NCBI RefSeq assembly: GCF_023023025.1
Contig: NZ_CP095481.1
Location: 2,046,001-2,110,000 of the forward strand
DNA length: 64,000 bases
Source: Amycolatopsis sp. WQ 127309
GTDB lineage: Bacteria; Actinomycetota; Actinomycetes; Mycobacteriales; Pseudonocardiaceae
Direction: 5' to 3'
Shown: positions 1 to 64,000 of the stretch, in pieces
Numbering within the stretch: position 1 is the stretch's first letter
How the letters are laid out: each line of letters begins with the position of its first letter
Notes under the pieces: model-generated
Told to the model about the DNA's origin: nothing
Seen by the model: the letters and a program-made list of their open reading frames with translations, nothing else
Database searches by the model: none
Translations under genes and position numbers: made by a program

Positions 1-1
1 C

Positions 2-1174
2 TGGACGACAACACCGCGCGAGATCGTGGACATCTCGGTGCTGAGCACCCAGGAGAAGCAGGACTTCGGCGGAGTGAGCATCTGCCTGGGCGAGGTAGCG
101 GTGACATCCCAAGTAGTGGGCTACCTGCGACGACGCCCATCGGGCGAGGTGCTGGACTCGACACCGTTGGACCTGCCGGAGCAAAGCCTCCACACGCGGG
201 CGGTCTGGTACACGATCTCGTCGCACCTGCTCGGCCCTAGCGAGCCCCCACGCGCAGCGGCCCTGGGTTCGGGCGACCGCGGCGCGGCCGAGCGGGCCTC
301 GGGTGGCGTGGGTTCGAGCGACCGGAATCCGCCCGGACGGCAGTCGGGCGACCGTGAGGTGACCGAGCGAGATTCGGGCGACCGTGCCTCGATCACTCAG
401 GATTCCGCTGACCATGCGGCCGCAGTTCGAGATTCAGGCGGCCAGAATTCGGCCGACCGCCGTGCGGTCACTCGCGAGACCATCATCGGCGGCTTGGACT
501 CCGGCGACCGGAATGAGCGCGGCCAGGAATCGGGCGACCGTGGCGTCGTTGATCGAGATTCGGGTGACCGCAGGCTTGCCGAGCGGGATTCGGCCGATCG
601 CGAGACCGTCGTCGGCGAGCCGGTGATGGTCGGCTCGGGTGAGGCCGTCCGCGGATCTGGGGCCGATGGCGAGGCGGGGACCGGGGGCCATCGGGTGGGG
701 ACCGAATCTGCGGGGACGGTGGGGACCGGGGAGGAAACCCTGGCGAACGGTCGGGGGCCCGTTCACGAGGGTGGCAGGACACCGGGGGGTGCCGGATTGG
801 TTCCGGCACGGGTCCCCGGTGCCCTGCATGCCGCCGAGCACGCGGCGATCGGCCTGCTACCGCTTTTTGCTACGTGCGACCGATGGGACATCGGCGGGGT
901 GAGTACCGCGTGGCACGAAGACACCGGGGAGGCAACGGTGTTCGTGCACGACGGCCATCCCGGGGGTGCGGGATTTGCCGAGCGCGGTTATGCCGCGATT
1001 GTCCCGTGGCTGGTCGCAACGCGGGAGGCGATCGTCTCCTGCGAGTGCCCGACGGGATGCCCGTCCTGCGTTCAGTCGCCGAAGTGCGGGAACGGCAACG
1101 AACCGCTGGACAAGGCGGGGGCGGTGGCAGTTCTCGGAACCGTGCTCGGGGCATTGCGTCAACACGGCGCCTAG
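2..1174 (+). CDS. DEAD/DEAH-box helicase, C-terminal part (5' end outside window)
   Basis: This is the C-terminal third of a large helicase; the reading frame is open from the first bases, so the start lies upstream. The end carries a cysteine cluster ([20 protein letters not shown]) typical of the zinc-binding DUF1998-type domain found at the C terminus of the helicases that sit beside actinobacterial tad loci (TIGR03817-like, Rv3649 in M. tuberculosis). The conserved parts on either side (a WYTIS region near the start, and [24 protein letters not shown]) are separated by about 180 residues of hydrophilic repeat that other members are not known to carry. It converges on the next gene. Role in DNA or RNA unwinding is family knowledge; the substrate is unknown. 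Confidence 0.85.
269..619 (+). repeat. Degenerate 30-bp coding repeat (SGDR decapeptides) inside the helicase
   Basis: About nine imperfect copies of a ten-residue unit of the form SGDRxxxxRD follow one another, for example [50 protein letters not shown]. At DNA level the core is ttcgggcgaccg recurring every 30 bases, with a few longer spacers. It stays in frame with the helicase and is followed by a Gly-rich stretch. It looks like a minisatellite expanded within a surface loop of the DUF1998-like domain. Confidence 0.85.
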
Positions 1175-1259
1175 AACGGCCACTCAGTGGTCCATGGAGT
1201 TGTGTCCTGCTCCGCCTCGGCCGGGCTGGGACCGGCCTGGGGCGGTGATTCGGAGTGGC

Positions 1260-1877
1260 TCAGGCCGCAGTGGTCTGAACCAGCAGGGCGGCGTCGGCGC
1301 CGGCCAGTGCACGGACGAGCACGTCGTGCACCTCGGTCGCGTCCGGCAGCTGCCAGCCGCAGACCTCGGGCTTGACGCGCCAGTGCACGACACCGTGCTG
1401 GAACGGCGAGGGAGGCAGCGGGATCCAGCTGTCCTTGCCGTGCCACTGGATCGTGGCGCGGGAGGCGAGCTCCGCCGGGATGCTGTCGGCGGCGGTGGTG
1501 AGGAAGAGCCAGCGGCCGTTCGGCAGCGCGATGATGGGCGCGGGGTGGCCGAGGGCGCGGAGCAGGCGGCAGGCGCGCTTGCCGAGTTCGTCGTCGACCT
1601 CGATGGCGTCGAGCACGGTGCCGGTCGCGACGAGCAGGCTGTGGGTGCGGTCGGAGAACCAGGTGGCGACCTCGTGGGCGTGGGTGCCGATCTGCTCGCG
1701 CCAGTTGTCACTGGCCGGAACGGGACGGCGCCAGGTGAGGTCGTCGCCCTCGGTGAGCGGCGCGGGGTTGACGCCCGGCAGCACCGGCCAGCCACGCCAG
1801 GCGAGACCGATCGCCTCCGCCCGCATTTCGATGCGGAAGGCGCCGCGCCAGCTGTCCGGCCAATTCGCGTCCAACAT
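1260..1877 (-). CDS. Bifunctional DNA primase/polymerase-like protein (short)
   Basis: A 205-residue protein resembling the short actinobacterial proteins annotated as prim-pol N-terminal domain (archaeo-eukaryotic primase fold). The N terminus has the family-like phrase EAIGLAWRGWPVLPG, and later LPNGRWLFL. The acidic metal-binding pair expected for a catalytic prim-pol is not obvious; the best match is DAIEVD near the middle, so it may be a non-catalytic relative. The start at MLDANW was chosen because AGGAAAG lies 3-9 bases upstream; an earlier in-frame ATG would add 21 unrelated residues. It is monocistronic and convergent with the helicase. Partner replication proteins are not visible here. 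Confidence 0.65.
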   Translation of the reverse strand: MLDANWPDSWRGAFRIEMRAEAIGLAWRGWPVLPGVNPAPLTEGDDLTWRRPVPASDNWREQIGTHAHEVATWFSDRTHSLLVATGTVLDAIEVDDELGKRACRLLRALGHPAPIIALPNGRWLFLTTAADSIPAELASRATIQWHGKDSWIPLPPSPFQHGVVHWRVKPEVCGWQLPDATEVHDVLVRALAGADAALLVQTTAA

Positions 1878-2546
1878 GTCTTTCCTGCCTGTGAGGTCTG
1901 GTTCGTCGCGACCCCCCGAGACCCTGCCGTGGTGTCGCACGTCTCACTTAACGGCAAGTTGCACATTGCCCGGAACCCCCACGCGACAACCGGTGGTTAC
2001 GGGGCGATGAGCGCCCAGTAGTCCCTACGCCGGACCGAACGGACTGGCGGGCCTCCGACGGTGAACGGCAGGCAAACAAAGACCGTTCGTCGCGGTGAAC
2101 CCCAGGATCGGCACCCGTCGGAGGCCTCACAGGGCTCACACAGGCCACCCATCAGCCCAGGTGGGAGAGGGTTTTGACCGCTCACCGTGCACCGATGACC
2201 GCTGCGCGTGACCAACCACCGCTCATCGCGCGGCCTAGCCGCCGCGCCGGTCACCCCCGCATACCGACCGGTCGGCGTCCGCCGGTCGACCCCGCCGGCG
2301 AGTCAGCCCGATGGAAGGCGAGCGGCGATTCCGGGTGGCGCATCGCCGGTGCGGCGGGTCCCCGCTGGTTGGCGCGTTGGTGAACGGCCAGTCACTTGGC
2401 GCCCGTCGGCCGCCGCAGCTGTTCATCGCATGTGACACGGGTCGAGTCTCTTGTTCGGCGATCGCGGGCGGCGGCCAGCGGTCGGCATGAACAGCAGTTG
2501 GGCTTCGCCAGGCGTGGGTGGCCGGTGTGGGGCCGGGTCAGGGTGG
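1878..2546. other. Intergenic region of 669 bp without a convincing gene
   Basis: Short open frames exist on both strands but none has coding-like composition, a good ribosome site or a recognisable product. A perfect 12-base palindrome (CCGACCGGTCGG) lies at 2264-2275. The left part must hold the promoter of the prim-pol-like gene. No riboswitch or tRNA was recognised. The right edge is the downstream region of the tad operon, and I see no clear terminator there. Confidence 0.5.
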
Positions 2547-3017
2547 TTAGTCGACGGGGCCTGCTCGGGCGTGGGCTGATGGGGCGGGTAGTCCGGCGAA
2601 CTTCGAGTTTGGGGCTTCTACCTCGATCAGGGCGTCCAGTCTTTGCCAGCGGCAGGTCAGGAGCGTGACTCCCATGCGTTCGGTCACCCAGCGGGCGCGG
2701 CCGCAGGCTTTGTCCGGTCCCTCTGATGCGTGTGATGCCGCTGCTAGGGCTCCCAGGTCGGCTGCCGATTCGACCTGGTGCCGGGCGATGGTCACCGTGC
2801 TCAGCCAGAGGCCGAGCACTGCTATGCCCGTTAGCGCCGCGACTGCCACTGCCGTCCAGATTGTCGCCGCTCCGCTGTCCGCCTCCGTGGTGGAGCCGGC
2901 TCGGCGGCTATGCGTCCGCGTGGTTGCCGCTGTGCGGCGGCGCGTCTTGGCGGCAGGGCGGCCGGCGGTGCGCGGCCTGTGTTGTGTTCGGGCCCTCTGG
3001 TTGTCAGCGTGAGGCAT
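2547..3017 (-). CDS. TadE-like pseudopilin of the helicase/secretion neighbourhood (Rv3654c-like)
   Basis: Last gene of the tad operon. It has a strongly basic, Arg/Thr-rich N-terminal stretch of about 45 residues, then DSGAATIWTAVAV leading into one long membrane helix (to about residue 75), and an extracytoplasmic tail. The Gly before the helix fits a prepilin-type processing site, as in TIGR03816 proteins. M. tuberculosis Rv3654c is shorter and lacks such a long basic leader, so the leader is unusual, but ATG 3017 is the only good start and has AGAGG upstream. It overlaps the end of the next upstream gene by 14 bases, implying coupled translation. Probable minor pilin or assembly component; exact role unknown. 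Confidence 0.75.
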   Translation of the reverse strand: MPHADNQRARTQHRPRTAGRPAAKTRRRTAATTRTHSRRAGSTTEADSGAATIWTAVAVAALTGIAVLGLWLSTVTIARHQVESAADLGALAAASHASEGPDKACGRARWVTERMGVTLLTCRWQRLDALIEVEAPNSKFAGLPAPSAHARAGPVD

Positions 3018-3363
3018 TGCGGGCCTCTGTGCCTGGCTCGGCCAGGGCGTACGCCGTCGCCTTCAAGGTGATCATCGGCAGGAGGCTGTCGGCTGGGTGG
3101 GCTGCCACCCTGACCGTGATTTCTTCGCCCGTGCGCTGGACGTCGAGGGTTGCTCCCGGTGGTGCGATCTGGTGGACCGCCGCCTCGGCCTGGGTGGGTT
3201 GGCCTCTGGCCAGGAGGCGCGCTGCCTCTCGTGCCGCGTCTGTGCAGTGCAGCTGGGCTGTCACCATCGTCGTTGCCGCCAACAGCAACAGCCCCAGCAC
3301 TGTGAGGCCGGCCAGCCCGAGTGCTGCCTCGACTGTGACCGAGCCTTCGTCGCGGCGGGTCAT
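3004..3363 (-). CDS. TadE family pilus protein (Rv3655c-like)
   Basis: A 119-residue TadE-type pseudopilin. After a short cytoplasmic N terminus comes EGSVTVEAALG, matching the class III prepilin motif with cleavage after Gly and Glu at +5, then a membrane helix (about residues 7-32) and an extracytoplasmic domain. The ATG at 3363 overlaps the stop of the preceding pilin gene (ATGA), so it is preferred over an in-frame start 42 bases upstream that would lie wholly inside that gene. TadE-like proteins are assembly or minor components of Flp/Tad pili. The prepilin peptidase needed to process it is not in the window. Confidence 0.85.
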   Translation of the reverse strand: MTRRDEGSVTVEAALGLAGLTVLGLLLLAATTMVTAQLHCTDAAREAARLLARGQPTQAEAAVHQIAPPGATLDVQRTGEEITVRVAAHPADSLLPMITLKATAYALAEPGTEARNASR

Positions 3364-3536
3364 GACGGGACCGACAAGGCCTTCATGACCAGGCTTGTCA
3401 GCCACGAGACGACCGAGTCGCCCGTGAGCAGGGTGTAGAGGACGGCCGCGAAGGCCGCTACCGCGACCGTGACGATGGCGTACTCGACCGTTGTGGAGCC
3501 GTCGTCGTCGGTGGGACGTCGGTGGGGCGTGTTCAT
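3360..3536 (-). CDS. Flp-type major pilin, DUF4244 family (Rv3656c-like)
   Basis: A 58-residue protein that is easily missed because of its size. It begins MNTPHRRPTDDDGSTTVEYA, in which G|STTVEY is a textbook Flp prepilin cleavage site (Glu +5, Tyr +6), followed by a hydrophobic helix and a short tail ending ALSVPS. This is the expected structural subunit of the Tad pilus, placed between the TadC-like and TadE-like genes as in mycobacteria. Its stop overlaps the TadE ATG. A 24-base gap separates it from the upstream membrane gene. Confidence 0.88.
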   Translation of the reverse strand: MNTPHRRPTDDDGSTTVEYAIVTVAVAAFAAVLYTLLTGDSVVSWLTSLVMKALSVPS

Positions 3537-3560
3537 GGGGGATTCCCTTCGATAAAGAGG

Positions 3561-4286
3561 TCAGAAGAGGGGGCCGAGACGGGCGGCCAGGCCCAGGACG
3601 ACCGGCAGGACGCCCAGGCAGAAGAAGGCGGGCAGGAAAAGCAGACCCACCGGCAGGGCCAGCGCCACTCCGGCTCGTTCGGCGCGTTCCTCGGCCTCGG
3701 TGGCCAGTTCCTCGCGGAACCGCTCGGCGAGGTCGGCGGCGGCCGTGGCGAACGCCGCGCCCGAGCGGGACGTGCGGATCGCCGCGATCGCCAGTTCATC
3801 GAGGCCCGGGAGCGCCTGCACCGGTGCCCAGGCTTCGCCTGGCTCCGAGCCGAGGGCGAGCAAGGCCGCGGCTGATCGCAACGCCTTGGCTGCCTCGGTG
3901 GGTGCGGCACCGGAGACCGCGTCGAGCGCCGTCGGGACCGGGAGGCCCGCTCGCAGGCAAGCCGCGAGGAGGTCGAGCGTGCCCGCTAGCCGGAGTCTGG
4001 TGGCGATGTCGGCCGCGGGTGCGCGCGGTCGCCGGGAACGGCCGATCGCCCACCAGCCGGCGGCGGTCACGAGCGCACCCACGACGATCCCGGCCAGGCC
4101 GCCGACGAGTACGGCCAGCGAGACGCCGCCCAAGGTCGTCGCGATGTGCGGGACTGCGCCCGGCCACTCGCGAACGGGCTCGGGTGCTCGGGCGACCCGC
4201 AGCCAAGCGAACCGCCGGACCGCGACGGCGTCGGTCGGCCAGGTGACGACCGCGCCGGCGAACAGCAGGAGTGCCGCCGCGTTCAT
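3561..4286 (-). CDS. Type II/Tad secretion F-domain membrane protein, TadC-like (Rv3657c-like)
   Basis: A 241-residue integral membrane protein with N-terminal helices (starting MNAAALLLFAGAVVTW), a cytoplasmic helical segment carrying the F-domain pattern LRAGLPVPTALDAV and an ERFREELATEAEERAERAG stretch, and two C-terminal helices. It is one of the paired inner-membrane platform proteins of the Tad pilus machine. The ATG overlaps the stop of the TadB-like gene (ATGA). A much longer in-frame extension exists upstream but it runs antiparallel to no signal and through the TadB-like gene in the wrong frame, so it was rejected. Confidence 0.85.
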   Translation of the reverse strand: MNAAALLLFAGAVVTWPTDAVAVRRFAWLRVARAPEPVREWPGAVPHIATTLGGVSLAVLVGGLAGIVVGALVTAAGWWAIGRSRRPRAPAADIATRLRLAGTLDLLAACLRAGLPVPTALDAVSGAAPTEAAKALRSAAALLALGSEPGEAWAPVQALPGLDELAIAAIRTSRSGAAFATAAADLAERFREELATEAEERAERAGVALALPVGLLFLPAFFCLGVLPVVLGLAARLGPLF

Positions 4287-5050
4287 CGGAGCCGTACTCG
4301 GCCGGTCAGGGCGCGGCACCAGGCCGTTCCCGCCCAGAGCAGGACGCTGCCCAGGACCAGGAGGAGCTGCCCTGGCGTGCTTTCGATCAACACCGACAGC
4401 GGTGACGCGCCCATCGCCTGCCCGAGGAGCACGCACAGCACCGGGAGGCCGGTGAGCACCGCCGCGCTCGATTGCGGGCCGGCCAGTTTCGCGCGCATCC
4501 GGCGGGCGTACGCCAGCGCGGCTTCGGCGTCGCGGCGGGCGGCGTCCAGGACGTCGGCCATCGGCAGGCCGTAACGCCTGCCCAACGTCCACGCCGTGGC
4601 CAGCTCCGGGATGGCCGGTGCTCGCAGCTCGCCGTCCAGACGGGCCGCGGCCGCCAAGGCTCGCAAGTCCGCCGAAACCGCGGGGACGACTTCGGCGGCG
4701 GCCTCCGCCGCGGTCACCGGGTGGGCTCCGGCGCGCAGCTCGGCGACCATCGTCCGCAACGCGGTCGCCGTGTGCGCGGCCATCGCGAGGTCCCGGTTCG
4801 CGCGGCGGTGGGCCTGCCATTCCTGGCGCCACGCCAGCGTCAGCACTCCGACGGCGACAGCGCCGCCGACTCCGGCGAGCAGACCCGCCAGCGCGGCGGG
4901 GAGCAGCCAGCGGACGACCGGCCACAGCTCGGGCAGCCGGCTGCGGGACTTCGGCGCCGGCTGTTCCACCACGGCCTGCAGCCGGTCCGGCGCCGCGGGC
5001 CAGCACGCCAGGGCCGCGCCGACGCACAGCGGGAGCCACGCGGTGATCAT
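4283..5050 (-). CDS. Type II/Tad secretion F-domain membrane protein, TadB-like (Rv3658c-like)
   Basis: A 255-residue partner of the TadC-like protein. It has an N-terminal helix, a central helix pair around residues 48-75, a cytoplasmic F-domain with MVAELRAGAHPVTAAEAAAE, and two C-terminal membrane helices. Together the two proteins form the platform on which the TadA ATPase acts. It overlaps the downstream gene by four bases and is separated from the ATPase gene upstream by 46 bases, the only real gap in the core of the operon. Confidence 0.85.
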   Translation of the reverse strand: MITAWLPLCVGAALACWPAAPDRLQAVVEQPAPKSRSRLPELWPVVRWLLPAALAGLLAGVGGAVAVGVLTLAWRQEWQAHRRANRDLAMAAHTATALRTMVAELRAGAHPVTAAEAAAEVVPAVSADLRALAAAARLDGELRAPAIPELATAWTLGRRYGLPMADVLDAARRDAEAALAYARRMRAKLAGPQSSAAVLTGLPVLCVLLGQAMGASPLSVLIESTPGQLLLVLGSVLLWAGTAWCRALTGRVRLR

Positions 5051-5096
5051 CGGTCTCTCCTTCGACGGTGCGGGAAACGTTGTCCAGCAAGCAAAG

Positions 5097-6248
5097 TCAG
5101 CACGTGAGGGATCCCGTCGTCACGAAGAGGTGGCGGTCGACCGTCCAGCGGCCCGCGCGCCACACCGGCACCACCCGCGCGCGGCCGTGCTCGCCGCGGA
5201 GCACGCCGACTTCGGCGAGACGGCGTCGGCCGCCTGGCTCGCGTCGCATGTGGAGCACGACGCGGACCGCCGCGACGAGCTGGCTGTGCACGGCGTCACG
5301 GCCCAGCCCGCCGAGTGCGGCCAGCGCCTCGATGCGGGCGGGCACCTCGGCCGGGGAGTTGGCGTGGAGCGTGCAGGCGCCGCCGTCGTGGCCGGTGTTC
5401 AGGGCGGTGAGCAGGGCGCCGACCTCGGCGCCGCGGACCTCGCCGACGACCAGCCGGTCGGGGCGCATGCGCAAGGCCTGGCGCACCAGCTCGGGCAGGC
5501 CGACCGCGCCCGCACCCTCCACGTTGGCCGGCCGGGCGACGAGGCCGACGAACTGCGGGTGCGCGGGCTGCAGCTCACCGGCGTCCTCGACGCAGACGAT
5601 CCGCTCGCCCGGGTCGACGGCGCCGAGGAGCGCGGCCAGCAGGGTGGTCTTGCCCGCGCCGGTGCCGCCGGTGACGAGGAACGCCATTCGCCGCGCCACG
5701 ACGTGCTCCAGCAGTTTCGCGCCGCTCGCGTCGAACGCGCCGAGCTCTTGCAGTGCGGCGAGGTCGTGCGTGGCCGGGCGGAGGACGCGCAGGGACAGGC
5801 AGGTGCCGTTGGCCGCGACCGGCGGGAGGACGGCGTGCACGCGGATGCGCCCGTGCGGGCCGGATCCGGGGAGCCAGCCGTCCACATAGGGCTGTGCGTC
5901 GTCGAGGCGGCGGCCGGCCGCCAGCGCGAGGCGCTGGGCCAGGCGGCGGACGGATTCCTCGCCTTCGAAGCGGATTCCGGTGCGGGTGAGGCCGTGCGGG
6001 CCGTCCGTCCAGACCTCGTCCGGGCCGGTGACGAGGACGTCGGTGGTCGCCGGGTCGTCGAGGAGCGGGGCCAGCGGGCCGGCACCGACGAACTCGTCGC
6101 GGGCCTGGCGGACGGCGTCGAGCACGGCGTCGTGGCCGAGGGCGCCGCCCGCTTCGGCACGGACCGCGGTCGCGACGGCGACCGGGTCGGCTTGGCGGCG
6201 GTCGCCGGCGAGGCGGTTGCGGACGCGGTCCACGAAGTCGGTCGTCAT
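5097..6248 (-). CDS. tadA: TadA/CpaF-type secretion ATPase (Rv3659c-like)
   Basis: A 383-residue cytoplasmic hexameric ATPase that powers assembly of the Flp pilus. Visible motifs are Walker A GGTGAGKTT (194-202), an Asp box in CVEDAGELQP, Walker B-like LVVGEVRGAEV (266-276) and the His box NTGHDGGACTLHANS (284-298), all expected for the VirB11/PulE superfamily. Length fits the TIGR03819 group tied to the helicase neighbourhood. Its ATG overlaps the stop of a 56-codon gene. Energy supplier for the TadB/TadC platform encoded just downstream. Confidence 0.93.
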   Translation of the reverse strand: MTTDFVDRVRNRLAGDRRQADPVAVATAVRAEAGGALGHDAVLDAVRQARDEFVGAGPLAPLLDDPATTDVLVTGPDEVWTDGPHGLTRTGIRFEGEESVRRLAQRLALAAGRRLDDAQPYVDGWLPGSGPHGRIRVHAVLPPVAANGTCLSLRVLRPATHDLAALQELGAFDASGAKLLEHVVARRMAFLVTGGTGAGKTTLLAALLGAVDPGERIVCVEDAGELQPAHPQFVGLVARPANVEGAGAVGLPELVRQALRMRPDRLVVGEVRGAEVGALLTALNTGHDGGACTLHANSPAEVPARIEALAALGGLGRDAVHSQLVAAVRVVLHMRREPGGRRRLAEVGVLRGEHGRARVVPVWRAGRWTVDRHLFVTTGSLTC

Positions 6249-6415
6249 GGGTGCACCGCCTTGGGCTGGGAGGGCGGCCGGGGCGGGGAGCTGCGGGGTG
6301 GGAACAGCTCCAGGAACTGCTTCACGCTCGCTGTGTTGCGGCCGGCCAGGGTCAGGATCGTCGGGAGCAGGAGGTCACCCACTCGGGTCGGGGATGTCGG
6401 CAGACCTGACGTCAT
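6245..6415 (-). CDS. Small 56-residue protein coupled between ssd and tadA
   Basis: This short frame starts with an ATG that overlaps the ssd stop codon (ATGA) and ends with a TGA that overlaps the tadA ATG (again ATGA). Such double overlap is strong evidence for translation. The product begins MTSGLPTSPTRVGDLLLPTI, contains a segment LAGRNTASVKQFLELFPP that could form an amphipathic helix, and ends in a Pro/Ser/Arg-rich tail. I do not recognise it. In M. tuberculosis I know of no gene at this place. It may be a small assembly or regulatory factor of the pilus system, or a translational bridge keeping ribosomes on the operon mRNA. Confidence 0.6.
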   Translation of the reverse strand: MTSGLPTSPTRVGDLLLPTILTLAGRNTASVKQFLELFPPRSSPPRPPSQPKAVHP

Positions 6416-7485
6416 CGGGTCGCCGCCCGGGCTTCGCGGCGGGCCACCGACAGGACGTCCGCTGCCGCTGTGGACAAGGGCCCGGTCTGCTTGGCCGGGA
6501 ACTCGCCGCGCTCCACGGCCGCCGGCAGGCCTCGTTCCAAGGGCATCGAGGCCAGCAGGGGTGGCCCGAGGAGGCCGGCCGTCTGGGCGGGTGAGACTCC
6601 GGAGCGGGACCGTCCACACGCGACCACCCCCAGGCGGGCCGTCAGCTCCGACAGCCCGCGCAGCACCTGCTTCGCCGCCATGCACGCGCGGAACTCCACC
6701 GGGACCACGAGCACCACCAGGTCGGCCACCGTGACCGCTTCCAACGCCGCGTCACCCAAGGTGCGCGGGAGGTCGCAGACCACCGTGCGGCCCGCGCGGC
6801 GGCCCGCAGTGAGGACCGCCGACAGCGACTCCACCCCCGGGCCCTCACCTTCCCGGCCGCACGCCAGCACCGGGAGGCTGCCGCCTCGATGACGGCGCTG
6901 GGGCAGCGCGGCGGCCAGCGCCGGTACCGACACCCGGCCGCTCAGCCGGACCTCGGACCAGCGCGGGCCGGGCGTCTTCTCCAGGCCGAGCAACAGATCC
7001 AGACCGCCGCCCAGCGGATCGCAGTCCACGAGCAGCGCGCCGCCGGGGTCGCGGTCGGCCGCCAGCGCGAGGGTCGCGGCGAAGACGGACGCGCCCGCGC
7101 CGCCGCGGCCGCCGACCACACCGAGCACCAGCCCGGCCTGCTCGGCCGGCGTCTCGACGACGTCCGCGAACGCCCCCGCGAGCTCGGTCTCCTCCTCCGG
7201 CAACGAGATCACGCGCTCGACGCCGACGCGGAACGCGTGCTCCCACGTCCTCGGCTCCGGGGTGCCCTTGCAGACCAGGAGGATCCCGCCACGCCGGGGC
7301 AGCGAGGGTGGCCGCAACGCCGTTTCCTCGTCGAGGACCACCAGCGGTGCCCGGGCCCACTGCCCGCCGGCCGCGGTCAGGTCCGGGGCGCGGTCGAGCT
7401 CGCAGCCCGCCACCGCGGCCACGCGCAGAATCTCGTCGAGCACGGTTTCGTCCGTGGCGACCACGAGCGGTCGTTCCCCCGCCAT
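6412..7485 (-). CDS. ssd: CpaE-like/septum site-determining protein Ssd (Rv3660c-like)
   Basis: First gene of the tad operon, 357 residues. An N-terminal receiver-like region (about 1-125) precedes a MinD/ParA-type ATPase domain starting GVVGGRGGAGASVFAATLA; the deviant Walker A has Ala where the catalytic Lys-Thr is usual (GGRGGAGAS), as in many CpaE/Ssd proteins. DCDPLGGGLDLLLG and CDLPRTLGD follow. CpaE localises Tad pili, and Ssd in mycobacteria affects septum formation. ATG 7485 is preceded by GGGGAGGAAC. The upstream region holds two perfect DnaA boxes. It shares coupled translation with the small gene below it. Confidence 0.88.
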   Translation of the reverse strand: MAGERPLVVATDETVLDEILRVAAVAGCELDRAPDLTAAGGQWARAPLVVLDEETALRPPSLPRRGGILLVCKGTPEPRTWEHAFRVGVERVISLPEEETELAGAFADVVETPAEQAGLVLGVVGGRGGAGASVFAATLALAADRDPGGALLVDCDPLGGGLDLLLGLEKTPGPRWSEVRLSGRVSVPALAAALPQRRHRGGSLPVLACGREGEGPGVESLSAVLTAGRRAGRTVVCDLPRTLGDAALEAVTVADLVVLVVPVEFRACMAAKQVLRGLSELTARLGVVACGRSRSGVSPAQTAGLLGPPLLASMPLERGLPAAVERGEFPAKQTGPLSTAAADVLSVARREARAATR

Positions 7486-7578
7486 GTGTTCCTCCCCCGT
7501 CGTCGGTGCGGGCCTCGGATGGCCCGGTTCCACCGTCGCGGCGGGGGGCTTGGGGGCACAACGGGTCGGGGGCCGGGC

Positions 7579-7605
7579 TGTGGACAACCGGGGGGATGTG
7601 GACAA
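7579..7605. promoter_or_regulatory. Pair of perfect DnaA boxes upstream of ssd
   Basis: TTGTCCACA, the actinobacterial DnaA-box consensus, occurs twice on the minus strand (7579-7587 and 7597-7605), centre to centre 18 bases apart, about 100 bases upstream of the ssd start. A third copy lies at 6469-6477 inside the 3' end of ssd. Two perfect copies within 27 bases of 70% GC DNA are unlikely by chance. Confidence 0.6.
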
Positions 7606-7777
7606 CTGCCGCCGGGGAACGGCTCGCGCGCCGGTTCTGTCGGTGGGGCGTGGCAAGATCGCGGCGGCACCCGCGTCGCCATAGACCCGACGGGAAAAGA
7701 TTTCCGGAAAGGCGAATGGCGCGACAGAACCGTCCGGCGATTCGGAACCCGGGCTCGCGAAAGGCGAGCGGGAGGTT

Positions 7778-7870
7778 AAGAAGGCGGCCCCCGCCAGGGG
7801 GGAGGGACGGGGGCCGCCAAGGGTTCAGCCCCGGGGGGTCGGACTGAACCGGCCCGGTTGGACACCGGGC
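7778..7870 (-). ncRNA. 6C small RNA (B11 homologue)
   Basis: On the minus strand three stem-loops follow in 93 bases: stem GCCCGGT/ACCGGGC (7870-7852), stem GGTTCAG/CTGAACC (7850-7822) with CCCCCC in its loop, and an 11-bp stem GGCGGCCCCCG (7818-7783) also with CCCCCC in its loop, followed by TTCTT. Two hairpins each exposing six cytosines define the actinobacterial 6C RNA, and its place between the Rv3660c and Rv3661 homologues, minus strand, 93 nt, is exactly that of B11 in M. tuberculosis. A -10 element TACAGT (7882-7877) puts the first base at the start of the first stem. The C-rich loops are thought to pair with G-rich ribosome sites of target mRNAs; the last hairpin doubles as terminator. 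Confidence 0.9.
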
Positions 7871-8039
7871 TCCCTCACTGTAACTCCGCCGGACGCCCGG
7901 GAGCCCAGCGGGCGAGGCACACAGTTCGGTAACGGCATCGCGCGTCGAAAGTCCCTTCCTGTCATGGATTTTCCGGCGACACGACGCGCTTGTGGTGGAT
8001 CAACGGGACGCGTCGCGATCAAGCTCTTATCCTGGACAC

Positions 8040-8870
8040 GTGGCCGAACCGATCAGCGCGCCGACGCGCATCCGGAAGCCGGGCCCGGAGCACGCGGTGG
8101 CCGCGTTCTTCGACCTGGACAAGACGATCATCGCTTCCTCGAGCGCGCTGGCGTTCAGCAAACCATTGCTGAAGGAGGGACTGATCAACCGTCGCGCCGC
8201 GTTGCGCAGCGCCTACGCGCAGCTGGTGTTCTCACTCGCCGGCGCGGACGAGAACAAGACCGAGCGGATGCGCGCGGAGGTCTCCGCGCTGTGCACCGGC
8301 TGGGACGTCGCGCAGGTTTCGGCGATCGTGCGGGAAACCCTGCACGACGTCGTCGACCCGCTCGTGTACGCGGAGGCGACGGAGCTGATCGCGCAGCACC
8401 GCGAAGACGGCCACGACGTCATCGTGCTCTCGGCGACCGGCGAAGAGGTCGTCGCGCCCGTCGCGGAAATGCTCGGGGCGACCCGGAGCGTGGCGACGCG
8501 GATGCAGATCGTCGACGGCCGCTACTCCGGCGAAGTCGACTTCTATTGCTACGGCGCCAACAAAGCCGTCGCCGCGAAGCAGCTCGCCGCGACCCACGGC
8601 TACGACCTCGCCGAGTGTTTCGCCTACACCGATTCGAGCACCGACATCCCGCTCCTCGAGGTCGTCGGGCACCCGCACGCGGTCAACCCGGACAAGCTGC
8701 TGCGGCGGGAGGCGCTCGACCGCGGCTGGCCGATCCTGGCGTTCGACCGGCCCATGTCGCTGCGCAGCCGGATCCCGACCCGGTCGGCCGGCATGGTGGC
8801 CCTCGGCGTCGGGGCGATGGCCGCCGGGGCGACCTGGTACGGCCTCAGCCGGCGCCGCCGGACCCGGTAA
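8040..8870 (+). CDS. HAD-IB family phosphatase (Rv3661-like)
   Basis: A 276-residue haloacid-dehalogenase phosphatase of subfamily IB (SerB-like). Motif I is FFDLDKTI near residue 23, motif II VIVLSATGEE around 125-134, motif III lysine in GANKAVAAKQL, and motif IV YTDSSTDIPLLE. A C-terminal membrane helix (about 250-268) is followed by RRRRTR, so it is probably membrane-anchored. GTG 8040 is preferred over an earlier ATG because TATCCT sits six bases upstream, giving a leaderless transcript. Substrate unknown. It lies between the 6C and Ms1 RNAs, as in mycobacteria. Confidence 0.85.
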   Translation: MAEPISAPTRIRKPGPEHAVAAFFDLDKTIIASSSALAFSKPLLKEGLINRRAALRSAYAQLVFSLAGADENKTERMRAEVSALCTGWDVAQVSAIVRETLHDVVDPLVYAEATELIAQHREDGHDVIVLSATGEEVVAPVAEMLGATRSVATRMQIVDGRYSGEVDFYCYGANKAVAAKQLAATHGYDLAECFAYTDSSTDIPLLEVVGHPHAVNPDKLLRREALDRGWPILAFDRPMSLRSRIPTRSAGMVALGVGAMAAGATWYGLSRRRRTR

Positions 8871-8996
8871 CGGCGGCCGGGCCACCCATACGGCCGTACA
8901 GCGTCCGCTTTGCTTGGCCCAGCCCCGAATTGTCCGTCGCTGAGGGTGCTCGTGTCACCCGATCCAGCCTCTGTACCGGTGCACCCATCCGCGCAC

Positions 8997-9025
8997 TTGA
9001 AGTGACCGGGCTCACGGCGTAGAAA
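8997..9025 (+). promoter_or_regulatory. Sigma-A-type promoter of the Ms1 RNA
   Basis: TTGAAG (8997-9002) and TAGAAA (9020-9025) are separated by 17 bases. The predicted first base, about seven after the -10, is G9032, which is exactly the first base of the long closing stem of the RNA. Confidence 0.7.
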
Positions 9026-9031
9026 GAAGGT

Positions 9032-9275
9032 GCGGACGTTCGGTCGGCCAGGGAACAGGTAGAAGAGAAGCCTGTTCCACCCCGGCGAATCTCCGTGCGC
9101 GGACTCCGGGAACCCACGCGCAGCGCGCCGCGGGAGGCTCGTCGTCTAGGGACTGCGTAGTGGGACGCCACACGCCGAGTCCATGTAGGTACGACCAGAG
9201 TTGCACGCTTGGTCGCCCGAGATGTTCGCGCTTTGCAGGCGGCGCCCGTTGGCCTTCGGCCACGGGCGCCGCCTC
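9032..9275 (+). ncRNA. ms1: Ms1/6S-like RNA (MTS2823 homologue)
   Basis: A structured, non-coding stretch of about 244 bases. Bases 9032-9049 pair with 9211-9229 (18 pairs including G-U, one mismatch, one bulge) to close the molecule, as in 6S-type RNAs. Inside are hairpins 9052-9078 (GGAACAGG/CCTGTTCC) and 9150-9182 (outer GGACT/AGTCC, inner GCGTAGTGG/CCACACGC). A 17-bp GC-rich hairpin at 9237-9274 acts as terminator. Position right after the Rv3661 homologue on the plus strand equals that of M. tuberculosis MTS2823 and Streptomyces scr3559. Ms1 binds core RNA polymerase lacking sigma in stationary phase. Mycobacterial Ms1 is about 300 nt, so this version is shorter. Confidence 0.85.
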
Positions 9276-9603
9276 GTCATATGGGTAGCCCGAGCGCGCG
9301 GTATCGGCCACTCGGAGGAGCCGTCGACGCGCGCCCCTGGCGCACAGGAGCCGAGCCGCCGGCGACGGAACGACGCCGTGCGAGGCGAGGCTGGGCCGTT
9401 CGGGTCACCCCTCCCACCAGTCCGTTCGGGTGAGCCGCATCTTGCGAACGGCGAATTTCCTACCGATCCGGGTACGAACTCGACCGTTGCTGCGGTCGGT
9501 CGATGGACATCGAAGGATTCGGTGAGTAGCTTCCCGATATTGGCGCCTCTGAGTGGACTTCTCACGTCACACCGGGCGCCCGCAACTTTCTGGGAGGCTG
9601 GTC
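9276..9603. other. Leader region of the cell-wall recycling cluster
   Basis: No gene is seen. An inverted repeat CGACCG-6-CGGTCG lies at 9481-9498. At 9522-9537 the sequence GTGAGTAGCTTCCCGA matches at 13 of 16 positions a sequence at the start of murR (14685-14700), making it a candidate MurR site in front of nagZ. The ribosome site GGGAGG is at 9593-9598. Confidence 0.4.
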
Positions 9604-11412
9604 GTGACGACCCGAAATCGGAGGTTCCATGCGTTCGCGCTGCCCGTCGCGGGGCTGCTCGCCCTCACCGGTGTGGGTGTCGCGACCGCGGCCAGCGCAC
9701 CGGCGGTGAGCGCGGACGCGCAGGCCGACGCCGCGGCGACGCAGGCGCTTCGGGGGCTGACGCTCGAGCAGAAGGTCGGGCAGCTGTTCGTCACCTGGGT
9801 AAACGGCAAGTCCGCGGACGAGGTCAACCCGAAGAACCAGACCGACTTCGGCGTCGACACCCCGGCGCAGGTGGTCCAGAAGTACCACCTGGGCGGCGTC
9901 ATCTACTTCAACAACGACAGCCGCGACAACTTCGACGACCCCGTCCAGGTCGCGAAGCTGTCCAACGGCCTCCAGAAGGCCGCCGTCTCGAGCGGGGCGC
10001 ACATCCCGCTGCAGGTCGGCGCCGACCAGGAGGGTGGCACGGTCACCCGGATGGGCGCGCCCGCCACGGAGTTCCCGAACTCGATGGCCGTCTCGGCCGG
10101 GCGTGACACCGGCCGGGCGACGAAGGCCGCGACGGTCCTCGGGCACGAGCTGCGCGCGGTCGGCATCAACCAGGACTTCGCGCCCGATTCGGACGTCAAC
10201 TCGAACCCGGCGAACCCGGTCATCGGCGTCCGCTCCTTCGCCGGGCAGCCCGGCCTCGCGAGCCAGTTCGTCACGGCCGAGGTGAAGGGCTACCAGAACT
10301 CGGACTTCCCGACGAAGACCGTCTCCGCGACGGCCAAGCACTTCCCCGGCCACGGTGACGCCGCCACCGACAGCCACACCGGCCTGCCCCGGATCGACCG
10401 CACCGAGCAGCAGTGGCGCGCCATCGACGTGCCGCCGTTCAAGGCCGCGATCGCGGCGGGCATCGACTCGATCATGAGCGCGCACATCCAGTTCCCGAGC
10501 CTCGACCCGTCGCTCGAGCCGGCGACGCTGTCGCAGCCGATCATCACCGGCAAACTGCGCAAGGAACTCGGTTACAACGGCGTGGTCATCACCGACTCAC
10601 TGGAAATGCAGGGTGTGCGGGAAATGCACAGCGACGCCGAGATCCCGGCGCTCGCGCTGAAGGCGGGCATCGACCAGCTGCTCATGCCGGTGCACCTGGA
10701 CGTCGCGATCAACGCGGTGCTCAACGCCGTGAAGACCGGCGACCTGTCGATGCAGCGGATCGACCAGAGCGTGCTGCGCGTGCTGAAGCTGAAGTTCAAG
10801 CGCGGCATCCTGTTCTCGCCGTTCGTCGACGCGAACCGGGTGATGAAGACCGTCGGCACGCCGGCCAACCTCAAGACCGCGCAGGACATCGCCGACCGCG
10901 GCATCACGGCCATCGCGAACGACGCCGGCGTCCTGCCGCTCAAGCAGAAGCCCGCGACGGCGCTCGTGACCGGCTGGGGCGTCGCCACGACGGCGACGCT
11001 CGCCCAGAAGCTCACCGCGCACGGCACGGCGGCGACGGCGTACCAGACCGGGCAGGCCCCGACCGACGCCCAGATCGCGCAGGCCGCGGCGAGCGCCAAG
11101 AACGTCGACCTCGTGGTCGTGCTGACCAACAACATCGGCGGCTTCCCGCTGCAGACCAAGCTCCTCCAAGCCCTGCAGAACACGGGCAAACCGGTCGTCG
11201 CGGTCGCCGCGCAGATCCCGTACGACGCGGGTTACGCGAACGCCGTGCCGACCTGGCTGGCGACCTACGGCTACATCAACCCGACGCTGGAGGCGCTGAC
11301 CAAGGTCATCCTCGGCGAGACGAAGCCGGTCGGGAAGCTGCCGGTCGACATCCCGGCGGGCGCCGACCTGCAGACCGTGAAGTACCCGTTCGGCCACGGG
11401 CTCACCTGGTGA
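9604..11412 (+). CDS. nagZ: Secreted beta-N-acetylglucosaminidase, glycoside hydrolase family 3 (NagZ type)
   Basis: A 602-residue exported enzyme with a signal peptide ending near residue 37. It removes non-reducing GlcNAc from peptidoglycan fragments. NagZ hallmarks are DQEGGTVTRM (141-150), the loop KHFPGHGDAATDSHTGLP (245-262) with the catalytic Asp-His pair, and the nucleophile in VVITDSLEM (Asp331). A second domain of about 230 residues follows, as in the two-domain Bacillus subtilis NagZ. GTG 9604 has GGGAGG five bases upstream. It overlaps namZ (GTGA), so both are made together; NagZ would expose the MurNAc that NamZ removes. Confidence 0.92.
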   Translation: MTTRNRRFHAFALPVAGLLALTGVGVATAASAPAVSADAQADAAATQALRGLTLEQKVGQLFVTWVNGKSADEVNPKNQTDFGVDTPAQVVQKYHLGGVIYFNNDSRDNFDDPVQVAKLSNGLQKAAVSSGAHIPLQVGADQEGGTVTRMGAPATEFPNSMAVSAGRDTGRATKAATVLGHELRAVGINQDFAPDSDVNSNPANPVIGVRSFAGQPGLASQFVTAEVKGYQNSDFPTKTVSATAKHFPGHGDAATDSHTGLPRIDRTEQQWRAIDVPPFKAAIAAGIDSIMSAHIQFPSLDPSLEPATLSQPIITGKLRKELGYNGVVITDSLEMQGVREMHSDAEIPALALKAGIDQLLMPVHLDVAINAVLNAVKTGDLSMQRIDQSVLRVLKLKFKRGILFSPFVDANRVMKTVGTPANLKTAQDIADRGITAIANDAGVLPLKQKPATALVTGWGVATTATLAQKLTAHGTAATAYQTGQAPTDAQIAQAAASAKNVDLVVVLTNNIGGFPLQTKLLQALQNTGKPVVAVAAQIPYDAGYANAVPTWLATYGYINPTLEALTKVILGETKPVGKLPVDIPAGADLQTVKYPFGHGLTW

Positions 11413-12683
11413 ACCTGAACCGGCGTCACTTCCTCGGCGCGAGCGCGGGCGCCCTCGCGGTCCCGGTCCTGGCCGGTGGTTCGGCCCGGGCGCAGTCGGA
11501 ACAACCCGGACAGACGCAGACCCACGGAAGGGTGCTGACCGGCGCGGAGCAGCTGGCCGGCCAGGGCTGGCAGGCCTTCAAGGGCCGCAAGCTCGGCGTG
11601 CTGTCGAACCCGACCGGGGTCCTGCTGAACGGGGACCACATCGTCGACTCGATGGTCGCGGCCGGCGTCAAGCCGGTCGCGGCCTTCGGGCCCGAGCACG
11701 GCTTCCGCGGCAGCGCGCAGGCCGGCGGCTCCGAGGGCGACTACACGGACCCGCGGACCGGCGTGCCCGTGTACGACGCGTACGGCGCCGACGCGACGAA
11801 GCTCGCTTCGCTGTTCACCAAGGCGGGCGTCGACACCGTCGTGTTCGACATCGCGGACGTCGGCGCGCGTTTCTACACCTACATCTGGTCGCTCTACACG
11901 GCGATGGTGGCGGCCGCGAAGGTCGGCGCGGCCTTCGTCGTGCTCGACCGCCCGAACCCCATCGGCGGCCGGCTCGCCGGGCCGGTGCTCGACCCGAAGT
12001 TCGCCTCCGGGATCGGGAAGAAGCCGATCGCCCAGCAGCACGGCATGACCGTCGGCGAGCTCGCGCGCTTCTTCGCCGAAGAGTTCCTGCCGGGCGAAGG
12101 CGTGAAGCTCGCGAAGCTGGAAGTCATCCAGGTACGCGGTTGGCAGCGTGACGTCCAGTTCGCGCAGACCGGGCTGAACTGGGTGCTGCCGAGCCCGAAC
12201 GTGCCGACGCCGGACACGGCGCTCGTCTACCCCGGCACCGGCATGTTCGAAGGCACGGTGTTCTCCGAGGGCCGCGGGACGACGCGGCCGTTCGAGATCA
12301 TCGGCGCGCCCGGGCTCGACTGGCGCTGGCGGGAGAAGCTCGAGGAGCTCCACCTGCCCGGCGCGAAGTTCCGGGAGATCTACTTCGTGCCGACGTTCAA
12401 CAAGTTCGTCAACGAGACCTGCGGCGGCGTCCAGGTGAGCGTCAGCGATCCGCGGGCCTTCGACGCGATCCGGACCGCGGTCGCCATGCTCGTCACGGCG
12501 AAGGCGCTGCACCCGGACAAGTTCGCCTGGCGCCCCGACAACTACATCGACAAGCTCTCCGGGTCCGACCGGCTCCGGACCATGGTCGACGCCGGTGCGG
12601 GCGTCGACGAGGTCACCGGGGCCTGGCGGGCCGAGCTCGCCGCGTTCGACCACACCCGCCGTCGCCACCTGCTCTACCGCTGA
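11409..12683 (+). CDS. namZ: Exo-beta-N-acetylmuramidase NamZ (DUF1343/GH171), Tat-exported
   Basis: A 424-residue enzyme of the DUF1343 family, shown in Bacillus to release MurNAc from the non-reducing ends of glycan strands. It begins with NRRHFLGASAGALAVPVLAG, a twin-arginine signal, so it is exported folded. Family phrases include LGVLSNPTGV, FGPEHGFRG, DIADVGARFYTYIWSLY and DRPNPIGG. The GTG start overlaps the nagZ stop. Its partner upstream exposes its substrate and the murQ gene downstream processes the product after uptake and phosphorylation. No sugar transporter or kinase is encoded nearby, so those steps must be supplied elsewhere. Confidence 0.92.
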   Translation: MNLNRRHFLGASAGALAVPVLAGGSARAQSEQPGQTQTHGRVLTGAEQLAGQGWQAFKGRKLGVLSNPTGVLLNGDHIVDSMVAAGVKPVAAFGPEHGFRGSAQAGGSEGDYTDPRTGVPVYDAYGADATKLASLFTKAGVDTVVFDIADVGARFYTYIWSLYTAMVAAAKVGAAFVVLDRPNPIGGRLAGPVLDPKFASGIGKKPIAQQHGMTVGELARFFAEEFLPGEGVKLAKLEVIQVRGWQRDVQFAQTGLNWVLPSPNVPTPDTALVYPGTGMFEGTVFSEGRGTTRPFEIIGAPGLDWRWREKLEELHLPGAKFREIYFVPTFNKFVNETCGGVQVSVSDPRAFDAIRTAVAMLVTAKALHPDKFAWRPDNYIDKLSGSDRLRTMVDAGAGVDEVTGAWRAELAAFDHTRRRHLLYR

Positions 12684-12694
12684 GAGGAAGAGTC

Positions 12695-14464
12695 GTGCGT
12701 GCTAGGAAGGTCCTCGCCGCGGCCGCCGGAGTGCTGGTCGCGCTGACCACGTTGACCTCGGGAGCCAGTGCCATCACCACCCCCGCCGGGCGCCATGACC
12801 CCGATGCCGGCCGCTTCGACCGGCCGCAGCAGGGCTTCGCGCCTTCGTGGACGACCCTGCGCGACGGGCCCCCGAAGGACGTCAACCTCGATCCCGCGCC
12901 GATCAAGTCCGCCGAGGACTTCCTGGCGAGCTGGACGAAGCCGGACGCCACCGGGCACCCGCACTTCTCCGGCGCGGTCGGGCTGCTGGCCCACGACGGC
13001 GTGGTCGTCGACCGGTACGCGGTCGGCGGCGCAGTGCGGTACGCCGACGCCGCGGGCACCGAACTGCCCGCCGACCAGCAGGTCCCGATGCGGAACGACA
13101 CCATCTTCGACATGGCGTCGATCTCGAAGCTGTTCACCTCGATCGCCGTGCTGCAGCTCATCGAACGCGGGCGGCTGACCGTCGACACCCCGGTGTCCCG
13201 CTTCTTCCCGGAGTTCGCGACCGGCGACAAGGCCGCGATCACGATCAAGATGCTGCTCACGCACGTCTCCGGGTTCGACGCCGACCCGATCCCCTCGCTG
13301 TGGGCCGGCTACCCGGACATCCCGTCGCGCCGGCAGGCCGTGCTCGACAGCCCGTTGAAGAACAAGCCGGGCACGACGTACCTCTACTCCGACATCAACC
13401 TGCTCACCCTCGGCTTCATCGTCGAGAAGCTGACCGGGCAGCCGCTGGACAAGGTGGTGCACGACCGGATCACCGGGCCGCTGGGCATGGCCGACACGGG
13501 GTACAACCCGCCCGCGTCGAAGCTGAACCGGATCGCCGCGACGGAGTTCGAGGCGAACCCGCCCCGCGGGATGGTGCGCGGCAGCGTGCACGACGAGAAC
13601 GCGTGGTCGCTCGGCGGCGTCGCCGGGCACGCCGGGGTGTTCAGCACGGCGGGCGACATGGCCGTGCTGGCCCAGACGATCCTCAACGGCGGCAGTTACC
13701 GCGGGCACCGGGTCCTGCGCCCGGACACCGTGCGTCTGATGCTCACCAACTACAACCAGCAGTTCCCGGACGACTCGCACGGCCTCGGCTTCGAGCTCGA
13801 CCAGCCCTGGTACATGGGTGCGCTGGCCTCGCCGGTCACCGCCGGGCACACCGGTTTCACCGGAACGACGCTGGTCATCGACCCGGAGTCGCGCTCGTTC
13901 GCGATCTTGCTGACGAACCGGGTGCACCCGAGCCGCAACTGGGGCTCGATCAACACCGCCCGCCAGGTGTGGGCGACGTCGCTCGCGCGCGCGATGGCCG
14001 TCAAGCCGGCCGCCGGGAAGGACGCCTGGACGAGCACGCTGGGTAACAACGCCGTTGCCACGCTGAGTACCCGCCCCATTACTACGCAAAGTGATCAAGC
14101 TCGCGTGTCCTTCTACGCCTTCGTGGACACCGAGGGGAGCACCGATCCACTTCAGCTGCAGACCAGCACCGACGGGGTGAACTGGCAACCGATCGCGCTA
14201 TCGGTATCCGGGCCGGGTGCACCGTCCGGAGACGTGACGTCGCTCTCCGGGCACGGGCACCGTGCCTGGTGGAAGGTGACGGCCAAGCTGCCCCAGGCCG
14301 CCGGGATCAGCCTCAGGTGGCGTTACGGCACCGATCCGAACTACACGGGCCGCGGAGTTTCGGTCGACGGTGTGAAAGTCACCGAACGCGGCCGAGCACT
14401 CCTCGACGGTGAGCGAGAATCGTCTGCTTTCACCGCTGAAGGTTTCCAGTTGAGCGCACGGTGA
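12695..14464 (+). CDS. Secreted class C beta-lactamase-fold serine hydrolase, in the AmiE position
   Basis: A 589-residue exported protein (signal peptide to about residue 26). The hydrolase domain has SxxK as SISK (142-145), the Tyr motif as YSD (231-233) and HTG (385-387) for the usual KTG. B. subtilis has a related serine hydrolase, AmiE, cutting MurNAc from peptides in its nagZ-namZ-murQ cluster, so amidase or DD-peptidase activity on wall fragments is likely. After about residue 430 a beta-rich domain of some 140 residues follows, possibly binding glycan. Start GTG has GAGAGGAAG upstream and lies 11 bases after namZ, so it belongs to the same operon. Confidence 0.8.
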   Translation: MRARKVLAAAAGVLVALTTLTSGASAITTPAGRHDPDAGRFDRPQQGFAPSWTTLRDGPPKDVNLDPAPIKSAEDFLASWTKPDATGHPHFSGAVGLLAHDGVVVDRYAVGGAVRYADAAGTELPADQQVPMRNDTIFDMASISKLFTSIAVLQLIERGRLTVDTPVSRFFPEFATGDKAAITIKMLLTHVSGFDADPIPSLWAGYPDIPSRRQAVLDSPLKNKPGTTYLYSDINLLTLGFIVEKLTGQPLDKVVHDRITGPLGMADTGYNPPASKLNRIAATEFEANPPRGMVRGSVHDENAWSLGGVAGHAGVFSTAGDMAVLAQTILNGGSYRGHRVLRPDTVRLMLTNYNQQFPDDSHGLGFELDQPWYMGALASPVTAGHTGFTGTTLVIDPESRSFAILLTNRVHPSRNWGSINTARQVWATSLARAMAVKPAAGKDAWTSTLGNNAVATLSTRPITTQSDQARVSFYAFVDTEGSTDPLQLQTSTDGVNWQPIALSVSGPGAPSGDVTSLSGHGHRAWWKVTAKLPQAAGISLRWRYGTDPNYTGRGVSVDGVKVTERGRALLDGERESSAFTAEGFQLSAR

Positions 14465-14493
14465 CCGTTCGGTCGCCCAACGCCGACATCCGT

Positions 14494-14510
14494 GTACCGC
14501 TGAGCGGTAC
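14494..14510. promoter_or_regulatory. 17-base perfect palindrome downstream of the serine hydrolase gene
   Basis: GTACCGCTGAGCGGTAC has 8-bp arms around one base. It lies 30 bases after the hydrolase stop and 165 bases before murR. It lacks a T-tract, so an operator is as likely as a terminator. Confidence 0.4.
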
Positions 14511-14554
14511 CAAGCCGTTTGCGTCGCGACACTAAGTTGCCAAGTCGTTAGCTT

Positions 14555-14572
14555 GACCTCGTTAACAAGGTC
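14555..14572. promoter_or_regulatory. Operator-like palindrome upstream of murR
   Basis: GACCTCGTTAACAAGGTC reads the same on both strands at 16 of 18 positions, centred on GTTAAC. It lies about 100 bases before the murR start, upstream of a -10-like TAACCT (14662-14667). MurR binding here would give autoregulation by MurNAc-6-phosphate; this is inference. Confidence 0.45.
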
Positions 14573-14675
14573 GACCCTGTTGGCGACTTTCTGGTCAACG
14601 ATTAATCGCAAATCGAGATCCGCAGACACGGACGGGTTGCGATCGTACCGAAGGGTGTGGGTAACCTTGTCGCAA

Positions 14676-15677
14676 ATGCCAACGGTTAGTAACTTTCCGA
14701 CGGTGACTGATACCGAATCCGTAGTCGGAACGGCACCGTCCGAAGCCGTACCGGTCCAGACGGCCGTGCGGGACGCCGACGCCAGCCCGCTGGTGCGGAT
14801 CCGGTCGCTGCTCCCCGGACTGGCCCGCGCCGAGCAGCGCGTGGCCAAGGTGGTGCTGGAGGATCCCGCGCACGTCGCGAGACGCAGCATCACCGAGGTG
14901 GCCTTGGCCGCCAACACGAGCGAGACGACGGTGACGCGGTTCTGCAAGGCCGTCGGCGTCGGCGGCTACCCGCAGCTGCGCATCGCGCTGGCCGCGGACA
15001 CCGCCCGCACCGAGGCGCGCAGCTCGCGCAACCTCGGCGGCGAGATCGGCCCGGACGACGACCTGGCCGCCGTGATCAGCAAGGTCAGCTTCGCCGACGC
15101 GCGCGCCGTCGAAGAGACGGCCGAGCAGCTCGACGTCGCCACGATGCAGCGCGTCATCGAGGTCGTCGCCAACGCCGGCCGCTCCGACGTCTACGGCGTG
15201 GGCGCCAGCGCGTTCGTCGCCGCGGACCTGCAGCAGAAGCTGCACCGCATCGGCCGCGTGTGCTTCGCGTGGTCGGACACGCACATCATGCTCACCTCGG
15301 CCGCGGTGCTGAGCCCCGGTGACGTCGCGATCGGCGTCTCGCACACCGGCGCGACCACCGACACCGTCGAGGCGCTGCGGGTGGCCCGGGAGCACGGCGC
15401 GATCACCATCGCCGTGACGAACTTCCCGCGCTCCCCGATCACCGAGGTCGCCGACTACGTCCTGACGACGGCCGCCCGGGAAACCACCTTCCGTTCGGGG
15501 GCCACGGCGAGCCGCATCGCCCAGCTCACCGTCATCGACTGCCTGTTCATCGGCGTCGCGCAGCGGCACATGGACGCGTCGGTCAACGCCCTGGACGCCA
15601 CCAGGGACGCGGTCGGCTCGCACCGCCTGGGTGTCAGGCCGGACGGTCGTCGCCGTCCTCGGGAAACCGGCAAGTAA
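14676..15677 (+). CDS. murR: MurR/RpiR family transcriptional regulator
   Basis: A 333-residue regulator with an N-terminal RpiR-type helix-turn-helix (about 30-105; note SITEVALAANTSETTVTRFC) and a C-terminal SIS domain (about 145-300) with GVGASAFVAADLQQKL and VSHTGATTDTVEAL, which binds phospho-sugar. With murQ directly behind, the expected effector is MurNAc-6-phosphate. ATG 14676 follows TAACCT by eight bases, which suggests a nearly leaderless message; an earlier in-frame ATG adds 41 residues with no family resemblance. The TAA shares its last base with the murQ ATG. Confidence 0.88.
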   Translation: MPTVSNFPTVTDTESVVGTAPSEAVPVQTAVRDADASPLVRIRSLLPGLARAEQRVAKVVLEDPAHVARRSITEVALAANTSETTVTRFCKAVGVGGYPQLRIALAADTARTEARSSRNLGGEIGPDDDLAAVISKVSFADARAVEETAEQLDVATMQRVIEVVANAGRSDVYGVGASAFVAADLQQKLHRIGRVCFAWSDTHIMLTSAAVLSPGDVAIGVSHTGATTDTVEALRVAREHGAITIAVTNFPRSPITEVADYVLTTAARETTFRSGATASRIAQLTVIDCLFIGVAQRHMDASVNALDATRDAVGSHRLGVRPDGRRRPRETGK

Positions 15678-16630
15678 TGACCGGAGAAAATGTGAGGCGC
15701 ATGATGACCGTCCCCACGCAGGCGGTGCACGTCGATTCGCCGACCGAGACCCGCAACCCCCGCACCACGGACATCGACCTGATGTCCACCGCGGGGATCC
15801 TGAGCGCGATCAACGCCGAGGACCGCACGGTCGCCGGCGCGGTCGCCGCGGTGCTGCCGCAGGTGGCACGGGCGGTGGACTACGCGGTGGAGGCACTGCG
15901 GGCCGGCGGCCGGGTGCACTACGTCGGCGCGGGGACCTCGGGTCGTCTCGCCACGCTGGACGCGGCCGAGCTGGTGCCGACGTTCAACGTGCCGGGTGAC
16001 TGGTTCATCGCGCACCACGCCGGCGGCGAGCGCGCCCTGCGCCAGGCCGTCGAAAACGCGGAGGACGACGACGGGGCGGGCGCGGCCGAGATGGCCGCCA
16101 TGGTCCAGCCGGGCGACTTCGTGCTGGGGCTGACGGCGTCGGGCAGGACGCCGTACGTCTTGGGCGCGCTGCTCGCGGCGTCGCGTCAGGGGGCCCGCAC
16201 CGGGCTGGTGTCGGGCAACGCGAAGGCCGCCAAGCCGCCGGGCGTCGACGTGCTCATCGCCGTCGACACCGGGCCGGAGGCGATCGCCGGCTCGACCCGG
16301 ATGAAGGCGGGCACGGCGCAGAAGATGATCCTCACGTCGTTCTCGACGGCGACGATGATCAAGCTCGGCCGGACCTACTCCAACCTGATGGTCAGCATGC
16401 GGGCCACCAACGCGAAGCTGCGCGGCCGGACCATCCGCATCCTGCAGGAAGCCACCGGCATGACGATGGCGGACTGCTCCGACGCGCTCACCGAGGCCGG
16501 GGGCGACCTCAAGGTGGCGCTGGTGCACCTGCTGTCCGGGGCGGACGTCACGAGCGCGGCGAAGGCGCTCCACACGTCCGGCGGACACGTTCGCAAGGCT
16601 CTTGACTTGGTGCGGGCGCGCGCCAGCTAA
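15677..16630 (+). CDS. murQ: N-acetylmuramic acid 6-phosphate etherase
   Basis: A 317-residue cytoplasmic enzyme that splits the lactyl ether of MurNAc-6-P, yielding GlcNAc-6-P and lactate. Family features are TRNPRTTDIDLMSTAGILSA, the SIS phosphate loop GAGTSGRLATLDAAELVPTF, GLTASGRTPYVLGAL and GSTRMKAGTAQKM. The annotated ATG overlaps the murR stop (TAATG); two in-frame ATGs nine and ten codons later, with AGGCGC upstream, are a reasonable alternative. It closes the recycling cluster that begins with nagZ. Confidence 0.95.
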   Translation: MTGENVRRMMTVPTQAVHVDSPTETRNPRTTDIDLMSTAGILSAINAEDRTVAGAVAAVLPQVARAVDYAVEALRAGGRVHYVGAGTSGRLATLDAAELVPTFNVPGDWFIAHHAGGERALRQAVENAEDDDGAGAAEMAAMVQPGDFVLGLTASGRTPYVLGALLAASRQGARTGLVSGNAKAAKPPGVDVLIAVDTGPEAIAGSTRMKAGTAQKMILTSFSTATMIKLGRTYSNLMVSMRATNAKLRGRTIRILQEATGMTMADCSDALTEAGGDLKVALVHLLSGADVTSAAKALHTSGGHVRKALDLVRARAS

Positions 16631-16640
16631 CACGCCGTTA

Positions 16641-16685
16641 GGGGGTTCCGGGTGGCGGAGCCCCCGGCCCGAGGCGAAGCCTCGG
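16641..16685 (+). terminator. Two adjacent hairpins after murQ
   Basis: GGGGGTTCC/GGAGCCCCC (16641-16665, one mismatch) is followed by CCGAGGC/GCCTCGG with a GAA loop (16669-16685). No strong T-tract follows, which is common in high-GC actinobacteria. Confidence 0.55.
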
Positions 16686-16695
16686 CTGTCACAGA

Positions 16696-16710
16696 TTGAT
16701 TGCCCATCAA
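16696..16710. promoter_or_regulatory. Inverted repeat upstream of the Ni/Co permease
   Basis: TTGAT-TGCCC-ATCAA forms a 5-bp dyad about 45 bases before the permease start and just upstream of TAACCT (16724-16729). It could be a metal-regulator site; no known nickel-regulator consensus was matched. Confidence 0.3.
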
Positions 16711-16750
16711 CTGTTCACCTGTCTAACCTCTCAGATGAGAGGGAAGGCAG

Positions 16751-17845
16751 GTGGCGACGATGGGCGTGCTCGAAGCGACCGGTTCGCGGCTTTCACGCCG
16801 TGAATGGGTCTCCGTGGGCGGGATGGCCGGGTTCATCCTGCTGCTGAACGTCGTGGGCTGGGTGGTGCTGGCGGTTTTCGTCGCACCCCAGCACTACGCG
16901 TTGGGCACCTCCGGCGTGTTCGGGATCGGGCTGGGCGTCACGGCGTTCACGCTCGGCATGCGGCACGCCTTCGACGCCGATCACATCGCCGCGATCGACA
17001 ACACCACCCGCAAGCTGATGGCCGACGGCCAGCGGCCGCTGTCGGTCGGCTTCTGGTTCTCCCTCGGGCACTCGACGATCGTCTTCGTGCTGTGCCTCCT
17101 GCTCTCCCTCGGCGTCCGCGCCCTGGCCGGGCAGGTCGAGGACGACTCCTCGACGCTGCACCGGACCACCGGCCTCATCGGGACGTCGGTGTCCGGCGTG
17201 TTCCTGTACGTGATCGCGATCCTCAACCTCGTGGTGCTCGTCGGGATCCTGCGGGTGTTCAAGGGGATGCGCCGCGGCGAGTTCGACGAAGCCGCACTGG
17301 AGCACCAGCTGGACAACCGGGGCCTGATGAACCGGCTGCTGCGCGGGGCGACGAAGGCCGTGCGCAAGCCGTGGCACATCTACCCGGTCGGCCTGCTCTT
17401 CGGGCTGGGCTTCGACACCGCGACGGAGATCGGCCTGCTGGTGCTGGCCGCGGGCGCCGCGACGTTCGCCCTGCCCTGGTACGCGATCCTCGTGCTGCCG
17501 ATCCTGTTCGCCGCGGGGATGAGCCTGTTCGACACCGTGGACGGCTGCTTCATGAACTTCGCCTACGGCTGGGCGTTCGCGAAGCCGGTGCGCAAGATCT
17601 TCTACAACCTCACGGTGACGGCGTTGTCGGTCGCCGTCGCACTGCTGATCGGCACGATCGAGCTGGTGTCGATCCTCGCCGAGAAGCTCGACATCACGTC
17701 CGGGCCGCTGGCCGCGATCGCCTCGGTCGACCTGGACTACGTCGGGTTCGCGATCGTCGGGTTGTTCGTGCTCACCTGGGTGATCGCACTGGCGGTGTGG
17801 CGGTTCGGGCGGATCGAGGAGAAGTGGTCCGCGAAGCTGGGTTGA
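16751..17845 (+). CDS. NiCoT family nickel/cobalt permease
   Basis: A 364-residue permease with eight predicted membrane helices. Signatures are RHAFDADHIAAIDN in helix II (the HX4DH metal motif), SLGHSTIVF in helix III and LGFDTATEI in helix V, all diagnostic for HoxN/NixA-type high-affinity Ni2+ or Co2+ uptake. A hydrophilic loop with basic and acidic stretches lies around residues 180-210. GTG 16751 lies very close to GGGAAGG; ATG three codons later is an alternative. The last 74 bases overlap the 3' end of the convergent MFS gene. Confidence 0.9.
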   Translation: MATMGVLEATGSRLSRREWVSVGGMAGFILLLNVVGWVVLAVFVAPQHYALGTSGVFGIGLGVTAFTLGMRHAFDADHIAAIDNTTRKLMADGQRPLSVGFWFSLGHSTIVFVLCLLLSLGVRALAGQVEDDSSTLHRTTGLIGTSVSGVFLYVIAILNLVVLVGILRVFKGMRRGEFDEAALEHQLDNRGLMNRLLRGATKAVRKPWHIYPVGLLFGLGFDTATEIGLLVLAAGAATFALPWYAILVLPILFAAGMSLFDTVDGCFMNFAYGWAFAKPVRKIFYNLTVTALSVAVALLIGTIELVSILAEKLDITSGPLAAIASVDLDYVGFAIVGLFVLTWVIALAVWRFGRIEEKWSAKLG

Positions 17846-18974
17846 CGCCCAGCGCGAGAGCGGCCAGGGCGGCGAGCGCGCCGGCCGGCCCCACCCATCC
17901 CGGGCCCGCGTCGGCGAGGACAACGCCGCCGAGCACCGAACCGAGCGCGCCGCCGACGTAGATCGCCGAGCCGTTCACGCCCAATGCGACGGTCGGGACG
18001 TCCGGCGCGATCGTGAACAGCCGGTGCTGCTGCGGCACCATCAGCAGCCCGCCGAAGGCCCCGGCGAGCACCGCGAACAGCAGCGCTCCTGGCAGGGACA
18101 GCACGGCGACGTCCACGACCGCGAGCACGACCGCCGTGCCCGCCAGCGAAAACGCGAGGACCCGGGCCGGGCCGAGACGGTCGGTGGCGCGGCCGGTGAA
18201 CGTCGTCCCGGCGAGCTGGCCGAGCCCGAACCCGACCAGCACCCACGACAGGACGGCGCCGCTCGCGACCGGCGCGACCAGCACCGGCAGGTAGACGAAC
18301 ACGGTGAACGCGGCGAGCGTGCCGAAGACCGTCACCACCAGGACGCGGGCGACCGCCGGCCGGGCGACGACGGCGAGGCGCTCGCGCAGCCCGGCCGCGG
18401 GCACGCGGACCTCGGGGATGAGCGGGATCAGGGCCGCGACGACGACCGCGACCACGCCAATCCCCCACATCACCGCGCGCCAGCCGAACCAGTTCCCGGC
18501 GAGCACGCCGATCGGGACGCCGAGCACCATCGACACGCTCATCCCGGCGGCGACCGTCGACAGGGCCCGCCCGCGGCGTTGTTCGGACGAGAGCGCCCCG
18601 GCGAGGACGTAGGCGTTCGACTGGAACGCGGCCGCGCCGACGGCGGCGAGCAGCCGGGCCGCGGCGACCACCGCGAACGACGTCCCGAGCGCCTGCCCGG
18701 CCATGCCGACGGTGAACAGCGCCATGCCGCCTGCGAGCAGCAGGCGGCGGTCCCAGGAGCCGGTGAACGCGGCGATGAGCGGCGACGCGACCGCGTACGT
18801 CAGTGCAAAGACGGTGGTGAGCTGGCCCGCGACGGACTCCGTCACGTGCAGGTCGGCGGCGATGACCGGCAGCAGGCCGTTGAGCACGAACCCGTCGGTG
18901 CCGACGGTGAACGTGCCCACCGCGAGGACGAGCAGGATCCCCAGCCGATCATTAGATGATCGTCGAATCGTCAT
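17772..18974 (-). CDS. MFS transporter (DHA1 type) paired with an ArsR regulator
   Basis: A 400-residue 12-helix transporter. It starts MTIRRSSNDRLGILLVLAVG, with the DHA1-like FVLNGLLPVIAADL in helix I and RRGRALSTVAAGMSV between helices IV and V. Likely exports small organic molecules. It is divergent from an ArsR-family gene, the usual regulator-pump layout, and a perfect dyad falls within its own first codons. The C-terminal 25 residues are hydrophilic and are read through the tail of the convergent permease gene, which suggests the original stop was lost and the frame extended. Confidence 0.85.
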   Translation of the reverse strand: MTIRRSSNDRLGILLVLAVGTFTVGTDGFVLNGLLPVIAADLHVTESVAGQLTTVFALTYAVASPLIAAFTGSWDRRLLLAGGMALFTVGMAGQALGTSFAVVAAARLLAAVGAAAFQSNAYVLAGALSSEQRRGRALSTVAAGMSVSMVLGVPIGVLAGNWFGWRAVMWGIGVVAVVVAALIPLIPEVRVPAAGLRERLAVVARPAVARVLVVTVFGTLAAFTVFVYLPVLVAPVASGAVLSWVLVGFGLGQLAGTTFTGRATDRLGPARVLAFSLAGTAVVLAVVDVAVLSLPGALLFAVLAGAFGGLLMVPQQHRLFTIAPDVPTVALGVNGSAIYVGGALGSVLGGVVLADAGPGWVGPAGALAALAALALGVNPASRTTSPRSARTATPPVRSPR

Positions 18975-19016
18975 ACGGTCATGATGGAGCTACACTTCGA
19001 TCGTTGTCAAACGATC
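18947..19016. promoter_or_regulatory. Two dyads between MFS and ArsR genes
   Basis: GATCGTT-GTCA-AACGATC (18999-19016) lies between the two divergent starts. A second one, GATCAT-TAG-ATGATC (18947-18961), lies within codons five to nine of the MFS gene. Both share GATC-centred half-sites, so the ArsR-type protein may bind both and block the pump gene by roadblock as well as at the promoter. Confidence 0.55.
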
Positions 19017-19035
19017 CAACTGTTGGGAGATCACG

Positions 19036-19341
19036 GTGACCAGGACGCTGCCTCAACCGGCGCGTGAAGCGATCGAGATCGTGACGGTGCTGCAGGCGCT
19101 CGCCGATCCGGTGCGCCTGGAGGTCATCCGTGAGCTGTCGACGGTGACGGAGCCGCGAAGCTGCTCGCTCGAGGCGTACGACGTCGACATCACGGCGGCG
19201 ACGCTGTCGCACCACTGGCGCGTGCTGCGCGAAGCGGGGTTGACGACGACGTTCGTCGACGGACGCCGGCGCTGGGTCGAACTACGGCGTGACGACCTGC
19301 AGGCGCGGTTTCCCGGCCTGCTGGACGCCGTGCTCAGCTAA
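19036..19341 (+). CDS. ArsR/SmtB-type winged-helix regulator
   Basis: A 101-residue protein with the ArsR-fold pattern LQALADPVRLEVIRELS, then ATLSHHWRVLREAGLT as recognition helix region and FVDGRRRWVELRRDDL as wing. No cysteine pair for classical metal sensing is present: the only Cys is in PRSCSLEAYDV, so it is probably not a metal sensor. GTG start has GGGAG eight bases before. Its stop overlaps that of the convergent Fic-like gene by a few bases. Probable repressor of the divergent MFS pump. Confidence 0.85.
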   Translation: MTRTLPQPAREAIEIVTVLQALADPVRLEVIRELSTVTEPRSCSLEAYDVDITAATLSHHWRVLREAGLTTTFVDGRRRWVELRRDDLQARFPGLLDAVLS

Positions 19342-20060
19342 GAGGCCGCGTCCGAGATGCTCTTCGCTTCGCGCGCACCGGCTTCGAACGCTTCGCAGTT
19401 GAAGAGCAGCCACGCGCGGACGCCGTCCGACGTCCCGCTCGCGAACCCTTCCGCGGCTTCGAGATAACGCGGCACCCGGCGGAAGAACGCGACCTCCGGG
19501 ATGCTCAGCGCCTTCGGGTCCAGGCCCGTCGCGATCATCGTCAGCCGCGCCGCGGCGCGCGCCACGACGCCGTCCGCGCTGCCGAAAGGCTTGAGCGCCA
19601 GCAGTTCCCCGTGCACGACGGCCGCCAGGACCGGACCCGGCACCGACGTCGCGCCGGTCACCAGCTGGGCCAGCAGCTCCAGCCGGCCGCCGCCGGAATG
19701 CGGGCGCCCCAACGCATCCGGGTCGCTGACGAGGTCCGCCGCGGCGAGAACGTGCATGCGGGCCAACGCTTGCAGGGGCGCGCGGCGCCACGTCGGCAGC
19801 AGCGTCTCCAACGTCTCGGCGACGCGCAGCGCGCCCGCCAGCACCGGGTCGGCCACCGCGCCGTCGGCCGGCAGTTCCGGGTTGGCGCCTTCGATCCCGG
19901 CCGACGCGCGCGCCGCGCGAACCGAGGCTTCGCTCGCGGTCGCCGCACCCCCGCGCAGGTTCGCCGGGAGGCGGTGCACCGCGAACACGGCGTCCTGCGC
20001 GGACTTCGCCGCCGCGGCCACACCTTCGAGGTCGAGCAGGGGCTTCAGCGGGTCGCTCAT
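19338..20060 (-). CDS. Degenerate Fic-fold protein (often labelled oxidoreductase)
   Basis: A 240-residue alpha-helical protein. Near the middle HGELLALKPFGSADGVVARAAAR (split: H150, then KPFGSADGVVARAAAR at 157-172) follows the pattern of the Fic motif HPFxxGNGRxxR, but the catalytic His is Lys and the GNGR core is lost. At 53-58 SAGIEG fits the Fic inhibitory motif (S/T)xxxE(G/N). So it looks like a catalytically dead or altered Fic protein. I believe it corresponds to Rv3662c/SCO3559-type genes beside the Ms1 RNA, now displaced by an insertion. It is translationally coupled (ATGA) to the phosphoribosyltransferase gene. Function unknown. Confidence 0.6.
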   Translation of the reverse strand: MSDPLKPLLDLEGVAAAAKSAQDAVFAVHRLPANLRGGAATASEASVRAARASAGIEGANPELPADGAVADPVLAGALRVAETLETLLPTWRRAPLQALARMHVLAAADLVSDPDALGRPHSGGGRLELLAQLVTGATSVPGPVLAAVVHGELLALKPFGSADGVVARAAARLTMIATGLDPKALSIPEVAFFRRVPRYLEAAEGFASGTSDGVRAWLLFNCEAFEAGAREAKSISDAAS

Positions 20061-20554
20061 GCGTCGAGAACCTGTCCTTCGCGCTTGACCACGGGCGGCA
20101 GCACCGACCACGGGAAATTGATCCACTTGTCGGTGTGGCGCCAGACGTACTCGCACTTCACGGTGGAGTGCGGCTTCTCGTAGACGACGGCCGAGCGCAC
20201 CTCGGCGACGTGGTCGAGGCAGTAGTCGCGGACGAGCTTGAGGGTGGCGCCGGTGTCGGCGACGTCGTCGGCGATCAGCACCTTCTTGCTCGTGAGGTCG
20301 ACGGCGTTCGGCACCGGCGGCAGCATCACCGGCAGGTCGAGGCGCTGGTCGACGCCGGTGTAGAACTCGACGTTCATCACGTGCAGGTTCTTCACGTCGA
20401 GCGCGTAGCCGAGCGAGCCGGCGACGAACAGGCCACCGCGGGCGATGGACAGGATGAGGTCGGGCGCGAAGCCGTCGTCGGCGACGGTGTGAGCCAGTTC
20501 ACGCGCCGCCGTGCCGAACAGCTCCCAGCTCAGCTCTTCCCGCTCTTCGGCCAT
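20057..20554 (-). CDS. Phosphoribosyltransferase (type I fold)
   Basis: A 165-residue PRTase. The PRPP-binding loop is VLIADDVADTGATL (92-105), preceded by ILSIARGGLFVAG (35-47), the pyrophosphate loop region. It resembles hypoxanthine or xanthine phosphoribosyltransferase-like proteins of actinobacteria, but the C-terminal base-contacting part (YVWRHTDKWINFPWSV) does not tell which base is used. It is divergent from the acetyltransferase gene and coupled to the Fic-like gene downstream; the pairing is suggestive but unexplained. Confidence 0.85.
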   Translation of the reverse strand: MAEEREELSWELFGTAARELAHTVADDGFAPDLILSIARGGLFVAGSLGYALDVKNLHVMNVEFYTGVDQRLDLPVMLPPVPNAVDLTSKKVLIADDVADTGATLKLVRDYCLDHVAEVRSAVVYEKPHSTVKCEYVWRHTDKWINFPWSVLPPVVKREGQVLDA

Positions 20555-20667
20555 CGTTCTCGCCCTTCGGTCGTGGTCGGCCGAGCATAGGCAACGCCGA
20601 AGTGGACTCTGGAGATGCTCCGAAATTGGCTATCACGAACAGCCACTGGCCGCCTTACGGTGGTCCT

Positions 20668-21270
20668 GTGAGTGACTGGAGCACCCTGCCGACCCTGTCC
20701 GGTGAGCACGTCCGCCTGGAGCCGTTGACGCCCGACCACGCCAAGGGCCTGTTCGAGGCCGGCGCCGACCCGGGCATCTGGGCCTGGCTCAGCGTCCGGC
20801 AGCCGCTGGACGTCCCGGCCGCCGAACGGATGATCTCGGACGCGCTGGCCGACCCCGCCCGGCGGCCCTTCGCGCAGCTCGACGCCGCCTCCGGCCGGGT
20901 CGCCGGGACGACGTCGTACTACCAGGTCGTGGCGCAGCACCGGATCCTCTCGATCGGGCACACCTGGATCGGCGCGGACTGGCAGCGCACCGGGCTGAAC
21001 ACCGAGTCGAAACTGCTGTTGCTCACGCACGCGTTCGAAACCCTTGACGCGCAACGGGTCGCGTGGGAGACCGACATCCGCAACCTGCGCTCACAACGCG
21101 CCATCGAACGACTTGGCGCGCTTCGCGAAGGCGTCCTGCGCGCGCACCGGATCCGGCCGGACGGGTCGTCGCGCGACACCGTCACCTACTCGATGCTCGC
21201 GCCGGAGTGGCCGGCCGCGAAAGCCCGGCTGACTGAACGCTTAGTCACCGGCGCTCGCCTGCCTCGGTGA
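20668..21270 (+). CDS. GNAT family N-acetyltransferase (RimJ/RimL-like)
   Basis: A 200-residue acetyltransferase of the RimJ/L type: it starts with LSGEHVRLEPLTPDHAKGLF, has IGHTWIGADWQRTGLNTESKLLLL where acetyl-CoA binds, and LRSQRAIERLGALREGVLRAH at the end of the fold. Substrate unknown. GTG 20668 is preferred because TACGGT ends six bases upstream, giving a leaderless transcript; the longer in-frame start has no support. It is divergent from the phosphoribosyltransferase. Confidence 0.8.
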   Translation: MSDWSTLPTLSGEHVRLEPLTPDHAKGLFEAGADPGIWAWLSVRQPLDVPAAERMISDALADPARRPFAQLDAASGRVAGTTSYYQVVAQHRILSIGHTWIGADWQRTGLNTESKLLLLTHAFETLDAQRVAWETDIRNLRSQRAIERLGALREGVLRAHRIRPDGSSRDTVTYSMLAPEWPAAKARLTERLVTGARLPR

Positions 21271-21297
21271 AACCCCGGGGCAACGTGGGTGCAACCT

Positions 21298-21326
21298 TTT
21301 ACAAGGCGGACTAACGTCGCTAGCGT
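21298..21326 (+). promoter_or_regulatory. Promoter of acs
   Basis: TTTACA (21298-21303) and TAGCGT (21321-21326) are 17 bases apart. A strong AGGAGG ribosome site lies at 21355-21360, about ten bases before the ATG. Confidence 0.6.
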
Positions 21327-21368
21327 GCCGCTAGCCGGTGATCGGCGCACTACAGGAGGCCTTGCAAC

Positions 21369-23351
<1,983 letters not shown>

Positions 23352-23368
23352 GCTAGCGTCTTCGTGAC

Positions 23369-23402
23369 AGAGCCCTTCCGGCTTCGCGCCGGGAGGGCTC
23401 TT
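23369..23402 (+). terminator. Terminator of acs
   Basis: AGAGCCCTTCCGGC pairs with GCCGGGAGGGCTCT (one mismatch) around a short loop, followed directly by TTTC. Confidence 0.85.
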
Positions 23403-23427
23403 TCATGAACCCCCCGAGCGGCGCACT

Positions 23428-23447
23428 TCGAACGCATGTTCTACACT
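23428..23447 (+). promoter_or_regulatory. LexA-type SOS box overlapping a -10 element
   Basis: TCGAACGCATGTTCTA matches the actinobacterial SOS box TCGAAC-N4-GTTCGA at all but the last two positions and keeps the full GAAC-N4-GTTC core. The -10 TACACT (23442-23447) begins within its right end. It sits about 50 bases before the AT-hook protein gene. Confidence 0.6.
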
Positions 23448-23493
23448 GTGCCGCGAACCACACCCCCTTCCCGGGCAAGGAGACGACACGACG

Positions 23494-24009
23494 ATGACCG
23501 TGGATGTCCTGACGCACGACGAGGAAACGGCTTCGGCGACCCCTGAGGCGCCCGCCGTTGCCACTGACGAGGCGACGACCGTCACCGAGTCCGCGTCCAC
23601 CTCTTCGGAGGGCGCTGCTTCTTCGGAGGCTGCCGCTCCTTCGGAGGACTCGGCTTCCGCTGAGCCCGCCGCCGAAGAGGCACCGAAGCCCAAGCGTGGC
23701 CGCCCGAAGGGTGCGGCGACCGCGTCGACGGCGAAGAAGACCCGCACGGTCGAGCTGATCCTGACCGTCACCGGCACCGCCGATGGCGAGTGGCAGGCCG
23801 AGCTGAAGAACGGCTCGAAGTGGGTCGCGAAGGGCCTGGAGATCCCCGCCGCCGCGGTGTCGCGCGCGGCGAAGGAACTGCACGCCGACCTGTCCGGCCC
23901 GATCGACGAGGTGATCAACCAGGCCCGCGAGGCGCAGGTCGCGAAGGTCGCCGCGCTGGAGGCCGAGCTCGAGAAGGCCAAGCAGGCCCTCGCCGAGCTG
24001 GACGCCTGA
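23494..24009 (+). CDS. AT-hook protein with coiled-coil tail, possibly SOS-controlled
   Basis: A 171-residue protein. Residues 1-66 are low-complexity Ala/Ser/Glu/Pro/Thr; then PKPKRGRPKGAA is an AT-hook (GRP flanked by basic residues); residues 83-130 form a small folded domain (RTVELILTVTGTADGEWQAELK); the end, AQVAKVAALEAELEKAKQALAEL, is a coiled coil. It resembles proteins I have seen labelled DUF6319, without certainty. It may bend or bind AT-rich DNA. The LexA-type box over its promoter suggests damage induction. Monocistronic. Confidence 0.65.
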   Translation: MTVDVLTHDEETASATPEAPAVATDEATTVTESASTSSEGAASSEAAAPSEDSASAEPAAEEAPKPKRGRPKGAATASTAKKTRTVELILTVTGTADGEWQAELKNGSKWVAKGLEIPAAAVSRAAKELHADLSGPIDEVINQAREAQVAKVAALEAELEKAKQALAELDA

Positions 24010-24195
24010 GTTTCAGCTTTCTCTCCAGGAAGCGCCCGGTTCCGCATTGGCGGGGCCGGGCGTTTCCGCTTTCCGGACCTTTCCGCGGTTTTGCGGCGGC
24101 CGCGACGCCCGAAGGGCACCCGAGGAGCCGGCTCGCGTGTCTGAAGGGTCGACTCGCGTGATCAGGGGGTCGGCGCGGGAGCTGGGCCCGTGGGG

Positions 24196-24537
24196 TCAGG
24201 CGATCGGGGGGCGGGTCGGCAGTGGGGACTTGAACTCCACCCACATCGAGTCCGTCAGGGCCTCCACCTGGTGCGGAACCCCGCGAGGGTGCACCGCCGA
24301 GTCCCCCGGCTCCAGGACCGACTCCACCCCGTCCACCACGCCCCGCAGGCGACCCGACAGGACGTACACGATCGAGTCGTGGTCGTGCGCATGAGCGGGT
24401 GAGGACACCCCGGCCGGGTAGTGGATCAAGTACGCCAAGCCGCTGTCCGCGCTCTCCAGCAGCCGGAACCGGCCTTCGCCGCCCTGGAGCGGCAGGCCCT
24501 CGACCGTGAGCAGGGGCTGCCACACTTGCTCGTCCAT
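24196..24537 (-). CDS. Small cupin-domain protein
   Basis: A 113-residue single-domain cupin. The metal-binding motifs are HAHDHDSIVYVLSGRL (HxHxxx then Glu replaced by Val/Tyr region) and PGDSAVHPRGVPHQVEAL (second His). Two or three of the usual metal ligands are present, so it could be an enzyme or a sensor of small molecules. It stands alone and is divergent from the VIT1-type transporter. Confidence 0.75.
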   Translation of the reverse strand: MDEQVWQPLLTVEGLPLQGGEGRFRLLESADSGLAYLIHYPAGVSSPAHAHDHDSIVYVLSGRLRGVVDGVESVLEPGDSAVHPRGVPHQVEALTDSMWVEFKSPLPTRPPIA

Positions 24538-24621
24538 GCCCCCATCATGACCGAATGTCCCGCTGAGCGAGAAGTCCACTGAGGACTCTCTCAGGAACGT
24601 CTTTCGTGTTTCACTTGCCGG

Positions 24622-25329
24622 GTGATCGAAACGCATCCCCACGAGCCGCACGAAGGTGTCGGCGGGAAGCTGAACTGGCTGCGGGCCGGGGTTCTCGGGG
24701 CGAACGACGGGATCGTGTCCGTCGCGGGCATCGTCGTCGGGGTGGCCGGGGCGACCGCCGAACGCACCACGATCCTCACCGCCGGGATCGCCGGGCTGGT
24801 CGCCGGGGCCTTCTCCATGGCCGGCGGCGAGTACGTCTCGGTGAGCACCCAGCGCGACACCGAGCAGGCCCTGATCCGGCTGGAAGAACAAGAGCTCACG
24901 ACCATGCCGGAGGCCGAGGAGCACGAGCTCGCCGACATCTACCGGCAGAAGGGCCTCTCGCCCGAGCTGGCGCGGCAGGTCGCCCGGGAACTGACCGAAA
25001 AGGACGCGCTGCAGGCGCACGCGGAAGCCGAGCTCGGCATCGACCCGGGCAACCTGACCAGCCCGTGGCAGGCGGCGTGGGCGTCGCTGATCGCGTTCTC
25101 CGTCGGCGCGCTGCTGCCGCTGCTGGCCATCGCCTGGACCGGCGTCTCGCTGCGGGTGTGGGCGTGCGCGGCGGCGGTCGTCGTCGGCCTCACGCTGACC
25201 GGGTGGGTCAGCGCGAGGCTCGGCGACGCGCACGTGGGGCGGGCGATCCTCCGCAACGTCGGCGTCGGCGCCCTCACGATGGTGGTGACCTACTTCGTCG
25301 GGGTCCTGTTCGGCGTCACGATCGGTTAG
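24622..25329 (+). CDS. VIT1/CCC1 family iron/manganese transporter
   Basis: A 235-residue membrane protein with five predicted helices: two N-terminal helices around GANDGIVSVAGIVVG and GAFSMAGGEYVSV, a charged cytoplasmic metal-binding helical domain (about 75-150, rich in Glu), then three C-terminal helices. The family exports Fe2+ or Mn2+ from the cytoplasm. GTG start. Its stop overlaps that of the convergent peptide transporter gene. Confidence 0.88.
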   Translation: MIETHPHEPHEGVGGKLNWLRAGVLGANDGIVSVAGIVVGVAGATAERTTILTAGIAGLVAGAFSMAGGEYVSVSTQRDTEQALIRLEEQELTTMPEAEEHELADIYRQKGLSPELARQVARELTEKDALQAHAEAELGIDPGNLTSPWQAAWASLIAFSVGALLPLLAIAWTGVSLRVWACAAAVVVGLTLTGWVSARLGDAHVGRAILRNVGVGALTMVVTYFVGVLFGVTIG

Positions 25330-26783
25330 TGCACGCCCTTCATCATCCGGCGGATGAACGGCGACGCCGCGAACAGCAGGACACCGATGACGATCGCGAC
25401 GCCGCCGACCGTGCCGAAGTACGCGCCTTCGTGCTCGGGTGAGTAGAACTCGGCGAGCTTGCCCGACATCGCCGTGCCGAACGAGATCGACAGGAAGTTC
25501 AGCGCCACCATCTGGGTGCGGAAGGCGTTCGGCGCCAGCTTCGTGGCCAGCGCCAGCCCGACCGGGGACAGGCCCAGCTCGCCCAGGGTGAACACGGCCA
25601 GCACGCCGACCATCGCGATCAGCGGGGTGCCGTTCTGGCCGGTGCCGGTGAACGGCAGGAACAGCAGGAACGCGACGCCCATGATGATCGTGCTGATGAC
25701 GAACTTGATCGGCGACGACGGCTGCCGCGTCCCCAGTTTCGTCCACAGCAGCGCGAACAGCGGCGAGAACAGGATGACGAACACCGGGCCGACCGAGCCG
25801 ACCCACGGGATCGGCATCTCCCAGCCGAAGATCCGCCGGTCGAGACGGGTGTCGGCGTAGGTCGCGAGCACCGTGAAGATCTGCTGGTACAGCGAGAAGA
25901 ACGCGGCGCTGGCGATGAACATCGGGATGAACGAGTACACCCGGCTGCGCTCGTCGGCGTCGATCTTGCGGCTCGAGAGGATCACCGCGAAGTAGACGAT
26001 CGAGATCCCGCCGACCGCCCAGAGCACGACGTCGGCGAGGTTGTCCGCCCGGACGACGCCGGTGAGCAGCAGCACGACGATCAGCGCGAGGACGACGACC
26101 ACACCGGCGACGACCAGCAGGCGGTTCGACGACGGCAGCGGGTTCGGCACCTCGTTCGCCTTGTCCGGCAGGTTGCGCCGGCCCAGCGTGTACTGGACCA
26201 GGCCCAGCGCCATGCCGATCGCGGCCAGGCCGAAGCCGAAGTGGAAGCCCGCCTGGTCCCAGACCAGGCCGGTGAGGATCTGCCCGACGAACGCGCCGAG
26301 GTTGATGCCCATGTAGAAGATCGTGAAGCCGGCGTCACGGCGTTCGTCGTCCGGCGCGTAGAGGGTGCCGACGATGCCGGTGGCGTTCGCCTTGAGCCCG
26401 CCGCTGCCGACCGCGACGCAGGCGAGGCCGACACCGAGGCCCGCGACGCCCGGGATCACGGCCAGGCTGATGTGGCCGACCATGATCAGCACGGCGCTGA
26501 AGAACAACGTCCGTTCGGAGCCGAGCAGCCGGTCCGCGACCCACGACCCGAGCACGGTCGCGAGGTAGACCAGGCCGCCGTACGCGCCGACGATGCCGAG
26601 CGCCGGCGCCTTGGGCAGCGCGAGACCGCCCTGGTCGATCGCGTAGTACAGGTAGAACGGCAGGATGCCGAGCATCCCGTAGTAGGAGAAGCGCTCCCAC
26701 ATCTCGACGCCGAAGAGGTTCGCCAGCCCTCGTGGGTGCCCGAAGAACCTCTTGTCCTGCTGGACCTCGGTGGAGGTGCTCAC
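25326..26783 (-). CDS. POT/PTR2 family proton-dependent oligopeptide transporter
   Basis: A 485-residue MFS member. Helix I has the proton-binding motif EMWERFSYYGM (ExxERFxYYG), and helix V has FYMGINLGAFVG (PTR2 signature). It imports di- and tripeptides with protons and could recover peptides released from cell-wall turnover. GTG 26783 was chosen because AAAGGA lies ten bases upstream and the protein then begins STSTEVQQDKRFFGHPRGL, the usual length for the family; an ATG 14 codons earlier is possible. Confidence 0.92.
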   Translation of the reverse strand: MSTSTEVQQDKRFFGHPRGLANLFGVEMWERFSYYGMLGILPFYLYYAIDQGGLALPKAPALGIVGAYGGLVYLATVLGSWVADRLLGSERTLFFSAVLIMVGHISLAVIPGVAGLGVGLACVAVGSGGLKANATGIVGTLYAPDDERRDAGFTIFYMGINLGAFVGQILTGLVWDQAGFHFGFGLAAIGMALGLVQYTLGRRNLPDKANEVPNPLPSSNRLLVVAGVVVVLALIVVLLLTGVVRADNLADVVLWAVGGISIVYFAVILSSRKIDADERSRVYSFIPMFIASAAFFSLYQQIFTVLATYADTRLDRRIFGWEMPIPWVGSVGPVFVILFSPLFALLWTKLGTRQPSSPIKFVISTIIMGVAFLLFLPFTGTGQNGTPLIAMVGVLAVFTLGELGLSPVGLALATKLAPNAFRTQMVALNFLSISFGTAMSGKLAEFYSPEHEGAYFGTVGGVAIVIGVLLFAASPFIRRMMKGVH

Positions 26784-26968
26784 AACTGAGTCATCCTTTG
26801 TCTGGACTTCGTTGTCCGTTCGCATGTTATGAGGCCACCGTGTGACCCACCACCGGCACGAGGTGTGGTCCCCGCCATAACGGTCGGTGACGAGCGGCAT
26901 TAAAATACCGTCAAGGTGCGCCGGGAAGCCTGGTCGGCAACAGTGATCAGCGACCCCAGGAGCCGCCC

Positions 26969-28147
26969 GTGTCCCGCCCGTTGAGCGAATTCGCGCGTTA
27001 CCTGCGCACCGAGACCACCGGCGGGATGATCCTGCTCGGCGCGACGGCGCTCGCCCTGGTCTGGGCCAACTCCCCGCTGCGCGACAGCTACCACGCGCTG
27101 CGCGAGTTCCGGCTCGGCCCGGAGCTGCTCCACCTGAACCTCACCATCGGCGACTGGGCGAAGGACGGCCTGCTCGCGATCTTCTTCTTCGTCGCCGGGC
27201 TGGAGCTCAAGCGCGAGCTCGTCATCGGCGAGCTGTCGCGGTTCAAGCAGGCCGTGCTGCCGATCGTCGCCGCGATCGGCGGGATGATCGTGCCCGCGCT
27301 GGTCGCGCTGAGCGTCGGCTGGGGGACGCCGGGGATCGACCGGGCGTGGGCGATCCCGGTCGCGACGGACATCGCGTTCGCGCTCGGCGTCCTCGCGCTG
27401 ACGGCGTCGAACCTGCCCTCGAGCGCGCGGGTGTTCCTGCTGTCGCTGGCCGTGGTGGACGACCTCGGCGCGATCATCGTCATCGCCGTGCTCTTCACGA
27501 CCGGCTTCGACCTGGTCGCGGTGGCCGTCGCCGTCGTGGCCCTGGCGCTCTACGCCTTCCTGCAGCACAAGCGCGTCCGGACGGCGTGGATCTACGTCCC
27601 GCTCGCGCTCGTCACCTGGGTCGCGGTGCACTCGGCGGGTATCCACGCGACGATCGCCGGCGTCGCGTTGGGCCTGCTCACCCGCGTCCGGGCCGACGAC
27701 GGTGAGGCCGAGGCGCCGGCGTTGCGGCTGGAGCACCGGCTGCAGCCGTGGTCGGCGGCCGTCGCCGTGCCGCTCTTCGCGCTGTTCGCGGCCGGGATCT
27801 CGGTCAGCGGCGACTCGCTCGGCAAGGTGTTCACGACGGCGTTGCCGCTCGCGGTGCTCGCCGGGCTGCTCGGCGGCAAGGTCGTCGGGATCTTCGGCGC
27901 GAGCTTCCTGGCGGTGAAGCTGAAGCTCGCCGAGAAGCCGCGCGGCATGGGCTGGCGTGACATCGGCGCGTTGTCGCTGCTCGGCGGCGTGGGCTTCACG
28001 GTCAGCCTGCTGATCGCCGACCTCGCGCTGCCCGCGGAGGCGAGCGAACTGGCCAAGGCGGCGGTGCTGATCGCGTCCGGGATCGCGTCCCTGCTGGCCG
28101 CGGTGATGCTCCTGCGGCGGAGCAAGGTCCACGCAGAAGCGGATTGA
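26969..28147 (+). CDS. nhaA: Na+/H+ antiporter NhaA
   Basis: A 392-residue antiporter with about 12 helices. The cation site is the Asp pair in SLAVVDDLGAIIVIA; other family phrases are TETTGGMILLGATALALVWANSP, split here as GGMILLGATALALVWANSP, FFFVAGLELKREL and PVATDIAFALGVLA. It exports Na+ (or Li+) in exchange for protons. GTG 26969 has AGGAG about eight bases before. TAAAAT at 26901-26906 is a possible -10 for this gene or, on the other strand, its divergent neighbour. Confidence 0.94.
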   Translation: MSRPLSEFARYLRTETTGGMILLGATALALVWANSPLRDSYHALREFRLGPELLHLNLTIGDWAKDGLLAIFFFVAGLELKRELVIGELSRFKQAVLPIVAAIGGMIVPALVALSVGWGTPGIDRAWAIPVATDIAFALGVLALTASNLPSSARVFLLSLAVVDDLGAIIVIAVLFTTGFDLVAVAVAVVALALYAFLQHKRVRTAWIYVPLALVTWVAVHSAGIHATIAGVALGLLTRVRADDGEAEAPALRLEHRLQPWSAAVAVPLFALFAAGISVSGDSLGKVFTTALPLAVLAGLLGGKVVGIFGASFLAVKLKLAEKPRGMGWRDIGALSLLGGVGFTVSLLIADLALPAEASELAKAAVLIASGIASLLAAVMLLRRSKVHAEAD

Positions 28148-28206
28148 TCGCCGACACTCACCCGGTCCGCCGCGCCCGCGCAGGAGCGTCATGGCACGAT
28201 GACCCG

Positions 28207-28701
28207 GTGAGCAGCCCCAAACACGAACGCACCGGCCCCGACGGCGTGGGGGCCGTGCCTTACCTCCCGCTGTCCTCCGACACCGACGTCCCCGGCGACC
28301 AGTCCCTCGGCCGCCTGGTCGGCGACGCGACCCAGCACATCTCCACCCTGGTCAGGGCCGAGATGGAGCTGGCGAAGTCCGAGCTGGTCGGCGAGGTGAA
28401 GAAGGGCCTCAAGGGCGCCATCTACTTCTTGATCGCGCTGACGGTCTTCCTGTACAGCACGTTCTTCCTGTTCTTCTTCGCGGCCGAAGGCCTGGCGGAG
28501 TGGGTGCGCTACCGCTGGATCGCGTTCGGCATCGTGTTCTTCCTGATGCTGCTGGTCGCGGGTGTGGCCGGGTTCCTCGGCTACCGCAAGGTGAAGAAGT
28601 TCAAGGCACCGGAGCGGACCATCGCCAGCGTCAAGGAGACCGCCGCCGCGCTCAAGCCGCAGAAGGCGCCCGAAGCCGACTTGACCACCACGCGCGACTG
28701 A
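28207..28701 (+). CDS. Phage holin superfamily membrane protein (Rv3669-like)
   Basis: A 164-residue protein of the actinobacterial phage_holin_3_6-like family. A flexible N terminus is followed by LGRLVGDATQHISTLVRAEM and ELAKSELVGEVKKGLKG, an amphipathic region, then two membrane helices (about 75-98 and 105-130) and a basic cytosolic tail. GTG 28207 follows CACGAT by six bases, suggesting a leaderless message. Such proteins are cell-envelope factors of unknown role; the name does not imply a phage origin. It is five bases upstream of the hydrolase gene, as in mycobacteria. Confidence 0.8.
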   Translation: MSSPKHERTGPDGVGAVPYLPLSSDTDVPGDQSLGRLVGDATQHISTLVRAEMELAKSELVGEVKKGLKGAIYFLIALTVFLYSTFFLFFFAAEGLAEWVRYRWIAFGIVFFLMLLVAGVAGFLGYRKVKKFKAPERTIASVKETAAALKPQKAPEADLTTTRD

Positions 28702-28706
28702 GTTCG

Positions 28707-29636
28707 TTGCACCCGTCCCCCGATCCGTCGATCGTCCGCATCGACGGATCGTGGGCGCACCGCGACGTCTCCGCCAACGGCATCCGGCTGCACATCGCCG
28801 AGCTCGGCGAGGGTCCCGTCGTGGTGCTGCTGCACGGGTTCGCCGAGTTCTGGTGGACCTGGCACCACCAGCTGCAGGCGCTCGCCGACGCCGGGTACCG
28901 CGCGGTCGCCGTCGACCTGCGCGGCTACGGCGACTCGGACAAGCCGCCGCGTGGCTACGACGCGTGGACGCTCGCCGGGGACATCGGCGGGCTGGTCAAG
29001 TCGCTCGGCGCCCGGCGCGCGCACCTCGTCGGACACGCGTGGGGCGGCATGCTCGCCTGGACGGTCGCCGCGCTGCACCCCCGGCTCGTGTCGTCGGTGA
29101 CGGCCATCGGCGGCGCCCACCCGCTCGCGCTGCGGTCGTCGATCGCCCGCACGCTCTGGCGTGGCCAGGGCCGCGCGGCCGGGCACCTGTTCCGCTTCCA
29201 GATGCCGATGGCGCCCGAGAAGTGGCTGACCCGCGAAGACGCCCAAGCCGTCGAGGACCTCTTCGACGCGTGGGCCGGCGACTCCTGGCGGTCCACTTCG
29301 GACTTCACCGAGAGCACGGCGGCGTTCCGGCAGGCGATGCTCGTGCCGGGCGTCGCGCACAGCGCGCTGGAGTACTACCGCTGGGCGTTCCGCGCGCAGT
29401 TCCGCGGTGAGGGCCGCCGGTTCACCGACGCCGTCGGCCGTCGGATCGCCGCCCCGACGTTGCAGCTGCACGGCGCCGACGACACCTGCATCCTCCCCGA
29501 GACGGCGAGGTCGTCCGCGCGTTGGGCGGGCCCGCACGCCGAGCCGGAGTTCTGGCCGGGCGTCGGGCACTTCCCCCACCTCGAGGTGCCGGACCGCACG
29601 TCGGCGGCCCTGGTGGACTTCCTCAGCCGAGCGTGA
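28707..29636 (+). CDS. EphE-like alpha/beta hydrolase lacking the usual nucleophile
   Basis: A 309-residue protein of the epoxide hydrolase group (Rv3670 position). It has the oxyanion motif LLHGFAEFWW (41-50), DLRGYGDSDKP, the acid in LHGADDTCILPE and the His in GVGHFPHLE, and EYYRWAFRAQF in the cap domain. But the nucleophile elbow reads GHAWGG (109-114) with Ala111 where Asp or Ser is required, so normal catalysis should be impossible. TTG 28707 is taken as start because HPSPDPSIVRIDG resembles the start of mycobacterial EphE and no other start fits. Its last 14 bases overlap the convergent monooxygenase gene. Confidence 0.75.
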   Translation: MHPSPDPSIVRIDGSWAHRDVSANGIRLHIAELGEGPVVVLLHGFAEFWWTWHHQLQALADAGYRAVAVDLRGYGDSDKPPRGYDAWTLAGDIGGLVKSLGARRAHLVGHAWGGMLAWTVAALHPRLVSSVTAIGGAHPLALRSSIARTLWRGQGRAAGHLFRFQMPMAPEKWLTREDAQAVEDLFDAWAGDSWRSTSDFTESTAAFRQAMLVPGVAHSALEYYRWAFRAQFRGEGRRFTDAVGRRIAAPTLQLHGADDTCILPETARSSARWAGPHAEPEFWPGVGHFPHLEVPDRTSAALVDFLSRA

Positions 29637-30717
29637 GCGCGTTCTTGGCCCGCGCCAGCGACTCCTCCGAAGGTCCGCCGGTCGGGTTCTCCGTGGCCAG
29701 CGCCTGGTTGAGCGCGACGAACGGCCGCATCCGACGTTCGTAGGCCGCGAACGCCTCCTCGTGCCCGGCGCGGCCCAGCTCCTGCGCCAGGACGTACGCG
29801 CCGGCGAGCGCGAGACTCGTGCCCTGGCCGGACAGCGCCGACGCGCAGTACCCGGCGTCGCCGACCAGCACGACCCGGCCCGCCGACCAGCGGTCCAGGT
29901 GGATCTGCGCCATCGCGTCGAAGTAGAACACCTCGGCTTCGGCCATCGCGGCCAGCAGCTTCGGCATCTCCCAGCCGACGCCCGCCAGCTGCTCGGCGAC
30001 CAGCCGCTTCTGCTCCGGGACGCTCATCGGGGGCAGCGGCGCCGAGCCGAACCCGAGCGTCACGCGCAGCTCGGTGTTGTCCCGCACCGGGTAGACCGCG
30101 CCGCCGGTCTCCTCGTGCCGGACCCACAGCTGCCAGTCCTCGAGGCCCAGGAAGTTCGGCGCCGGGAAGATCGCCAGGTACTGGCCGAGGTGCGTGCTGA
30201 AGCGCTCCTCCGGGCCGAAGGCCAGCCGCCGGACCGCCGAGTGCGGGCCGTCGGCGCCGACGACGAGGTCGAACGTCCGGAAGCCGCCGTGCTCGAACTT
30301 CACGCGCACGCCGTGCGCGTCCTCGGTCAACGCCGTGATCGAGTCGCCGAAGACGTATTCGACGCGGTCCGCGGTCGCCTCGTGCAGGATCGCGACGGCG
30401 TCGTCGCGCAGCAGCTCGAAGTCGGCGCTGTCGAGCCGGCCGCTGCTGTGGGTGAACTCCTCGGACCGGTACAGCTCCTGCCCGGCCCCGTCCACCACGG
30501 ACATCCCGCGCATCCGCGTCCGCTTCGCCCGCAGCCGCTCGCCCAGGCCCATCCGGTCGACCACGTCGAGCGCGACCCCGCGCACGTCGACCGCCTGGCC
30601 GCCGGTGCGCGGGCCGGCCGCGCGTTCCACGACGGTCACCGTCCAGCCGTCGCGGGCCAGGAACCAGGCCAGGGTGCCGCCGGCGACGCCTGCTCCCGAG
30701 ATCAGTACGTTCCGCAT
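29623..30717 (-). CDS. FAD-dependent monooxygenase (aromatic hydroxylase/TetX-like)
   Basis: A 364-residue class A flavin monooxygenase. It has the dinucleotide fold VLISGAGVAGGTLAWFLARDG at the N terminus (shown in part: GAGVAGGTLAWFLARDG), the DG motif DLVVGADGPHSAVRRLAF and the second FAD motif GRVVLVGDAGYCASALSGQG. Substrates are usually aromatic compounds or drugs. ATG 30717 has GGAGGAAGC upstream. It is divergent from a hybrid GntR-TetR regulator with a large palindrome in between, so it is probably induced by its substrate. Confidence 0.88.
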   Translation of the reverse strand: MRNVLISGAGVAGGTLAWFLARDGWTVTVVERAAGPRTGGQAVDVRGVALDVVDRMGLGERLRAKRTRMRGMSVVDGAGQELYRSEEFTHSSGRLDSADFELLRDDAVAILHEATADRVEYVFGDSITALTEDAHGVRVKFEHGGFRTFDLVVGADGPHSAVRRLAFGPEERFSTHLGQYLAIFPAPNFLGLEDWQLWVRHEETGGAVYPVRDNTELRVTLGFGSAPLPPMSVPEQKRLVAEQLAGVGWEMPKLLAAMAEAEVFYFDAMAQIHLDRWSAGRVVLVGDAGYCASALSGQGTSLALAGAYVLAQELGRAGHEEAFAAYERRMRPFVALNQALATENPTGGPSEESLARAKNALTLG

Positions 30718-30786
30718 GCTTCCTCCAGAGTTGTACGCTTGCCCGCACCACACTGGAGTAATCGCAGTTCAGAGGCCAATTCTGTG

Positions 30787-30812
30787 CTAGTACAGATGGC
30801 CGTCTGTACTAG
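30787..30812. promoter_or_regulatory. 26-base operator between monooxygenase and regulator
   Basis: CTAGTACAGA (30787-30796) and TCTGTACTAG (30803-30812) are perfect 10-bp arms around TGGCCG. It lies 15 bases before the regulator start. The length and symmetry fit a dimeric TetR- or GntR-type repressor. Confidence 0.75.
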
Positions 30813-30826
30813 GTCAGGGAGCAGCC

Positions 30827-31708
30827 GTGAAGTACGTGGTCATCGCCGAGGAGCTGCGCGGCCGGATCGCGCGCGGCGACCTCCCGCCGGGCGCGCGGGT
30901 GCCCTCGACCCGGCGGCTCGCGGCCGAGCACGGCGTCGCGATGGCGACCGCGGCCAAGGCGCTCGCCCTGCTGAACCAGGAGGGGCTGGTGCGCGCGGAG
31001 CCGCGGTCCGGCACGGTCGTCGCCGGACGTGAGCACCGCGGCGGGCACCAGGGCCTGACGCGCGACCGGATCGTGCGCACGGCGATCGACATCGCCGACG
31101 CCGAAGGGCTCGGCGCGCTGTCCATGCGCGGGGTGGCGGCCCGGCTCGGCGTCGCGGCCATGGCGCCCTACCGGTACGTGCGCGGCAAGGACGAGCTGGT
31201 GCTGCTGATGGCCGACTCCGCGTACGGCGAGCGCGGCTACCCGGAAGTCCCGCCGCCGGGCTGGCGCGAGCGGCTGACGCTGGCCGGCCGGACGCTCTGG
31301 TCGCTCCACCGGCGGCACCCGTGGCTGGCCCAGCTCACGCCGATCACCCGCCCGCTGCCGCTGCGCAACCTCGCGACGCACGCGGAGTGGGCACTCTCGG
31401 CACTGGCCGAGCTGGACGACGACGCGGCCGCCCTGTGCGACCTGCACGTGCTGTTCTTCAGCTACGTCCAGGGCATCGCGATCCACCTCGAACGCGAGCA
31501 GCACGCGCTCGCCGCGTCCGGGCTGTCCGAAGAGCAGTGGATCGACCACCAGGCGCCCGCGATGGCGGCGATGGTCAGCGGCCACCCGATCTTCGCCCGG
31601 ATGATGACCGAGCTGAGCACGAACGGCTACGACCTCGTCCTGGACGACCTCTTCGAGTCGGGCCTGCGCGCCCTGCTCGACGGCCTCGCGCTGCGCTACG
31701 GCCGTTAA
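30827..31708 (+). CDS. GntR-TetR hybrid transcriptional regulator
   Basis: A 293-residue protein with two DNA-binding domains. Residues 1-68 are a GntR winged helix (IAEELRGRIARGDLPPGARV; TRRLAAEHGVAMATAAKALALL), residues 75-125 a TetR helix-turn-helix (RDRIVRTAIDIADAEGLGAL; SMRGVAARLGVAAMAPYRYV), and the rest a TetR ligand domain of the tetracyclin-repressor C-terminal type. Such hybrids exist in actinobacteria. GTG start. It probably represses itself and the divergent monooxygenase through the palindrome between them. Confidence 0.88.
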   Translation: MKYVVIAEELRGRIARGDLPPGARVPSTRRLAAEHGVAMATAAKALALLNQEGLVRAEPRSGTVVAGREHRGGHQGLTRDRIVRTAIDIADAEGLGALSMRGVAARLGVAAMAPYRYVRGKDELVLLMADSAYGERGYPEVPPPGWRERLTLAGRTLWSLHRRHPWLAQLTPITRPLPLRNLATHAEWALSALAELDDDAAALCDLHVLFFSYVQGIAIHLEREQHALAASGLSEEQWIDHQAPAMAAMVSGHPIFARMMTELSTNGYDLVLDDLFESGLRALLDGLALRYGR

Positions 31709-32889
31709 GCGGCGCAGGAGCCGGTCGAGACTTCCGTCGTCTGCGTCGACGCCGCGTCGACCTCGCCGCGGACCTGCTCGGCCGTCAGCGTGAAGCCGGT
31801 TTCCGGGTCCTCCACCGCCGCGCCGAACACGACGCCGATGACCCGGCCGTCCGGCGTCACCATCGGGCCGCCGGAGTTGCCGCTGCGGATCTCCGCGCGG
31901 ACCGTGAAGACGTCGCGCTGCACGGTGTTGGCCTCGTAGATGTCCGGGCCACGCAGGTTGATCCGGCCGCGCACGCGGGCCGGCGTCGCGCGGTACGGGC
32001 CGTCGAGCGGGTAGCCGAGCACGATCGCGCTGTCACTCGCGCGAGCCGTCTCCGGCGCGAACTGCAGCGGCGGGGCGCTCAGCCGGGGCACGGCGAGCAC
32101 GGCGATGTCGACCTCGGGGTCGAAGTAGACGACCCGCGCCGGGTAGTCACCCTGCGTCGTCTCGATGCCGACGGTGTCGGTGCCGGCCACGACGTGCGCG
32201 TTGGTCATCACCCGCTGCGGCGAGATCACGAACCCGCTGCCTTCGAGGGACCGCGAGCAGGAGCTGGCCGTGCCGCGGATCTTGACGACGCTGCCGTGCA
32301 GCTGCTGGACGATCCCGCTGCTCTGCAGGGCCGGGTCCGGCGGGGACGTGTCCGCCGTCGGGGCCTTCTCGAACGGGTCCACTATGGACGGGAAGCCGGA
32401 CGCGTCGAGCAGCTTCCGCAGCTGGCTCGGGAAGCCCTGGGCGGCCGCCGGCATGGTGTCGTTGACCTTGCCGAGCACGACCGAGTTGTTGATCGCCTTG
32501 GCGAGGCCGGGCAGGCCGGACACGGTCGTCAGCGGCGTCGCGATCAGCCACGCGACCACGAACACGACCGCGGCCTGCACGACCGCGCCGAGCGTCTTGT
32601 CGATGCCGGAGAGCTTGTCCGGGTTGATCTTCTGCCGCAGCCGGCGGCCGACGTACACGCCGAGCGCCTCGCCGAAGGCGACCAGGAACACCACGGTCGC
32701 CACCGCGAACGCGACCTTCCACACCGGGTCGTCGAAGAACGCGACGACCACCGGCGCCAGCTTGATGCCGGTGATCGCGCCGAGCACGACCCCGACCAGG
32801 GACGGCAGCGCGATGATCACGCCCTGGTATGCACCGGACACCGCCGCCAGCACGGCGAGCAGGAGGACCAGCACATCGACCCAGTTCAC
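31705..32889 (-). CDS. marP: MarP-type membrane serine protease
   Basis: A 394-residue protein with four N-terminal membrane helices (about 1-125, CvpA-like) and a periplasmic chymotrypsin-type domain. The triad is His232 (TNAHVV), Asp261 (PEVDIAVL) and Ser339 (RSGNSGGP). Cys211 and Cys392 match the disulphide that controls M. tuberculosis MarP. MarP protects against acid and oxidative stress, in part by activating a wall hydrolase. GTG 32889 lies two bases after the Nudix stop and uses an AGGAG inside that gene. Last gene of the nth-thioredoxin-Nudix-marP operon. Confidence 0.93.
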   Translation of the reverse strand: MNWVDVLVLLLAVLAAVSGAYQGVIIALPSLVGVVLGAITGIKLAPVVVAFFDDPVWKVAFAVATVVFLVAFGEALGVYVGRRLRQKINPDKLSGIDKTLGAVVQAAVVFVVAWLIATPLTTVSGLPGLAKAINNSVVLGKVNDTMPAAAQGFPSQLRKLLDASGFPSIVDPFEKAPTADTSPPDPALQSSGIVQQLHGSVVKIRGTASSCSRSLEGSGFVISPQRVMTNAHVVAGTDTVGIETTQGDYPARVVYFDPEVDIAVLAVPRLSAPPLQFAPETARASDSAIVLGYPLDGPYRATPARVRGRINLRGPDIYEANTVQRDVFTVRAEIRSGNSGGPMVTPDGRVIGVVFGAAVEDPETGFTLTAEQVRGEVDAASTQTTEVSTGSCAA

Positions 32890-32891
32890 GG

Positions 32892-33590
32892 TCACTCCTC
32901 CACTGCTACGCGCGCTTGGTACGCGGCCAGCGCCTCGTCGAGGTCCCGGACGTCGCCCGGGTCCCATTCGCGCTCCCAGCCTCCCAGGCCGAGCAACACG
33001 GACAGCAACCCGGCGGTGAACCCCCACACGAACAGGCCCGAGACCTCGAAGGCCGGGCCCTTCCACGGCGCGCCGGCCTTCTTGACCGTGAACCGGTTGG
33101 CCGGGTCGACGAGCTCGGCCACCGGGACGCGGGCCACCGACGCCGTCTCGCCCGGGTCGACGGCGTGCACCGGCGACGGCTCGGCCCAGTACGCCAGCAC
33201 CGGCGTCACGGCGAACGCCGACACCGGGACGAACAGCTCCGGCAGGATCGCGACAGGCTGGATGCCCGCCGGAACGACCCCGGTCTCCTCCTCGGCCTCG
33301 CGCAGCGCCGTGCCGACCGGGCCGCCGTCGCCGTCCTCGGCGCCGCCGCCCGGGAAGGCGACCTGGCCGGCGTGCGAGCCGAGCGTGTCGGCGCGCCGCT
33401 GCAGCAGGACGTCCGGCTCGCCGTCGACGTCGCTCTCCCCGAAGAGGATCAGCACCGCGGCGGACCGGGTGTAGGCGCCGTCGGGCGGGCTGAACCGGGT
33501 GAACGTCTTCGAGTCGACCTCACCGCTGACCTTGACCAGCGGCCGGAGCCACTCCGGAACCGACTCCGGCTCGACCAGCGGTCCGATCAC
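32892..33590 (-). CDS. Nudix hydrolase, CoA pyrophosphatase type (Rv3672c-like)
   Basis: A 232-residue Nudix protein. The CoA-diphosphatase extension is LQRRADTLGSHAGQVAFPGG, directly followed by a Nudix box ending ALREAEEETGV. It probably hydrolyses CoA or oxidised CoA derivatives to phosphopantetheine and 3',5'-ADP. The ATG overlaps the stop of the thioredoxin-like gene upstream. A membrane-like C-terminal segment (VWGFTAGLLSVLLGLGG) is part of the family fold. Confidence 0.9.
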   Translation of the reverse strand: MIGPLVEPESVPEWLRPLVKVSGEVDSKTFTRFSPPDGAYTRSAAVLILFGESDVDGEPDVLLQRRADTLGSHAGQVAFPGGGAEDGDGGPVGTALREAEEETGVVPAGIQPVAILPELFVPVSAFAVTPVLAYWAEPSPVHAVDPGETASVARVPVAELVDPANRFTVKKAGAPWKGPAFEVSGLFVWGFTAGLLSVLLGLGGWEREWDPGDVRDLDEALAAYQARVAVEE

Positions 33591-34183
33591 GATGCCCCCT
33601 CGACAGCCACACGCACCTCGTCAGTGTTCCCGAAGGTCCGGGGATTCGCGATGAACCGCACCGTGCCCGCCGCGGTGACCAGGTACGACGCCGGCAACGA
33701 CGCCGGCACCTTGAGCGCGGTCCGGACCGGCCCGCTCTGCCCGTCGCCGTCGAACACCGACGGTAGGTGCACGCCCAGCCGGGCCAGCAGGTTCAAGCCG
33801 TCCTCCGCCGGGCTCTGGACCTGGACGCCGAGGACGCGCACCGCGCCCGGCTGCTTCGCGTAGTCCTGGAGCACGGGCAGCTCCGTCTTGCACGGCTGGC
33901 ACCACGACGCCCACACGTTGACCAGCACCGGAGCGCCGGCCAGCGCGCGTCCGACGTCGACGCTCGCGCCGTCACCGAGGCAGTCCGCGCGGACGCCGTC
34001 GAGCTGCTTCACGGGCGCGGCCGGGCTCGCCGGCGGGCACGGCTGCAGCGCCGCCGCCGACCGCGCGGGTGCGAGGTCGGCGGACGGCGTCGCGGTGTCC
34101 GCGCCCCCGCGCGGCAGCAGCGCGACGATCAGCGCCACCACCAGCACGGCGACGGCCAGCGCCCATTTGGTGACGGTCGTCAC
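33587..34183 (-). CDS. Membrane-anchored thioredoxin-like protein, TlpA type (Rv3673c-like)
   Basis: A 198-residue exported protein with an N-terminal signal anchor ([19 protein letters not shown]) and an extracytoplasmic thioredoxin fold. The active site is [13 protein letters not shown] (CxxC as CQPC). A second Cys pair, in QPCPPASP and RADCLGD, precedes it and could form a structural disulphide. It may reduce or form disulphides in envelope proteins, including MarP encoded in the same operon. GTG start overlaps the nth stop (GTGA). Confidence 0.88.
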
Positions 34184-34941
34184 CGGGGCGCCGCCAGGGC
34201 CAGGATGTGGTCCCGTTCGACGCCTTTGACCAGCTTCGCGGCTTCCTCGAACCCGGTCGGGCCGGTGCCGTAGGACGGACAGTCCCGGGCCAGCGGGCAG
34301 GCGCCGCAGGCCGGTTTCTTGGCGTGGCAGACGCGGCGGCCGTGGAAGATCACCCGGTGGGACAGCATCGTCCACTCCTTGCGGGGGATCAGCTCGCCGA
34401 CCACGTGCTCGACCTTGACCGGGTCCTCCTCCGCCGTCCAGCCCCAGCGCCGGACCAGCCGGCCGAAGTGGGTGTCGACGGTGATCCCCGGCACGTCGAA
34501 GGCGTTCCCGAGCACGACGTTGGCGGTCTTGCGGCCGACGCCGGGCAGGGTGACGAGGTCGGCGAGCTTGGCGGGCACCTCGCCGCCGAAGCGTTCGACC
34601 AGCGCCGCGCCGAGCCCCATCACGGAGTTCGCCTTGGCCCGGTAGAAGCCGGTCGAACGCAGGTATTCCTCCAGTTCAGGGCGGTCGGCGCCGGCGTAGT
34701 CGGCGGCGGTCCGGTAGCGCTTGAACAGCGCGGGCGTGACGAGGTTCACCCGAACGTCGGTGGTCTGGGCGGACAACACGACCGCGACCAGCAGTTCCAG
34801 TGGTGTGGTGAAGTCGAGCTCGCAGTGGGCGTCCGGATACACGTCGTCGAGGCAACGCTTCATCCGCCTGGCGCGTCTCACCAGAGCTAACCGGCTTTCA
34901 CCAGCGCCCTCACGGGGGGCGTTCGTGGTGGCAGGTGGCAC
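34180..34941 (-). CDS. nth: Endonuclease III
   Basis: A 253-residue base-excision repair enzyme that removes oxidised pyrimidines. The helix-hairpin-helix is [14 protein letters not shown] with the catalytic Lys, the catalytic Asp is in TVDTHFGRL, and the [4Fe-4S] cluster ligands are [17 protein letters not shown] (C-X6-C-X2-C-X5-C). First gene of the four-gene operon that ends in marP. The N terminus could start at any of several codons; the first 15 residues are unlike the family and may be untranslated. Confidence 0.95.
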
Positions 34942-35101
34942 CCCGATAGCCTACGGGCGCCGTCGGACGGGCCGGGCACAGCACCGGTGGACGACCGACA
35001 CGCCAGAGCACCACCTCGGCGCAGTTTCCGGCCGCCATGAGCGAGGATCTGGAGTAGATGCTTTTCACTGAGTGTTTCCGGCTGTGTTCAGGAGTCCGGC
35101 C

Positions 35102-35353
35102 ATGACCGTCTGGTTCGTCATCCTGGTCCCCCTGGTGATCATGTTCTTCGCCCTGTTCATGGAGCGGGTGGAGAGCCGGTTGAAGCACGTCGCGGTGCAG
35201 GAGAACGAGGTCGAAGAGTTCCTCGAGCAGGCGCAGCCCAACGAGGTCCGGGCGCTCTACGGGCACGGCATCGGCCGCGCGCTGGAGCTGTTCCGGCTGC
35301 GTAGGCTGGGCGGACGGGCAGCCAGGCAACGCGCGCGTCGCGTGCGGAGTTAG
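35102..35353 (+). CDS. Small membrane protein (Rv3675-like)
   Basis: An 83-residue protein. One N-terminal membrane helix (TVWFVILVPLVIMFFALFM) is followed by an acidic amphipathic segment with VQENEVEEFLEQAQP and a very basic end (RRLGGRAARQRARRVRS). ATG 35102 has AGGAG about eight bases before. It is placed just ahead of crp, as in mycobacteria. Function unknown. Confidence 0.8.
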   Translation: MTVWFVILVPLVIMFFALFMERVESRLKHVAVQENEVEEFLEQAQPNEVRALYGHGIGRALELFRLRRLGGRAARQRARRVRS

Positions 35354-35419
35354 GCTCCACGTTCGGACGAGATCGTTTGCCGGGCCGCGCGCCCGGCGGG
35401 CGATCTCGGCTGTACGCCC

Positions 35420-35449
35420 TAGACTGACGCGCAAGTGACTGGCGTCACG
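35420..35449 (+). promoter_or_regulatory. crp promoter -10 with overlapping Crp site
   Basis: TAGACT (35420-35425) is a good -10. Directly downstream, AGTGACTGGCGTCACG (35434-35449) has GTGA-N6-TCAC, the Crp consensus core, placed over the likely first transcribed bases. This layout predicts negative autoregulation. Confidence 0.65.
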
Positions 35450-35500
35450 CTCTGCGACCGACGCCGAGCGTGATCGTTTCTCGACGAGGAGGCACCCGAG

Positions 35501-36175
35501 GTGGACGAAACCCTGGCCCGTGCGGGCATTTTCCAGGGTGTGGAGCCGGCAGCGGCGGAGGCGCTGGCCCAGACCTTGGAATCCGTGGAGTTCCCCCGCG
35601 GCCATGTCATCTTCAACGAGGGTGAACCCGGCGACAAGCTGTACATCATCCAGTCCGGCAAGGTGAAGATCGGCCGCAAGTCCCCGGACGGCCGCGAGAA
35701 CCTGCTGGGCATCTTCGGCCCGTCCGACATGTTCGGCGAGCTGTCGATCTTCGACCCCGGCCCCCGGACGTCGAGCGCGACCACGGTCACCGAGGTCCGC
35801 GCGGTCACGATGGACCGCCCGGCGCTGCGGCAGTGGATCTCGACCCGCCCGGAGATAGCGGAACAGCTGCTGCGCGTCGTCGCGCGCCGCCTGCGCCGGA
35901 CGAACAACATGGTCGCGGAACTGATCTTCACCGACGTCCCGGGCCGCGTGGCGCGCGCGCTGCTGCAGCTCGCGCAGCGGTTCGGCAGCCAGGAGGCGGG
36001 CCTGCTGCGGGTCACGCACGACCTGACTCAGGAAGAGATCGCCCAATACGTCGGCGCGTCCCGCGAGACCGTGAACAAGGCCCTGGCCGACTTCGCGCAC
36101 CGCGGCTGGCTGCGGCTGGAAGGCAAGAGCGTCCTGATCCTGGACCCGGAGCGCCTGGCCCGCCGCGCCCGTTGA
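35501..36175 (+). CDS. crp: Crp/Fnr family cAMP-responsive global regulator
   Basis: A 224-residue homologue of M. tuberculosis Crp (Rv3676). The cyclic-nucleotide domain (about 15-115) has [16 protein letters not shown], the cAMP phosphate-binding cassette, then the dimerisation helix, then the [23 protein letters not shown] (172-191). GTG start with GAGGAGG upstream. A Crp-like site overlaps its own promoter, and a near-perfect one precedes ponA2 in this window. Confidence 0.95.
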
Positions 36176-36194
36176 TCCTGTTCCACGCACGAAG

Positions 36195-36229
36195 AAGGCC
36201 TCCTGACCCGCAGGTCAGGAGGCCTTTTT
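36195..36229 (+). terminator. Strong intrinsic terminator of crp
   Basis: AAGGCCTCCTGACC pairs perfectly with GGTCAGGAGGCCTT around CGCA, and five T residues end the structure. Confidence 0.95.
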
Positions 36230-36252
36230 CGTAGTGTTCAGCGCACAAAACA

Positions 36253-36292
36253 AAGAGCCGGGCGCCACCCCCGACGTGGCGCACCGGCTCTT
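36253..36292. terminator. Second hairpin after crp, possibly bidirectional
   Basis: AAGAGCCGG and CCGGCTCTT enclose an inner GCGCCAC/GTGGCGC stem. T-rich runs flank it on the minus strand (CTTTGTTTTG), and TTCGTTTG follows on the plus strand, so it may stop transcription from both sides. Confidence 0.65.
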
Positions 36293-36610
36293 CGTTTGTC
36301 GCGCGGACCATCCCCCGACGATCCGCGCTCCCCGCCCTCCGGGCCAGGCCCCGACCCATATGCCGGAGGGAGCTGGGTTATCTGTTGCTGTTGTCCAACC
36401 ATCACGGCCCATACCCACTAATTCAAGGCCATTCACTCTCAAGGACGCGGTCGGCGCCGTTTCGTTGCAGGAGACCACACAGAATGTCGTGAGTGTTACC
36501 TGATCGAGACTTCGCGCTCCGACGCCAAGATCCACCACCAGTCTGCCGGTGACCCACCTGACCGTCAAATAACTGGTACCGACGTACCACTCTGCGGCAT
36601 ACTGGTACGC
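36293..36610. other. Spacer with operator-like repeat before an MFS gene
   Basis: No gene seen. Near the right end, GGTAC-CGAC-GTACC (36576-36589) forms a dyad, and ACTGGTAC occurs both there (36573-36580) and next to the start (36602-36609). CATACT six bases before the GTG start could serve as -10 for a leaderless message. Confidence 0.4.
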
Positions 36611-37876
36611 GTGTCCCAGTCTGCCTCGAACCACGAAAGCCGGACGTCCCTCGCCGACTACCGCACCGCGCTGACGACCCGCGCGGCCCGGCGGCCCGCC
36701 GTCGCGTCCGTGCTCGCCCGCCTGCCGATCGCGATGATCGGCATCTCGGCCCTGCTCTACGTCCAGCGCGAAACCGGTTCCTTCGCCGCCGCCGGGCTCG
36801 TCTCGGCCGGTTCACTCGCCGGTGTCTCGGTGGGCGCGGTGATCCAGGGCCGGCTGATCGACCGGTTCGGGCCGACTCGGCCGCTGCTCACCGTCGCGAT
36901 CCTCCTGATGCTGTTGATGAGCGCGCTCGTCACGGCGATCGAGTCGCACGCGCCGACCGCCGTGCTGGTCGCACTGGGCGCGGCCACCGGGCTGTCGGAG
37001 CCGATGGTCGGGTCGGCGTCACGCGCGCTGTGGACGCGTCTCCTGCCGCCGGGCGGCGCGCGCAACGCGGCGTTCTCGTACGAGGCGATCAGCATGGAGG
37101 TCTTCTTCATCCTGGGCCCGGGCGTGGCCGGGCTGCTGGTCATGGCGCCGTGGGCGGGCACCGGCCTGGTGCTGGGCGTCGCCCTGCAGTTCACCGGCGC
37201 GGTGCTGTTCGCGCTGAGCCCGGCCGTCCGCGCGTGGGGCCCGGCCGCCGCTTCGCGCGGTTCGCTGCTGGGCGCGCTGTCGAGCCCCGGCATGCGGACG
37301 CTCGCCGTGGCCGCGCTCGGCTTCGGCATCGTGATCGGCTTCGTCGAGGTCGCCGTCCCGGCGTCGGCCACCGAAGCCGGGCACGCCTCGGTCGGCGGCC
37401 TGCTGCTGTCGGCGTGGTCGCTGAGCTCGGTCGCGTTCGGCGTCGTGTACAGCCTGTCACCGTGGCCGCGCCGGCTGGGCGTGCGGCTGCCGGTGCTGCT
37501 GGGCGGGTTCGGCGCACTGGTGGCGCTGCTCGCGTGGCCGTCGTCGCTGTGGGGCCTGGCGCTGGCGATGCTGGTCGCCGGGGCGCTGATCACCCCGCAG
37601 TCGACGGCCCACTCGGCGGCGATCGAGGTGGTCGCCCCCGAGGGCACGGCCGCGGAGGCGTTCGGCTGGGTCCTGACGGCGGTGACGCTGGGACTGGCCA
37701 TGGGCCAGTCGGTGAGCGGTTACGTAGTCGAGCACGCGGGCCCGAGCACGGCGTTCCTGGTGGCGAGCGTCGCCGGCGTGGTGCTGGCCGGGGTCGTGTG
37801 GCTGCTGCGCGGCACGGTCCACCCGGTCCGTTCGGCGGCGGTCGAGCCGACCGAGCTGGTGAGCGTGGCTCGCTAG
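36611..37876 (+). CDS. MFS transporter
   Basis: A 421-residue 12-helix transporter. It has the motif A-like RLIDRFGPTRPLL between helices II and III and proline/glycine-rich helices such as EVFFILGPGVAGLL. The family cannot be fixed further; a drug or sugar-efflux role is likely. A GTG start lies six bases after a possible -10. The final 23 codons are present again, in partial form, twice downstream. Candidate operator repeats precede it but no regulator gene is adjacent. Confidence 0.8.
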   Translation: MSQSASNHESRTSLADYRTALTTRAARRPAVASVLARLPIAMIGISALLYVQRETGSFAAAGLVSAGSLAGVSVGAVIQGRLIDRFGPTRPLLTVAILLMLLMSALVTAIESHAPTAVLVALGAATGLSEPMVGSASRALWTRLLPPGGARNAAFSYEAISMEVFFILGPGVAGLLVMAPWAGTGLVLGVALQFTGAVLFALSPAVRAWGPAAASRGSLLGALSSPGMRTLAVAALGFGIVIGFVEVAVPASATEAGHASVGGLLLSAWSLSSVAFGVVYSLSPWPRRLGVRLPVLLGGFGALVALLAWPSSLWGLALAMLVAGALITPQSTAHSAAIEVVAPEGTAAEAFGWVLTAVTLGLAMGQSVSGYVVEHAGPSTAFLVASVAGVVLAGVVWLLRGTVHPVRSAAVEPTELVSVAR

Positions 37877-38190
37877 GACGTGGCGCGGGTCTGATGCTCG
37901 CGGAGGCGGCGGCCATCGGGCGAGCACGACCGGTGGGCGCGGGCTGATGTTCGCCAAGGCCGCCTGACTACGCGGCACGGGGTCCACCCCGTCCGGCCGA
38001 CGGCGATCGAGCCGACCCCGCTAGGTTGCGGCGGGCCTGATGCTCGCGGGGGCGGGCGCCCGTCGGGCAACCACGACCGGTGGGCGCGAGCTGGTGCTCG
38101 CCAGGGCCACCTGACTGCCGCGCGGCACGGTCCACCCGGTCCGTTCGGCGGCGGTCGAGCCGACCGACCTGGTGAGCGTCGGCCGCTAAG
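37809..38190 (+). repeat. Tandem repeat made of the MFS gene tail (2.5 copies)
   Basis: Copies start at 37809, 37972 and 38122 (periods 163 and 150). The first is the authentic 3' end, coding RGTVHPVRSAAVEP and TELVSVAR before its stop. The third is almost identical over 68 bases and would code RGTVHPVRSAAVEP, TDLVSVGR, stop. The middle copy is decayed. The parts between them also repeat (GACCGGTGGGCGCG at each). It fills the gap up to the convergent DHA2 gene. Confidence 0.85.
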
Positions 38191-39616
38191 CCGTGGCGCG
38201 CCGTGACCTGACGAAGCCCCAGCCGACCAGCGCAGCAGCGGCCGCGGTGAGCACCAGGGCCGCGATCATCACCGCCGTCTCGAACTGTGAGGTCTGCTGG
38301 GGGCTCCAGTTCGACGTGGCGATGCTGCCGGTGAACAGCGCCGCCAAGATGGTGCCCGCCGCGGCGATGCCGGCGCCCGTGGTGACTTCCGACGCGGTGT
38401 CGATGAGGGCCGCGCCGATCGTCGTGCGGTTCTCGGGCAGGCCGCGCAGGACGTTGACCCCCGCGACGACGCCGACCACGCGCAGCCCGGCGGCCACGAG
38501 CGCCAGCGCCAGCGCGACCCAGACGTAGCCGAGCCGGCCGAGCAGCGCGTAGAACGCGAGCCCGAGCACGACCGCGGCGGCGCTGAGCCACGCGGCCCGC
38601 TCGAGGCCGGCCTTCCGCACGAACGGGCTGACGAACGCGCCGCCCGCGACGAGCACGACCACCTGCGGCAGCAGCCCGAGGGCCGCGAGCGCGGGCGGCC
38701 ACCCCCAGTCGAGCTGCAGCTGCAGCGTCACCAGGTACCCGAGGCCGGCGGTCGCCAGCCCGGCCGCGGACTTGAACGCCAGGCCGCTGGACACCAGCGG
38801 GCGGGCGACGAGCTTCAGGTCGAGCAGCGGGTACCGGGTCGAGCGCTCGCGGCGGACGAACGAGATCGCCCCCGCGACGGCCGCGGCGGTGACCGTCCAC
38901 GGCGCCCACGATCCGGTGCCTTCGTTCACGAACAGGGTGGGCGCGACGAGCGCGAGTACGATCGTCGCCGTGCCCAGCACCGCTCCGAGGACGTCCAATG
39001 GGTCGCGGTGGAGGTCAGCGGGGTCGTCAGCGGCGATGCCGGCCCGCACGCCGATGATCGCGAGTGCGGCGATCGGCACGTTCACCAGGAGCAGGACCTG
39101 CCAGGGCGCGATCGCGAGCACGAGACCGCCCGCGGTCGGGCCGATCGCGAGACCGACCAGGCCCACGGTCGAGATGAGCGTGGTCGCCCGGACGCGCAGG
39201 TCGTCCGCCTCGAACAGCCGGAAGGCCAGCGCCATCGAGCCCGGCGTCGTCATCGCGGCCGCGATCCCCATCAGCACCCGGACGGCGATCAGCTGTCCGG
39301 CGTTGCCGACGAACGCGGTCGCCAGGCTCGCGAGGCCGAGCAGGACCAGCCCGATAAGCATGATCCGCCGTCGGCCGAACCGGTCGGCGAGCGCGCCGAA
39401 CGCCAGCATCAGCCCGCCGAAGACGACCGAGTACGCGCCGGTCACCCACTGCAGGGACGTCGTCGACGCGTGCAGTTCGCGGCCGATCGTCGGCAGCGCG
39501 ACGTTCAGGATCGAGTTGTCCAGCATCTCGAAGAGGAAGACCGCGGACAGCCCCGCCAGGGCCACCCAGGCTTCCCGCAACGATCGTGGCGAGCGGGCTG
39601 TCAGTTCGGTGTGCAT
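38186..39616 (-). CDS. MFS drug transporter, DHA2 (EmrB/QacA) type
   Basis: A 476-residue 14-helix transporter. Helix I carries MLDNSILNVALPTIGRELHA (the DHA2 motif D1), followed by WVTGAYSVVFGGLMLAFGAL and DRFGRRRIMLIGL (motif A). Likely exports hydrophobic drugs with protons. TAATCT ends six bases before the ATG, so the message is probably leaderless. It is divergent from a TetR gene with a dyad in the 50-base gap, a standard efflux-repressor arrangement. Confidence 0.9.
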   Translation of the reverse strand: MHTELTARSPRSLREAWVALAGLSAVFLFEMLDNSILNVALPTIGRELHASTTSLQWVTGAYSVVFGGLMLAFGALADRFGRRRIMLIGLVLLGLASLATAFVGNAGQLIAVRVLMGIAAAMTTPGSMALAFRLFEADDLRVRATTLISTVGLVGLAIGPTAGGLVLAIAPWQVLLLVNVPIAALAIIGVRAGIAADDPADLHRDPLDVLGAVLGTATIVLALVAPTLFVNEGTGSWAPWTVTAAAVAGAISFVRRERSTRYPLLDLKLVARPLVSSGLAFKSAAGLATAGLGYLVTLQLQLDWGWPPALAALGLLPQVVVLVAGGAFVSPFVRKAGLERAAWLSAAAVVLGLAFYALLGRLGYVWVALALALVAAGLRVVGVVAGVNVLRGLPENRTTIGAALIDTASEVTTGAGIAAAGTILAALFTGSIATSNWSPQQTSQFETAVMIAALVLTAAAAALVGWGFVRSRRATA

Positions 39617-39632
39617 GCCACTAGATTAAGCG

Positions 39633-39644
39633 ACTAAGTTTAGT
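39633..39644. promoter_or_regulatory. Operator candidate between DHA2 pump and TetR genes
   Basis: ACTAA-GT-TTAGT is a perfect dyad in the 50-base divergent spacer, between the pump's -10 (TAATCT, minus strand) and the TetR ribosome site. Confidence 0.6.
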
Positions 39645-39666
39645 TACACAAGAGAGTGAGGTCCGG

Positions 39667-40272
39667 ATGCCCAGGACGAGTGAACGCGGCGGGCCGCGGA
39701 CGCGCGCGAAGATCGCGGAGGTCGCGGCTCGGCTGTTCCTCGAGCGCGGGTACGACAAGGTCACGGTCGCCGAGGTCGCGAAGGAGGCCGGCGTCTCGAG
39801 CGTGACGGTCTTCAACCACTTCCCGCGCAAGGAGGACCTCTTCCTGGACCGCGCGGACGACGCCGTCGAGGTCCTACGCGCGGCGGTGCGCGACCGCGCC
39901 CCGGACGTCGACGTGCTGACGTCCCTGCGCGACGCCGCTTTCCGGCTCTTCGACGACCGTCACCCGCTTTCCGGCGTCAACGACCACTCGATCCCGTTCT
40001 TCCGGACCGTCGCGGGCTCGCCCGCGCTGATCGCGCGCGCCCGGGAGATCGCCGCCGAACTCCAGGGCGTCCTGGTCGAGGAACTCGGCGCCGACGGGAC
40101 GTTGCTCGCCGCCTTCTTCATCGCCGGGTACGCCGCGGTGCTGACGGAGACCGCGTCCCGGCTCGTCGCCGGAGAATCGCCGGACGTCGTGGTGGACGAC
40201 CACCGCGTCCGACTGGAGCGATTGTTCGACGCCCTCCGCGACGGCGTCGTTTTTGTCGGTGGTCGCCGCTAG
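39667..40272 (+). CDS. TetR family repressor
   Basis: A 201-residue TetR protein. The HTH is in RTRAKIAEVAARLFLERGYD and VTVAEVAKEAGVSSVTVFNHF, followed by PRKEDLFLDRADD; the C-terminal ligand domain is typical. Expected to repress the divergent DHA2 pump and itself. GAGTGAGG serves as ribosome site. Its TAG is nine bases before the sliding-clamp paralogue. Confidence 0.9.
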   Translation: MPRTSERGGPRTRAKIAEVAARLFLERGYDKVTVAEVAKEAGVSSVTVFNHFPRKEDLFLDRADDAVEVLRAAVRDRAPDVDVLTSLRDAAFRLFDDRHPLSGVNDHSIPFFRTVAGSPALIARAREIAAELQGVLVEELGADGTLLAAFFIAGYAAVLTETASRLVAGESPDVVVDDHRVRLERLFDALRDGVVFVGGRR

Positions 40273-40281
40273 CTTGCGGGG

Positions 40282-41346
40282 ATGGACGTCACCGCGCCTG
40301 CTCACCGCCTCTCGGCGGCCGTCTCCGCCGCGTCCCGCCTGCTGCCCGCGCGCGCCGCGCTGCGGCTGCGGGCGGACGCGTCCGGGCTGACGGTCGCGGG
40401 CAGCGACCCGGATCTCGCCGTCCGGTTCGACTGCCCGGCGACCACCCACACCGACGGCGAGGTGGCCGTGCCCGCGGCCCCGCTGGCCGAGACGCTGAAG
40501 ATGCTGGGCGCGGCGCCGGTGCGCCTGGTCGTCGAAGGCAGCAGGCTGGCGTTGCGCCTGGACCAAGCCCGGTTCGCGTTGCCGCTGCTCGCTTCCGCGG
40601 CCGCGTCGCCGGCTTTTGCCGCACCCCAAGTGTCCGAAGTGGACGGACAGGCGTTCGCGTCGGCGTTGCGGATCGTCGCCGGCACAGCGGCCAAGGACGA
40701 CCCGCTGCCGTTGTTCACCGGCGTCCGCGTCCAGGCCGCCGACGGCCGGCTGACGCTGACGGCGTCGGACCGCTACCGGATGGCGGTGGCCCGGCTGCCA
40801 CTGCGGACGCCTGGGTCCCTCGACGTCCTGGTACCCGCGGCCCTGCTGACGGAGGCGGCGCGGCAGGCGCGGGGCGTGGTCGGACTCCACACGGGACCGG
40901 GCCGGTTCGGCTTGAGCTGGGCGGGCGGCTTGGTGGGCACAGCGGTCCTGGACGCGGGTTTCCTGTCGGAGGAAGCAATCCCGTCGGGCGCGGTCGACAC
41001 CAGGGTGACGCTGGAGTCGGACGCCCTGGCGGCGGCGGTCCGCCGGGTCGGGGTGTACGCGGAGGACCGCCGGGTGCTGACCCTGGAGGTCGGTGACGCA
41101 CAGGTCCGCCTGGCGAGCGCACGCCTGGACGCCGGCGAGGCGGAGGAGACGCTGAAAGCGGACGTCAGCGGTGGCCGGACGTCGCCGTCGTTCCAGGCCC
41201 GGTACCTGCTGGACGCGTTGAGCGCGTTCGCCGGGGAGCGAGTGGAGCTGTCGATCCAGCCGGGCATGCGGGCGTGCATCCTCCGAGCTGTGGACCCTGG
41301 GGAGGTGGAGCTGACGTACTACCTGATGCCGATGCTGCCCCGCTGA
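40282..41346 (+). CDS. Paralogue of the DNA polymerase III beta clamp
   Basis: A 354-residue protein with three-domain sliding-clamp architecture. Recognisable are DDPLPLFTGVRVQAADGRLTLTASDRYRMAV (given in part: LFTGVRVQAADGRLTLTASD) in the middle and a C-terminal YYLMPMLP, close to the MPMRL end of DnaN. It is not beside dnaA/recF, has diverged strongly, and so is a second clamp rather than dnaN. It may serve a specialised polymerase, or be a non-replicative clamp. GTG-free ATG start ten bases after the TetR gene; co-transcription is possible. Confidence 0.8.
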   Translation: MDVTAPAHRLSAAVSAASRLLPARAALRLRADASGLTVAGSDPDLAVRFDCPATTHTDGEVAVPAAPLAETLKMLGAAPVRLVVEGSRLALRLDQARFALPLLASAAASPAFAAPQVSEVDGQAFASALRIVAGTAAKDDPLPLFTGVRVQAADGRLTLTASDRYRMAVARLPLRTPGSLDVLVPAALLTEAARQARGVVGLHTGPGRFGLSWAGGLVGTAVLDAGFLSEEAIPSGAVDTRVTLESDALAAAVRRVGVYAEDRRVLTLEVGDAQVRLASARLDAGEAEETLKADVSGGRTSPSFQARYLLDALSAFAGERVELSIQPGMRACILRAVDPGEVELTYYLMPMLPR

Positions 41347-42330
41347 TCAGCCGGCCTTGAGCACTTCGGCCAAGTCGATCAAGGCCACGTCCGCCGCCGG
41401 CCCTTCGGTGAACTGGCGCACGGTGAACGACGCGCTCCCGAAGCGGTCGTCATAAGCCCGCCGGAGGTGGGGCGACGAGCGGCCGAGTGCCCACTCCATG
41501 GTCGAGTTGCTGTTGCGCAGGAACTCGATGGGCAGGCGCCCGAGCACGTAAAGCTCCGCACGACGATCACCGCGGCCGAGCACCAAGCCGACCAGGTCAG
41601 CCACGAGCCCACGTTTGCGCATGGCGTCGCGGCCCTTCCACTGCCCGGCCTTGAACTCCGCGACCCGAAGGCTCGTCTCGAGATCGAACTTCCGGCTCGG
41701 ATCGTTCCCAGCGGCCAGCGATGGGCGCCGGACGATGCGCTCGCCCGGCTCGAGGACCTTCGGCAGCGCCCGGACGATCATCGTCGCGTGGATGAGGTCG
41801 TTGATCCGCCCGGCGTGCTGCCGCACCAGCAGCGCGGCCTGCAGCAGACCGTCGGTCATCCCCTCGGCCGCCACCCGGTCGTCGACCGTCTCGCGGTCGG
41901 CACCTTCCAGCCGGTCCTCCAGTCGCAGGACGCGGCTGGACAGATCTTCGTCGCCGAAGAACCGCAGCAGCTCGATGAAGGAAGTGACCGCCGAGCCGAC
42001 ATCGATCGTCGGTGGCGGCGGGGTGGTCTTCGGCTCGCGTACCCCTGGGTCAGCCGGGACTCCGGACTCTTGGGGCAGCGGACTGGTCGAGAAGCCGAGC
42101 CTGCGGAGGTACCGGATCGCGGCGTGCGAGATGAACTCGGAGCGGGCCACCCCGGTGGCCCGCTCGAACAGTTGCCTCGGCGGCCAGTGCTGATCGTCGA
42201 CGGCGACCCAGTGCGTGTGGATCGCCTCCGGCCCGCCACGTGCCGCCGCGGCCAGCACCTGGGCGCGGCTCAGGTGGTGCCGCTCCCCGTTGAGGACAAA
42301 GTCGATCGCGCGCTCGTCGTCCATAGGCAT
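41347..42330 (-). CDS. Putative PD-(D/E)xK nuclease with N-terminal helical domain
   Basis: A 327-residue protein I do not recognise by name. Residues 15-80 form a compact domain with HWVAVDDQHWPPRQLFERAT and FISHAAIRYLRRLGF, a pattern seen in front of nuclease-like domains in actinobacteria. A Pro-rich linker (about 97-108) leads to a helical part. At 214-228 KFDLETSLRVAEFKA places Asp216 and Glu225-Phe-Lys227 like the D...ExK signature of restriction-type nucleases. It stops right at the convergent clamp gene. Possible DNA nuclease; no methylase is nearby. Confidence 0.45.
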   Translation of the reverse strand: MPMDDERAIDFVLNGERHHLSRAQVLAAAARGGPEAIHTHWVAVDDQHWPPRQLFERATGVARSEFISHAAIRYLRRLGFSTSPLPQESGVPADPGVREPKTTPPPPTIDVGSAVTSFIELLRFFGDEDLSSRVLRLEDRLEGADRETVDDRVAAEGMTDGLLQAALLVRQHAGRINDLIHATMIVRALPKVLEPGERIVRRPSLAAGNDPSRKFDLETSLRVAEFKAGQWKGRDAMRKRGLVADLVGLVLGRGDRRAELYVLGRLPIEFLRNSNSTMEWALGRSSPHLRRAYDDRFGSASFTVRQFTEGPAADVALIDLAEVLKAG

Positions 42331-42355
42331 GGAGTCGCTCGCTCGCCGGCCGTTG

Positions 42356-43321
42356 CTACACCGGATCCAGGGTGCCGAAGCGTTTCAGGGTGCGGATCAT
42401 CGGGGCCGTCTCCACCTGCTGGACTCCGGACAGTCCGCCCAGGTCGTCGGCCAGGTACTCGTACAGGGCCGCGTCGTCGCGGCAGCCTACGTTCGCCACC
42501 AGGTTCGACGGGCCCGTCGTCGCCGCCGCGAAGGCGACCTGCGGATGCTGCGCCAGTGCGCGGCCCGTTGATGACAGGGCCGAGGGGGCCACCGTCAGCC
42601 AGAGCGTGGCCGTCAACGAGTAGCCGAGGCGGGCCGCGTCTATCTCGACGTCGAAGTACAGCGCTCCCGCGTCTCGCAGGTGCTCCAGGCGGCGGCGCGT
42701 TGTCGACTCCGAGCGGCCCGCGGCCGCCGACAGTGTCGACATGTCGGCGCGGCCGTCGTGGGCCAAGGCCGCCAGCAGGGCCGGGTCCTCCGGCTCCGGG
42801 CGGTAGGCGACCTCAGCGGTAGGACGGCGTAGCGACAGAACAGCCGACTGCGGCAGTGCGCTCGATCGGCCTGGCCAGCCCGCCGGGCCGCCCGCGAAAC
42901 GGCGTAGCAGGCGGTACGCCGTCATCGAGACCACTCGCGGCGTGCGCGGCAACTGGCCCAGCAGCAGGCCGTCCGCTTCCTCGCGTTGCGGGGCGCGGAT
43001 GAAGCACACGATCTCCGTCCCCCCGGACATCAGGCTCACCCACTGCGTGTCCGCACGCCGGGCCAGGGCGGTCGCGATCGGGGCCGCCGCGTCCGGGACG
43101 CACCTCAAGCGCACCAGCCAGTGGACCTGGCCCAGCGGCGCCGCCTCCGGGACGCCGACCACGCGCAGCACCCCGGACGAGCGCAGCTTGCGGTAGCGGC
43201 GCGCGATCGTCTGGTCCGAGACGCCGAGCACCTCGGCGATCGTGCTGAACGACGCGCGCCCGTCGAGCTGGAGCGCGTGCGCGAGCCTGCGGTCCAGCTC
43301 GTCCAGCAGGTCGGAATTCAT
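42356..43321 (-). CDS. Lrp/AsnC regulator with duplicated halves
   Basis: A 321-residue protein in which the AsnC module occurs twice: HTH LDGRASFSTIAEVLGVSDQT (about 20-39) plus ligand-type domain, then HTH HDGRADMSTLSAAAGRSEST (about 190-209) plus a second ligand domain. Tandem Lrp proteins are known in actinobacteria. ATG 43321 follows a TTG one codon earlier; ATG is preferred. It is divergent from the VOC gene and likely controls the VOC/esterase pair, sensing an amino acid or aromatic acid. Confidence 0.88.
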   Translation of the reverse strand: MNSDLLDELDRRLAHALQLDGRASFSTIAEVLGVSDQTIARRYRKLRSSGVLRVVGVPEAAPLGQVHWLVRLRCVPDAAAPIATALARRADTQWVSLMSGGTEIVCFIRAPQREEADGLLLGQLPRTPRVVSMTAYRLLRRFAGGPAGWPGRSSALPQSAVLSLRRPTAEVAYRPEPEDPALLAALAHDGRADMSTLSAAAGRSESTTRRRLEHLRDAGALYFDVEIDAARLGYSLTATLWLTVAPSALSSTGRALAQHPQVAFAAATTGPSNLVANVGCRDDAALYEYLADDLGGLSGVQQVETAPMIRTLKRFGTLDPV

Positions 43322-43404
43322 CAAATCAGCCTAGCGAACGTCGGATTTCGCGCACAATCCCGCCACGGATGGAAGACCTGCCCGGGAGAATCCACGCTGA
43401 GCCT

Positions 43405-44226
43405 ATGAACATCGACCACACCGTCTTCCTCACCCGGAACTACGAGAAAACCTGGCAGCGCTACGAAGAACTCGGCTTCACGCTCAGCCCGCCGTCGCGG
43501 CACTTCGCGTCCCGCAGCGAGGGCGGCGAACTGCTGCCGAGCTGCACGGCGAACCGCTGCGCCTACTTCGGCGGCTCCTTCCTCGAACTCATCGGCGTCG
43601 TCGACGCGGCCGCCGGCGACCCGTGGCGCGTGCTGCCCATCCTGGACGAGCGCGGCGACGGCCTGCACGGCGTCTCCTTCGGCTGCGACGACTCCGAAGC
43701 CGCCGAACGCCGGCTGCGCGAAGCCGGGCTCTCGACGTCCGGGGTGCTCTCGCTGCAGCGCGACGTCGACCTGCCGGAAGGCACGCGCACCGCGCGCTTC
43801 CGCAGTGTCCACATCAGCCGCGACAAGACACCCGAAGGCATCCTGCACACCGCCGAGCACCTCACCCCGGAGTACGTCCACCAGCCGCGCTACCTCCATC
43901 ACCCGAACGGCGCTCGCCGCGTCGCCGGGATCCTGCTGGTCGTGGCCGACGACGAAGTCGAGACCTACCGCAAGCGCTACGCCCTGATCACCGGCGGCGA
44001 GCGGCTCGTCGACATCGTCGGCGCGAGCGACCTCGACGCCGTCCTGCCCGGTGAGACCGTGCCGCGGCTGCCCTGCTTCGCGGCGCACGGCGTCGCGGTG
44101 GACGATCTGGACAAGGCGCGGACACTGGTCGAGCGGCACGTCCCGACCACCACCCGCGACCGCGGATTCTTCGTGCGCGCCGAGGACGCGTACGGCGCCG
44201 CGGTGTACTTCGAAGAGGAGGCCTGA
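43405..44226 (+). CDS. Glyoxalase/VOC superfamily protein (Glyoxalase_3 type)
   Basis: A 273-residue protein beginning MNIDHTVFLTRNYEKTWQRY, typical of the VOC fold with two beta-alpha-beta-beta-beta modules (about 1-110 and 170-270). Metal-ligand candidates are His5, Glu in SFLELIGV, and His in LHGVSFGCDD. The reaction is unknown. Start ATG 43405 gives the family N terminus; an earlier in-frame start adds 12 unrelated residues. TGATG overlap links it to the esterase gene. Confidence 0.8.
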   Translation: MNIDHTVFLTRNYEKTWQRYEELGFTLSPPSRHFASRSEGGELLPSCTANRCAYFGGSFLELIGVVDAAAGDPWRVLPILDERGDGLHGVSFGCDDSEAAERRLREAGLSTSGVLSLQRDVDLPEGTRTARFRSVHISRDKTPEGILHTAEHLTPEYVHQPRYLHHPNGARRVAGILLVVADDEVETYRKRYALITGGERLVDIVGASDLDAVLPGETVPRLPCFAAHGVAVDDLDKARTLVERHVPTTTRDRGFFVRAEDAYGAAVYFEEEA

Positions 44227-45413
44227 TGATCGTCGACACCACCAGCGGGCAGGTCCGCGGACTGAACGGCACGTTCCGCGGAATCCCTTACGCGGAAGCG
44301 AAACGGTTCGAACTTCCGACGCCGCCGAAGCCGTGGACCGGCGTCCGCGACGTCCTCGAACCCGGGCCCGCGGCGCCGCAGCCGCCGTCGCGGCTCGAAC
44401 ACGCCCTCGGGCCGATGCCGCTCCCCCAGAGTGAAGACTGCTTGTCGCTCAACGTCTTCACGCCGTCGACGAGCGGCCGCAGGCCGGTGCTCGTGTGGAT
44501 CCACGGCGGCGGGTTCTCCAGCGGCTCGGGCGCCCAGGTCTGGTACACCGGCACGCGCCTGGCCCGCGAGGCGGACGCCGTCGTCGTGACGCTCAACTAC
44601 CGGCTCGGCGCCCTGGGTTTCCTGGCCATGGACGGCGTTCCGCCCAACCTCGGGATCGCCGACCAGCTCGCGGCACTCGAATGGGTCCGCGACAACATCG
44701 CCGCGTTCGGCGGAAACCCCGCCGAAGTCACCCTCGGCGGTCAGTCGGCCGGCGCGCAGTCGACGCTCGCACTGTGGTCGTCACCGCGGGCAAGGAACCT
44801 CGTCAAGCGGATCGCCCTGCAGAGCGCGCCACTCGGCATGCGACCGTCCACTCGGGACGACGCGAACCAGAACGCCTTGCTGCTGCAACAAGAAGTGGAC
44901 GTCCGAACGGCCACACTGGACAAACTGCTCGCAGCGCAGCTCAAGGTCGCCGCGAAGACCACGAAGCCCGGCTCGCTCGAACCGCCGTTCCAGCTCGTCG
45001 CCGACGGCGATCTCGTCGCGGAAGACCTCATCGAGGCGGTGCCCCACGGCGAAGCGCTCATCAGCTGGACGCGCGACGAGCTGCGCGCGTTCGTCCCCGA
45101 CGCGCCCCAAGACGTCGTCGACAAAGCGACCAGCACGTTCTTCGCCGGTGACATCCCGCGGCTCGCCGGGAAGCTCGACGCGGTCACCTTCCGCTTCGAC
45201 TGGCAGGCGCCCGGCAACCGGTTCGGCGCGTGCCACTGCGTCGACCTGCCGTTCCTGTTCGGCACCCACGACGTCTGGGCCGCGCCGATGCTCGAAGGCG
45301 CGCCGAAGGGGCTCGAAGAGGAAGCCGGGCTGCGCGAGGTCTGGGCCGCCTTCCTGCACGGAAAGCGACCCAGCCTCGAGTGGGCCGCGCTCAGGCCGCC
45401 TGAGCGGCCTTGA
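44226..45413 (+). CDS. Type B carboxylesterase, short form
   Basis: A 395-residue esterase of the cholinesterase/para-nitrobenzyl esterase family. It shows SEDCLSLNVFTP, the oxyanion HGGGFSSGSG, the nucleophile in GGQSAGA (Ser174) and GACHCVDLPFLFG with the catalytic His. It is 100 residues shorter than the usual 500, with the cap region reduced. Translationally coupled to the VOC gene, so both may act on one ester substrate. The last 23 bases overlap the convergent mycoredoxin gene. Confidence 0.88.
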   Translation: MIVDTTSGQVRGLNGTFRGIPYAEAKRFELPTPPKPWTGVRDVLEPGPAAPQPPSRLEHALGPMPLPQSEDCLSLNVFTPSTSGRRPVLVWIHGGGFSSGSGAQVWYTGTRLAREADAVVVTLNYRLGALGFLAMDGVPPNLGIADQLAALEWVRDNIAAFGGNPAEVTLGGQSAGAQSTLALWSSPRARNLVKRIALQSAPLGMRPSTRDDANQNALLLQQEVDVRTATLDKLLAAQLKVAAKTTKPGSLEPPFQLVADGDLVAEDLIEAVPHGEALISWTRDELRAFVPDAPQDVVDKATSTFFAGDIPRLAGKLDAVTFRFDWQAPGNRFGACHCVDLPFLFGTHDVWAAPMLEGAPKGLEEEAGLREVWAAFLHGKRPSLEWAALRPPERP

Positions 45414-45645
45414 CGGCGGCCTCGACCTCGGCGAACGACGGGTTGACCATCGCGACCGAGCCGACAATCACCGTCGGGACGGTTTCGTTCCCGTTCGCCA
45501 CCTCGCGCACGCGCGCCGCGCCGTCCGGGTCCTCCCAGATGTTGATCTTCCGGACGTTGAAGCCGCTCTTGGAGATCGGCCGGTCGAGCGCGGCACAGAA
45601 CCCGCACCCGGGCCGCCAGTAGAACTCCACCTCGACGTTGCTCAT
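45391..45645 (-). CDS. Mycoredoxin/glutaredoxin family protein
   Basis: An 84-residue thioredoxin-fold protein: VEFYWRPGCGFCAALDRPI has the CxxC active site as CGFC, then ETVPTVIVGS with the cis-Pro. Mycoredoxins use mycothiol as electron donor and reduce mixed disulphides. ATG 45645 has GGAAGGACAGGG upstream and overlaps the stop of the MBL gene (ATGA). A redox function next to Nudix and MBL genes suggests detoxification. Confidence 0.88.
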   Translation of the reverse strand: MSNVEVEFYWRPGCGFCAALDRPISKSGFNVRKINIWEDPDGAARVREVANGNETVPTVIVGSVAMVNPSFAEVEAAVKAAQAA

Positions 45646-46412
45646 CCCTGTCCTTCCGACCGCAAGTAGTCCAGCTGCGCCTGCACGCTCCATTCGGCGG
45701 GCGCCCACAGTGCCCGGTCGACGTCGGCGTAGACGACTTCGACCACCTGGCGCGGTGTGGCGTCCGCCCCGAGCACCTGCAAAGCGGAACGCACCTGGTC
45801 GAGCCGCTGTTCCCGATGGGCGAGGTACTCGCGCGCCGTCGCGGGCAGATCGGGCAGCTCCGGACCGTGGCCCGGCAGCCCCACCGTGCCCGCCGGCAGC
45901 TCGATCAGCTTGCGCAGCGACCGCAGGTAGTCACCGAGGTCGTGCAGCACGGTGGTGCCGCGGCCGAGCACGGTGTCGCCGGTCAGCACCTGACCCTCGA
46001 GCACCAGCGACACCGAGTCGGCGGTGTGGCCGGGCGTGTGCAGCACCCGGATCTCCAGGCCCGCAGCGGAAATCAGCTCACCGTCCTCAATGGACGTCGC
46101 ATTGAGACAGAGCGAAGGGTCGAACGCGCGCACCGGCGCGCCGACGCGCTCGGCGAACCACGGCGCGCCCTCGGCGTGGTCCGGGTGGAAGTGCGTCAGC
46201 ACGATCAGCTCGACCTCGCCGACGCCGGCCAGCAGCTCCAGGTGATCGAGGTCGCGGTAGCCCGGGTCGACGACGACCGCCGACCGCTCCGGCGTCGCCC
46301 GCAGCACCCAGCTGTTCGTGCCTTCGAGCGTCATCGACGACGGGTTGTTCTCCAGCAGCACCGACGCCGTCTCCGACACCCGCCGCAGGACGCCGTAGGC
46401 CGGGGCGCTCAT
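45642..46412 (-). CDS. Metallo-beta-lactamase fold hydrolase (Rv3677c-like)
   Basis: A 256-residue MBL-fold protein of the LACTB2-like group. The metal site is THFHPDHAEG (HxHxDH), with HTPGHTADSVSL and GDTVLGRGTTV following, and LPGHGP. The C-terminal helical extension (VVEVVYADVDRALWAPAEWS) is typical for LACTB2-like nucleases/thioesterases. Coupled to the Nudix gene upstream (ATGA) and the mycoredoxin gene downstream, forming a three-gene unit. Confidence 0.88.
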   Translation of the reverse strand: MSAPAYGVLRRVSETASVLLENNPSSMTLEGTNSWVLRATPERSAVVVDPGYRDLDHLELLAGVGEVELIVLTHFHPDHAEGAPWFAERVGAPVRAFDPSLCLNATSIEDGELISAAGLEIRVLHTPGHTADSVSLVLEGQVLTGDTVLGRGTTVLHDLGDYLRSLRKLIELPAGTVGLPGHGPELPDLPATAREYLAHREQRLDQVRSALQVLGADATPRQVVEVVYADVDRALWAPAEWSVQAQLDYLRSEGQG

Positions 46413-47227
46413 CGCCGCTCCAACACGACGCGGACCTGGTCGTTCTCGCGGACCAGCGTCGGCGCGATCCGGACGATCTCGCGCTGCGCGTTCAGCACGT
46501 CGTCGGCCGTCGCGAACCCGGCCAGCTCGCTCAACGTCAGCCAGGTCGGCGGCATCAGCATCCGGCGGCCTTCGCGGGCGTCGGCGATCGCGTCCTCCGG
46601 GCGCTGCCAGCCGGAGCTCGACGCCTCGGACGTCGCGCCGTCCGCCTGCTGGCTGTCGGGCAGCTTCGCGACGTAGAAGCGGGTGTCGTACCGGCGCGGC
46701 TCCTGCTCGGGAGTGATCCAGTGCGCCCACGGGCGCAGCAGGTCCGCGCGCAGCGTCAGCCCGGCGTCGGCGAGGAACCCGGCCAGCGACACCTCGCGGG
46801 TCTCCAGGGCGTGGCGGGCCGACGCGTACGGCGTGACGTCGGTGAGGACCTCCTCGGCGCTGCCCGCGAGCAGCACGCCGGACTCCTCGAACGTCTCGCG
46901 CACCGCCGCGCAGGTCAGCGCGCGGGCGAGCGCGTCGTCACAGCCGAACCGGGCCGCCCACCACGACGGCGCCGGACCGGCCCACGCCACGGACGCGTCG
47001 GCGTCGCGCTTGTCGACGCCACCGCCGGGGAAGACCGTCATGCCGCCGGCGAAGGGCATGCCCTTGACCCGGTGCTGCAGGAAGATCTCGACGCCCTCGG
47101 CCCCGTCGCGGACGAGGATCACCGTGGCCGCGTCCTTGGGGACGGCGGGTGGTCCATCGGCGTTGGCGCGGGTGGCGATCCCGGCGCCGACGGGGATGTC
47201 GAAGACGAACTCCTTGGGCTGCTCCAC
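46409..47227 (-). CDS. Nudix hydrolase (NUDT7/19-like)
   Basis: A 272-residue Nudix protein with an insertion. FPGGGVDKRDADASV precedes a 30-residue insert, and AAVRETFEESGVLL completes the catalytic helix, an arrangement typical of NUDT19-like proteins thought to act on acyl-CoA. It is coupled to the MBL gene (ATGA). First gene of the unit, with a terminator-type palindrome 60 bases upstream belonging to the preceding gene. Confidence 0.88.
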   Translation of the reverse strand: MEQPKEFVFDIPVGAGIATRANADGPPAVPKDAATVILVRDGAEGVEIFLQHRVKGMPFAGGMTVFPGGGVDKRDADASVAWAGPAPSWWAARFGCDDALARALTCAAVRETFEESGVLLAGSAEEVLTDVTPYASARHALETREVSLAGFLADAGLTLRADLLRPWAHWITPEQEPRRYDTRFYVAKLPDSQQADGATSEASSSGWQRPEDAIADAREGRRMLMPPTWLTLSELAGFATADDVLNAQREIVRIAPTLVRENDQVRVVLERR

Positions 47228-47290
47228 CCGGGAAACATACCTCCGACACCCGACGTTCCGTCGCGCAGTTGTGGCGTCCCGGACACAGCG

Positions 47291-47324
47291 AAGGCGGCAC
47301 TTTCACGTGAAAGTGCCGCCTTTT
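47291..47324. terminator. Perfect 32-base palindrome with T-tract
   Basis: Positions 47291-47322 read the same on both strands, centred on CACGTG, with TTTT following on the plus strand. It lies 12 bases downstream of the stop of the gene at 47335-48480 and probably ends that transcript. Confidence 0.8.
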
Positions 47325-47334
47325 GCCGCAAAAC

Positions 47335-48480
47335 CTACGGGGCGGTCCAGCCGCGCTGGTCGCCGCCGGAGCGGGACGCGCCGTTGAGCCGCATCTTCGC
47401 CGCCTCGGCCCGCTCGCGCTCGGCCAGCTCGGCGTGCAGCTCACGCAGCAGCGCCCGGTCGCGCTCGCTCAGGCTCGGGTCGTCCAGGTCCAGCGCGGGC
47501 AGTTCGACGACCTCGTGCATCGACGGCTTGCCCGCGGCGATCTCGCGGCCCTTCTCCGGGTCTTCGGCCAGCGCCTGCCGCAGCTGCGCGACCTCGGCCG
47601 GCGTCAGGTCGGCCGTGCGCTCCGCCCGCGTCTCGGGCCGTTCCGACCGCGCCTTGCGCGGCGGCTCGGGGACCGGGGGCGGCGGCGACACGATCGGCAC
47701 CACCGGGGCGACCGGCTCCGGCGCCGTGGTCGTCGGGGCGTTCGCCCGCATGCTGTGCCGGCTGCCCGACTCCGCAACCGGCTCCGCCGAGACGGCGGGC
47801 GCCGGCGGCTTCACGACCGGCTCGGGCCGGTAGGAGGACGTGCTGGACGTCGCGCTCCCGGTCACCCAGGCCGGCGACGCGGCCGCCGAAGCGGCCTGGT
47901 GGTACTCGGAGTGCGCGACGCCCGGGCCGCTCACCTCGACGACCGAGTGGATGCCGGCCCGGCGCAGCGCCGTGTCGACGCGGAAGGCGACGGCGGGCGG
48001 GTTGCCCTCCGGGCCCAGCTCGACGAGCACCACGCGCTGCGGCAGCGCGCCCGGCACGCTGCCGGCCGGGGTGTTGCGCCACACCGCGTGCACCGACCGG
48101 ACGTCCGGCAGCACCTGCAGCGTCCGGTCGAGCGCCTCGGCGATGCCGAACTCCGGGGCGTTCTCGCCGGTGAACCGGTGCGTGTTGACCGGCTCGGCCT
48201 CGTCGACCAGCAGGTCGTTCGCCAGCGTCGCGTCCGACCGGCTCATCTCGAGGACCAGCGCCAGCTCGCGCTGTTCGGCGGAGCTGACCGGGATCCGGCC
48301 CGCGATGAGCGTGCCGGTGGTCAGCTCGACGGCCTCGTCGATATGCGCGCGGGCGATCAGCTCCCGCGCTTCGGTGAGCGCGCTGTCGTCGATCCGGCCC
48401 GCCAAGGCCAGCAACAGGTTGTGCAGGCGCAGGGGCACCGAGAACCCGTCCATGGGCGGGCCGTCGTGGACCTCCACCAT
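47335..48480 (-). CDS. Hypothetical protein with Pro-rich middle, Pseudonocardiaceae style
   Basis: A 381-residue cytoplasmic protein with no known domain. Residues 1-185 are folded, with LRLHNLLLALAGRIDDSALT and ARELIARAHIDEAVELTTGT, and PQRVVLVELGPEGNPPAVAF. About 200-290 is Ala/Pro/Ser-rich and disordered. The end has LTPAEVAQLRQALAEDPEKG and a charged helix. Its content and those of the next gene suggest a pair. ATG 48480 has GGGAGGG upstream. No function can be given. Confidence 0.6.
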   Translation of the reverse strand: MVEVHDGPPMDGFSVPLRLHNLLLALAGRIDDSALTEARELIARAHIDEAVELTTGTLIAGRIPVSSAEQRELALVLEMSRSDATLANDLLVDEAEPVNTHRFTGENAPEFGIAEALDRTLQVLPDVRSVHAVWRNTPAGSVPGALPQRVVLVELGPEGNPPAVAFRVDTALRRAGIHSVVEVSGPGVAHSEYHQAASAAASPAWVTGSATSSTSSYRPEPVVKPPAPAVSAEPVAESGSRHSMRANAPTTTAPEPVAPVVPIVSPPPPVPEPPRKARSERPETRAERTADLTPAEVAQLRQALAEDPEKGREIAAGKPSMHEVVELPALDLDDPSLSERDRALLRELHAELAERERAEAAKMRLNGASRSGGDQRGWTAP

Positions 48481-48517
48481 TGCCTTGCTCCCTCCCGGCT
48501 CGCTGGCGGTGCGAGCG

Positions 48518-49144
48518 TTAAGCGGCTACGAGCCGGTTGCCCGCCACCGCGCCCACGCAGACCAGCTCGGAATCAGCCAGCGCGGCCCGGTGGTAGCCCG
48601 GCAGGTCGAAGCGCGGCGGGATGACCTCGACGCTGGGCTCTTCGTCGCCCAGGACCCGCAGCACCCGCTGCAGTTCGCCGGTCAACCTCGGCAGCCCCGA
48701 CAGCGCGGTGATCAGCAGGACGCGTTTGGCCGTTCCCTGCCCGACGACACCGACGTGCCGCCAGCTCTGCCGCACTTCCCCCACGTCCGGACGTCCCCGC
48801 AACGTTGCGTGGATCAACACGGACACGGAGTCGACCGAGTTAACCCATTCGGGCGCACTCGACGTGAATGTGTACCTGTTCTCGGTGACGTCGTCTACCC
48901 CCAGGGTCGAACTCACCTGGTGCCAGTCGGCGCCGTGCGGGATGAGCCCGGCCACGAGCAGGCGGTACTCCGTCTGGTCGAGGTCAATCCTGTGCTTAAG
49001 CAAAGACCTCGGCAGGGTCCGGGCGAGAGTGCCCATCGCGCCCTCGCCGAGCCAGTCCCGGAAGCGCCACAGCAGCTGGTCGGGCAGCCGCCCGGCCAGC
49101 CGGAGCAGCAGCTCGTGGGTGGACTGCTCGATGTCCGGGTCCAT
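48518..49144 (-). CDS. Hypothetical protein paired with the gene downstream
   Basis: A 208-residue protein, not recognised. It begins with a helical segment (ELLLRLAGRLPDQLLWRFRD), has IDLDQTEYRLLVAGLIPHGA, and a later beta-rich part (VSVLIHATLRGRPDVGEVRQ). It looks globular and soluble. ATG 49144 shares a base with the RidA stop (TGATG), so it is translated with RidA and DUF4177. The next gene in the same direction follows after 37 bases. Confidence 0.55.
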   Translation of the reverse strand: MDPDIEQSTHELLLRLAGRLPDQLLWRFRDWLGEGAMGTLARTLPRSLLKHRIDLDQTEYRLLVAGLIPHGADWHQVSSTLGVDDVTENRYTFTSSAPEWVNSVDSVSVLIHATLRGRPDVGEVRQSWRHVGVVGQGTAKRVLLITALSGLPRLTGELQRVLRVLGDEEPSVEVIPPRFDLPGYHRAALADSELVCVGAVAGNRLVAA

Positions 49145-49599
49145 CACTGCACCTCCACGATCAGTTCGACCTCCACCGGCGAGCCGATCGGCAGCTCCGC
49201 GACGCCGACGGCCGAGCGGGCGTGGACACCCGCGTCGCCGAAGACCTCGCCGAGCAGCTCGGACGCGCCGTTGACGACCGCGGGCTGGCCGGTGAAGCCC
49301 TCCGCGGAAGCCACGAAGCCGACAACCTTGACGATCCGCGTGACGTTGTCAATGCCGACCAGAGCGTGCACCGCCGCGAGCGCGTTGAGCGCCGAGGTGC
49401 GGGCGTGGCCCTTGGCCTCCTCGGGGCTGATCTCCGCGCCGACCTTGCCGGTCGCGGCGAGCACGCCGTCGACGAAGGGCAGCTGGCCGGACGTGTAGAC
49501 GTGCCGGCCGCTCTGCACGGCGGGCACGTAGGCGGCCAGCGGTGCGGCCACGCCGGGCAGCTCGACGCCGAGTTCCTTCAGCCGTTCGCTCCAGCTCAC
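49144..49599 (-). CDS. RidA family protein (Rv3678c-like)
   Basis: A 151-residue RidA-fold (YjgF/YER057c) protein. It has VQSGRHVYTSGQLPFVDG, KVGAEISPEEAKGHARTSA and NALAAVHALVGIDNVTRIVK, but the Arg used by true RidA deaminases near the C terminus is not evident, as in other actinobacterial subgroup members. RidA removes reactive enamine/imine intermediates. GTG 49599 lies close after the DUF4177 stop. Confidence 0.85.
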   Translation of the reverse strand: MSWSERLKELGVELPGVAAPLAAYVPAVQSGRHVYTSGQLPFVDGVLAATGKVGAEISPEEAKGHARTSALNALAAVHALVGIDNVTRIVKVVGFVASAEGFTGQPAVVNGASELLGEVFGDAGVHARSAVGVAELPIGSPVEVELIVEVQ

Positions 49600-49605
49600 T
49601 GCGGC

Positions 49606-49767
49606 TCAGCCCTTCGGACGCTTGAGGTACGCGACGTGCTGCTCGCCCGTCGGGTTCGGCAGGACGGTGACCAGCTCCCAGCCGTCCTCGCCCCACTGGT
49701 CGAGGATCTGCTTCGTCGCGTGGATCAGCAGGGGGACCGTCGAGTACTCCCACTTGGTGGCGCTCAT
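49606..49767 (-). CDS. DUF4177 small protein (Rv3678A-like)
   Basis: A 53-residue protein, MSATKWEYSTVPLLIHATKQ, followed by ILDQWGEDGWELVTVLP and ending LKRPKG. KWEY and GWELV are the DUF4177 signatures. Starting ATG 49767 fits the family length. It heads the RidA unit. Function unknown, but the pair is conserved in mycobacteria at the same place. Confidence 0.85.
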   Translation of the reverse strand: MSATKWEYSTVPLLIHATKQILDQWGEDGWELVTVLPNPTGEQHVAYLKRPKG

Positions 49768-49908
49768 AGCTCGGGAGCGTAGCCAAGCGGGCAAGGGCGC
49801 CGGGGTCCGCCGTCGGAAAAGCGCCGAGGTCCGGGTGACCCCGTCCGAGTGAACGATCACTCGTTGTGGGGCACCTCACATCCGGCCGGAGCCCGCTAGC
49901 GTGGGCGC

Positions 49909-50157
49909 GTGGAAACGTGGCGGGTGATCGCGACGGCGCTGCTGGCCGCGGCCGGGCTGCCGCTCGTGCTGGTCGTGATGGCGAAGGTGCGCGATCGGAC
50001 GCGGAGCTCGGGGCAGGTCGCCCTCGGCGGAGTGGTCACCCTCACCCTGCTGGTCGTGCTCGGTGTGCTGATGCTCACCGTGCTGCCCGGCCTGGCGACC
50101 TGGTTGCTGGTCGCCGCCGTGGCGGCTGCGGTCAGCGTCATGCTGCTGGCCAGCTGA
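49909..50157 (+). CDS. Small two-helix membrane protein
   Basis: An 82-residue protein with three hydrophobic stretches: about 5-26, 38-59 and 61-81, the first separated by MAKVRDRTRSSG. No family recognised. TAGCGT ends six bases before GTG 49909, consistent with a leaderless start. It lies 21 bases before the first ArsA gene and is divergent from DUF4177. Confidence 0.55.
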   Translation: METWRVIATALLAAAGLPLVLVVMAKVRDRTRSSGQVALGGVVTLTLLVVLGVLMLTVLPGLATWLLVAAVAAAVSVMLLAS

Positions 50158-50178
50158 ACACCGGTTTAGGGTGAAGAA

Positions 50179-51186
50179 GTGACCACTTCCCATGCCGGCT
50201 GGACCGACGAGCTTGCCCGCGCCCGGCTGCACTTCGTCACCGGCAAGGGCGGGACCGGCAAGACGACGCTCGCCGCCGCGCTCGGCCTCGCGCTCGCCCG
50301 CGAGGGCCGCCGGGTGCTGCTGATCGAGGTCGAGGGCCGGCAGGGCATCGCGCAGCTCTTCGACACCGAGCCGCTGCCCTACGCCGAGCAGCGGATCGCC
50401 TCCGTTCCCGGCGGCGGGGAGCTGCGCGCGCTGCACATCGACGTCGAAGCCGCGCTGCTCGAGTACTTCGAGATGTTCTACAACCTGGGCTTCGCCGGCC
50501 GGACGCTGCGGCGGATGGGCGCGATCGAGTTCGCGACCACCCTCGCCCCCGGCCTGCGCGACGTCCTGCTCACCGGGAAGGTCAAGGAGTGCGTCGGGCG
50601 CACCGAGTCCGACGGGCGGCACACGTACGACGCCGTCGTCGTCGATTCGCCGCCGACCGGCCGGGTCGTCAAGTTCCTCGACGTCACCAAGGCCCTGACC
50701 GACCTCGCCAAGACCGGCCCGATCCGCGGCCAGGCCGACGGCGTCGTCCGGCTGCTGCACTCCGGCGAGACCGTGATCCACATCGCCACGCTGCTCGAGG
50801 AGATGCCGGTCCGCGAGACCGTCGAGGCCGTCGCCGAGCTGGACGGTGCCGACCTGCGCCCCGGCGCGGTGCTGGTCAACCGGGTCCGCCCGCCGCGGCT
50901 GCCGGCCCGCTCGGTGCTGGCCGCGGCCGACGGGCGCGTCGACGCCTCCCGCGTCCGCACCGGGCTCGCGTCGGCCGGGCTGAAGCTGCCCGACACCACG
51001 CTGGACGCGCTGGTCGAGGAGACCGTCGAGCACGCGGTGCGGGTCGCCGCCGAGCAGCGGGCCCGCGAGCAGCTCGCCGAAGCCGACCTGCCGACGCTCG
51101 AGCTGCCGGACCTCACCGGCGGCGTCGACGTCGGGGCGCTCTACGAGCTGGCCGAGGCTCTGACCGACCAGGGGGTGCGGTTGTGA
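50179..51186 (+). CDS. ArsA/GET3-type ATPase, first of two (Rv3679-like)
   Basis: A 335-residue P-loop ATPase. The deviant Walker A is TGKGGTGKTTLAAALG, followed by LLIEVEGRQGIAQLF and VVDSPPTGRVVKFLDV. The homologous mycobacterial pair forms a complex with links to membrane or redox stress. TAGGGT six bases before GTG 50179 suggests a leaderless message. The stop overlaps the second ATPase start (GTGA). Confidence 0.9.
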   Translation: MTTSHAGWTDELARARLHFVTGKGGTGKTTLAAALGLALAREGRRVLLIEVEGRQGIAQLFDTEPLPYAEQRIASVPGGGELRALHIDVEAALLEYFEMFYNLGFAGRTLRRMGAIEFATTLAPGLRDVLLTGKVKECVGRTESDGRHTYDAVVVDSPPTGRVVKFLDVTKALTDLAKTGPIRGQADGVVRLLHSGETVIHIATLLEEMPVRETVEAVAELDGADLRPGAVLVNRVRPPRLPARSVLAAADGRVDASRVRTGLASAGLKLPDTTLDALVEETVEHAVRVAAEQRAREQLAEADLPTLELPDLTGGVDVGALYELAEALTDQGVRL

Positions 51187-52310
51187 CCACCACCATCGAC
51201 ATCGACGCGCTGCTCGACGACGAGAAGAGCCGCGTGATCGTCTGCTGCGGTTCCGGCGGCGTCGGCAAGACGACCACCGCGGCGGCGCTGGCGCTGCGCG
51301 CGGCGGAGCGCGGCCGCCAGACCGTCGTGCTCACCATCGACCCCGCGCGCCGCCTGGCGCAGGCGCTCGGCCTGCGTGAGCTGGGCAACCACCCGAGGCA
51401 GGTGCAGGTCGAGGGGTTCGAGCCGAAGGGCGAGCTGTGGGCGATGATGCTCGACATGCGCCGCACGTTCGACGACATGGTGCGCGTGCACGCCGGCCCG
51501 GAACGCGCCGAGCAGCTGCTGCAGAACCCCTTCTACCAGACCATTTCCACGTCGTTCTCCGGCACGCAGGAGTACATGGCGATGGAGAAGCTGGGGCAGC
51601 TCGCGGCCACCGGCGACTGGGACCTGATCATCGTCGACACCCCGCCGAGCCGCTCCGCGCTGGACTTCCTCGACGCGCCGACGCGCCTGTCGTCCGCTTT
51701 GGACGGCCGGATGATCCGGCTGCTCACTGGCCCGGCGAAGGCCGGCGGCTGGGGCCTGCGCAAGGTCGTCAACGCCGGGTTCTCGATGTTCGCCAAGGCC
51801 GTCTCGACGATCATCGGCGGCCAGCTGCTGACCGACGCGTCGGCGTTCATGCAGGCCTTCGACAGCATGTTCGGCGGCTTCCGCGAGCGCGCCCGCAAGA
51901 CGGCCGAGCTGCTGCGCTCGTCCGGGACGTCGTTCCTGGTCGTGGCCGCGCCGGAGCCGGACGCGCTGCGCGAGGCGTCCTACTTCGTCGAACGGCTCTC
52001 GGCCGAGTCGATGCCGCTGGGCGGGCTGATCGCGAACCGGACGCACCCGGTGCTCGCGAAGCTGTCCGGTTCCGAAGCGCTCGCCGCGGCCGAGTCCCTG
52101 CAGGAGGGCGACGTGAACGCGCCGCTGGCCGAAGCCGTGCTGCGGCTGCACGCCGACCGCGTCGACCTCGCCGCCCGCGAGGAACGGCTGCTCGCGCGGT
52201 TCACCCGGGCCCACCCCGAGGTGGCGCTGGCCCGGGTGCCCGCGCTGGCCGGTGACGTGCACGACCTCGACGGCCTGCGCGACATCGGCACCAAGCTCGC
52301 CTCCTCGTGA
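51183..52310 (+). CDS. ArsA/GET3-type ATPase, second of two (Rv3680-like)
   Basis: A 375-residue partner of the previous ATPase. Walker A is CGSGGVGKTTTAAALAL, with TIDPARRLAQALGL and IIVDTPPSRSALDFLDAP. The two probably form a heterodimer in which each supplies half of a nucleotide sandwich. Anion transport is not implied by the name. It stops inside a long perfect hairpin and converges on whiB4. Confidence 0.9.
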   Translation: MTTTIDIDALLDDEKSRVIVCCGSGGVGKTTTAAALALRAAERGRQTVVLTIDPARRLAQALGLRELGNHPRQVQVEGFEPKGELWAMMLDMRRTFDDMVRVHAGPERAEQLLQNPFYQTISTSFSGTQEYMAMEKLGQLAATGDWDLIIVDTPPSRSALDFLDAPTRLSSALDGRMIRLLTGPAKAGGWGLRKVVNAGFSMFAKAVSTIIGGQLLTDASAFMQAFDSMFGGFRERARKTAELLRSSGTSFLVVAAPEPDALREASYFVERLSAESMPLGGLIANRTHPVLAKLSGSEALAAAESLQEGDVNAPLAEAVLRLHADRVDLAAREERLLARFTRAHPEVALARVPALAGDVHDLDGLRDIGTKLASS

Positions 52311-52349
52311 GTGTTCAGGGCGGTTCCGACCGCCCTGAACACTCACGAG
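52304..52349. terminator. Hairpin with 21-bp perfect arms between the ATPase and whiB4 genes
   Basis: Bases 52304-52324 and 52329-52349 are exact reverse complements around TCCG. The left arm includes the stop codon of the ATPase gene; the right arm ends three bases before the whiB4 stop. No T-tract, but it should terminate both convergent transcripts. Confidence 0.8.
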
Positions 52350-52352
52350 CGG

Positions 52353-52649
52353 TCAGCCGACCTCGACCCGCTCCAGGGCGTCCCTCTTGGCCGCCTCGAG
52401 CAGCTCGGCCCAGTTCAGCACGTCGGGACGACGGCGCAGCAACGCCCGCCGTTCCCGTTCGGTCATGCCACCCCAGACACCGAAGTTGATCCGGCCGTCG
52501 AGTGCTTCGGCGAGGCATTCCGTGCGGACCGGGCAGCCCATGCAAACGGCTTTCGCCCGGTTCTGCTCCGCACCCCGGACGAACAGGCCGTCCGGATCGG
52601 CGTCCCGGCAGGACGCGTTGATTCGCCAGCTCGACTGGTTGGTTTCCAT
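52353..52649 (-). CDS. whiB4: WhiB4 redox regulator
   Basis: A 98-residue Wbl protein. Four Cys (14, 36, 39, 45) hold a [4Fe-4S] cluster; GVWGG (57-61) and the basic RERRALLRRR bind sigma factor and DNA. Position between the ATPases and ponA2 equals that of Rv3681c. WhiB4 senses oxygen and controls antioxidant genes, and in M. tuberculosis affects beta-lactam response. It reads divergently from ponA2. Confidence 0.93.
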   Translation of the reverse strand: METNQSSWRINASCRDADPDGLFVRGAEQNRAKAVCMGCPVRTECLAEALDGRINFGVWGGMTERERRALLRRRPDVLNWAELLEAAKRDALERVEVG

Positions 52650-52994
52650 ACCCCCAGCTCCCTACCCTGGTGATCGACGCACCAGCGGGGACAAAGGCAC
52701 TGCGCTCCTCGCCCCCGCGAGCGTGTCTCCCTCAGCTCACGTCGGTTTGCCGGACACCTCCCCGGTGCCGGTGCCGGAAGCCGGACCGCGCGAGCTCCCA
52801 CTCGCGGTGATCCGCCTGTCGGCTTTCTTCGTGAGACGTTGACGGACTGTAAGTGCCCTCGGTTCCCTCCGCCAAGACCTAGAATGCCTTCCGTTACCAG
52901 ATGTCACCGAAGGGGGTCGCGTTTGTCACTGAATTCACATCTTCGGGGACACGGCGTCACCGGCGCCTGACCCGCCCCGCGTAGGCTGGCCCTC
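52650..52994. promoter_or_regulatory. whiB4-ponA2 divergent control region
   Basis: No gene seen in 345 bases. TGTCACTGAATTCACA (52924-52939) differs from the Crp consensus TGTGA-N6-TCACA in one base. Possible ponA2 -10 elements are TAGAAT (52880-52885), giving a 100-base leader, and TAGGCT (52982-52987), giving a leaderless start. Confidence 0.5.
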
Positions 52995-55172
52995 GTGCGA
53001 AAAGCGGATGGTTTGTTCAAGCTCATCGGCCTCTGCCTGCTCGCGGGGGTGCTCGTCGCCGGCATGCTCTTCCCGGTCGTGGGGGCCGCCGGTGTCATGT
53101 CCAACCAGGCCAGCGAGACGGTCGAGAAGACGTCGTCGGACCTCGCGGACATCCCGCCGCCGCTGGTCACGACCGTCACCGACAGCGCCGGCACCCCGAT
53201 CGCGACGATGTACGACCAGTACCGGCTGCCGATCAACGAGAACCAGATCAACGAAGCCATGAAATGGGCGCTGGTCTCGGTCGAGGACAAGCGGTTCTAC
53301 GACCACCACGGCGTCGACTGGCAGGGCACGCTGCGCGCGGCCGTCAGCAACAGCACCGGCGCGGACACGCAGGGTGCGTCGACGCTCACGCAGCAGTACG
53401 TCAAGAACTACCTGATCAACGTCGTCTACCGCGGCGACACGGTGGGTCAGAAGAAAGCGCAGGAACAGTCGGTCGCCCGCAAGCTGAAGGAAGCGCGGAT
53501 CGCGATCCAGCTCGAGACGAAGCTGACCAAGCAGCAGATTCTCGCGGGCTACCTGAACATCGTCGAATTCTCCCGGCAGATCTACGGGATCGGCGCCGCC
53601 GCGCACGCGTACTTCAACACCACGCCGGAAAAGCTGACCGTGCCGCAGGCCGCGTTGCTCGCCGGATTGGTGAACAACCCGATCAACAACGACCCGTGGA
53701 AGCACGCGGACAAGGCGACCGCGCGCCGCAACATCGTGCTGGACCGGATGGTCGAGAACAAGAAGCTGGCCAAGGCCGACGCCGACCGCTTCAAGGGCGA
53801 GCCGCTGGGTGTCGTGCCGGACTTCCCGGCGAAGCCGCCGGCCAACTGCATCGGCGCGGGCCCGGAGGCCGGGTTCTTCTGCCAGTACGTCGAGGACTAC
53901 CTGATCAAGTCGGGGATGAGCAAGGACCAGCTCTACACCGGCGGCTACACGATCAAGACGACGCTGGACCAGCGCGCCAACCACGAGGCGAAGGTCTCGG
54001 CGGAGACGCAGGTCAAGAAGACCCAGCAGTACGTGGCGAACACGTTGTCGCTGATCAAGCCGGGCAAGAACCGGCACGAGGTGGTCGCGCTGGCGGCCAA
54101 CCGCGACTACGGGCAGGACCCGGACCAGGGCCAGACGACGTACGCGCTGCCGGCGGGTGTCTACAACACCGGTGGCGCCGGGTCGACGTACAAGATCTTC
54201 ACCACGGCCGCGGCGATGGAGAAGGGCGTGGCGGGGATCTACTCGCCGGTCGAGGTGCCGGACTCCTACACCTCGCACGTGTTCACCGGTGGCGCGAAGA
54301 CCTGCCCGCCGACGGGGCCGCCGCTGCGCTCGAATTGGTACTGCGTGGGCAACGCCGGTGACTACAGCCGGATCGCCCAGGGCGCGACCGTCCAGACCGC
54401 GCTCGCGACGTCGCCGAACACCGCGTTCGTGGAGCTGGAAGACCGGCTCGGCAGCACCGCGCCGGGTATCGACATGGCCAAGCGGCTCGGCATGCGCGAC
54501 ACCATGGCGACGAACGCCTCGGGCAAGACGCCTGACCCGAACGCGCCCCGGGCTGAGGAGCGCGAAACCCAGGCGACGTTCTACGGCCCGAACGACAAAA
54601 GCCCCGGTTTCGGCGCGTTCACCCTGGGCTTCAGCCCGCTGAGCGGCCTGGAGCTGGGCAACGTCGCGGCGACGATCCTCTCCGGCGGCGTCTGGTGCCC
54701 GCCGACGCCGATCGCCGGCGTGACCGACCGCAACGGCCAGCCGGTGCCGGTCAAGGAAGCCGGGTGCGAGCAGGCGGTGCCCGAAGGCCTGGCGAACACC
54801 CTGGCGGTCGGCATGAGCAAGGACGACCAGCCGGGCGGCACGTCGGCGGCCGCGGCCGCCGCGGCCGGGTGGAACCGCCCGATCATCGGCAAGACGGGCA
54901 CGACCCAGGGCAACGTCTCGGCGACGTTCGTCGGCGGCACCCCGCAGCTCGCGGGCGCGGCGATGACGTTCAAGTTCGGCGGCGGCGGCTCGGGCGGTCT
55001 CTGCGACGCCGGCCCGGGCAACGTCCGGGTCTGCGGCAGCGGAAACATGTTCGGCGGCAAGGCCCCGGCCCGAACGTGGTTCGGCGCGATGAAGAACATC
55101 ATGGACGCCAGCCAGCCGGTCGTCGGCCTACCCCAGCCGGACCCGCAGTACATGGGCGGCCCGGGCCGCTAG
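52995..55172 (+). CDS. ponA2: Class A penicillin-binding protein PonA2 type, no PASTA domain
   Basis: A 725-residue bifunctional cell-wall synthase. One membrane anchor (about 8-30), then a GT51 glycosyltransferase with Glu97 in SVEDKRFYDHHG and GASTLTQQYVKNYL, and a transpeptidase with Ser397 in SxxK (STYK), SPNTAF as SxN and KTG at 633. The M. tuberculosis enzyme ends in a PASTA domain; here the protein ends PQPDPQYMGGPGR right after the transpeptidase. GTG 52995 follows TAGGCT by seven bases. Confidence 0.94.
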   Translation: MRKADGLFKLIGLCLLAGVLVAGMLFPVVGAAGVMSNQASETVEKTSSDLADIPPPLVTTVTDSAGTPIATMYDQYRLPINENQINEAMKWALVSVEDKRFYDHHGVDWQGTLRAAVSNSTGADTQGASTLTQQYVKNYLINVVYRGDTVGQKKAQEQSVARKLKEARIAIQLETKLTKQQILAGYLNIVEFSRQIYGIGAAAHAYFNTTPEKLTVPQAALLAGLVNNPINNDPWKHADKATARRNIVLDRMVENKKLAKADADRFKGEPLGVVPDFPAKPPANCIGAGPEAGFFCQYVEDYLIKSGMSKDQLYTGGYTIKTTLDQRANHEAKVSAETQVKKTQQYVANTLSLIKPGKNRHEVVALAANRDYGQDPDQGQTTYALPAGVYNTGGAGSTYKIFTTAAAMEKGVAGIYSPVEVPDSYTSHVFTGGAKTCPPTGPPLRSNWYCVGNAGDYSRIAQGATVQTALATSPNTAFVELEDRLGSTAPGIDMAKRLGMRDTMATNASGKTPDPNAPRAEERETQATFYGPNDKSPGFGAFTLGFSPLSGLELGNVAATILSGGVWCPPTPIAGVTDRNGQPVPVKEAGCEQAVPEGLANTLAVGMSKDDQPGGTSAAAAAAAGWNRPIIGKTGTTQGNVSATFVGGTPQLAGAAMTFKFGGGGSGGLCDAGPGNVRVCGSGNMFGGKAPARTWFGAMKNIMDASQPVVGLPQPDPQYMGGPGR

Positions 55173-55181
55173 CACCGGGAA

Positions 55182-55219
55182 GTACGTCGAAGGGGGCCCG
55201 CGGGCCCCCTTCGACGTAC
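55182..55219. terminator. Perfect 38-base palindrome after ponA2
   Basis: The sequence from 55182 to 55219 is fully self-complementary, centred on CCCGCGGG. It lies nine bases after the ponA2 stop and seven before the end of the convergent pseudogene, so it can end both transcripts. Confidence 0.8.
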
Positions 55220-55225
55220 CAGCGG

Positions 55226-55698
55226 TCAGAACCAGCCGGTGAGGATCTGCTGCCCGTTGTGGTAGCCCCCAGCCCGGAACACCCAGCTCGTGCTCGGGTT
55301 CGTCAGCTGAGCCGCGGAAGTGATGCTGGCCTTGTTCTTCGGATTACCGAAGGGACCACACTGGAGCCAGGTTCGACCACCGTCACGTGACCAGTCCATC
55401 CACACCGTCCCGGACACTGGCACGTTCCAGGTTCCGTTCCAGAGCTCGGCATACCCGCGGGTCCGTCCACCGAACGTGCCGAAGAACAGGTTCACCCGGG
55501 TCCCGTCAGACCAAAGAGCTCAGGTCCGACCGGGCGGTAGTCGGCGGCACCATCGTCCGAAATGTCGACGAAGCCGTTTGCCCCACCGGCACAGTCGGCT
55601 GCACTCGCGGATGCAGTCCCCACGGGGACAACGATCGCAGAGGCCAGCGCAGCCACCACGGCTGCGGCCACTGTCACCTTGCGCGAAATGATTCCCAT
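55226..55698 (-). pseudogene. Frameshifted small secreted protein gene
   Basis: The first part (from ATG 55698, GAGGGG upstream) codes a signal peptide KVTVAAAVVAALASAIVVPV and ASAADCAGGANGFVDISDD, then stops at 55492. The second part, in another frame, codes ALWSDGTRVNLFFGTFGG, WMDWSRDGGRTWLQCGPF and FRAGGYHNGQQILTGWF. Together they look like one 155-residue secreted protein of the kind common in actinomycetes. Loss of one base near 55516-55521 would explain the break (GAG GCT becoming GAGCT). A GTG start at 55495 overlapping the stop could instead allow coupled translation of the second part. Confidence 0.7.
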
Positions 55699-55730
55699 GC
55701 GAACCCCTCTTTCACCCAGTGCCCGACGAC

Positions 55731-56249
55731 TCAACAGCCGACAGAATCAGGAAAGCGCGAACTCATCGACATCAACAATTCATCACTGGCCCCACCGTCG
55801 ATTTCAACGTAGGGCTGTTCACCTTCGTGTTCGGCCCAGAATGTCTGGCTGCCAACCCACTCTGGATCTTCGGTGAACGACCTGGAAATCGTGATGAGCG
55901 CCGTTACCACCGGCGCGTCCGGAACACTCCGGAGCTGATCCAGAGCAGCTCGGCTCACTGCGCAGGCCCGGCGAAGCAGCCGTGCCGCCCGCTCCTCACC
56001 GCGCGGGAAGTCCAGGTCGTACACCGCGCGGCCGTTCACCGCCGCTTCGTACCCGGTCAGGTCGTCGAACGCCGCGCGCCGCCCCGAATAGGACCTCCGC
56101 AGGGCCGCGAGCACCCAGGCTCCGTCCCCTTCCCGAACCCAGCCCGCATCCAGAAGTTCACCGGCCCGAGGCGGCAAATCCACCGAAGTGACAGTGTCCA
56201 GTTTCGCTCGCGTGGCCAGTTCACGCATCGCGTCAGTCATGATCACCAC
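55731..56249 (-). CDS. Probable immunity protein for the RHS toxin
   Basis: A 172-residue acidic, soluble protein without a recognised domain. It starts within a few bases of the end of the RHS gene, the standard place of an immunity gene. Phrases are TVTSVDLPPRAGELLDAGWV, AALRRSYSGRRAAFDDLTGY and AALDQLRSVPDAPVVTALIT. GTG 56249 has GGGGA upstream inside the toxin gene; a later ATG (56240) is possible. Base use is a little lower in GC than the backbone. The assignment rests on position only. Confidence 0.6.
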   Translation of the reverse strand: MVIMTDAMRELATRAKLDTVTSVDLPPRAGELLDAGWVREGDGAWVLAALRRSYSGRRAAFDDLTGYEAAVNGRAVYDLDFPRGEERAARLLRRACAVSRAALDQLRSVPDAPVVTALITISRSFTEDPEWVGSQTFWAEHEGEQPYVEIDGGASDELLMSMSSRFPDSVGC

Positions 56250-56252
56250 GGG

Positions 56253-59200
56253 TCAATTCCCCAGAATCTTGAGTCCTTGCTGGATTCCACGCTGGAACCC
56301 AGGGTCACTGGCGAGTTGCTTCGCCAGCTTGCTCGGCAGCCCTTCGAATTCGCCGGTTTCGAAATTGTACTGGCACTTGGGAATCTTGCCGCTCTGGTCC
56401 TGGAAGTGCAGCTGGCCCGCACGCTGCCCGGGATTCGGGTTCTCGACGTCGATGCGGTACTGCCCCTTGTTCCAGGTGGTCGTACTCGTTGTCCGCGTGC
56501 CGTTCTGGCCGATCATGGGCTTCTTCGGAGAACTTCCCGATCCCCCACCGGAGCCCCGGCCCGAGTTGGCTGCGGCGTAGAGCCCACCTGCCAGACCGAT
56601 CCCGGCTGCGGCCCCGGCACCGGCGGCCGCAATTCCGGCACCGGCGCCGACGAGCACGCTCCCACCGCCGACCACCGCGACCAACCCGAGACCGCAGGGC
56701 TCGGCCACGAAACAGATTCCCGCGCCCAGTACGGCCCCCGCGATCCCCAGCCCGGTCGCCAGGTCCCCCCAGAAGCTCAGACCGGTGACATCGGTGAAGG
56801 TGGTCGGGTTCCCGCCGGCGTACACATAGGGCTGGCGGGTCTTCGACACCAACGGATCGACAGTCAAGAACTGCGCGGTAGCCGGGTCGTAGTACCTCGC
56901 CCGTAGGTACAAGAAGCCGGACTCGGCGTCGACGTACTGGCCTGCGTACTGCAGCGGCGACGTCAGGGCACCCGACGCGGTCGCGACGCCATAAGGCGTG
57001 TAGGCGTAGGTTCCCCCGAGAGCACCGGCCGCGGTGAGCAGTCCGACGGTGGAACCGAGCTGGTCGTGCACGAAAAACGCGATCCCACCCGGCCCCATCT
57101 GTTCGATCGGCAGGCCATCGGGTCCGTAGAGGTAGCTCGACGCCCCGTCGGAAAGCAGGCTCGGGACCTCCGCACCGTCCCAGACGTACGCGGTCGTCGC
57201 CGTCCCGACTGTCTTGGCCGCCCGCAGGCCGTCCCCGTTGTAGCGGTAGGTCGCCGTGCCCGTGACCGACGTCAGCCGGCCGGCCTGGTCGTAGCTGTAG
57301 GTCTTCGCCCCCGCCTTCGTGCGGTTGCCCAGTGCGTCGTAGGAGTACGTCGTGCTCCCGCCCGGAGCGGTCACGCAGGTGGGCGACGCGGCGGTACCAC
57401 TGGAAAGATTCCAGCAGAGCCTGCCTGCCGCGTCGAAAGCCTGAGTGGCGGTTCCCACCTTCACGGGGTTGTCTGCGGCGTCGTAGGTGAAGCTCGCCGC
57501 GCCGGCCGACGCCAGCTGCTCCCGTTGCGAGTAACCGAAGGCCTGCTGCGGCCCGGAGCCGACGGTTTGGGTGGACAACTGGCCTGCGTTGTCCCGGCCG
57601 TAGGCCAGGGCCATCACGGTCGTGGTCCCGGTGACCGCGGTGGTACCGGTCAGTCCGCTTCGGTCGTCGTAGGTGTTGGTGATGGTCGTGCCGTTCGGGT
57701 ACGCCGTCGTCCGCGGCTTGCTGGTCTTGGTGTAGCCGAAGGTGGTGGTGTTGCCACTCGTGTCCGTCACCGTACGCAGGCGCCCGGCGTCGTCGTAAGT
57801 GCGCGCCACCGGCTTGGTTTGACCCGGATACGTGGTCGCGGTCTCGTTGCCGTTGTCGTCGTAGCCGTGGAAGACGGTGGCGCCCGAGCCCTGTTTGGCC
57901 GCGGTGAGTTCGCCGAACGTGTCGTAGGTCCACGTCGACGTCCCGGTACCGTCGGTCATCGAGACCCGGCGGCCCGCCGCGTCGTAGCCGAAGGTCACGT
58001 TCGGCGTCACCCCGTCGGAATACGACAGCGACGTCGTCCGCCCCACCGTGTCGTGGGTGTAGGTCGTGACGCGGCCGGCCGCGTCGGTGACGGTCTTCGG
58101 CCATCCTGCGGGGTCGTAGACCGTGGTCGAGACGCTGTTGTCCGCGTCGGTCCGGCTCGTCTGCCGCCCCTGCCCGTCGTAGCCGTACCGGGTCACCGCC
58201 CCGAGACCGTCCACGGTGTCGGAGACGGTGCCGTCGAGGTTGTAGTGGGTGAGCCGGGTGGTGTCGTCCGCCTGGGTCTCCTTGATCAGGTGCCCGTCCC
58301 CGTCGTAGACGCTGGCCGTGGTCCGGCCGTTCTCGTCCGTCGCCGACAGCACCAGGCCATCCGCGTCGTATCCGACCGAACTGGCGTGGCCGAGTGCGTC
58401 GACCGTCTGCGTACGCCTCCCGTGCGTGTCATATTCGTAGGTTGTGGTCTTCCCTTCACCATCCACCGTGGATGTGAGGAATCCGCGAGCGGTGTCGTAG
58501 CCGTATCCAGTCCGGTCGCCGGCCGGGTCGGTCGACGACGTCACGTTGCCAAAACCGTCGAACGTCGTCGCGGTCGTCTTGCCCAAAGCGTCGACGGCCC
58601 GTGTCCGGTCGCCGGGATGTGCCGCGTCGTCGTAGAAGAAACCGTTGGTGCGCAACGGTTCCGAGCCAAAGTTGCCGGTGGTCGACTCGACCACGTTATT
58701 GGCCTTTGTGACAGTGGTGGTCGTGAGCACGCGGAGCCCGCTCACCCCAGTGGGCAGGTGATCCGCCTGGTCGTAGGTGTTCACCGTGGCGACGCCGTCC
58801 GGAGTGATGACTTCGACGACATTGCCGGCGTCGTCATAGGCGTAGTTCGTGGTGTAACCCAGCGCGTCCGACGCCGAAATCCGGTTCCCGTGGTCGTCGT
58901 AGGCGAATGTCTGAACACCGCCGTCGGCATCGGTCTGCGTGGTCACGCCCAGCGTGACCGGGTCGTAGGTGTAGGAAGCAGTACCGGCGTCCGGGGTGCC
59001 GTAGCCGCGCGTTTCACTGACCAGCAGGCCGTTCTGGTAGGTCTGCAGGTCCTTGTGCCCGGCCGGGTCGGCCACCAATGTCTGCCCGGCGGAGAGTCCG
59101 CCGTCGGGGCCGTACGTGAATTTGGTGGCGCGTCCGTCGGGGTCCGTTTGGACCGTCACACGCTCCGCGGCGTCGTAGGTCATCGACGTGACCGCCGACG

Positions 59201-62200
59201 CTGGGCCTGCGAAGTTGCCCGGGGTGCGCATGGACGTCATCAGGTGGGTGCCGGATGCGTAGGTGTAGCGGGCGTGGTCGTCGTCGCGCAGCACCGGCGT
59301 CCGGGTGGTACCGACGCCGTAGACATCGGTCAGGTTTCCTTCGGCGTCGTAGCCGTAGGTGACCTGGCGCCCGGTCTGATCGGCCACGGCCGTGACGTGG
59401 CCGCCGGTCCAAGTGAAGGTGTACGTCCGCCCGCCGGGATCGGTCACCGTCGCCAGACGGCCGTTCCCGTCGTAGGCCAGGGTGGTCCGGTATTGCGGGT
59501 TCGCCTTGCTTCCGGGCAGGTCCGCGAGTGCGAGCAACCGGCCGTTGGCTTGGTCGAACATGAAGATCGTCTGCCCACGACGGGTGTAGACGTACGTCGA
59601 ACCGCTCTTCACCAGGTTCGCGTCATAGCGCGGCGCGGCCGGGGCGTAAGCACCGCCGCTATTGACGAAGGTGACCGACGAACCGTCCTCCTGCCGCACC
59701 GTGACGTTACCGGTCGCACCGTCGGTGGTGGCGGACATGTTGTAGGTGAACGTCCAGCCCCAGCCGAACGGTCCATCCGCCGCGAGCGCCTTGTTGGGTC
59801 CGTTCGGGTCGGCGATGCTCTCCGCGTAGCTCCGCGTCACCTCGAGCGGAACACCGCGGCCCGGGGTGTTCAGGTCGGTGAAGTCCTGCCCGAAGTAGCC
59901 CGTGCTCGTGTCGACCGGGTCGCCCGCGGTCCGGCGGACGCAACCGCACGCGATGAACGCCGGGTTGCTGCCCTTCGGCGCGTCCTGAATCCCGGGCGGT
60001 CCCCCGATCGGCGAACCGGGTATACCACCCTGCGGGATGAACGCCACGGCGTCGAACGCGACGTCGTAGTCAGAGTTGTTCACGCCACCGGTCGTGGTGG
60101 AACTGCCGTTGTTGTTCAACGTGACGTTGCCGCCGTTGGTCATCGCGAATGTGCCGATCGTGACCCACTGCTCGGAATTCCAAGCCTGGTTCACGCGGAT
60201 ACGCCAGGGACTGACGCCACCGCCGGGGTTGATGTTGTACACGACGTTGGTCGCCTGTGCGCCGAGCCCGGGGATGTGCAGCTTGACCTTGTAGTACTGC
60301 AGACTGGGCAAGTTCGGTGTCCACGTCCCGGTGTTGATCAAAGCCGGGTTGGTGCCGTCCTCGGTGTGGCTGAACAAGACGTGCCCGCCGAGCCCGGTAC
60401 CGAGCTGATGGGTGTCGATCGCCCCGATCGGATCGCCGGCGGAATTCGTGCCGTAGGCGTAGGTGAAGGTGCCGTTGCTGGTCCAGTTGGCCGCGCCGCA
60501 GCCCTGCAGGTTCAACCGGCTCGGTTCGTCGTCGACGATGATCGCGTTGCCCGCGACCTTGCTGTTGTCCACCGTGCACGTCGGTGGATTGCGGGTCGGG
60601 TTGGCCGGCTCGGACGATCCCGCACTGACCGCGTATCCGCTTGTGGCACAGGTGGTCGTACACGTGCCGATCCACGTGACCGGCTGGTGCCACCAGCACT
60701 GGAAGTCGTCGAGCATGCAATGGCTGGCGCCCGGCGTCGTCGGATTGGTGTTGACGGGATCGCAGTGGTTGTCCGCGCTGCACATCGCCGTGAATGGCGC
60801 GGGCTGCACCCAGTTGTGGCCGCCGTGGTACTCCGGCGTCGCGTAGGCACGCGAGCCGTAGCGCAACAGGGGGCTGGCCATCCAGCCCAGCACACGCTCC
60901 TGGTACGGCCAGCTCGCCGGGTGCGCCGCGTCGGCGTAGGTGTCCTGCAGGTACGGGTCGCGGCTGGGCGGGTAGTCCAGGTTGGCCGGGTTGTTCGTCC
61001 AACCCAGACCCCACGTGCCGTGAGGGCCGGTGCAAGACGGCCCCGGGGTGCACCCAGTCGTGTTGCCGTTCGCGGCGTTCGGCTGGATACCGGAGTTGTA
61101 GGCCCAGGCAGCGAAGTACCAGTTCTCGAGGTACCGCGGGTCGCCGCCGTTGGCCGTGATGCCCGCGGAGTACAGCTGGTTCCAGGTGCTCTCCAGAATC
61201 TGCAGGCCGGCGGCCAGGTTCTCCTGGTAGTCCATCGCGACCTTGGTCTGCCCGTTGACCGAGTAGACGTGGTCGCCGACGTGCATCCCGGTGGTGACCT
61301 GACCAAGGCCGTAACCACAGTCGGAACCGGCGTAGTTGATCGACTTGATGTCACCACCCGCGCCGTAGTAGTCCGCGACCAGCGGTCCGCCCGCGGTACC
61401 GGCCGGAGCGTGCCACGACGCCTGGGACCAGTTCGATTCCTGGGCCACGATCGCCTCGTAGACCGACCTCGGCACGGTGCTCCAGGTACCGCCCGCTGGG
61501 TGTGACAGCGGGATCAGCGGAAAGTCGCCGTTGGGCGCGTAGGCGGCCAGACCCAGGTTGGCGAACCCTGCTGGGCGGGTGTACGTCGAGCCGGTGAGCA
61601 AGCCCTGTTCCGCCATCTGGATCGCCCAGTTCACCTGGGCCGGATTGGGCTGCATGACCTGGCGGTTGGAGTTCAGTCGCGGTACCGCGCACACGGGAGT
61701 CTGGGCAGCCGCGGCGATCTTCGGAGCCGCCACTGCACTCGGAGCGACGTCACCGTGCGGCTCGGGCTTGCCGACCGGGGCCATGGGCGTAGCGGCCGTC
61801 GACGTCGGGGCGTAGCCGGCTGTCGCGGTCGTGGTGCGTGCCGGTTCGGCGGGACGCGCACGAGCGAGCACCTTTCCGGTCCGCGTCGCCAGTACTACCG
61901 GGACGTCCTTGCCCCCGTCTGCGTCCGGACCGGCGAGCGCGTCGCCATCCAAGGACGAAGTGGTTGCGCCCCGCGCGAGGCCGCGATCCGAAACCGCCAG
62001 CAGGTGCGCGGCCGAGAGGGCCTTCGCGTCGGCGGTGGTGGCGCCGGCCAGCACGGCGGCGCCCGCACGCCCCTGGAACAGGTGCACCCGTTCCAGGGCC
62101 CCAGTACCGAGGGAAGTGGTGGTGCCCCCCTTGGCCAGCATCGCGGTCGTCGTGTGCGATCCGGCCTTGGTGTCCAGGTAGGCGACGCCGCCCGGGACCG

Positions 62201-62951
62201 GACGCAGTTCGTAGGCATCCCCGGTGACCTGGGCGACAGATGTGATCCGGGCGTCCTTGTCGATGCCGACCAGTTGCCGCCCCTGCACCCCGACGATGCC
62301 GATGTCGGCTGGGACAGCGGACGTGATCTGTCCCGGCACGGTCACGGAGGCGTCGATCGTGCCGCGGGCGAGATCCGTCTGGAGCAGCCCGGTGTCCCGA
62401 TCGTCGGTTCCGGTGTCCAAGGTGAAGACGGCTTTGTCGCCGGTACCGCAACCCGGCGAGAAGTATTTGAGGCCCACCCCACTGGCCAGCGGGTGAACGA
62501 CACCGTCCGCCAAGTCGACGGAGTACGCGAACGCTCCGTGGTCACGGGCAGCCTGCTGGTTGACCGCCGACCCGGGCAGGATCGCCACCGCTGCGTAACG
62601 GCCGTCGCCGGAGAGACATTGATAGCCCGTCCACGAGGCCTCGTCCCGACCGGCCGGGCGCAGGAGCGCCACCTCCTGCCAGGCGAATCCGGCGGCCTCA
62701 CGCCCCAAGAGCAGGTGGTAGCCCGACGCGTCCCCCCAGCCGTCCAGTGCGACGTCGGGCGAGGCTGCGGCGCCATTGCCGAAATCACCGGCGACGGCCG
62801 CGTTCAGCTTCGCCGGAGACGAAGGCGCGGCCTCCGCGGCCACCGGCTGGACGAGTCCGCCGACCAGCGCGCCGGTGACAAGCAAGACGCCCGCCATGCG
62901 CAGCTTCGACCGTCTCGCCTTCGAGCGTGCACGACTATTAATGCCGAACAT
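56253..62951 (-). CDS. Secreted RHS/YD-repeat polymorphic toxin with lytic transglycosylase domain
   Basis: A 2,232-residue protein. Order: signal peptide (1-41, basic start), propeller-like region (about 45-365), Thr/Ala/Pro linker (365-420), goose-lysozyme/SLT-type domain (about 435-640, Glu505 in AQESNWSQ, GYGLGQVT, AAWAYNSG), golvesin-like beta domain (about 800-975), DUF6531 (1003-1250), then many YD repeats, the RHS core end LYLRARYYDPATAQFLTVDP (near 2015-2034), a Gly/Ala hydrophobic stretch (2058-2122) and a 92-residue tip with KGQYRIDVENPNPGQ and QLHFQDQSGK. The tip is the likely toxin; its activity is not recognised. ATG 62951 has AGAGGGGG upstream. Confidence 0.9.
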   Translation of the reverse strand: MFGINSRARSKARRSKLRMAGVLLVTGALVGGLVQPVAAEAAPSSPAKLNAAVAGDFGNGAAASPDVALDGWGDASGYHLLLGREAAGFAWQEVALLRPAGRDEASWTGYQCLSGDGRYAAVAILPGSAVNQQAARDHGAFAYSVDLADGVVHPLASGVGLKYFSPGCGTGDKAVFTLDTGTDDRDTGLLQTDLARGTIDASVTVPGQITSAVPADIGIVGVQGRQLVGIDKDARITSVAQVTGDAYELRPVPGGVAYLDTKAGSHTTTAMLAKGGTTTSLGTGALERVHLFQGRAGAAVLAGATTADAKALSAAHLLAVSDRGLARGATTSSLDGDALAGPDADGGKDVPVVLATRTGKVLARARPAEPARTTTATAGYAPTSTAATPMAPVGKPEPHGDVAPSAVAAPKIAAAAQTPVCAVPRLNSNRQVMQPNPAQVNWAIQMAEQGLLTGSTYTRPAGFANLGLAAYAPNGDFPLIPLSHPAGGTWSTVPRSVYEAIVAQESNWSQASWHAPAGTAGGPLVADYYGAGGDIKSINYAGSDCGYGLGQVTTGMHVGDHVYSVNGQTKVAMDYQENLAAGLQILESTWNQLYSAGITANGGDPRYLENWYFAAWAYNSGIQPNAANGNTTGCTPGPSCTGPHGTWGLGWTNNPANLDYPPSRDPYLQDTYADAAHPASWPYQERVLGWMASPLLRYGSRAYATPEYHGGHNWVQPAPFTAMCSADNHCDPVNTNPTTPGASHCMLDDFQCWWHQPVTWIGTCTTTCATSGYAVSAGSSEPANPTRNPPTCTVDNSKVAGNAIIVDDEPSRLNLQGCGAANWTSNGTFTYAYGTNSAGDPIGAIDTHQLGTGLGGHVLFSHTEDGTNPALINTGTWTPNLPSLQYYKVKLHIPGLGAQATNVVYNINPGGGVSPWRIRVNQAWNSEQWVTIGTFAMTNGGNVTLNNNGSSTTTGGVNNSDYDVAFDAVAFIPQGGIPGSPIGGPPGIQDAPKGSNPAFIACGCVRRTAGDPVDTSTGYFGQDFTDLNTPGRGVPLEVTRSYAESIADPNGPNKALAADGPFGWGWTFTYNMSATTDGATGNVTVRQEDGSSVTFVNSGGAYAPAAPRYDANLVKSGSTYVYTRRGQTIFMFDQANGRLLALADLPGSKANPQYRTTLAYDGNGRLATVTDPGGRTYTFTWTGGHVTAVADQTGRQVTYGYDAEGNLTDVYGVGTTRTPVLRDDDHARYTYASGTHLMTSMRTPGNFAGPASAVTSMTYDAAERVTVQTDPDGRATKFTYGPDGGLSAGQTLVADPAGHKDLQTYQNGLLVSETRGYGTPDAGTASYTYDPVTLGVTTQTDADGGVQTFAYDDHGNRISASDALGYTTNYAYDDAGNVVEVITPDGVATVNTYDQADHLPTGVSGLRVLTTTTVTKANNVVESTTGNFGSEPLRTNGFFYDDAAHPGDRTRAVDALGKTTATTFDGFGNVTSSTDPAGDRTGYGYDTARGFLTSTVDGEGKTTTYEYDTHGRRTQTVDALGHASSVGYDADGLVLSATDENGRTTASVYDGDGHLIKETQADDTTRLTHYNLDGTVSDTVDGLGAVTRYGYDGQGRQTSRTDADNSVSTTVYDPAGWPKTVTDAAGRVTTYTHDTVGRTTSLSYSDGVTPNVTFGYDAAGRRVSMTDGTGTSTWTYDTFGELTAAKQGSGATVFHGYDDNGNETATTYPGQTKPVARTYDDAGRLRTVTDTSGNTTTFGYTKTSKPRTTAYPNGTTITNTYDDRSGLTGTTAVTGTTTVMALAYGRDNAGQLSTQTVGSGPQQAFGYSQREQLASAGAASFTYDAADNPVKVGTATQAFDAAGRLCWNLSSGTAASPTCVTAPGGSTTYSYDALGNRTKAGAKTYSYDQAGRLTSVTGTATYRYNGDGLRAAKTVGTATTAYVWDGAEVPSLLSDGASSYLYGPDGLPIEQMGPGGIAFFVHDQLGSTVGLLTAAGALGGTYAYTPYGVATASGALTSPLQYAGQYVDAESGFLYLRARYYDPATAQFLTVDPLVSKTRQPYVYAGGNPTTFTDVTGLSFWGDLATGLGIAGAVLGAGICFVAEPCGLGLVAVVGGGSVLVGAGAGIAAAGAGAAAGIGLAGGLYAAANSGRGSGGGSGSSPKKPMIGQNGTRTTSTTTWNKGQYRIDVENPNPGQRAGQLHFQDQSGKIPKCQYNFETGEFEGLPSKLAKQLASDPGFQRGIQQGLKILGN

Positions 62952-62967
62952 TGATTTGCCCCCTCTG

Positions 62968-63029
62968 TTCACGCGGTCCGCGTGAAAGATCCAGGGAGGA
63001 CAGTAAGTACGGCGCCAGGCGACTGGCAA
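62968..63029 (-). promoter_or_regulatory. RHS promoter and 19-base palindrome in the leader
   Basis: On the minus strand TTGCCA (63029-63024) and TACTGT (63005-63000) are 18 bases apart. Downstream of the expected first base lies a perfect palindrome of 9-bp arms TTCACGCGG/CCGCGTGAA around one base (62986-62968), ending shortly before the ribosome site. Confidence 0.6.
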
Positions 63030-63152
63030 GAGCCGAATGGTCGAACGATCATGAACGCCCGCCGAAGGCACTAATTCCTGCGCAAGTGCCCTAATGATCC
63101 CAATCGGATCAATGCGACATAAAACCCTATTCGCTACAGATTGACCTTTCGA

Positions 63153-64000
63153 TCAGCTCTGCGGCATTTCCGACAGGACCTCCGTGTTCCACCACTGGTA
63201 GAGCATGTCCAGCTGGTTGGTGTCCGCGACCTTCGTGGACAGCAGGACGCCCGCGATCAGGTTCTTCTTCTCCGTCCACACGAGCTGCGCCGGGTCACCC
63301 AGGAAGCACGTCAGGTACTCGCCCTCGATCGGGTTCCGGACTTCCGCTCGGTAGTACGTGCCCCAGATCTTCGGGTACTTTTCCGGGCGGCAGGCGCCTT
63401 GCGCGTCGTTGCGGGTCAGGCCCTGGGTCTTGACGATGTTCTGGAAGTAGGCGTCCATCGCGGCCGCGTCGGCGAAGCGGTAGAACTTCGCTCCGGTCGG
63501 CTGGGGGAAGACCACGTTGCCGATCTTGACGTCGCCGACGTTCGAATCCGTGCACTCGACCGCCGCTGCCGTGCCGGTGGGTGCGGCCGCGTCGACGCAC
63601 GTGTATTGCTTGTAGACGGCCGGAAGGGCGTTGTACAGCGCCATGTCGTGCTCCTGCTTCGGGGGCGAAGATTCCGAAGTGGACGGTGGTGGCTGTGAAG
63701 ACGAAGAAGTGGCAGGGGGAGTCGAGGACGAACCCGGCGGCACCGTGACCGGCACGGTCGGCGACGGGCTGCCCGTCTGCGTCTTGTCCTTGCTCACGAA
63801 GTACGTGACCAGCAACGCCACCACGACGATCCCGGCGAGCGCGCTGCACAACGCGATCCACCGGCCCCGCTGGGACTTCGACGGCTGAGGCTGCGACGGC
63901 GCGGTCAGCGGGGCCGGGCCGGTCAGCGGCCGCGGGCCCGTCGGCGGGCCGGTGTACTGCCCCGTCGGCGGGCCCGGGTACGGGCCGGTCGGCGGAGCCG
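63153..64000 (-). CDS. Membrane-anchored protein with Pro-rich cytoplasmic repeats (5' end outside window)
   Basis: The frame is open to the window edge. It has a Pro/Gly/Thr repeat region (PPTGPYPG, PPTGQYTG, PPTGPRPLTG) before a membrane helix (RWIALCSALAGIVVVALLV), then a Ser/Thr/Pro-rich stalk and an extracellular domain with four Cys: CVDAAAP, VECTDSN, GACRPEK and LTCFLGD. The extracytoplasmic part resembles no family I can name. Pro-rich cytosolic repeats before a single helix are usual for actinobacterial serine/threonine-kinase-neighbourhood and lipoprotein-like proteins. Confidence 0.75.
   Translation of the reverse strand, partial: APPTGPYPGPPTGQYTGPPTGPRPLTGPAPLTAPSQPQPSKSQRGRWIALCSALAGIVVVALLVTYFVSKDKTQTGSPSPTVPVTVPPGSSSTPPATSSSSQPPPSTSESSPPKQEHDMALYNALPAVYKQYTCVDAAAPTGTAAAVECTDSNVGDVKIGNVVFPQPTGAKFYRFADAAAMDAYFQNIVKTQGLTRNDAQGACRPEKYPKIWGTYYRAEVRNPIEGEYLTCFLGDPAQLVWTEKKNLIAGVLLSTKVADTNQLDMLYQWWNTEVLSEMPQS

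Follow-up and report, generated by a model that had tools for sequence, protein, structure and literature searches.

Organization of the locus

The window, by which we mean the whole stretch of 64,000 nucleotides from the soil-type actinobacterium Amycolatopsis sp. WQ 127309 that was analysed, carries on its minus strand a gene for a large RHS protein followed by a small gene that we regard as a candidate immunity gene. The RHS reading frame (62951..56253) runs through 2232 uninterrupted codons, with a Shine-Dalgarno-like AGAGGGGG upstream of the ATG at 62951, and the neighbouring gene (56249..55731), which encodes an acidic product, begins 3 nt downstream of the RHS stop codon. The features, all on the minus strand, are the following.

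56253..62951 (-): RHS polymorphic toxin gene, 2232 aa (ORF, domains, start context)
62829..62951 (-): Sec-type signal peptide covering residues 1-41 (cleavage placed by eye at ...VAAEA/APSS; hydrophobic windows 16-40)
61632..62828 (-): N-terminal region, residues 42-440, without Pfam match, common to relatives (Pfam scan, sibling alignments)
61068..61475 (-): SLT lytic transglycosylase domain, residues 493-628, with E505, G546-Y547-G548, Q551, N578 and A617-Y618-N619 (profile, motifs)
60096..60335 (-): Golvesin_C-type domain, residues 873-952 (Pfam)
59667..59924 (-): DUF6531, residues 1010-1095, with D1011-PV...TG N-terminal self-cleavage-type motif (Pfam; motif as in passages of PMC8636562)
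56778..59918 (-): RHS/YD-repeat cage, residues 1012-2058 (Pfam, NCBIfam)
56778..56858 (-): pair of self-cleavage motifs on the C-terminal side, D2032-PLVS and D2054-VTGL, 17 residues apart (spacing as in passages of PMC8636562)
56562..56777 (-): hydrophobic pre-tip segment, residues 2059-2130 (hydropathy; similar segment in several other-tip siblings)
56256..56531 (-): putative toxin tip of an undescribed family, residues 2141-2232, with a pI of about 9.7 (relatives, AlphaFold2)
55731..56249 (-): candidate cognate immunity gene, 172 aa, pI about 4.7 (comparison of loci)

The original prediction had described a signal peptide, an SLT domain, a golvesin-like domain, a DUF6531-RHS cage and a 92-residue tip, and this anatomy is borne out by the ORF, Pfam, NCBIfam and hydropathy. 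To it we can add the Pfam-less region 42-440, two aspartyl self-cleavage motifs and the hydrophobic pre-tip segment. Pfam finds 19 RHS-repeat stretches in the 2232-aa protein (PF05593, E=4.3e-68), and the RHS core end lies at residues 1984-2058 (NCBIfam TIGR03696, 1.8e-19). The signal peptide was called by eye and hydropathy; Kyte-Doolittle values of at least 1.6 in 19-residue windows are reached only there (16-40) and at residues 2063-2118, just before the tip. The Pfam scan of the RHS protein matched neither LysM or other known non-enzymatic wall-binding repeats, nor a WXG/LXG or PF21725 T7SS leader, nor a PAAR/VgrG-type part. The strain's own genome (11.13 Mb, one contig) holds one carrier-region match at E<=1e-20. 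At 55697..55226 (-), a small frame begins like a secreted protein, with a signal peptide recognized by eye. It is closed by a stop at 55492 and overlaps the ORF 55495..55226 by 4 nt; the two are probably one gene split in two frames.

Motifs of the self-cleavage type are found at both ends of the cage. At the N-side, D1011-PVDTSTG stands at the start of DUF6531, and this motif is present in 118 of the 120 listed carrier relatives. At the C-side lies the D2032/D2054 pair, the second member of which has V for P and is placed within P2049-xxxx-D2054-V-T-G-L2058. Passages of PMC8636562 describe aspartyl self-cleavage in the Photorhabdus Rhs1/Tre23 T6SS toxins, with an N-side Asp-Pro motif and a PxxxxDPxGL-type end. 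The putative freed C-terminal piece would have 174 aa, consisting of the hydrophobic segment, a linker and the tip. A Kyte-Doolittle window of mean 1.6 or more lies within 110 residues after the core end in 89/109 relatives, although in some it may belong to the tip. Since such a segment is common in relatives and precedes unrelated tips in several siblings, it looks like a translocation part of the carrier.

The carrier family and exchange of tips

We searched for the SLT-golvesin region in 80 genomes of the genus, 22 of which have a match at E<=1e-20. The window's kind of carrier accounts for 19 full-length matches in 17 genomes, its own included, with 73-100% identity in the SLT-golvesin region. 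We excluded three short partial pieces of this kind, of which G336 has two and G304 one; the remaining matches, with 33-44% identity, belong to the cage-less kind described below. Leaving aside the window's own match, 18 sibling loci were compared. In 16 of them, 61-69% identity extends up to residue 2058-2173, where the local alignment ends, and a different C-terminus follows. In L052 the tip is that of the window's protein, with 89% identity across residues 330-2232, and L064 consists of two frames, its C-terminal end being unread. The tips of the 16 other-tip siblings fall by eye into nine kinds. Among the seven sibling tails scanned, that of L053 is the only one with a credible match, namely to the colicin E3 Cytotoxic domain (PF09000, E=1.6e-33). 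What was found is thus the exchange of C-terminal tips between otherwise similar carriers that characterizes RHS polymorphic toxins.

In a large protein collection, 867 proteins of 7988 scored candidates share the SLT-golvesin region at E<=1e-10, and names among the 120 matches listed include Amycolatopsis, Actinokineospora, Kutzneria, Actinoplanes, Frankia, Nakamurella, Kitasatospora and Streptomyces. For clustering of the tips we used the last 95 residues of those of the 120 listed relatives (P0001 and P0003 among them) in which the core end was found, that is 109. These gave 43 clusters, 22 of them single and one colicin-E3-type, with three members in the cluster of the window's tip (P0001, P0003, P0135). 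P0153, one of the 11 relatives without a found core end, carries PF00545, which we take to be the ribonuclease/barnase family. The region occurs in 24 of 298 sampled genomes of the order, the cage-less kind described below included. Judged from these comparisons, the carrier is a polymorphic-toxin backbone and belongs to a large actinomycete family.

Four sibling carriers (L055, L057, L059, L067) have another common tip (SRE..QQ..AW..I..ADR.AWH...LREGL). L055, the one of the four whose tip was scanned, gave no Pfam match. Their next genes (158-162 aa) look alike, and a cluster of 13 of the 109 carrier relatives appears to bear the same tip. Tip and next gene may be a second undescribed toxin-immunity pair.

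The tip and its neighbouring gene

Residues 2141-2232 form a conserved domain, with 62 relatives at E<=0.01 besides the window's own protein and 18 positions invariant in 19 diverse tips. Two checks of the tip had been suggested with the original prediction. Structure prediction gave a confident AlphaFold2 model (pLDDT 93.4), and comparison with family databases gave no credible match in Pfam, NCBIfam, PADLOC or PDB, consistent with an undescribed family. The tip is basic in the window (pI 9.7), the median being 9.05 and 5 of 19 tips having a pI below 7. PF21725 is carried by 38 of the 63 tip-bearing proteins, and most of these 38 are named putative T7SS-secreted.

The neighbouring protein (pI 4.7 in the window, median 4.64) has no Pfam match and its 17 relatives have no precomputed Pfam domain; neither was there a credible match in NCBIfam (one at E 0.14, 12 bits vs a cut-off of 288) or in PDB, by sequence (best E 0.41) or with a profile. 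We built a profile HMM of the immunity family (A3) from 13 sequences and ran it on 5923 ORFs of all loci. Among these loci it matches only those with this tip. It matches beside the tip in 14/14 Streptomyces loci, in seven other tip-family loci (six at E<1e-9 and L027 at 0.0046), in L052, and in L086, a plasmid of Streptomyces whose carrier is of the HINT type; L009, L010, L025, L028 and L029 had contributed to the HMM and are no independent test of the pairing. There were no matches in L053-L069 (other tips or none read), among which are the 16 other-tip sibling loci, or in L071-L083. Three more distant tip relatives speak against the pairing, as nothing beside them was matched: L023 from Paludibacteraceae, with a match of 22 residues, L084 on a Salmonella plasmid and L085 on a Rhodococcus plasmid. 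Other lineages would therefore use another partner or none. Within the genus, the immunity family is present in 6 of 80 genomes, in G317 only at 2e-4 and with a stop inside. It is adjacent to the tip in all three tip-bearing genomes, and occurs without the tip in G336 and G254, an orphan-immunity pattern.

Because its relatives follow the tip and not the carrier, the neighbour behaves like an immunity gene. The toxin tip and immunity gene of the original prediction are strongly supported by this comparison, in which the tip is swapped, the neighbour follows the tip, and siblings have colicin-E3-type tips. The neighbour, as a putative immunity protein, probably protects the producer.

Some loci deserve separate mention. 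L090 and L091 are cases of orphan immunity, where a gene of the immunity family occurs in a genome that lacks the tip. The tip relative of L028 lies beside an immunity-family gene, in a short frame of 169 aa that contains an in-frame TAG, and is presumably an orphan or decayed tip. On the Salmonella enterica plasmid of L084, an unannotated tip relative lies upstream of a different small gene, and the locus looks CDI-like since a ShlB/FhaC/HecB gene lies further on.

The SLT domain and the SLT-golvesin module

The SLT profile (PF01464) scores 21.6 bits against a cut-off of 21.3 in the whole protein, reaches 24.2 bits in a separate scan of a 600-aa part, and also matches 24 of 25 relatives at E<=0.1. 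The motif residues of SLT lytic transglycosylases are a catalytic Glu, G-Y-G..Q, N and A-Y-N-x-G. All of these, the putative catalytic Glu included, are invariant in 25/25 relatives. The SLT-bearing region has a dN/dS of 0.024, the lowest among the parts compared; dN/dS is about 0.28 or less in every part of the RHS protein compared (the tip being computed over residues 2145-2232). The domain has no PDB match by sequence, and its predicted fold is a weak model. Motifs and profile, and weakly the fold, thus support the original assignment to a real lytic-transglycosylase-type domain. Automatic annotation already sees the domain, as record names like 'transglycosylase SLT domain-containing protein' (P0090) indicate.

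The SLT-golvesin region is also found in cage-less proteins of the genus, with frames of about 1090-1520 codons and 32-37% identity to residues about 50-980. The C-termini of ten such proteins were scanned: five have a GDSL lipase (four above the curated cut-off), one a ricin-type lectin and one a golvesin domain below cut-off; three are without match, and RHS is matched in none of the ten. L071, which was scanned whole, is a sixth of the lipase type, without RHS. L071-L083 have the SLT-golvesin region in part together with GDSL-lipase-type or ricin-type lectin domains and match no RHS; they sometimes occur as neighbouring pairs. The same kind of domain as golvesin is noted, in part of PMC9166713, in xanthan lyase and lectins. 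Since cage-less GDSL-lipase-type proteins share it, the SLT-golvesin module appears to be a general secreted-looking chassis and not specific to toxins. These proteins point to a function in export, in residence in the wall or in its remodelling rather than specifically in target entry. Wall opening by the SLT domain is plausible, preferably for export from the producer, and the comparison makes a role of the module in target entry less likely than one in wall remodelling or in the wall of the producer.

Proposed mechanism and alternatives

Comparison of sequences brings out the tip exchange, the tip-immunity pairing, the conserved SLT motif residues and the self-cleavage motifs; the transport steps, target side, enzymatic activities, protection, toxicity and nuclease activity we infer. 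The reading that we consider rather probable is a Sec-exported, wall-resident polymorphic RHS toxin with its own peptidoglycan-cutting delivery module. The signal peptide would carry the protein of ~230 kDa across the producer's membrane. The N-terminal module (42-440, SLT, golvesin) would then reside in the wall, where the SLT domain would cut glycan strands locally so that the cage passes or protrudes; sugar may be held by the golvesin domain. When a neighbouring cell is touched, the RHS cage would cleave itself near D1011 and after L2058, and the freed C-terminal piece would cross the target membrane via its hydrophobic segment. The basic 92-aa tip would have its site of action in the cytoplasm and would most likely be a nuclease, with RNase the first candidate, and the acidic 172-aa neighbour protein would bind the tip and so protect the producer and its kin.

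The best-surviving alternative, though a good deal less probable, is that the SLT domain acts on the target side, thinning the wall of an attacked Gram-positive cell so that the C-terminal piece reaches the membrane, with export by Sec alone. The N-terminal position next to a golvesin-type domain and the strong constraint would suit this. However, the same region stands in GDSL-lipase-type proteins without RHS (5 of 10 C-termini, and L071), which have no obvious need for target entry, and self-cleavage near D1011 would part the SLT domain from the cage. It is unlikely that the SLT-like domain is a mere wall-binding anchor in an otherwise ordinary WapA-type RHS protein: although the borderline Pfam score, the lack of a PDB sequence match and the weak fold model point in this direction, the invariance of the putative catalytic Glu and the other motif residues in 25/25 relatives and the low dN/dS of that region argue against it.

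Very improbable, in our judgement, is a two-headed weapon in which the SLT domain is a second, wall-degrading toxin, like some wall-cutting T6SS effectors (PMC13324451 names, in part of its text, a putative T6SS effector with a soluble lytic transglycosylase domain). The enzyme-type motif residues are conserved as such a weapon would have them, but the domain does not vary with the tip, has the lowest dN/dS among the parts and recurs in cage-less proteins, and the wall of the producer itself would likewise be exposed to an anti-wall activity that is fixed. Equally little speaks for a decayed or non-toxic RHS relic or a structural wall protein: no activity is known for the tip, but the frame is intact, every part compared is under constraint, and the neighbour pair is conserved in distant genera. 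Delivery by a type VII (WXG) system, as the PF21725-bearing Streptomyces proteins with the same tip would suggest, is the least probable, as a signal peptide and SLT-golvesin module are found here in place of PF21725 or another matched T7SS leader.

Relation to known systems

The protein stands near the WapA-type wall-associated RHS toxins of Gram-positives, of which Bacillus subtilis WapA is an example. The signal peptide and wall-directed N-terminal domain of that type were found here by eye, hydropathy and the SLT profile. The protein would work like WapA, yet we do not file it as WapA because no LysM or other known wall-binding repeats were matched.

Exchangeable tips and immunity genes are familiar features of RHS toxins; PMC3482391, in the part covered, lists many tip families and peptidoglycan-binding additions. 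In 300,000 of the 357,715 characters of its main text there is no mention of transglycosylase or SLT, and the full-text index counts one transglycosylase. Among the matches listed from open-access journal literature, titles and abstract starts gave no SLT-bearing RHS toxin. At the same level, no golvesin mention was found together with Rhs or transglycosylase among the matches listed, and the golvesin papers found are mostly Dictyostelium work. The portions of PMC12419801 and PMC13324451 covered contain no RHS fusions of transglycosylases, which appear there as operon neighbours or as a putative T6SS effector. Within the literature searched, two things are new: a widespread class of carriers with the SLT-golvesin delivery module, and the tip and immunity family. 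The kind (WapA/RHS) would be known and the toxin-immunity family undescribed.

A bolder reading, which we hold tentatively and lean slightly against in its full extent, is a self-sufficient delivery class of Actinomycetota: a Sec-exported RHS protein needing no secretion machine, as a lytic transglycosylase in cis opens the wall, with dozens of exchangeable tips, of which this one would be a novel toxin fold, paired with an immunity family of its own and spread across Sec, T7SS, HINT and CDI carriers and across phyla.

Among the systems compared, the Streptomyces RHS proteins that combine this tip with PF21725 (38 of the rows P0002-P0049) have 59-67% tip identity and the same immunity family adjoining the tip in the 14 Streptomyces loci compared, but differ in their T7SS-type leader and length (1436-1600 aa), with no SLT or golvesin listed. 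The carriers with colicin E3 / pyocin S6 Cytotoxic tips (P0084, P0120, P0193, L053, L054) represent the same carrier with a different tip, and in L053 and L054 the next gene differs from the window's neighbour gene. Pfam SLT lytic transglycosylases (PF01464, e.g. MltF and phiKZ gp144) are alike in the putative catalytic Glu, the other motif residues and the predicted arrangement, whereas similarity is low and the domain here is part of a secreted RHS protein. The T6SS toxins Photorhabdus Rhs1/Tre23, as far as passages of PMC8636562 describe them, share the cage, the PxxxxDPxGL-type end, motifs 17 residues apart and the N-side Asp-Pro; they have DPLGL twice, whereas here we find DPLVS and DVTGL and matched no PAAR/VgrG-type part.

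Another close comparison is Streptococcus suis WapA, which according to sections of PMC12704120 has LysM/DNRLRE domains and is linked to sortase. That 2025 paper states, in the same sections, that the wall passage of WapA proteins over 300 kDa in Gram-positives is not definitively identified. The built-in wall cutter may explain how giant toxins pass through thick Gram-positive walls, and with a carrier family that has a wall-cutting-type domain in cis, a single substitution at E505 in a laboratory actinomycete is enough to put this to the test. The tip and its partner, as an undescribed toxin-immunity family, offer invariant tip positions for functional tests. As described in PMC12704120, in the sections covered, WapA and the present protein are alike in the signal peptide, the wall-directed N-terminal part, the RHS/YD cage, the variable C-terminal toxin and the immunity gene; in the present protein, the place of the LysM/DNRLRE domains of S. 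suis WapA is filled by a golvesin-type domain and by an SLT domain whose motif residues are intact.
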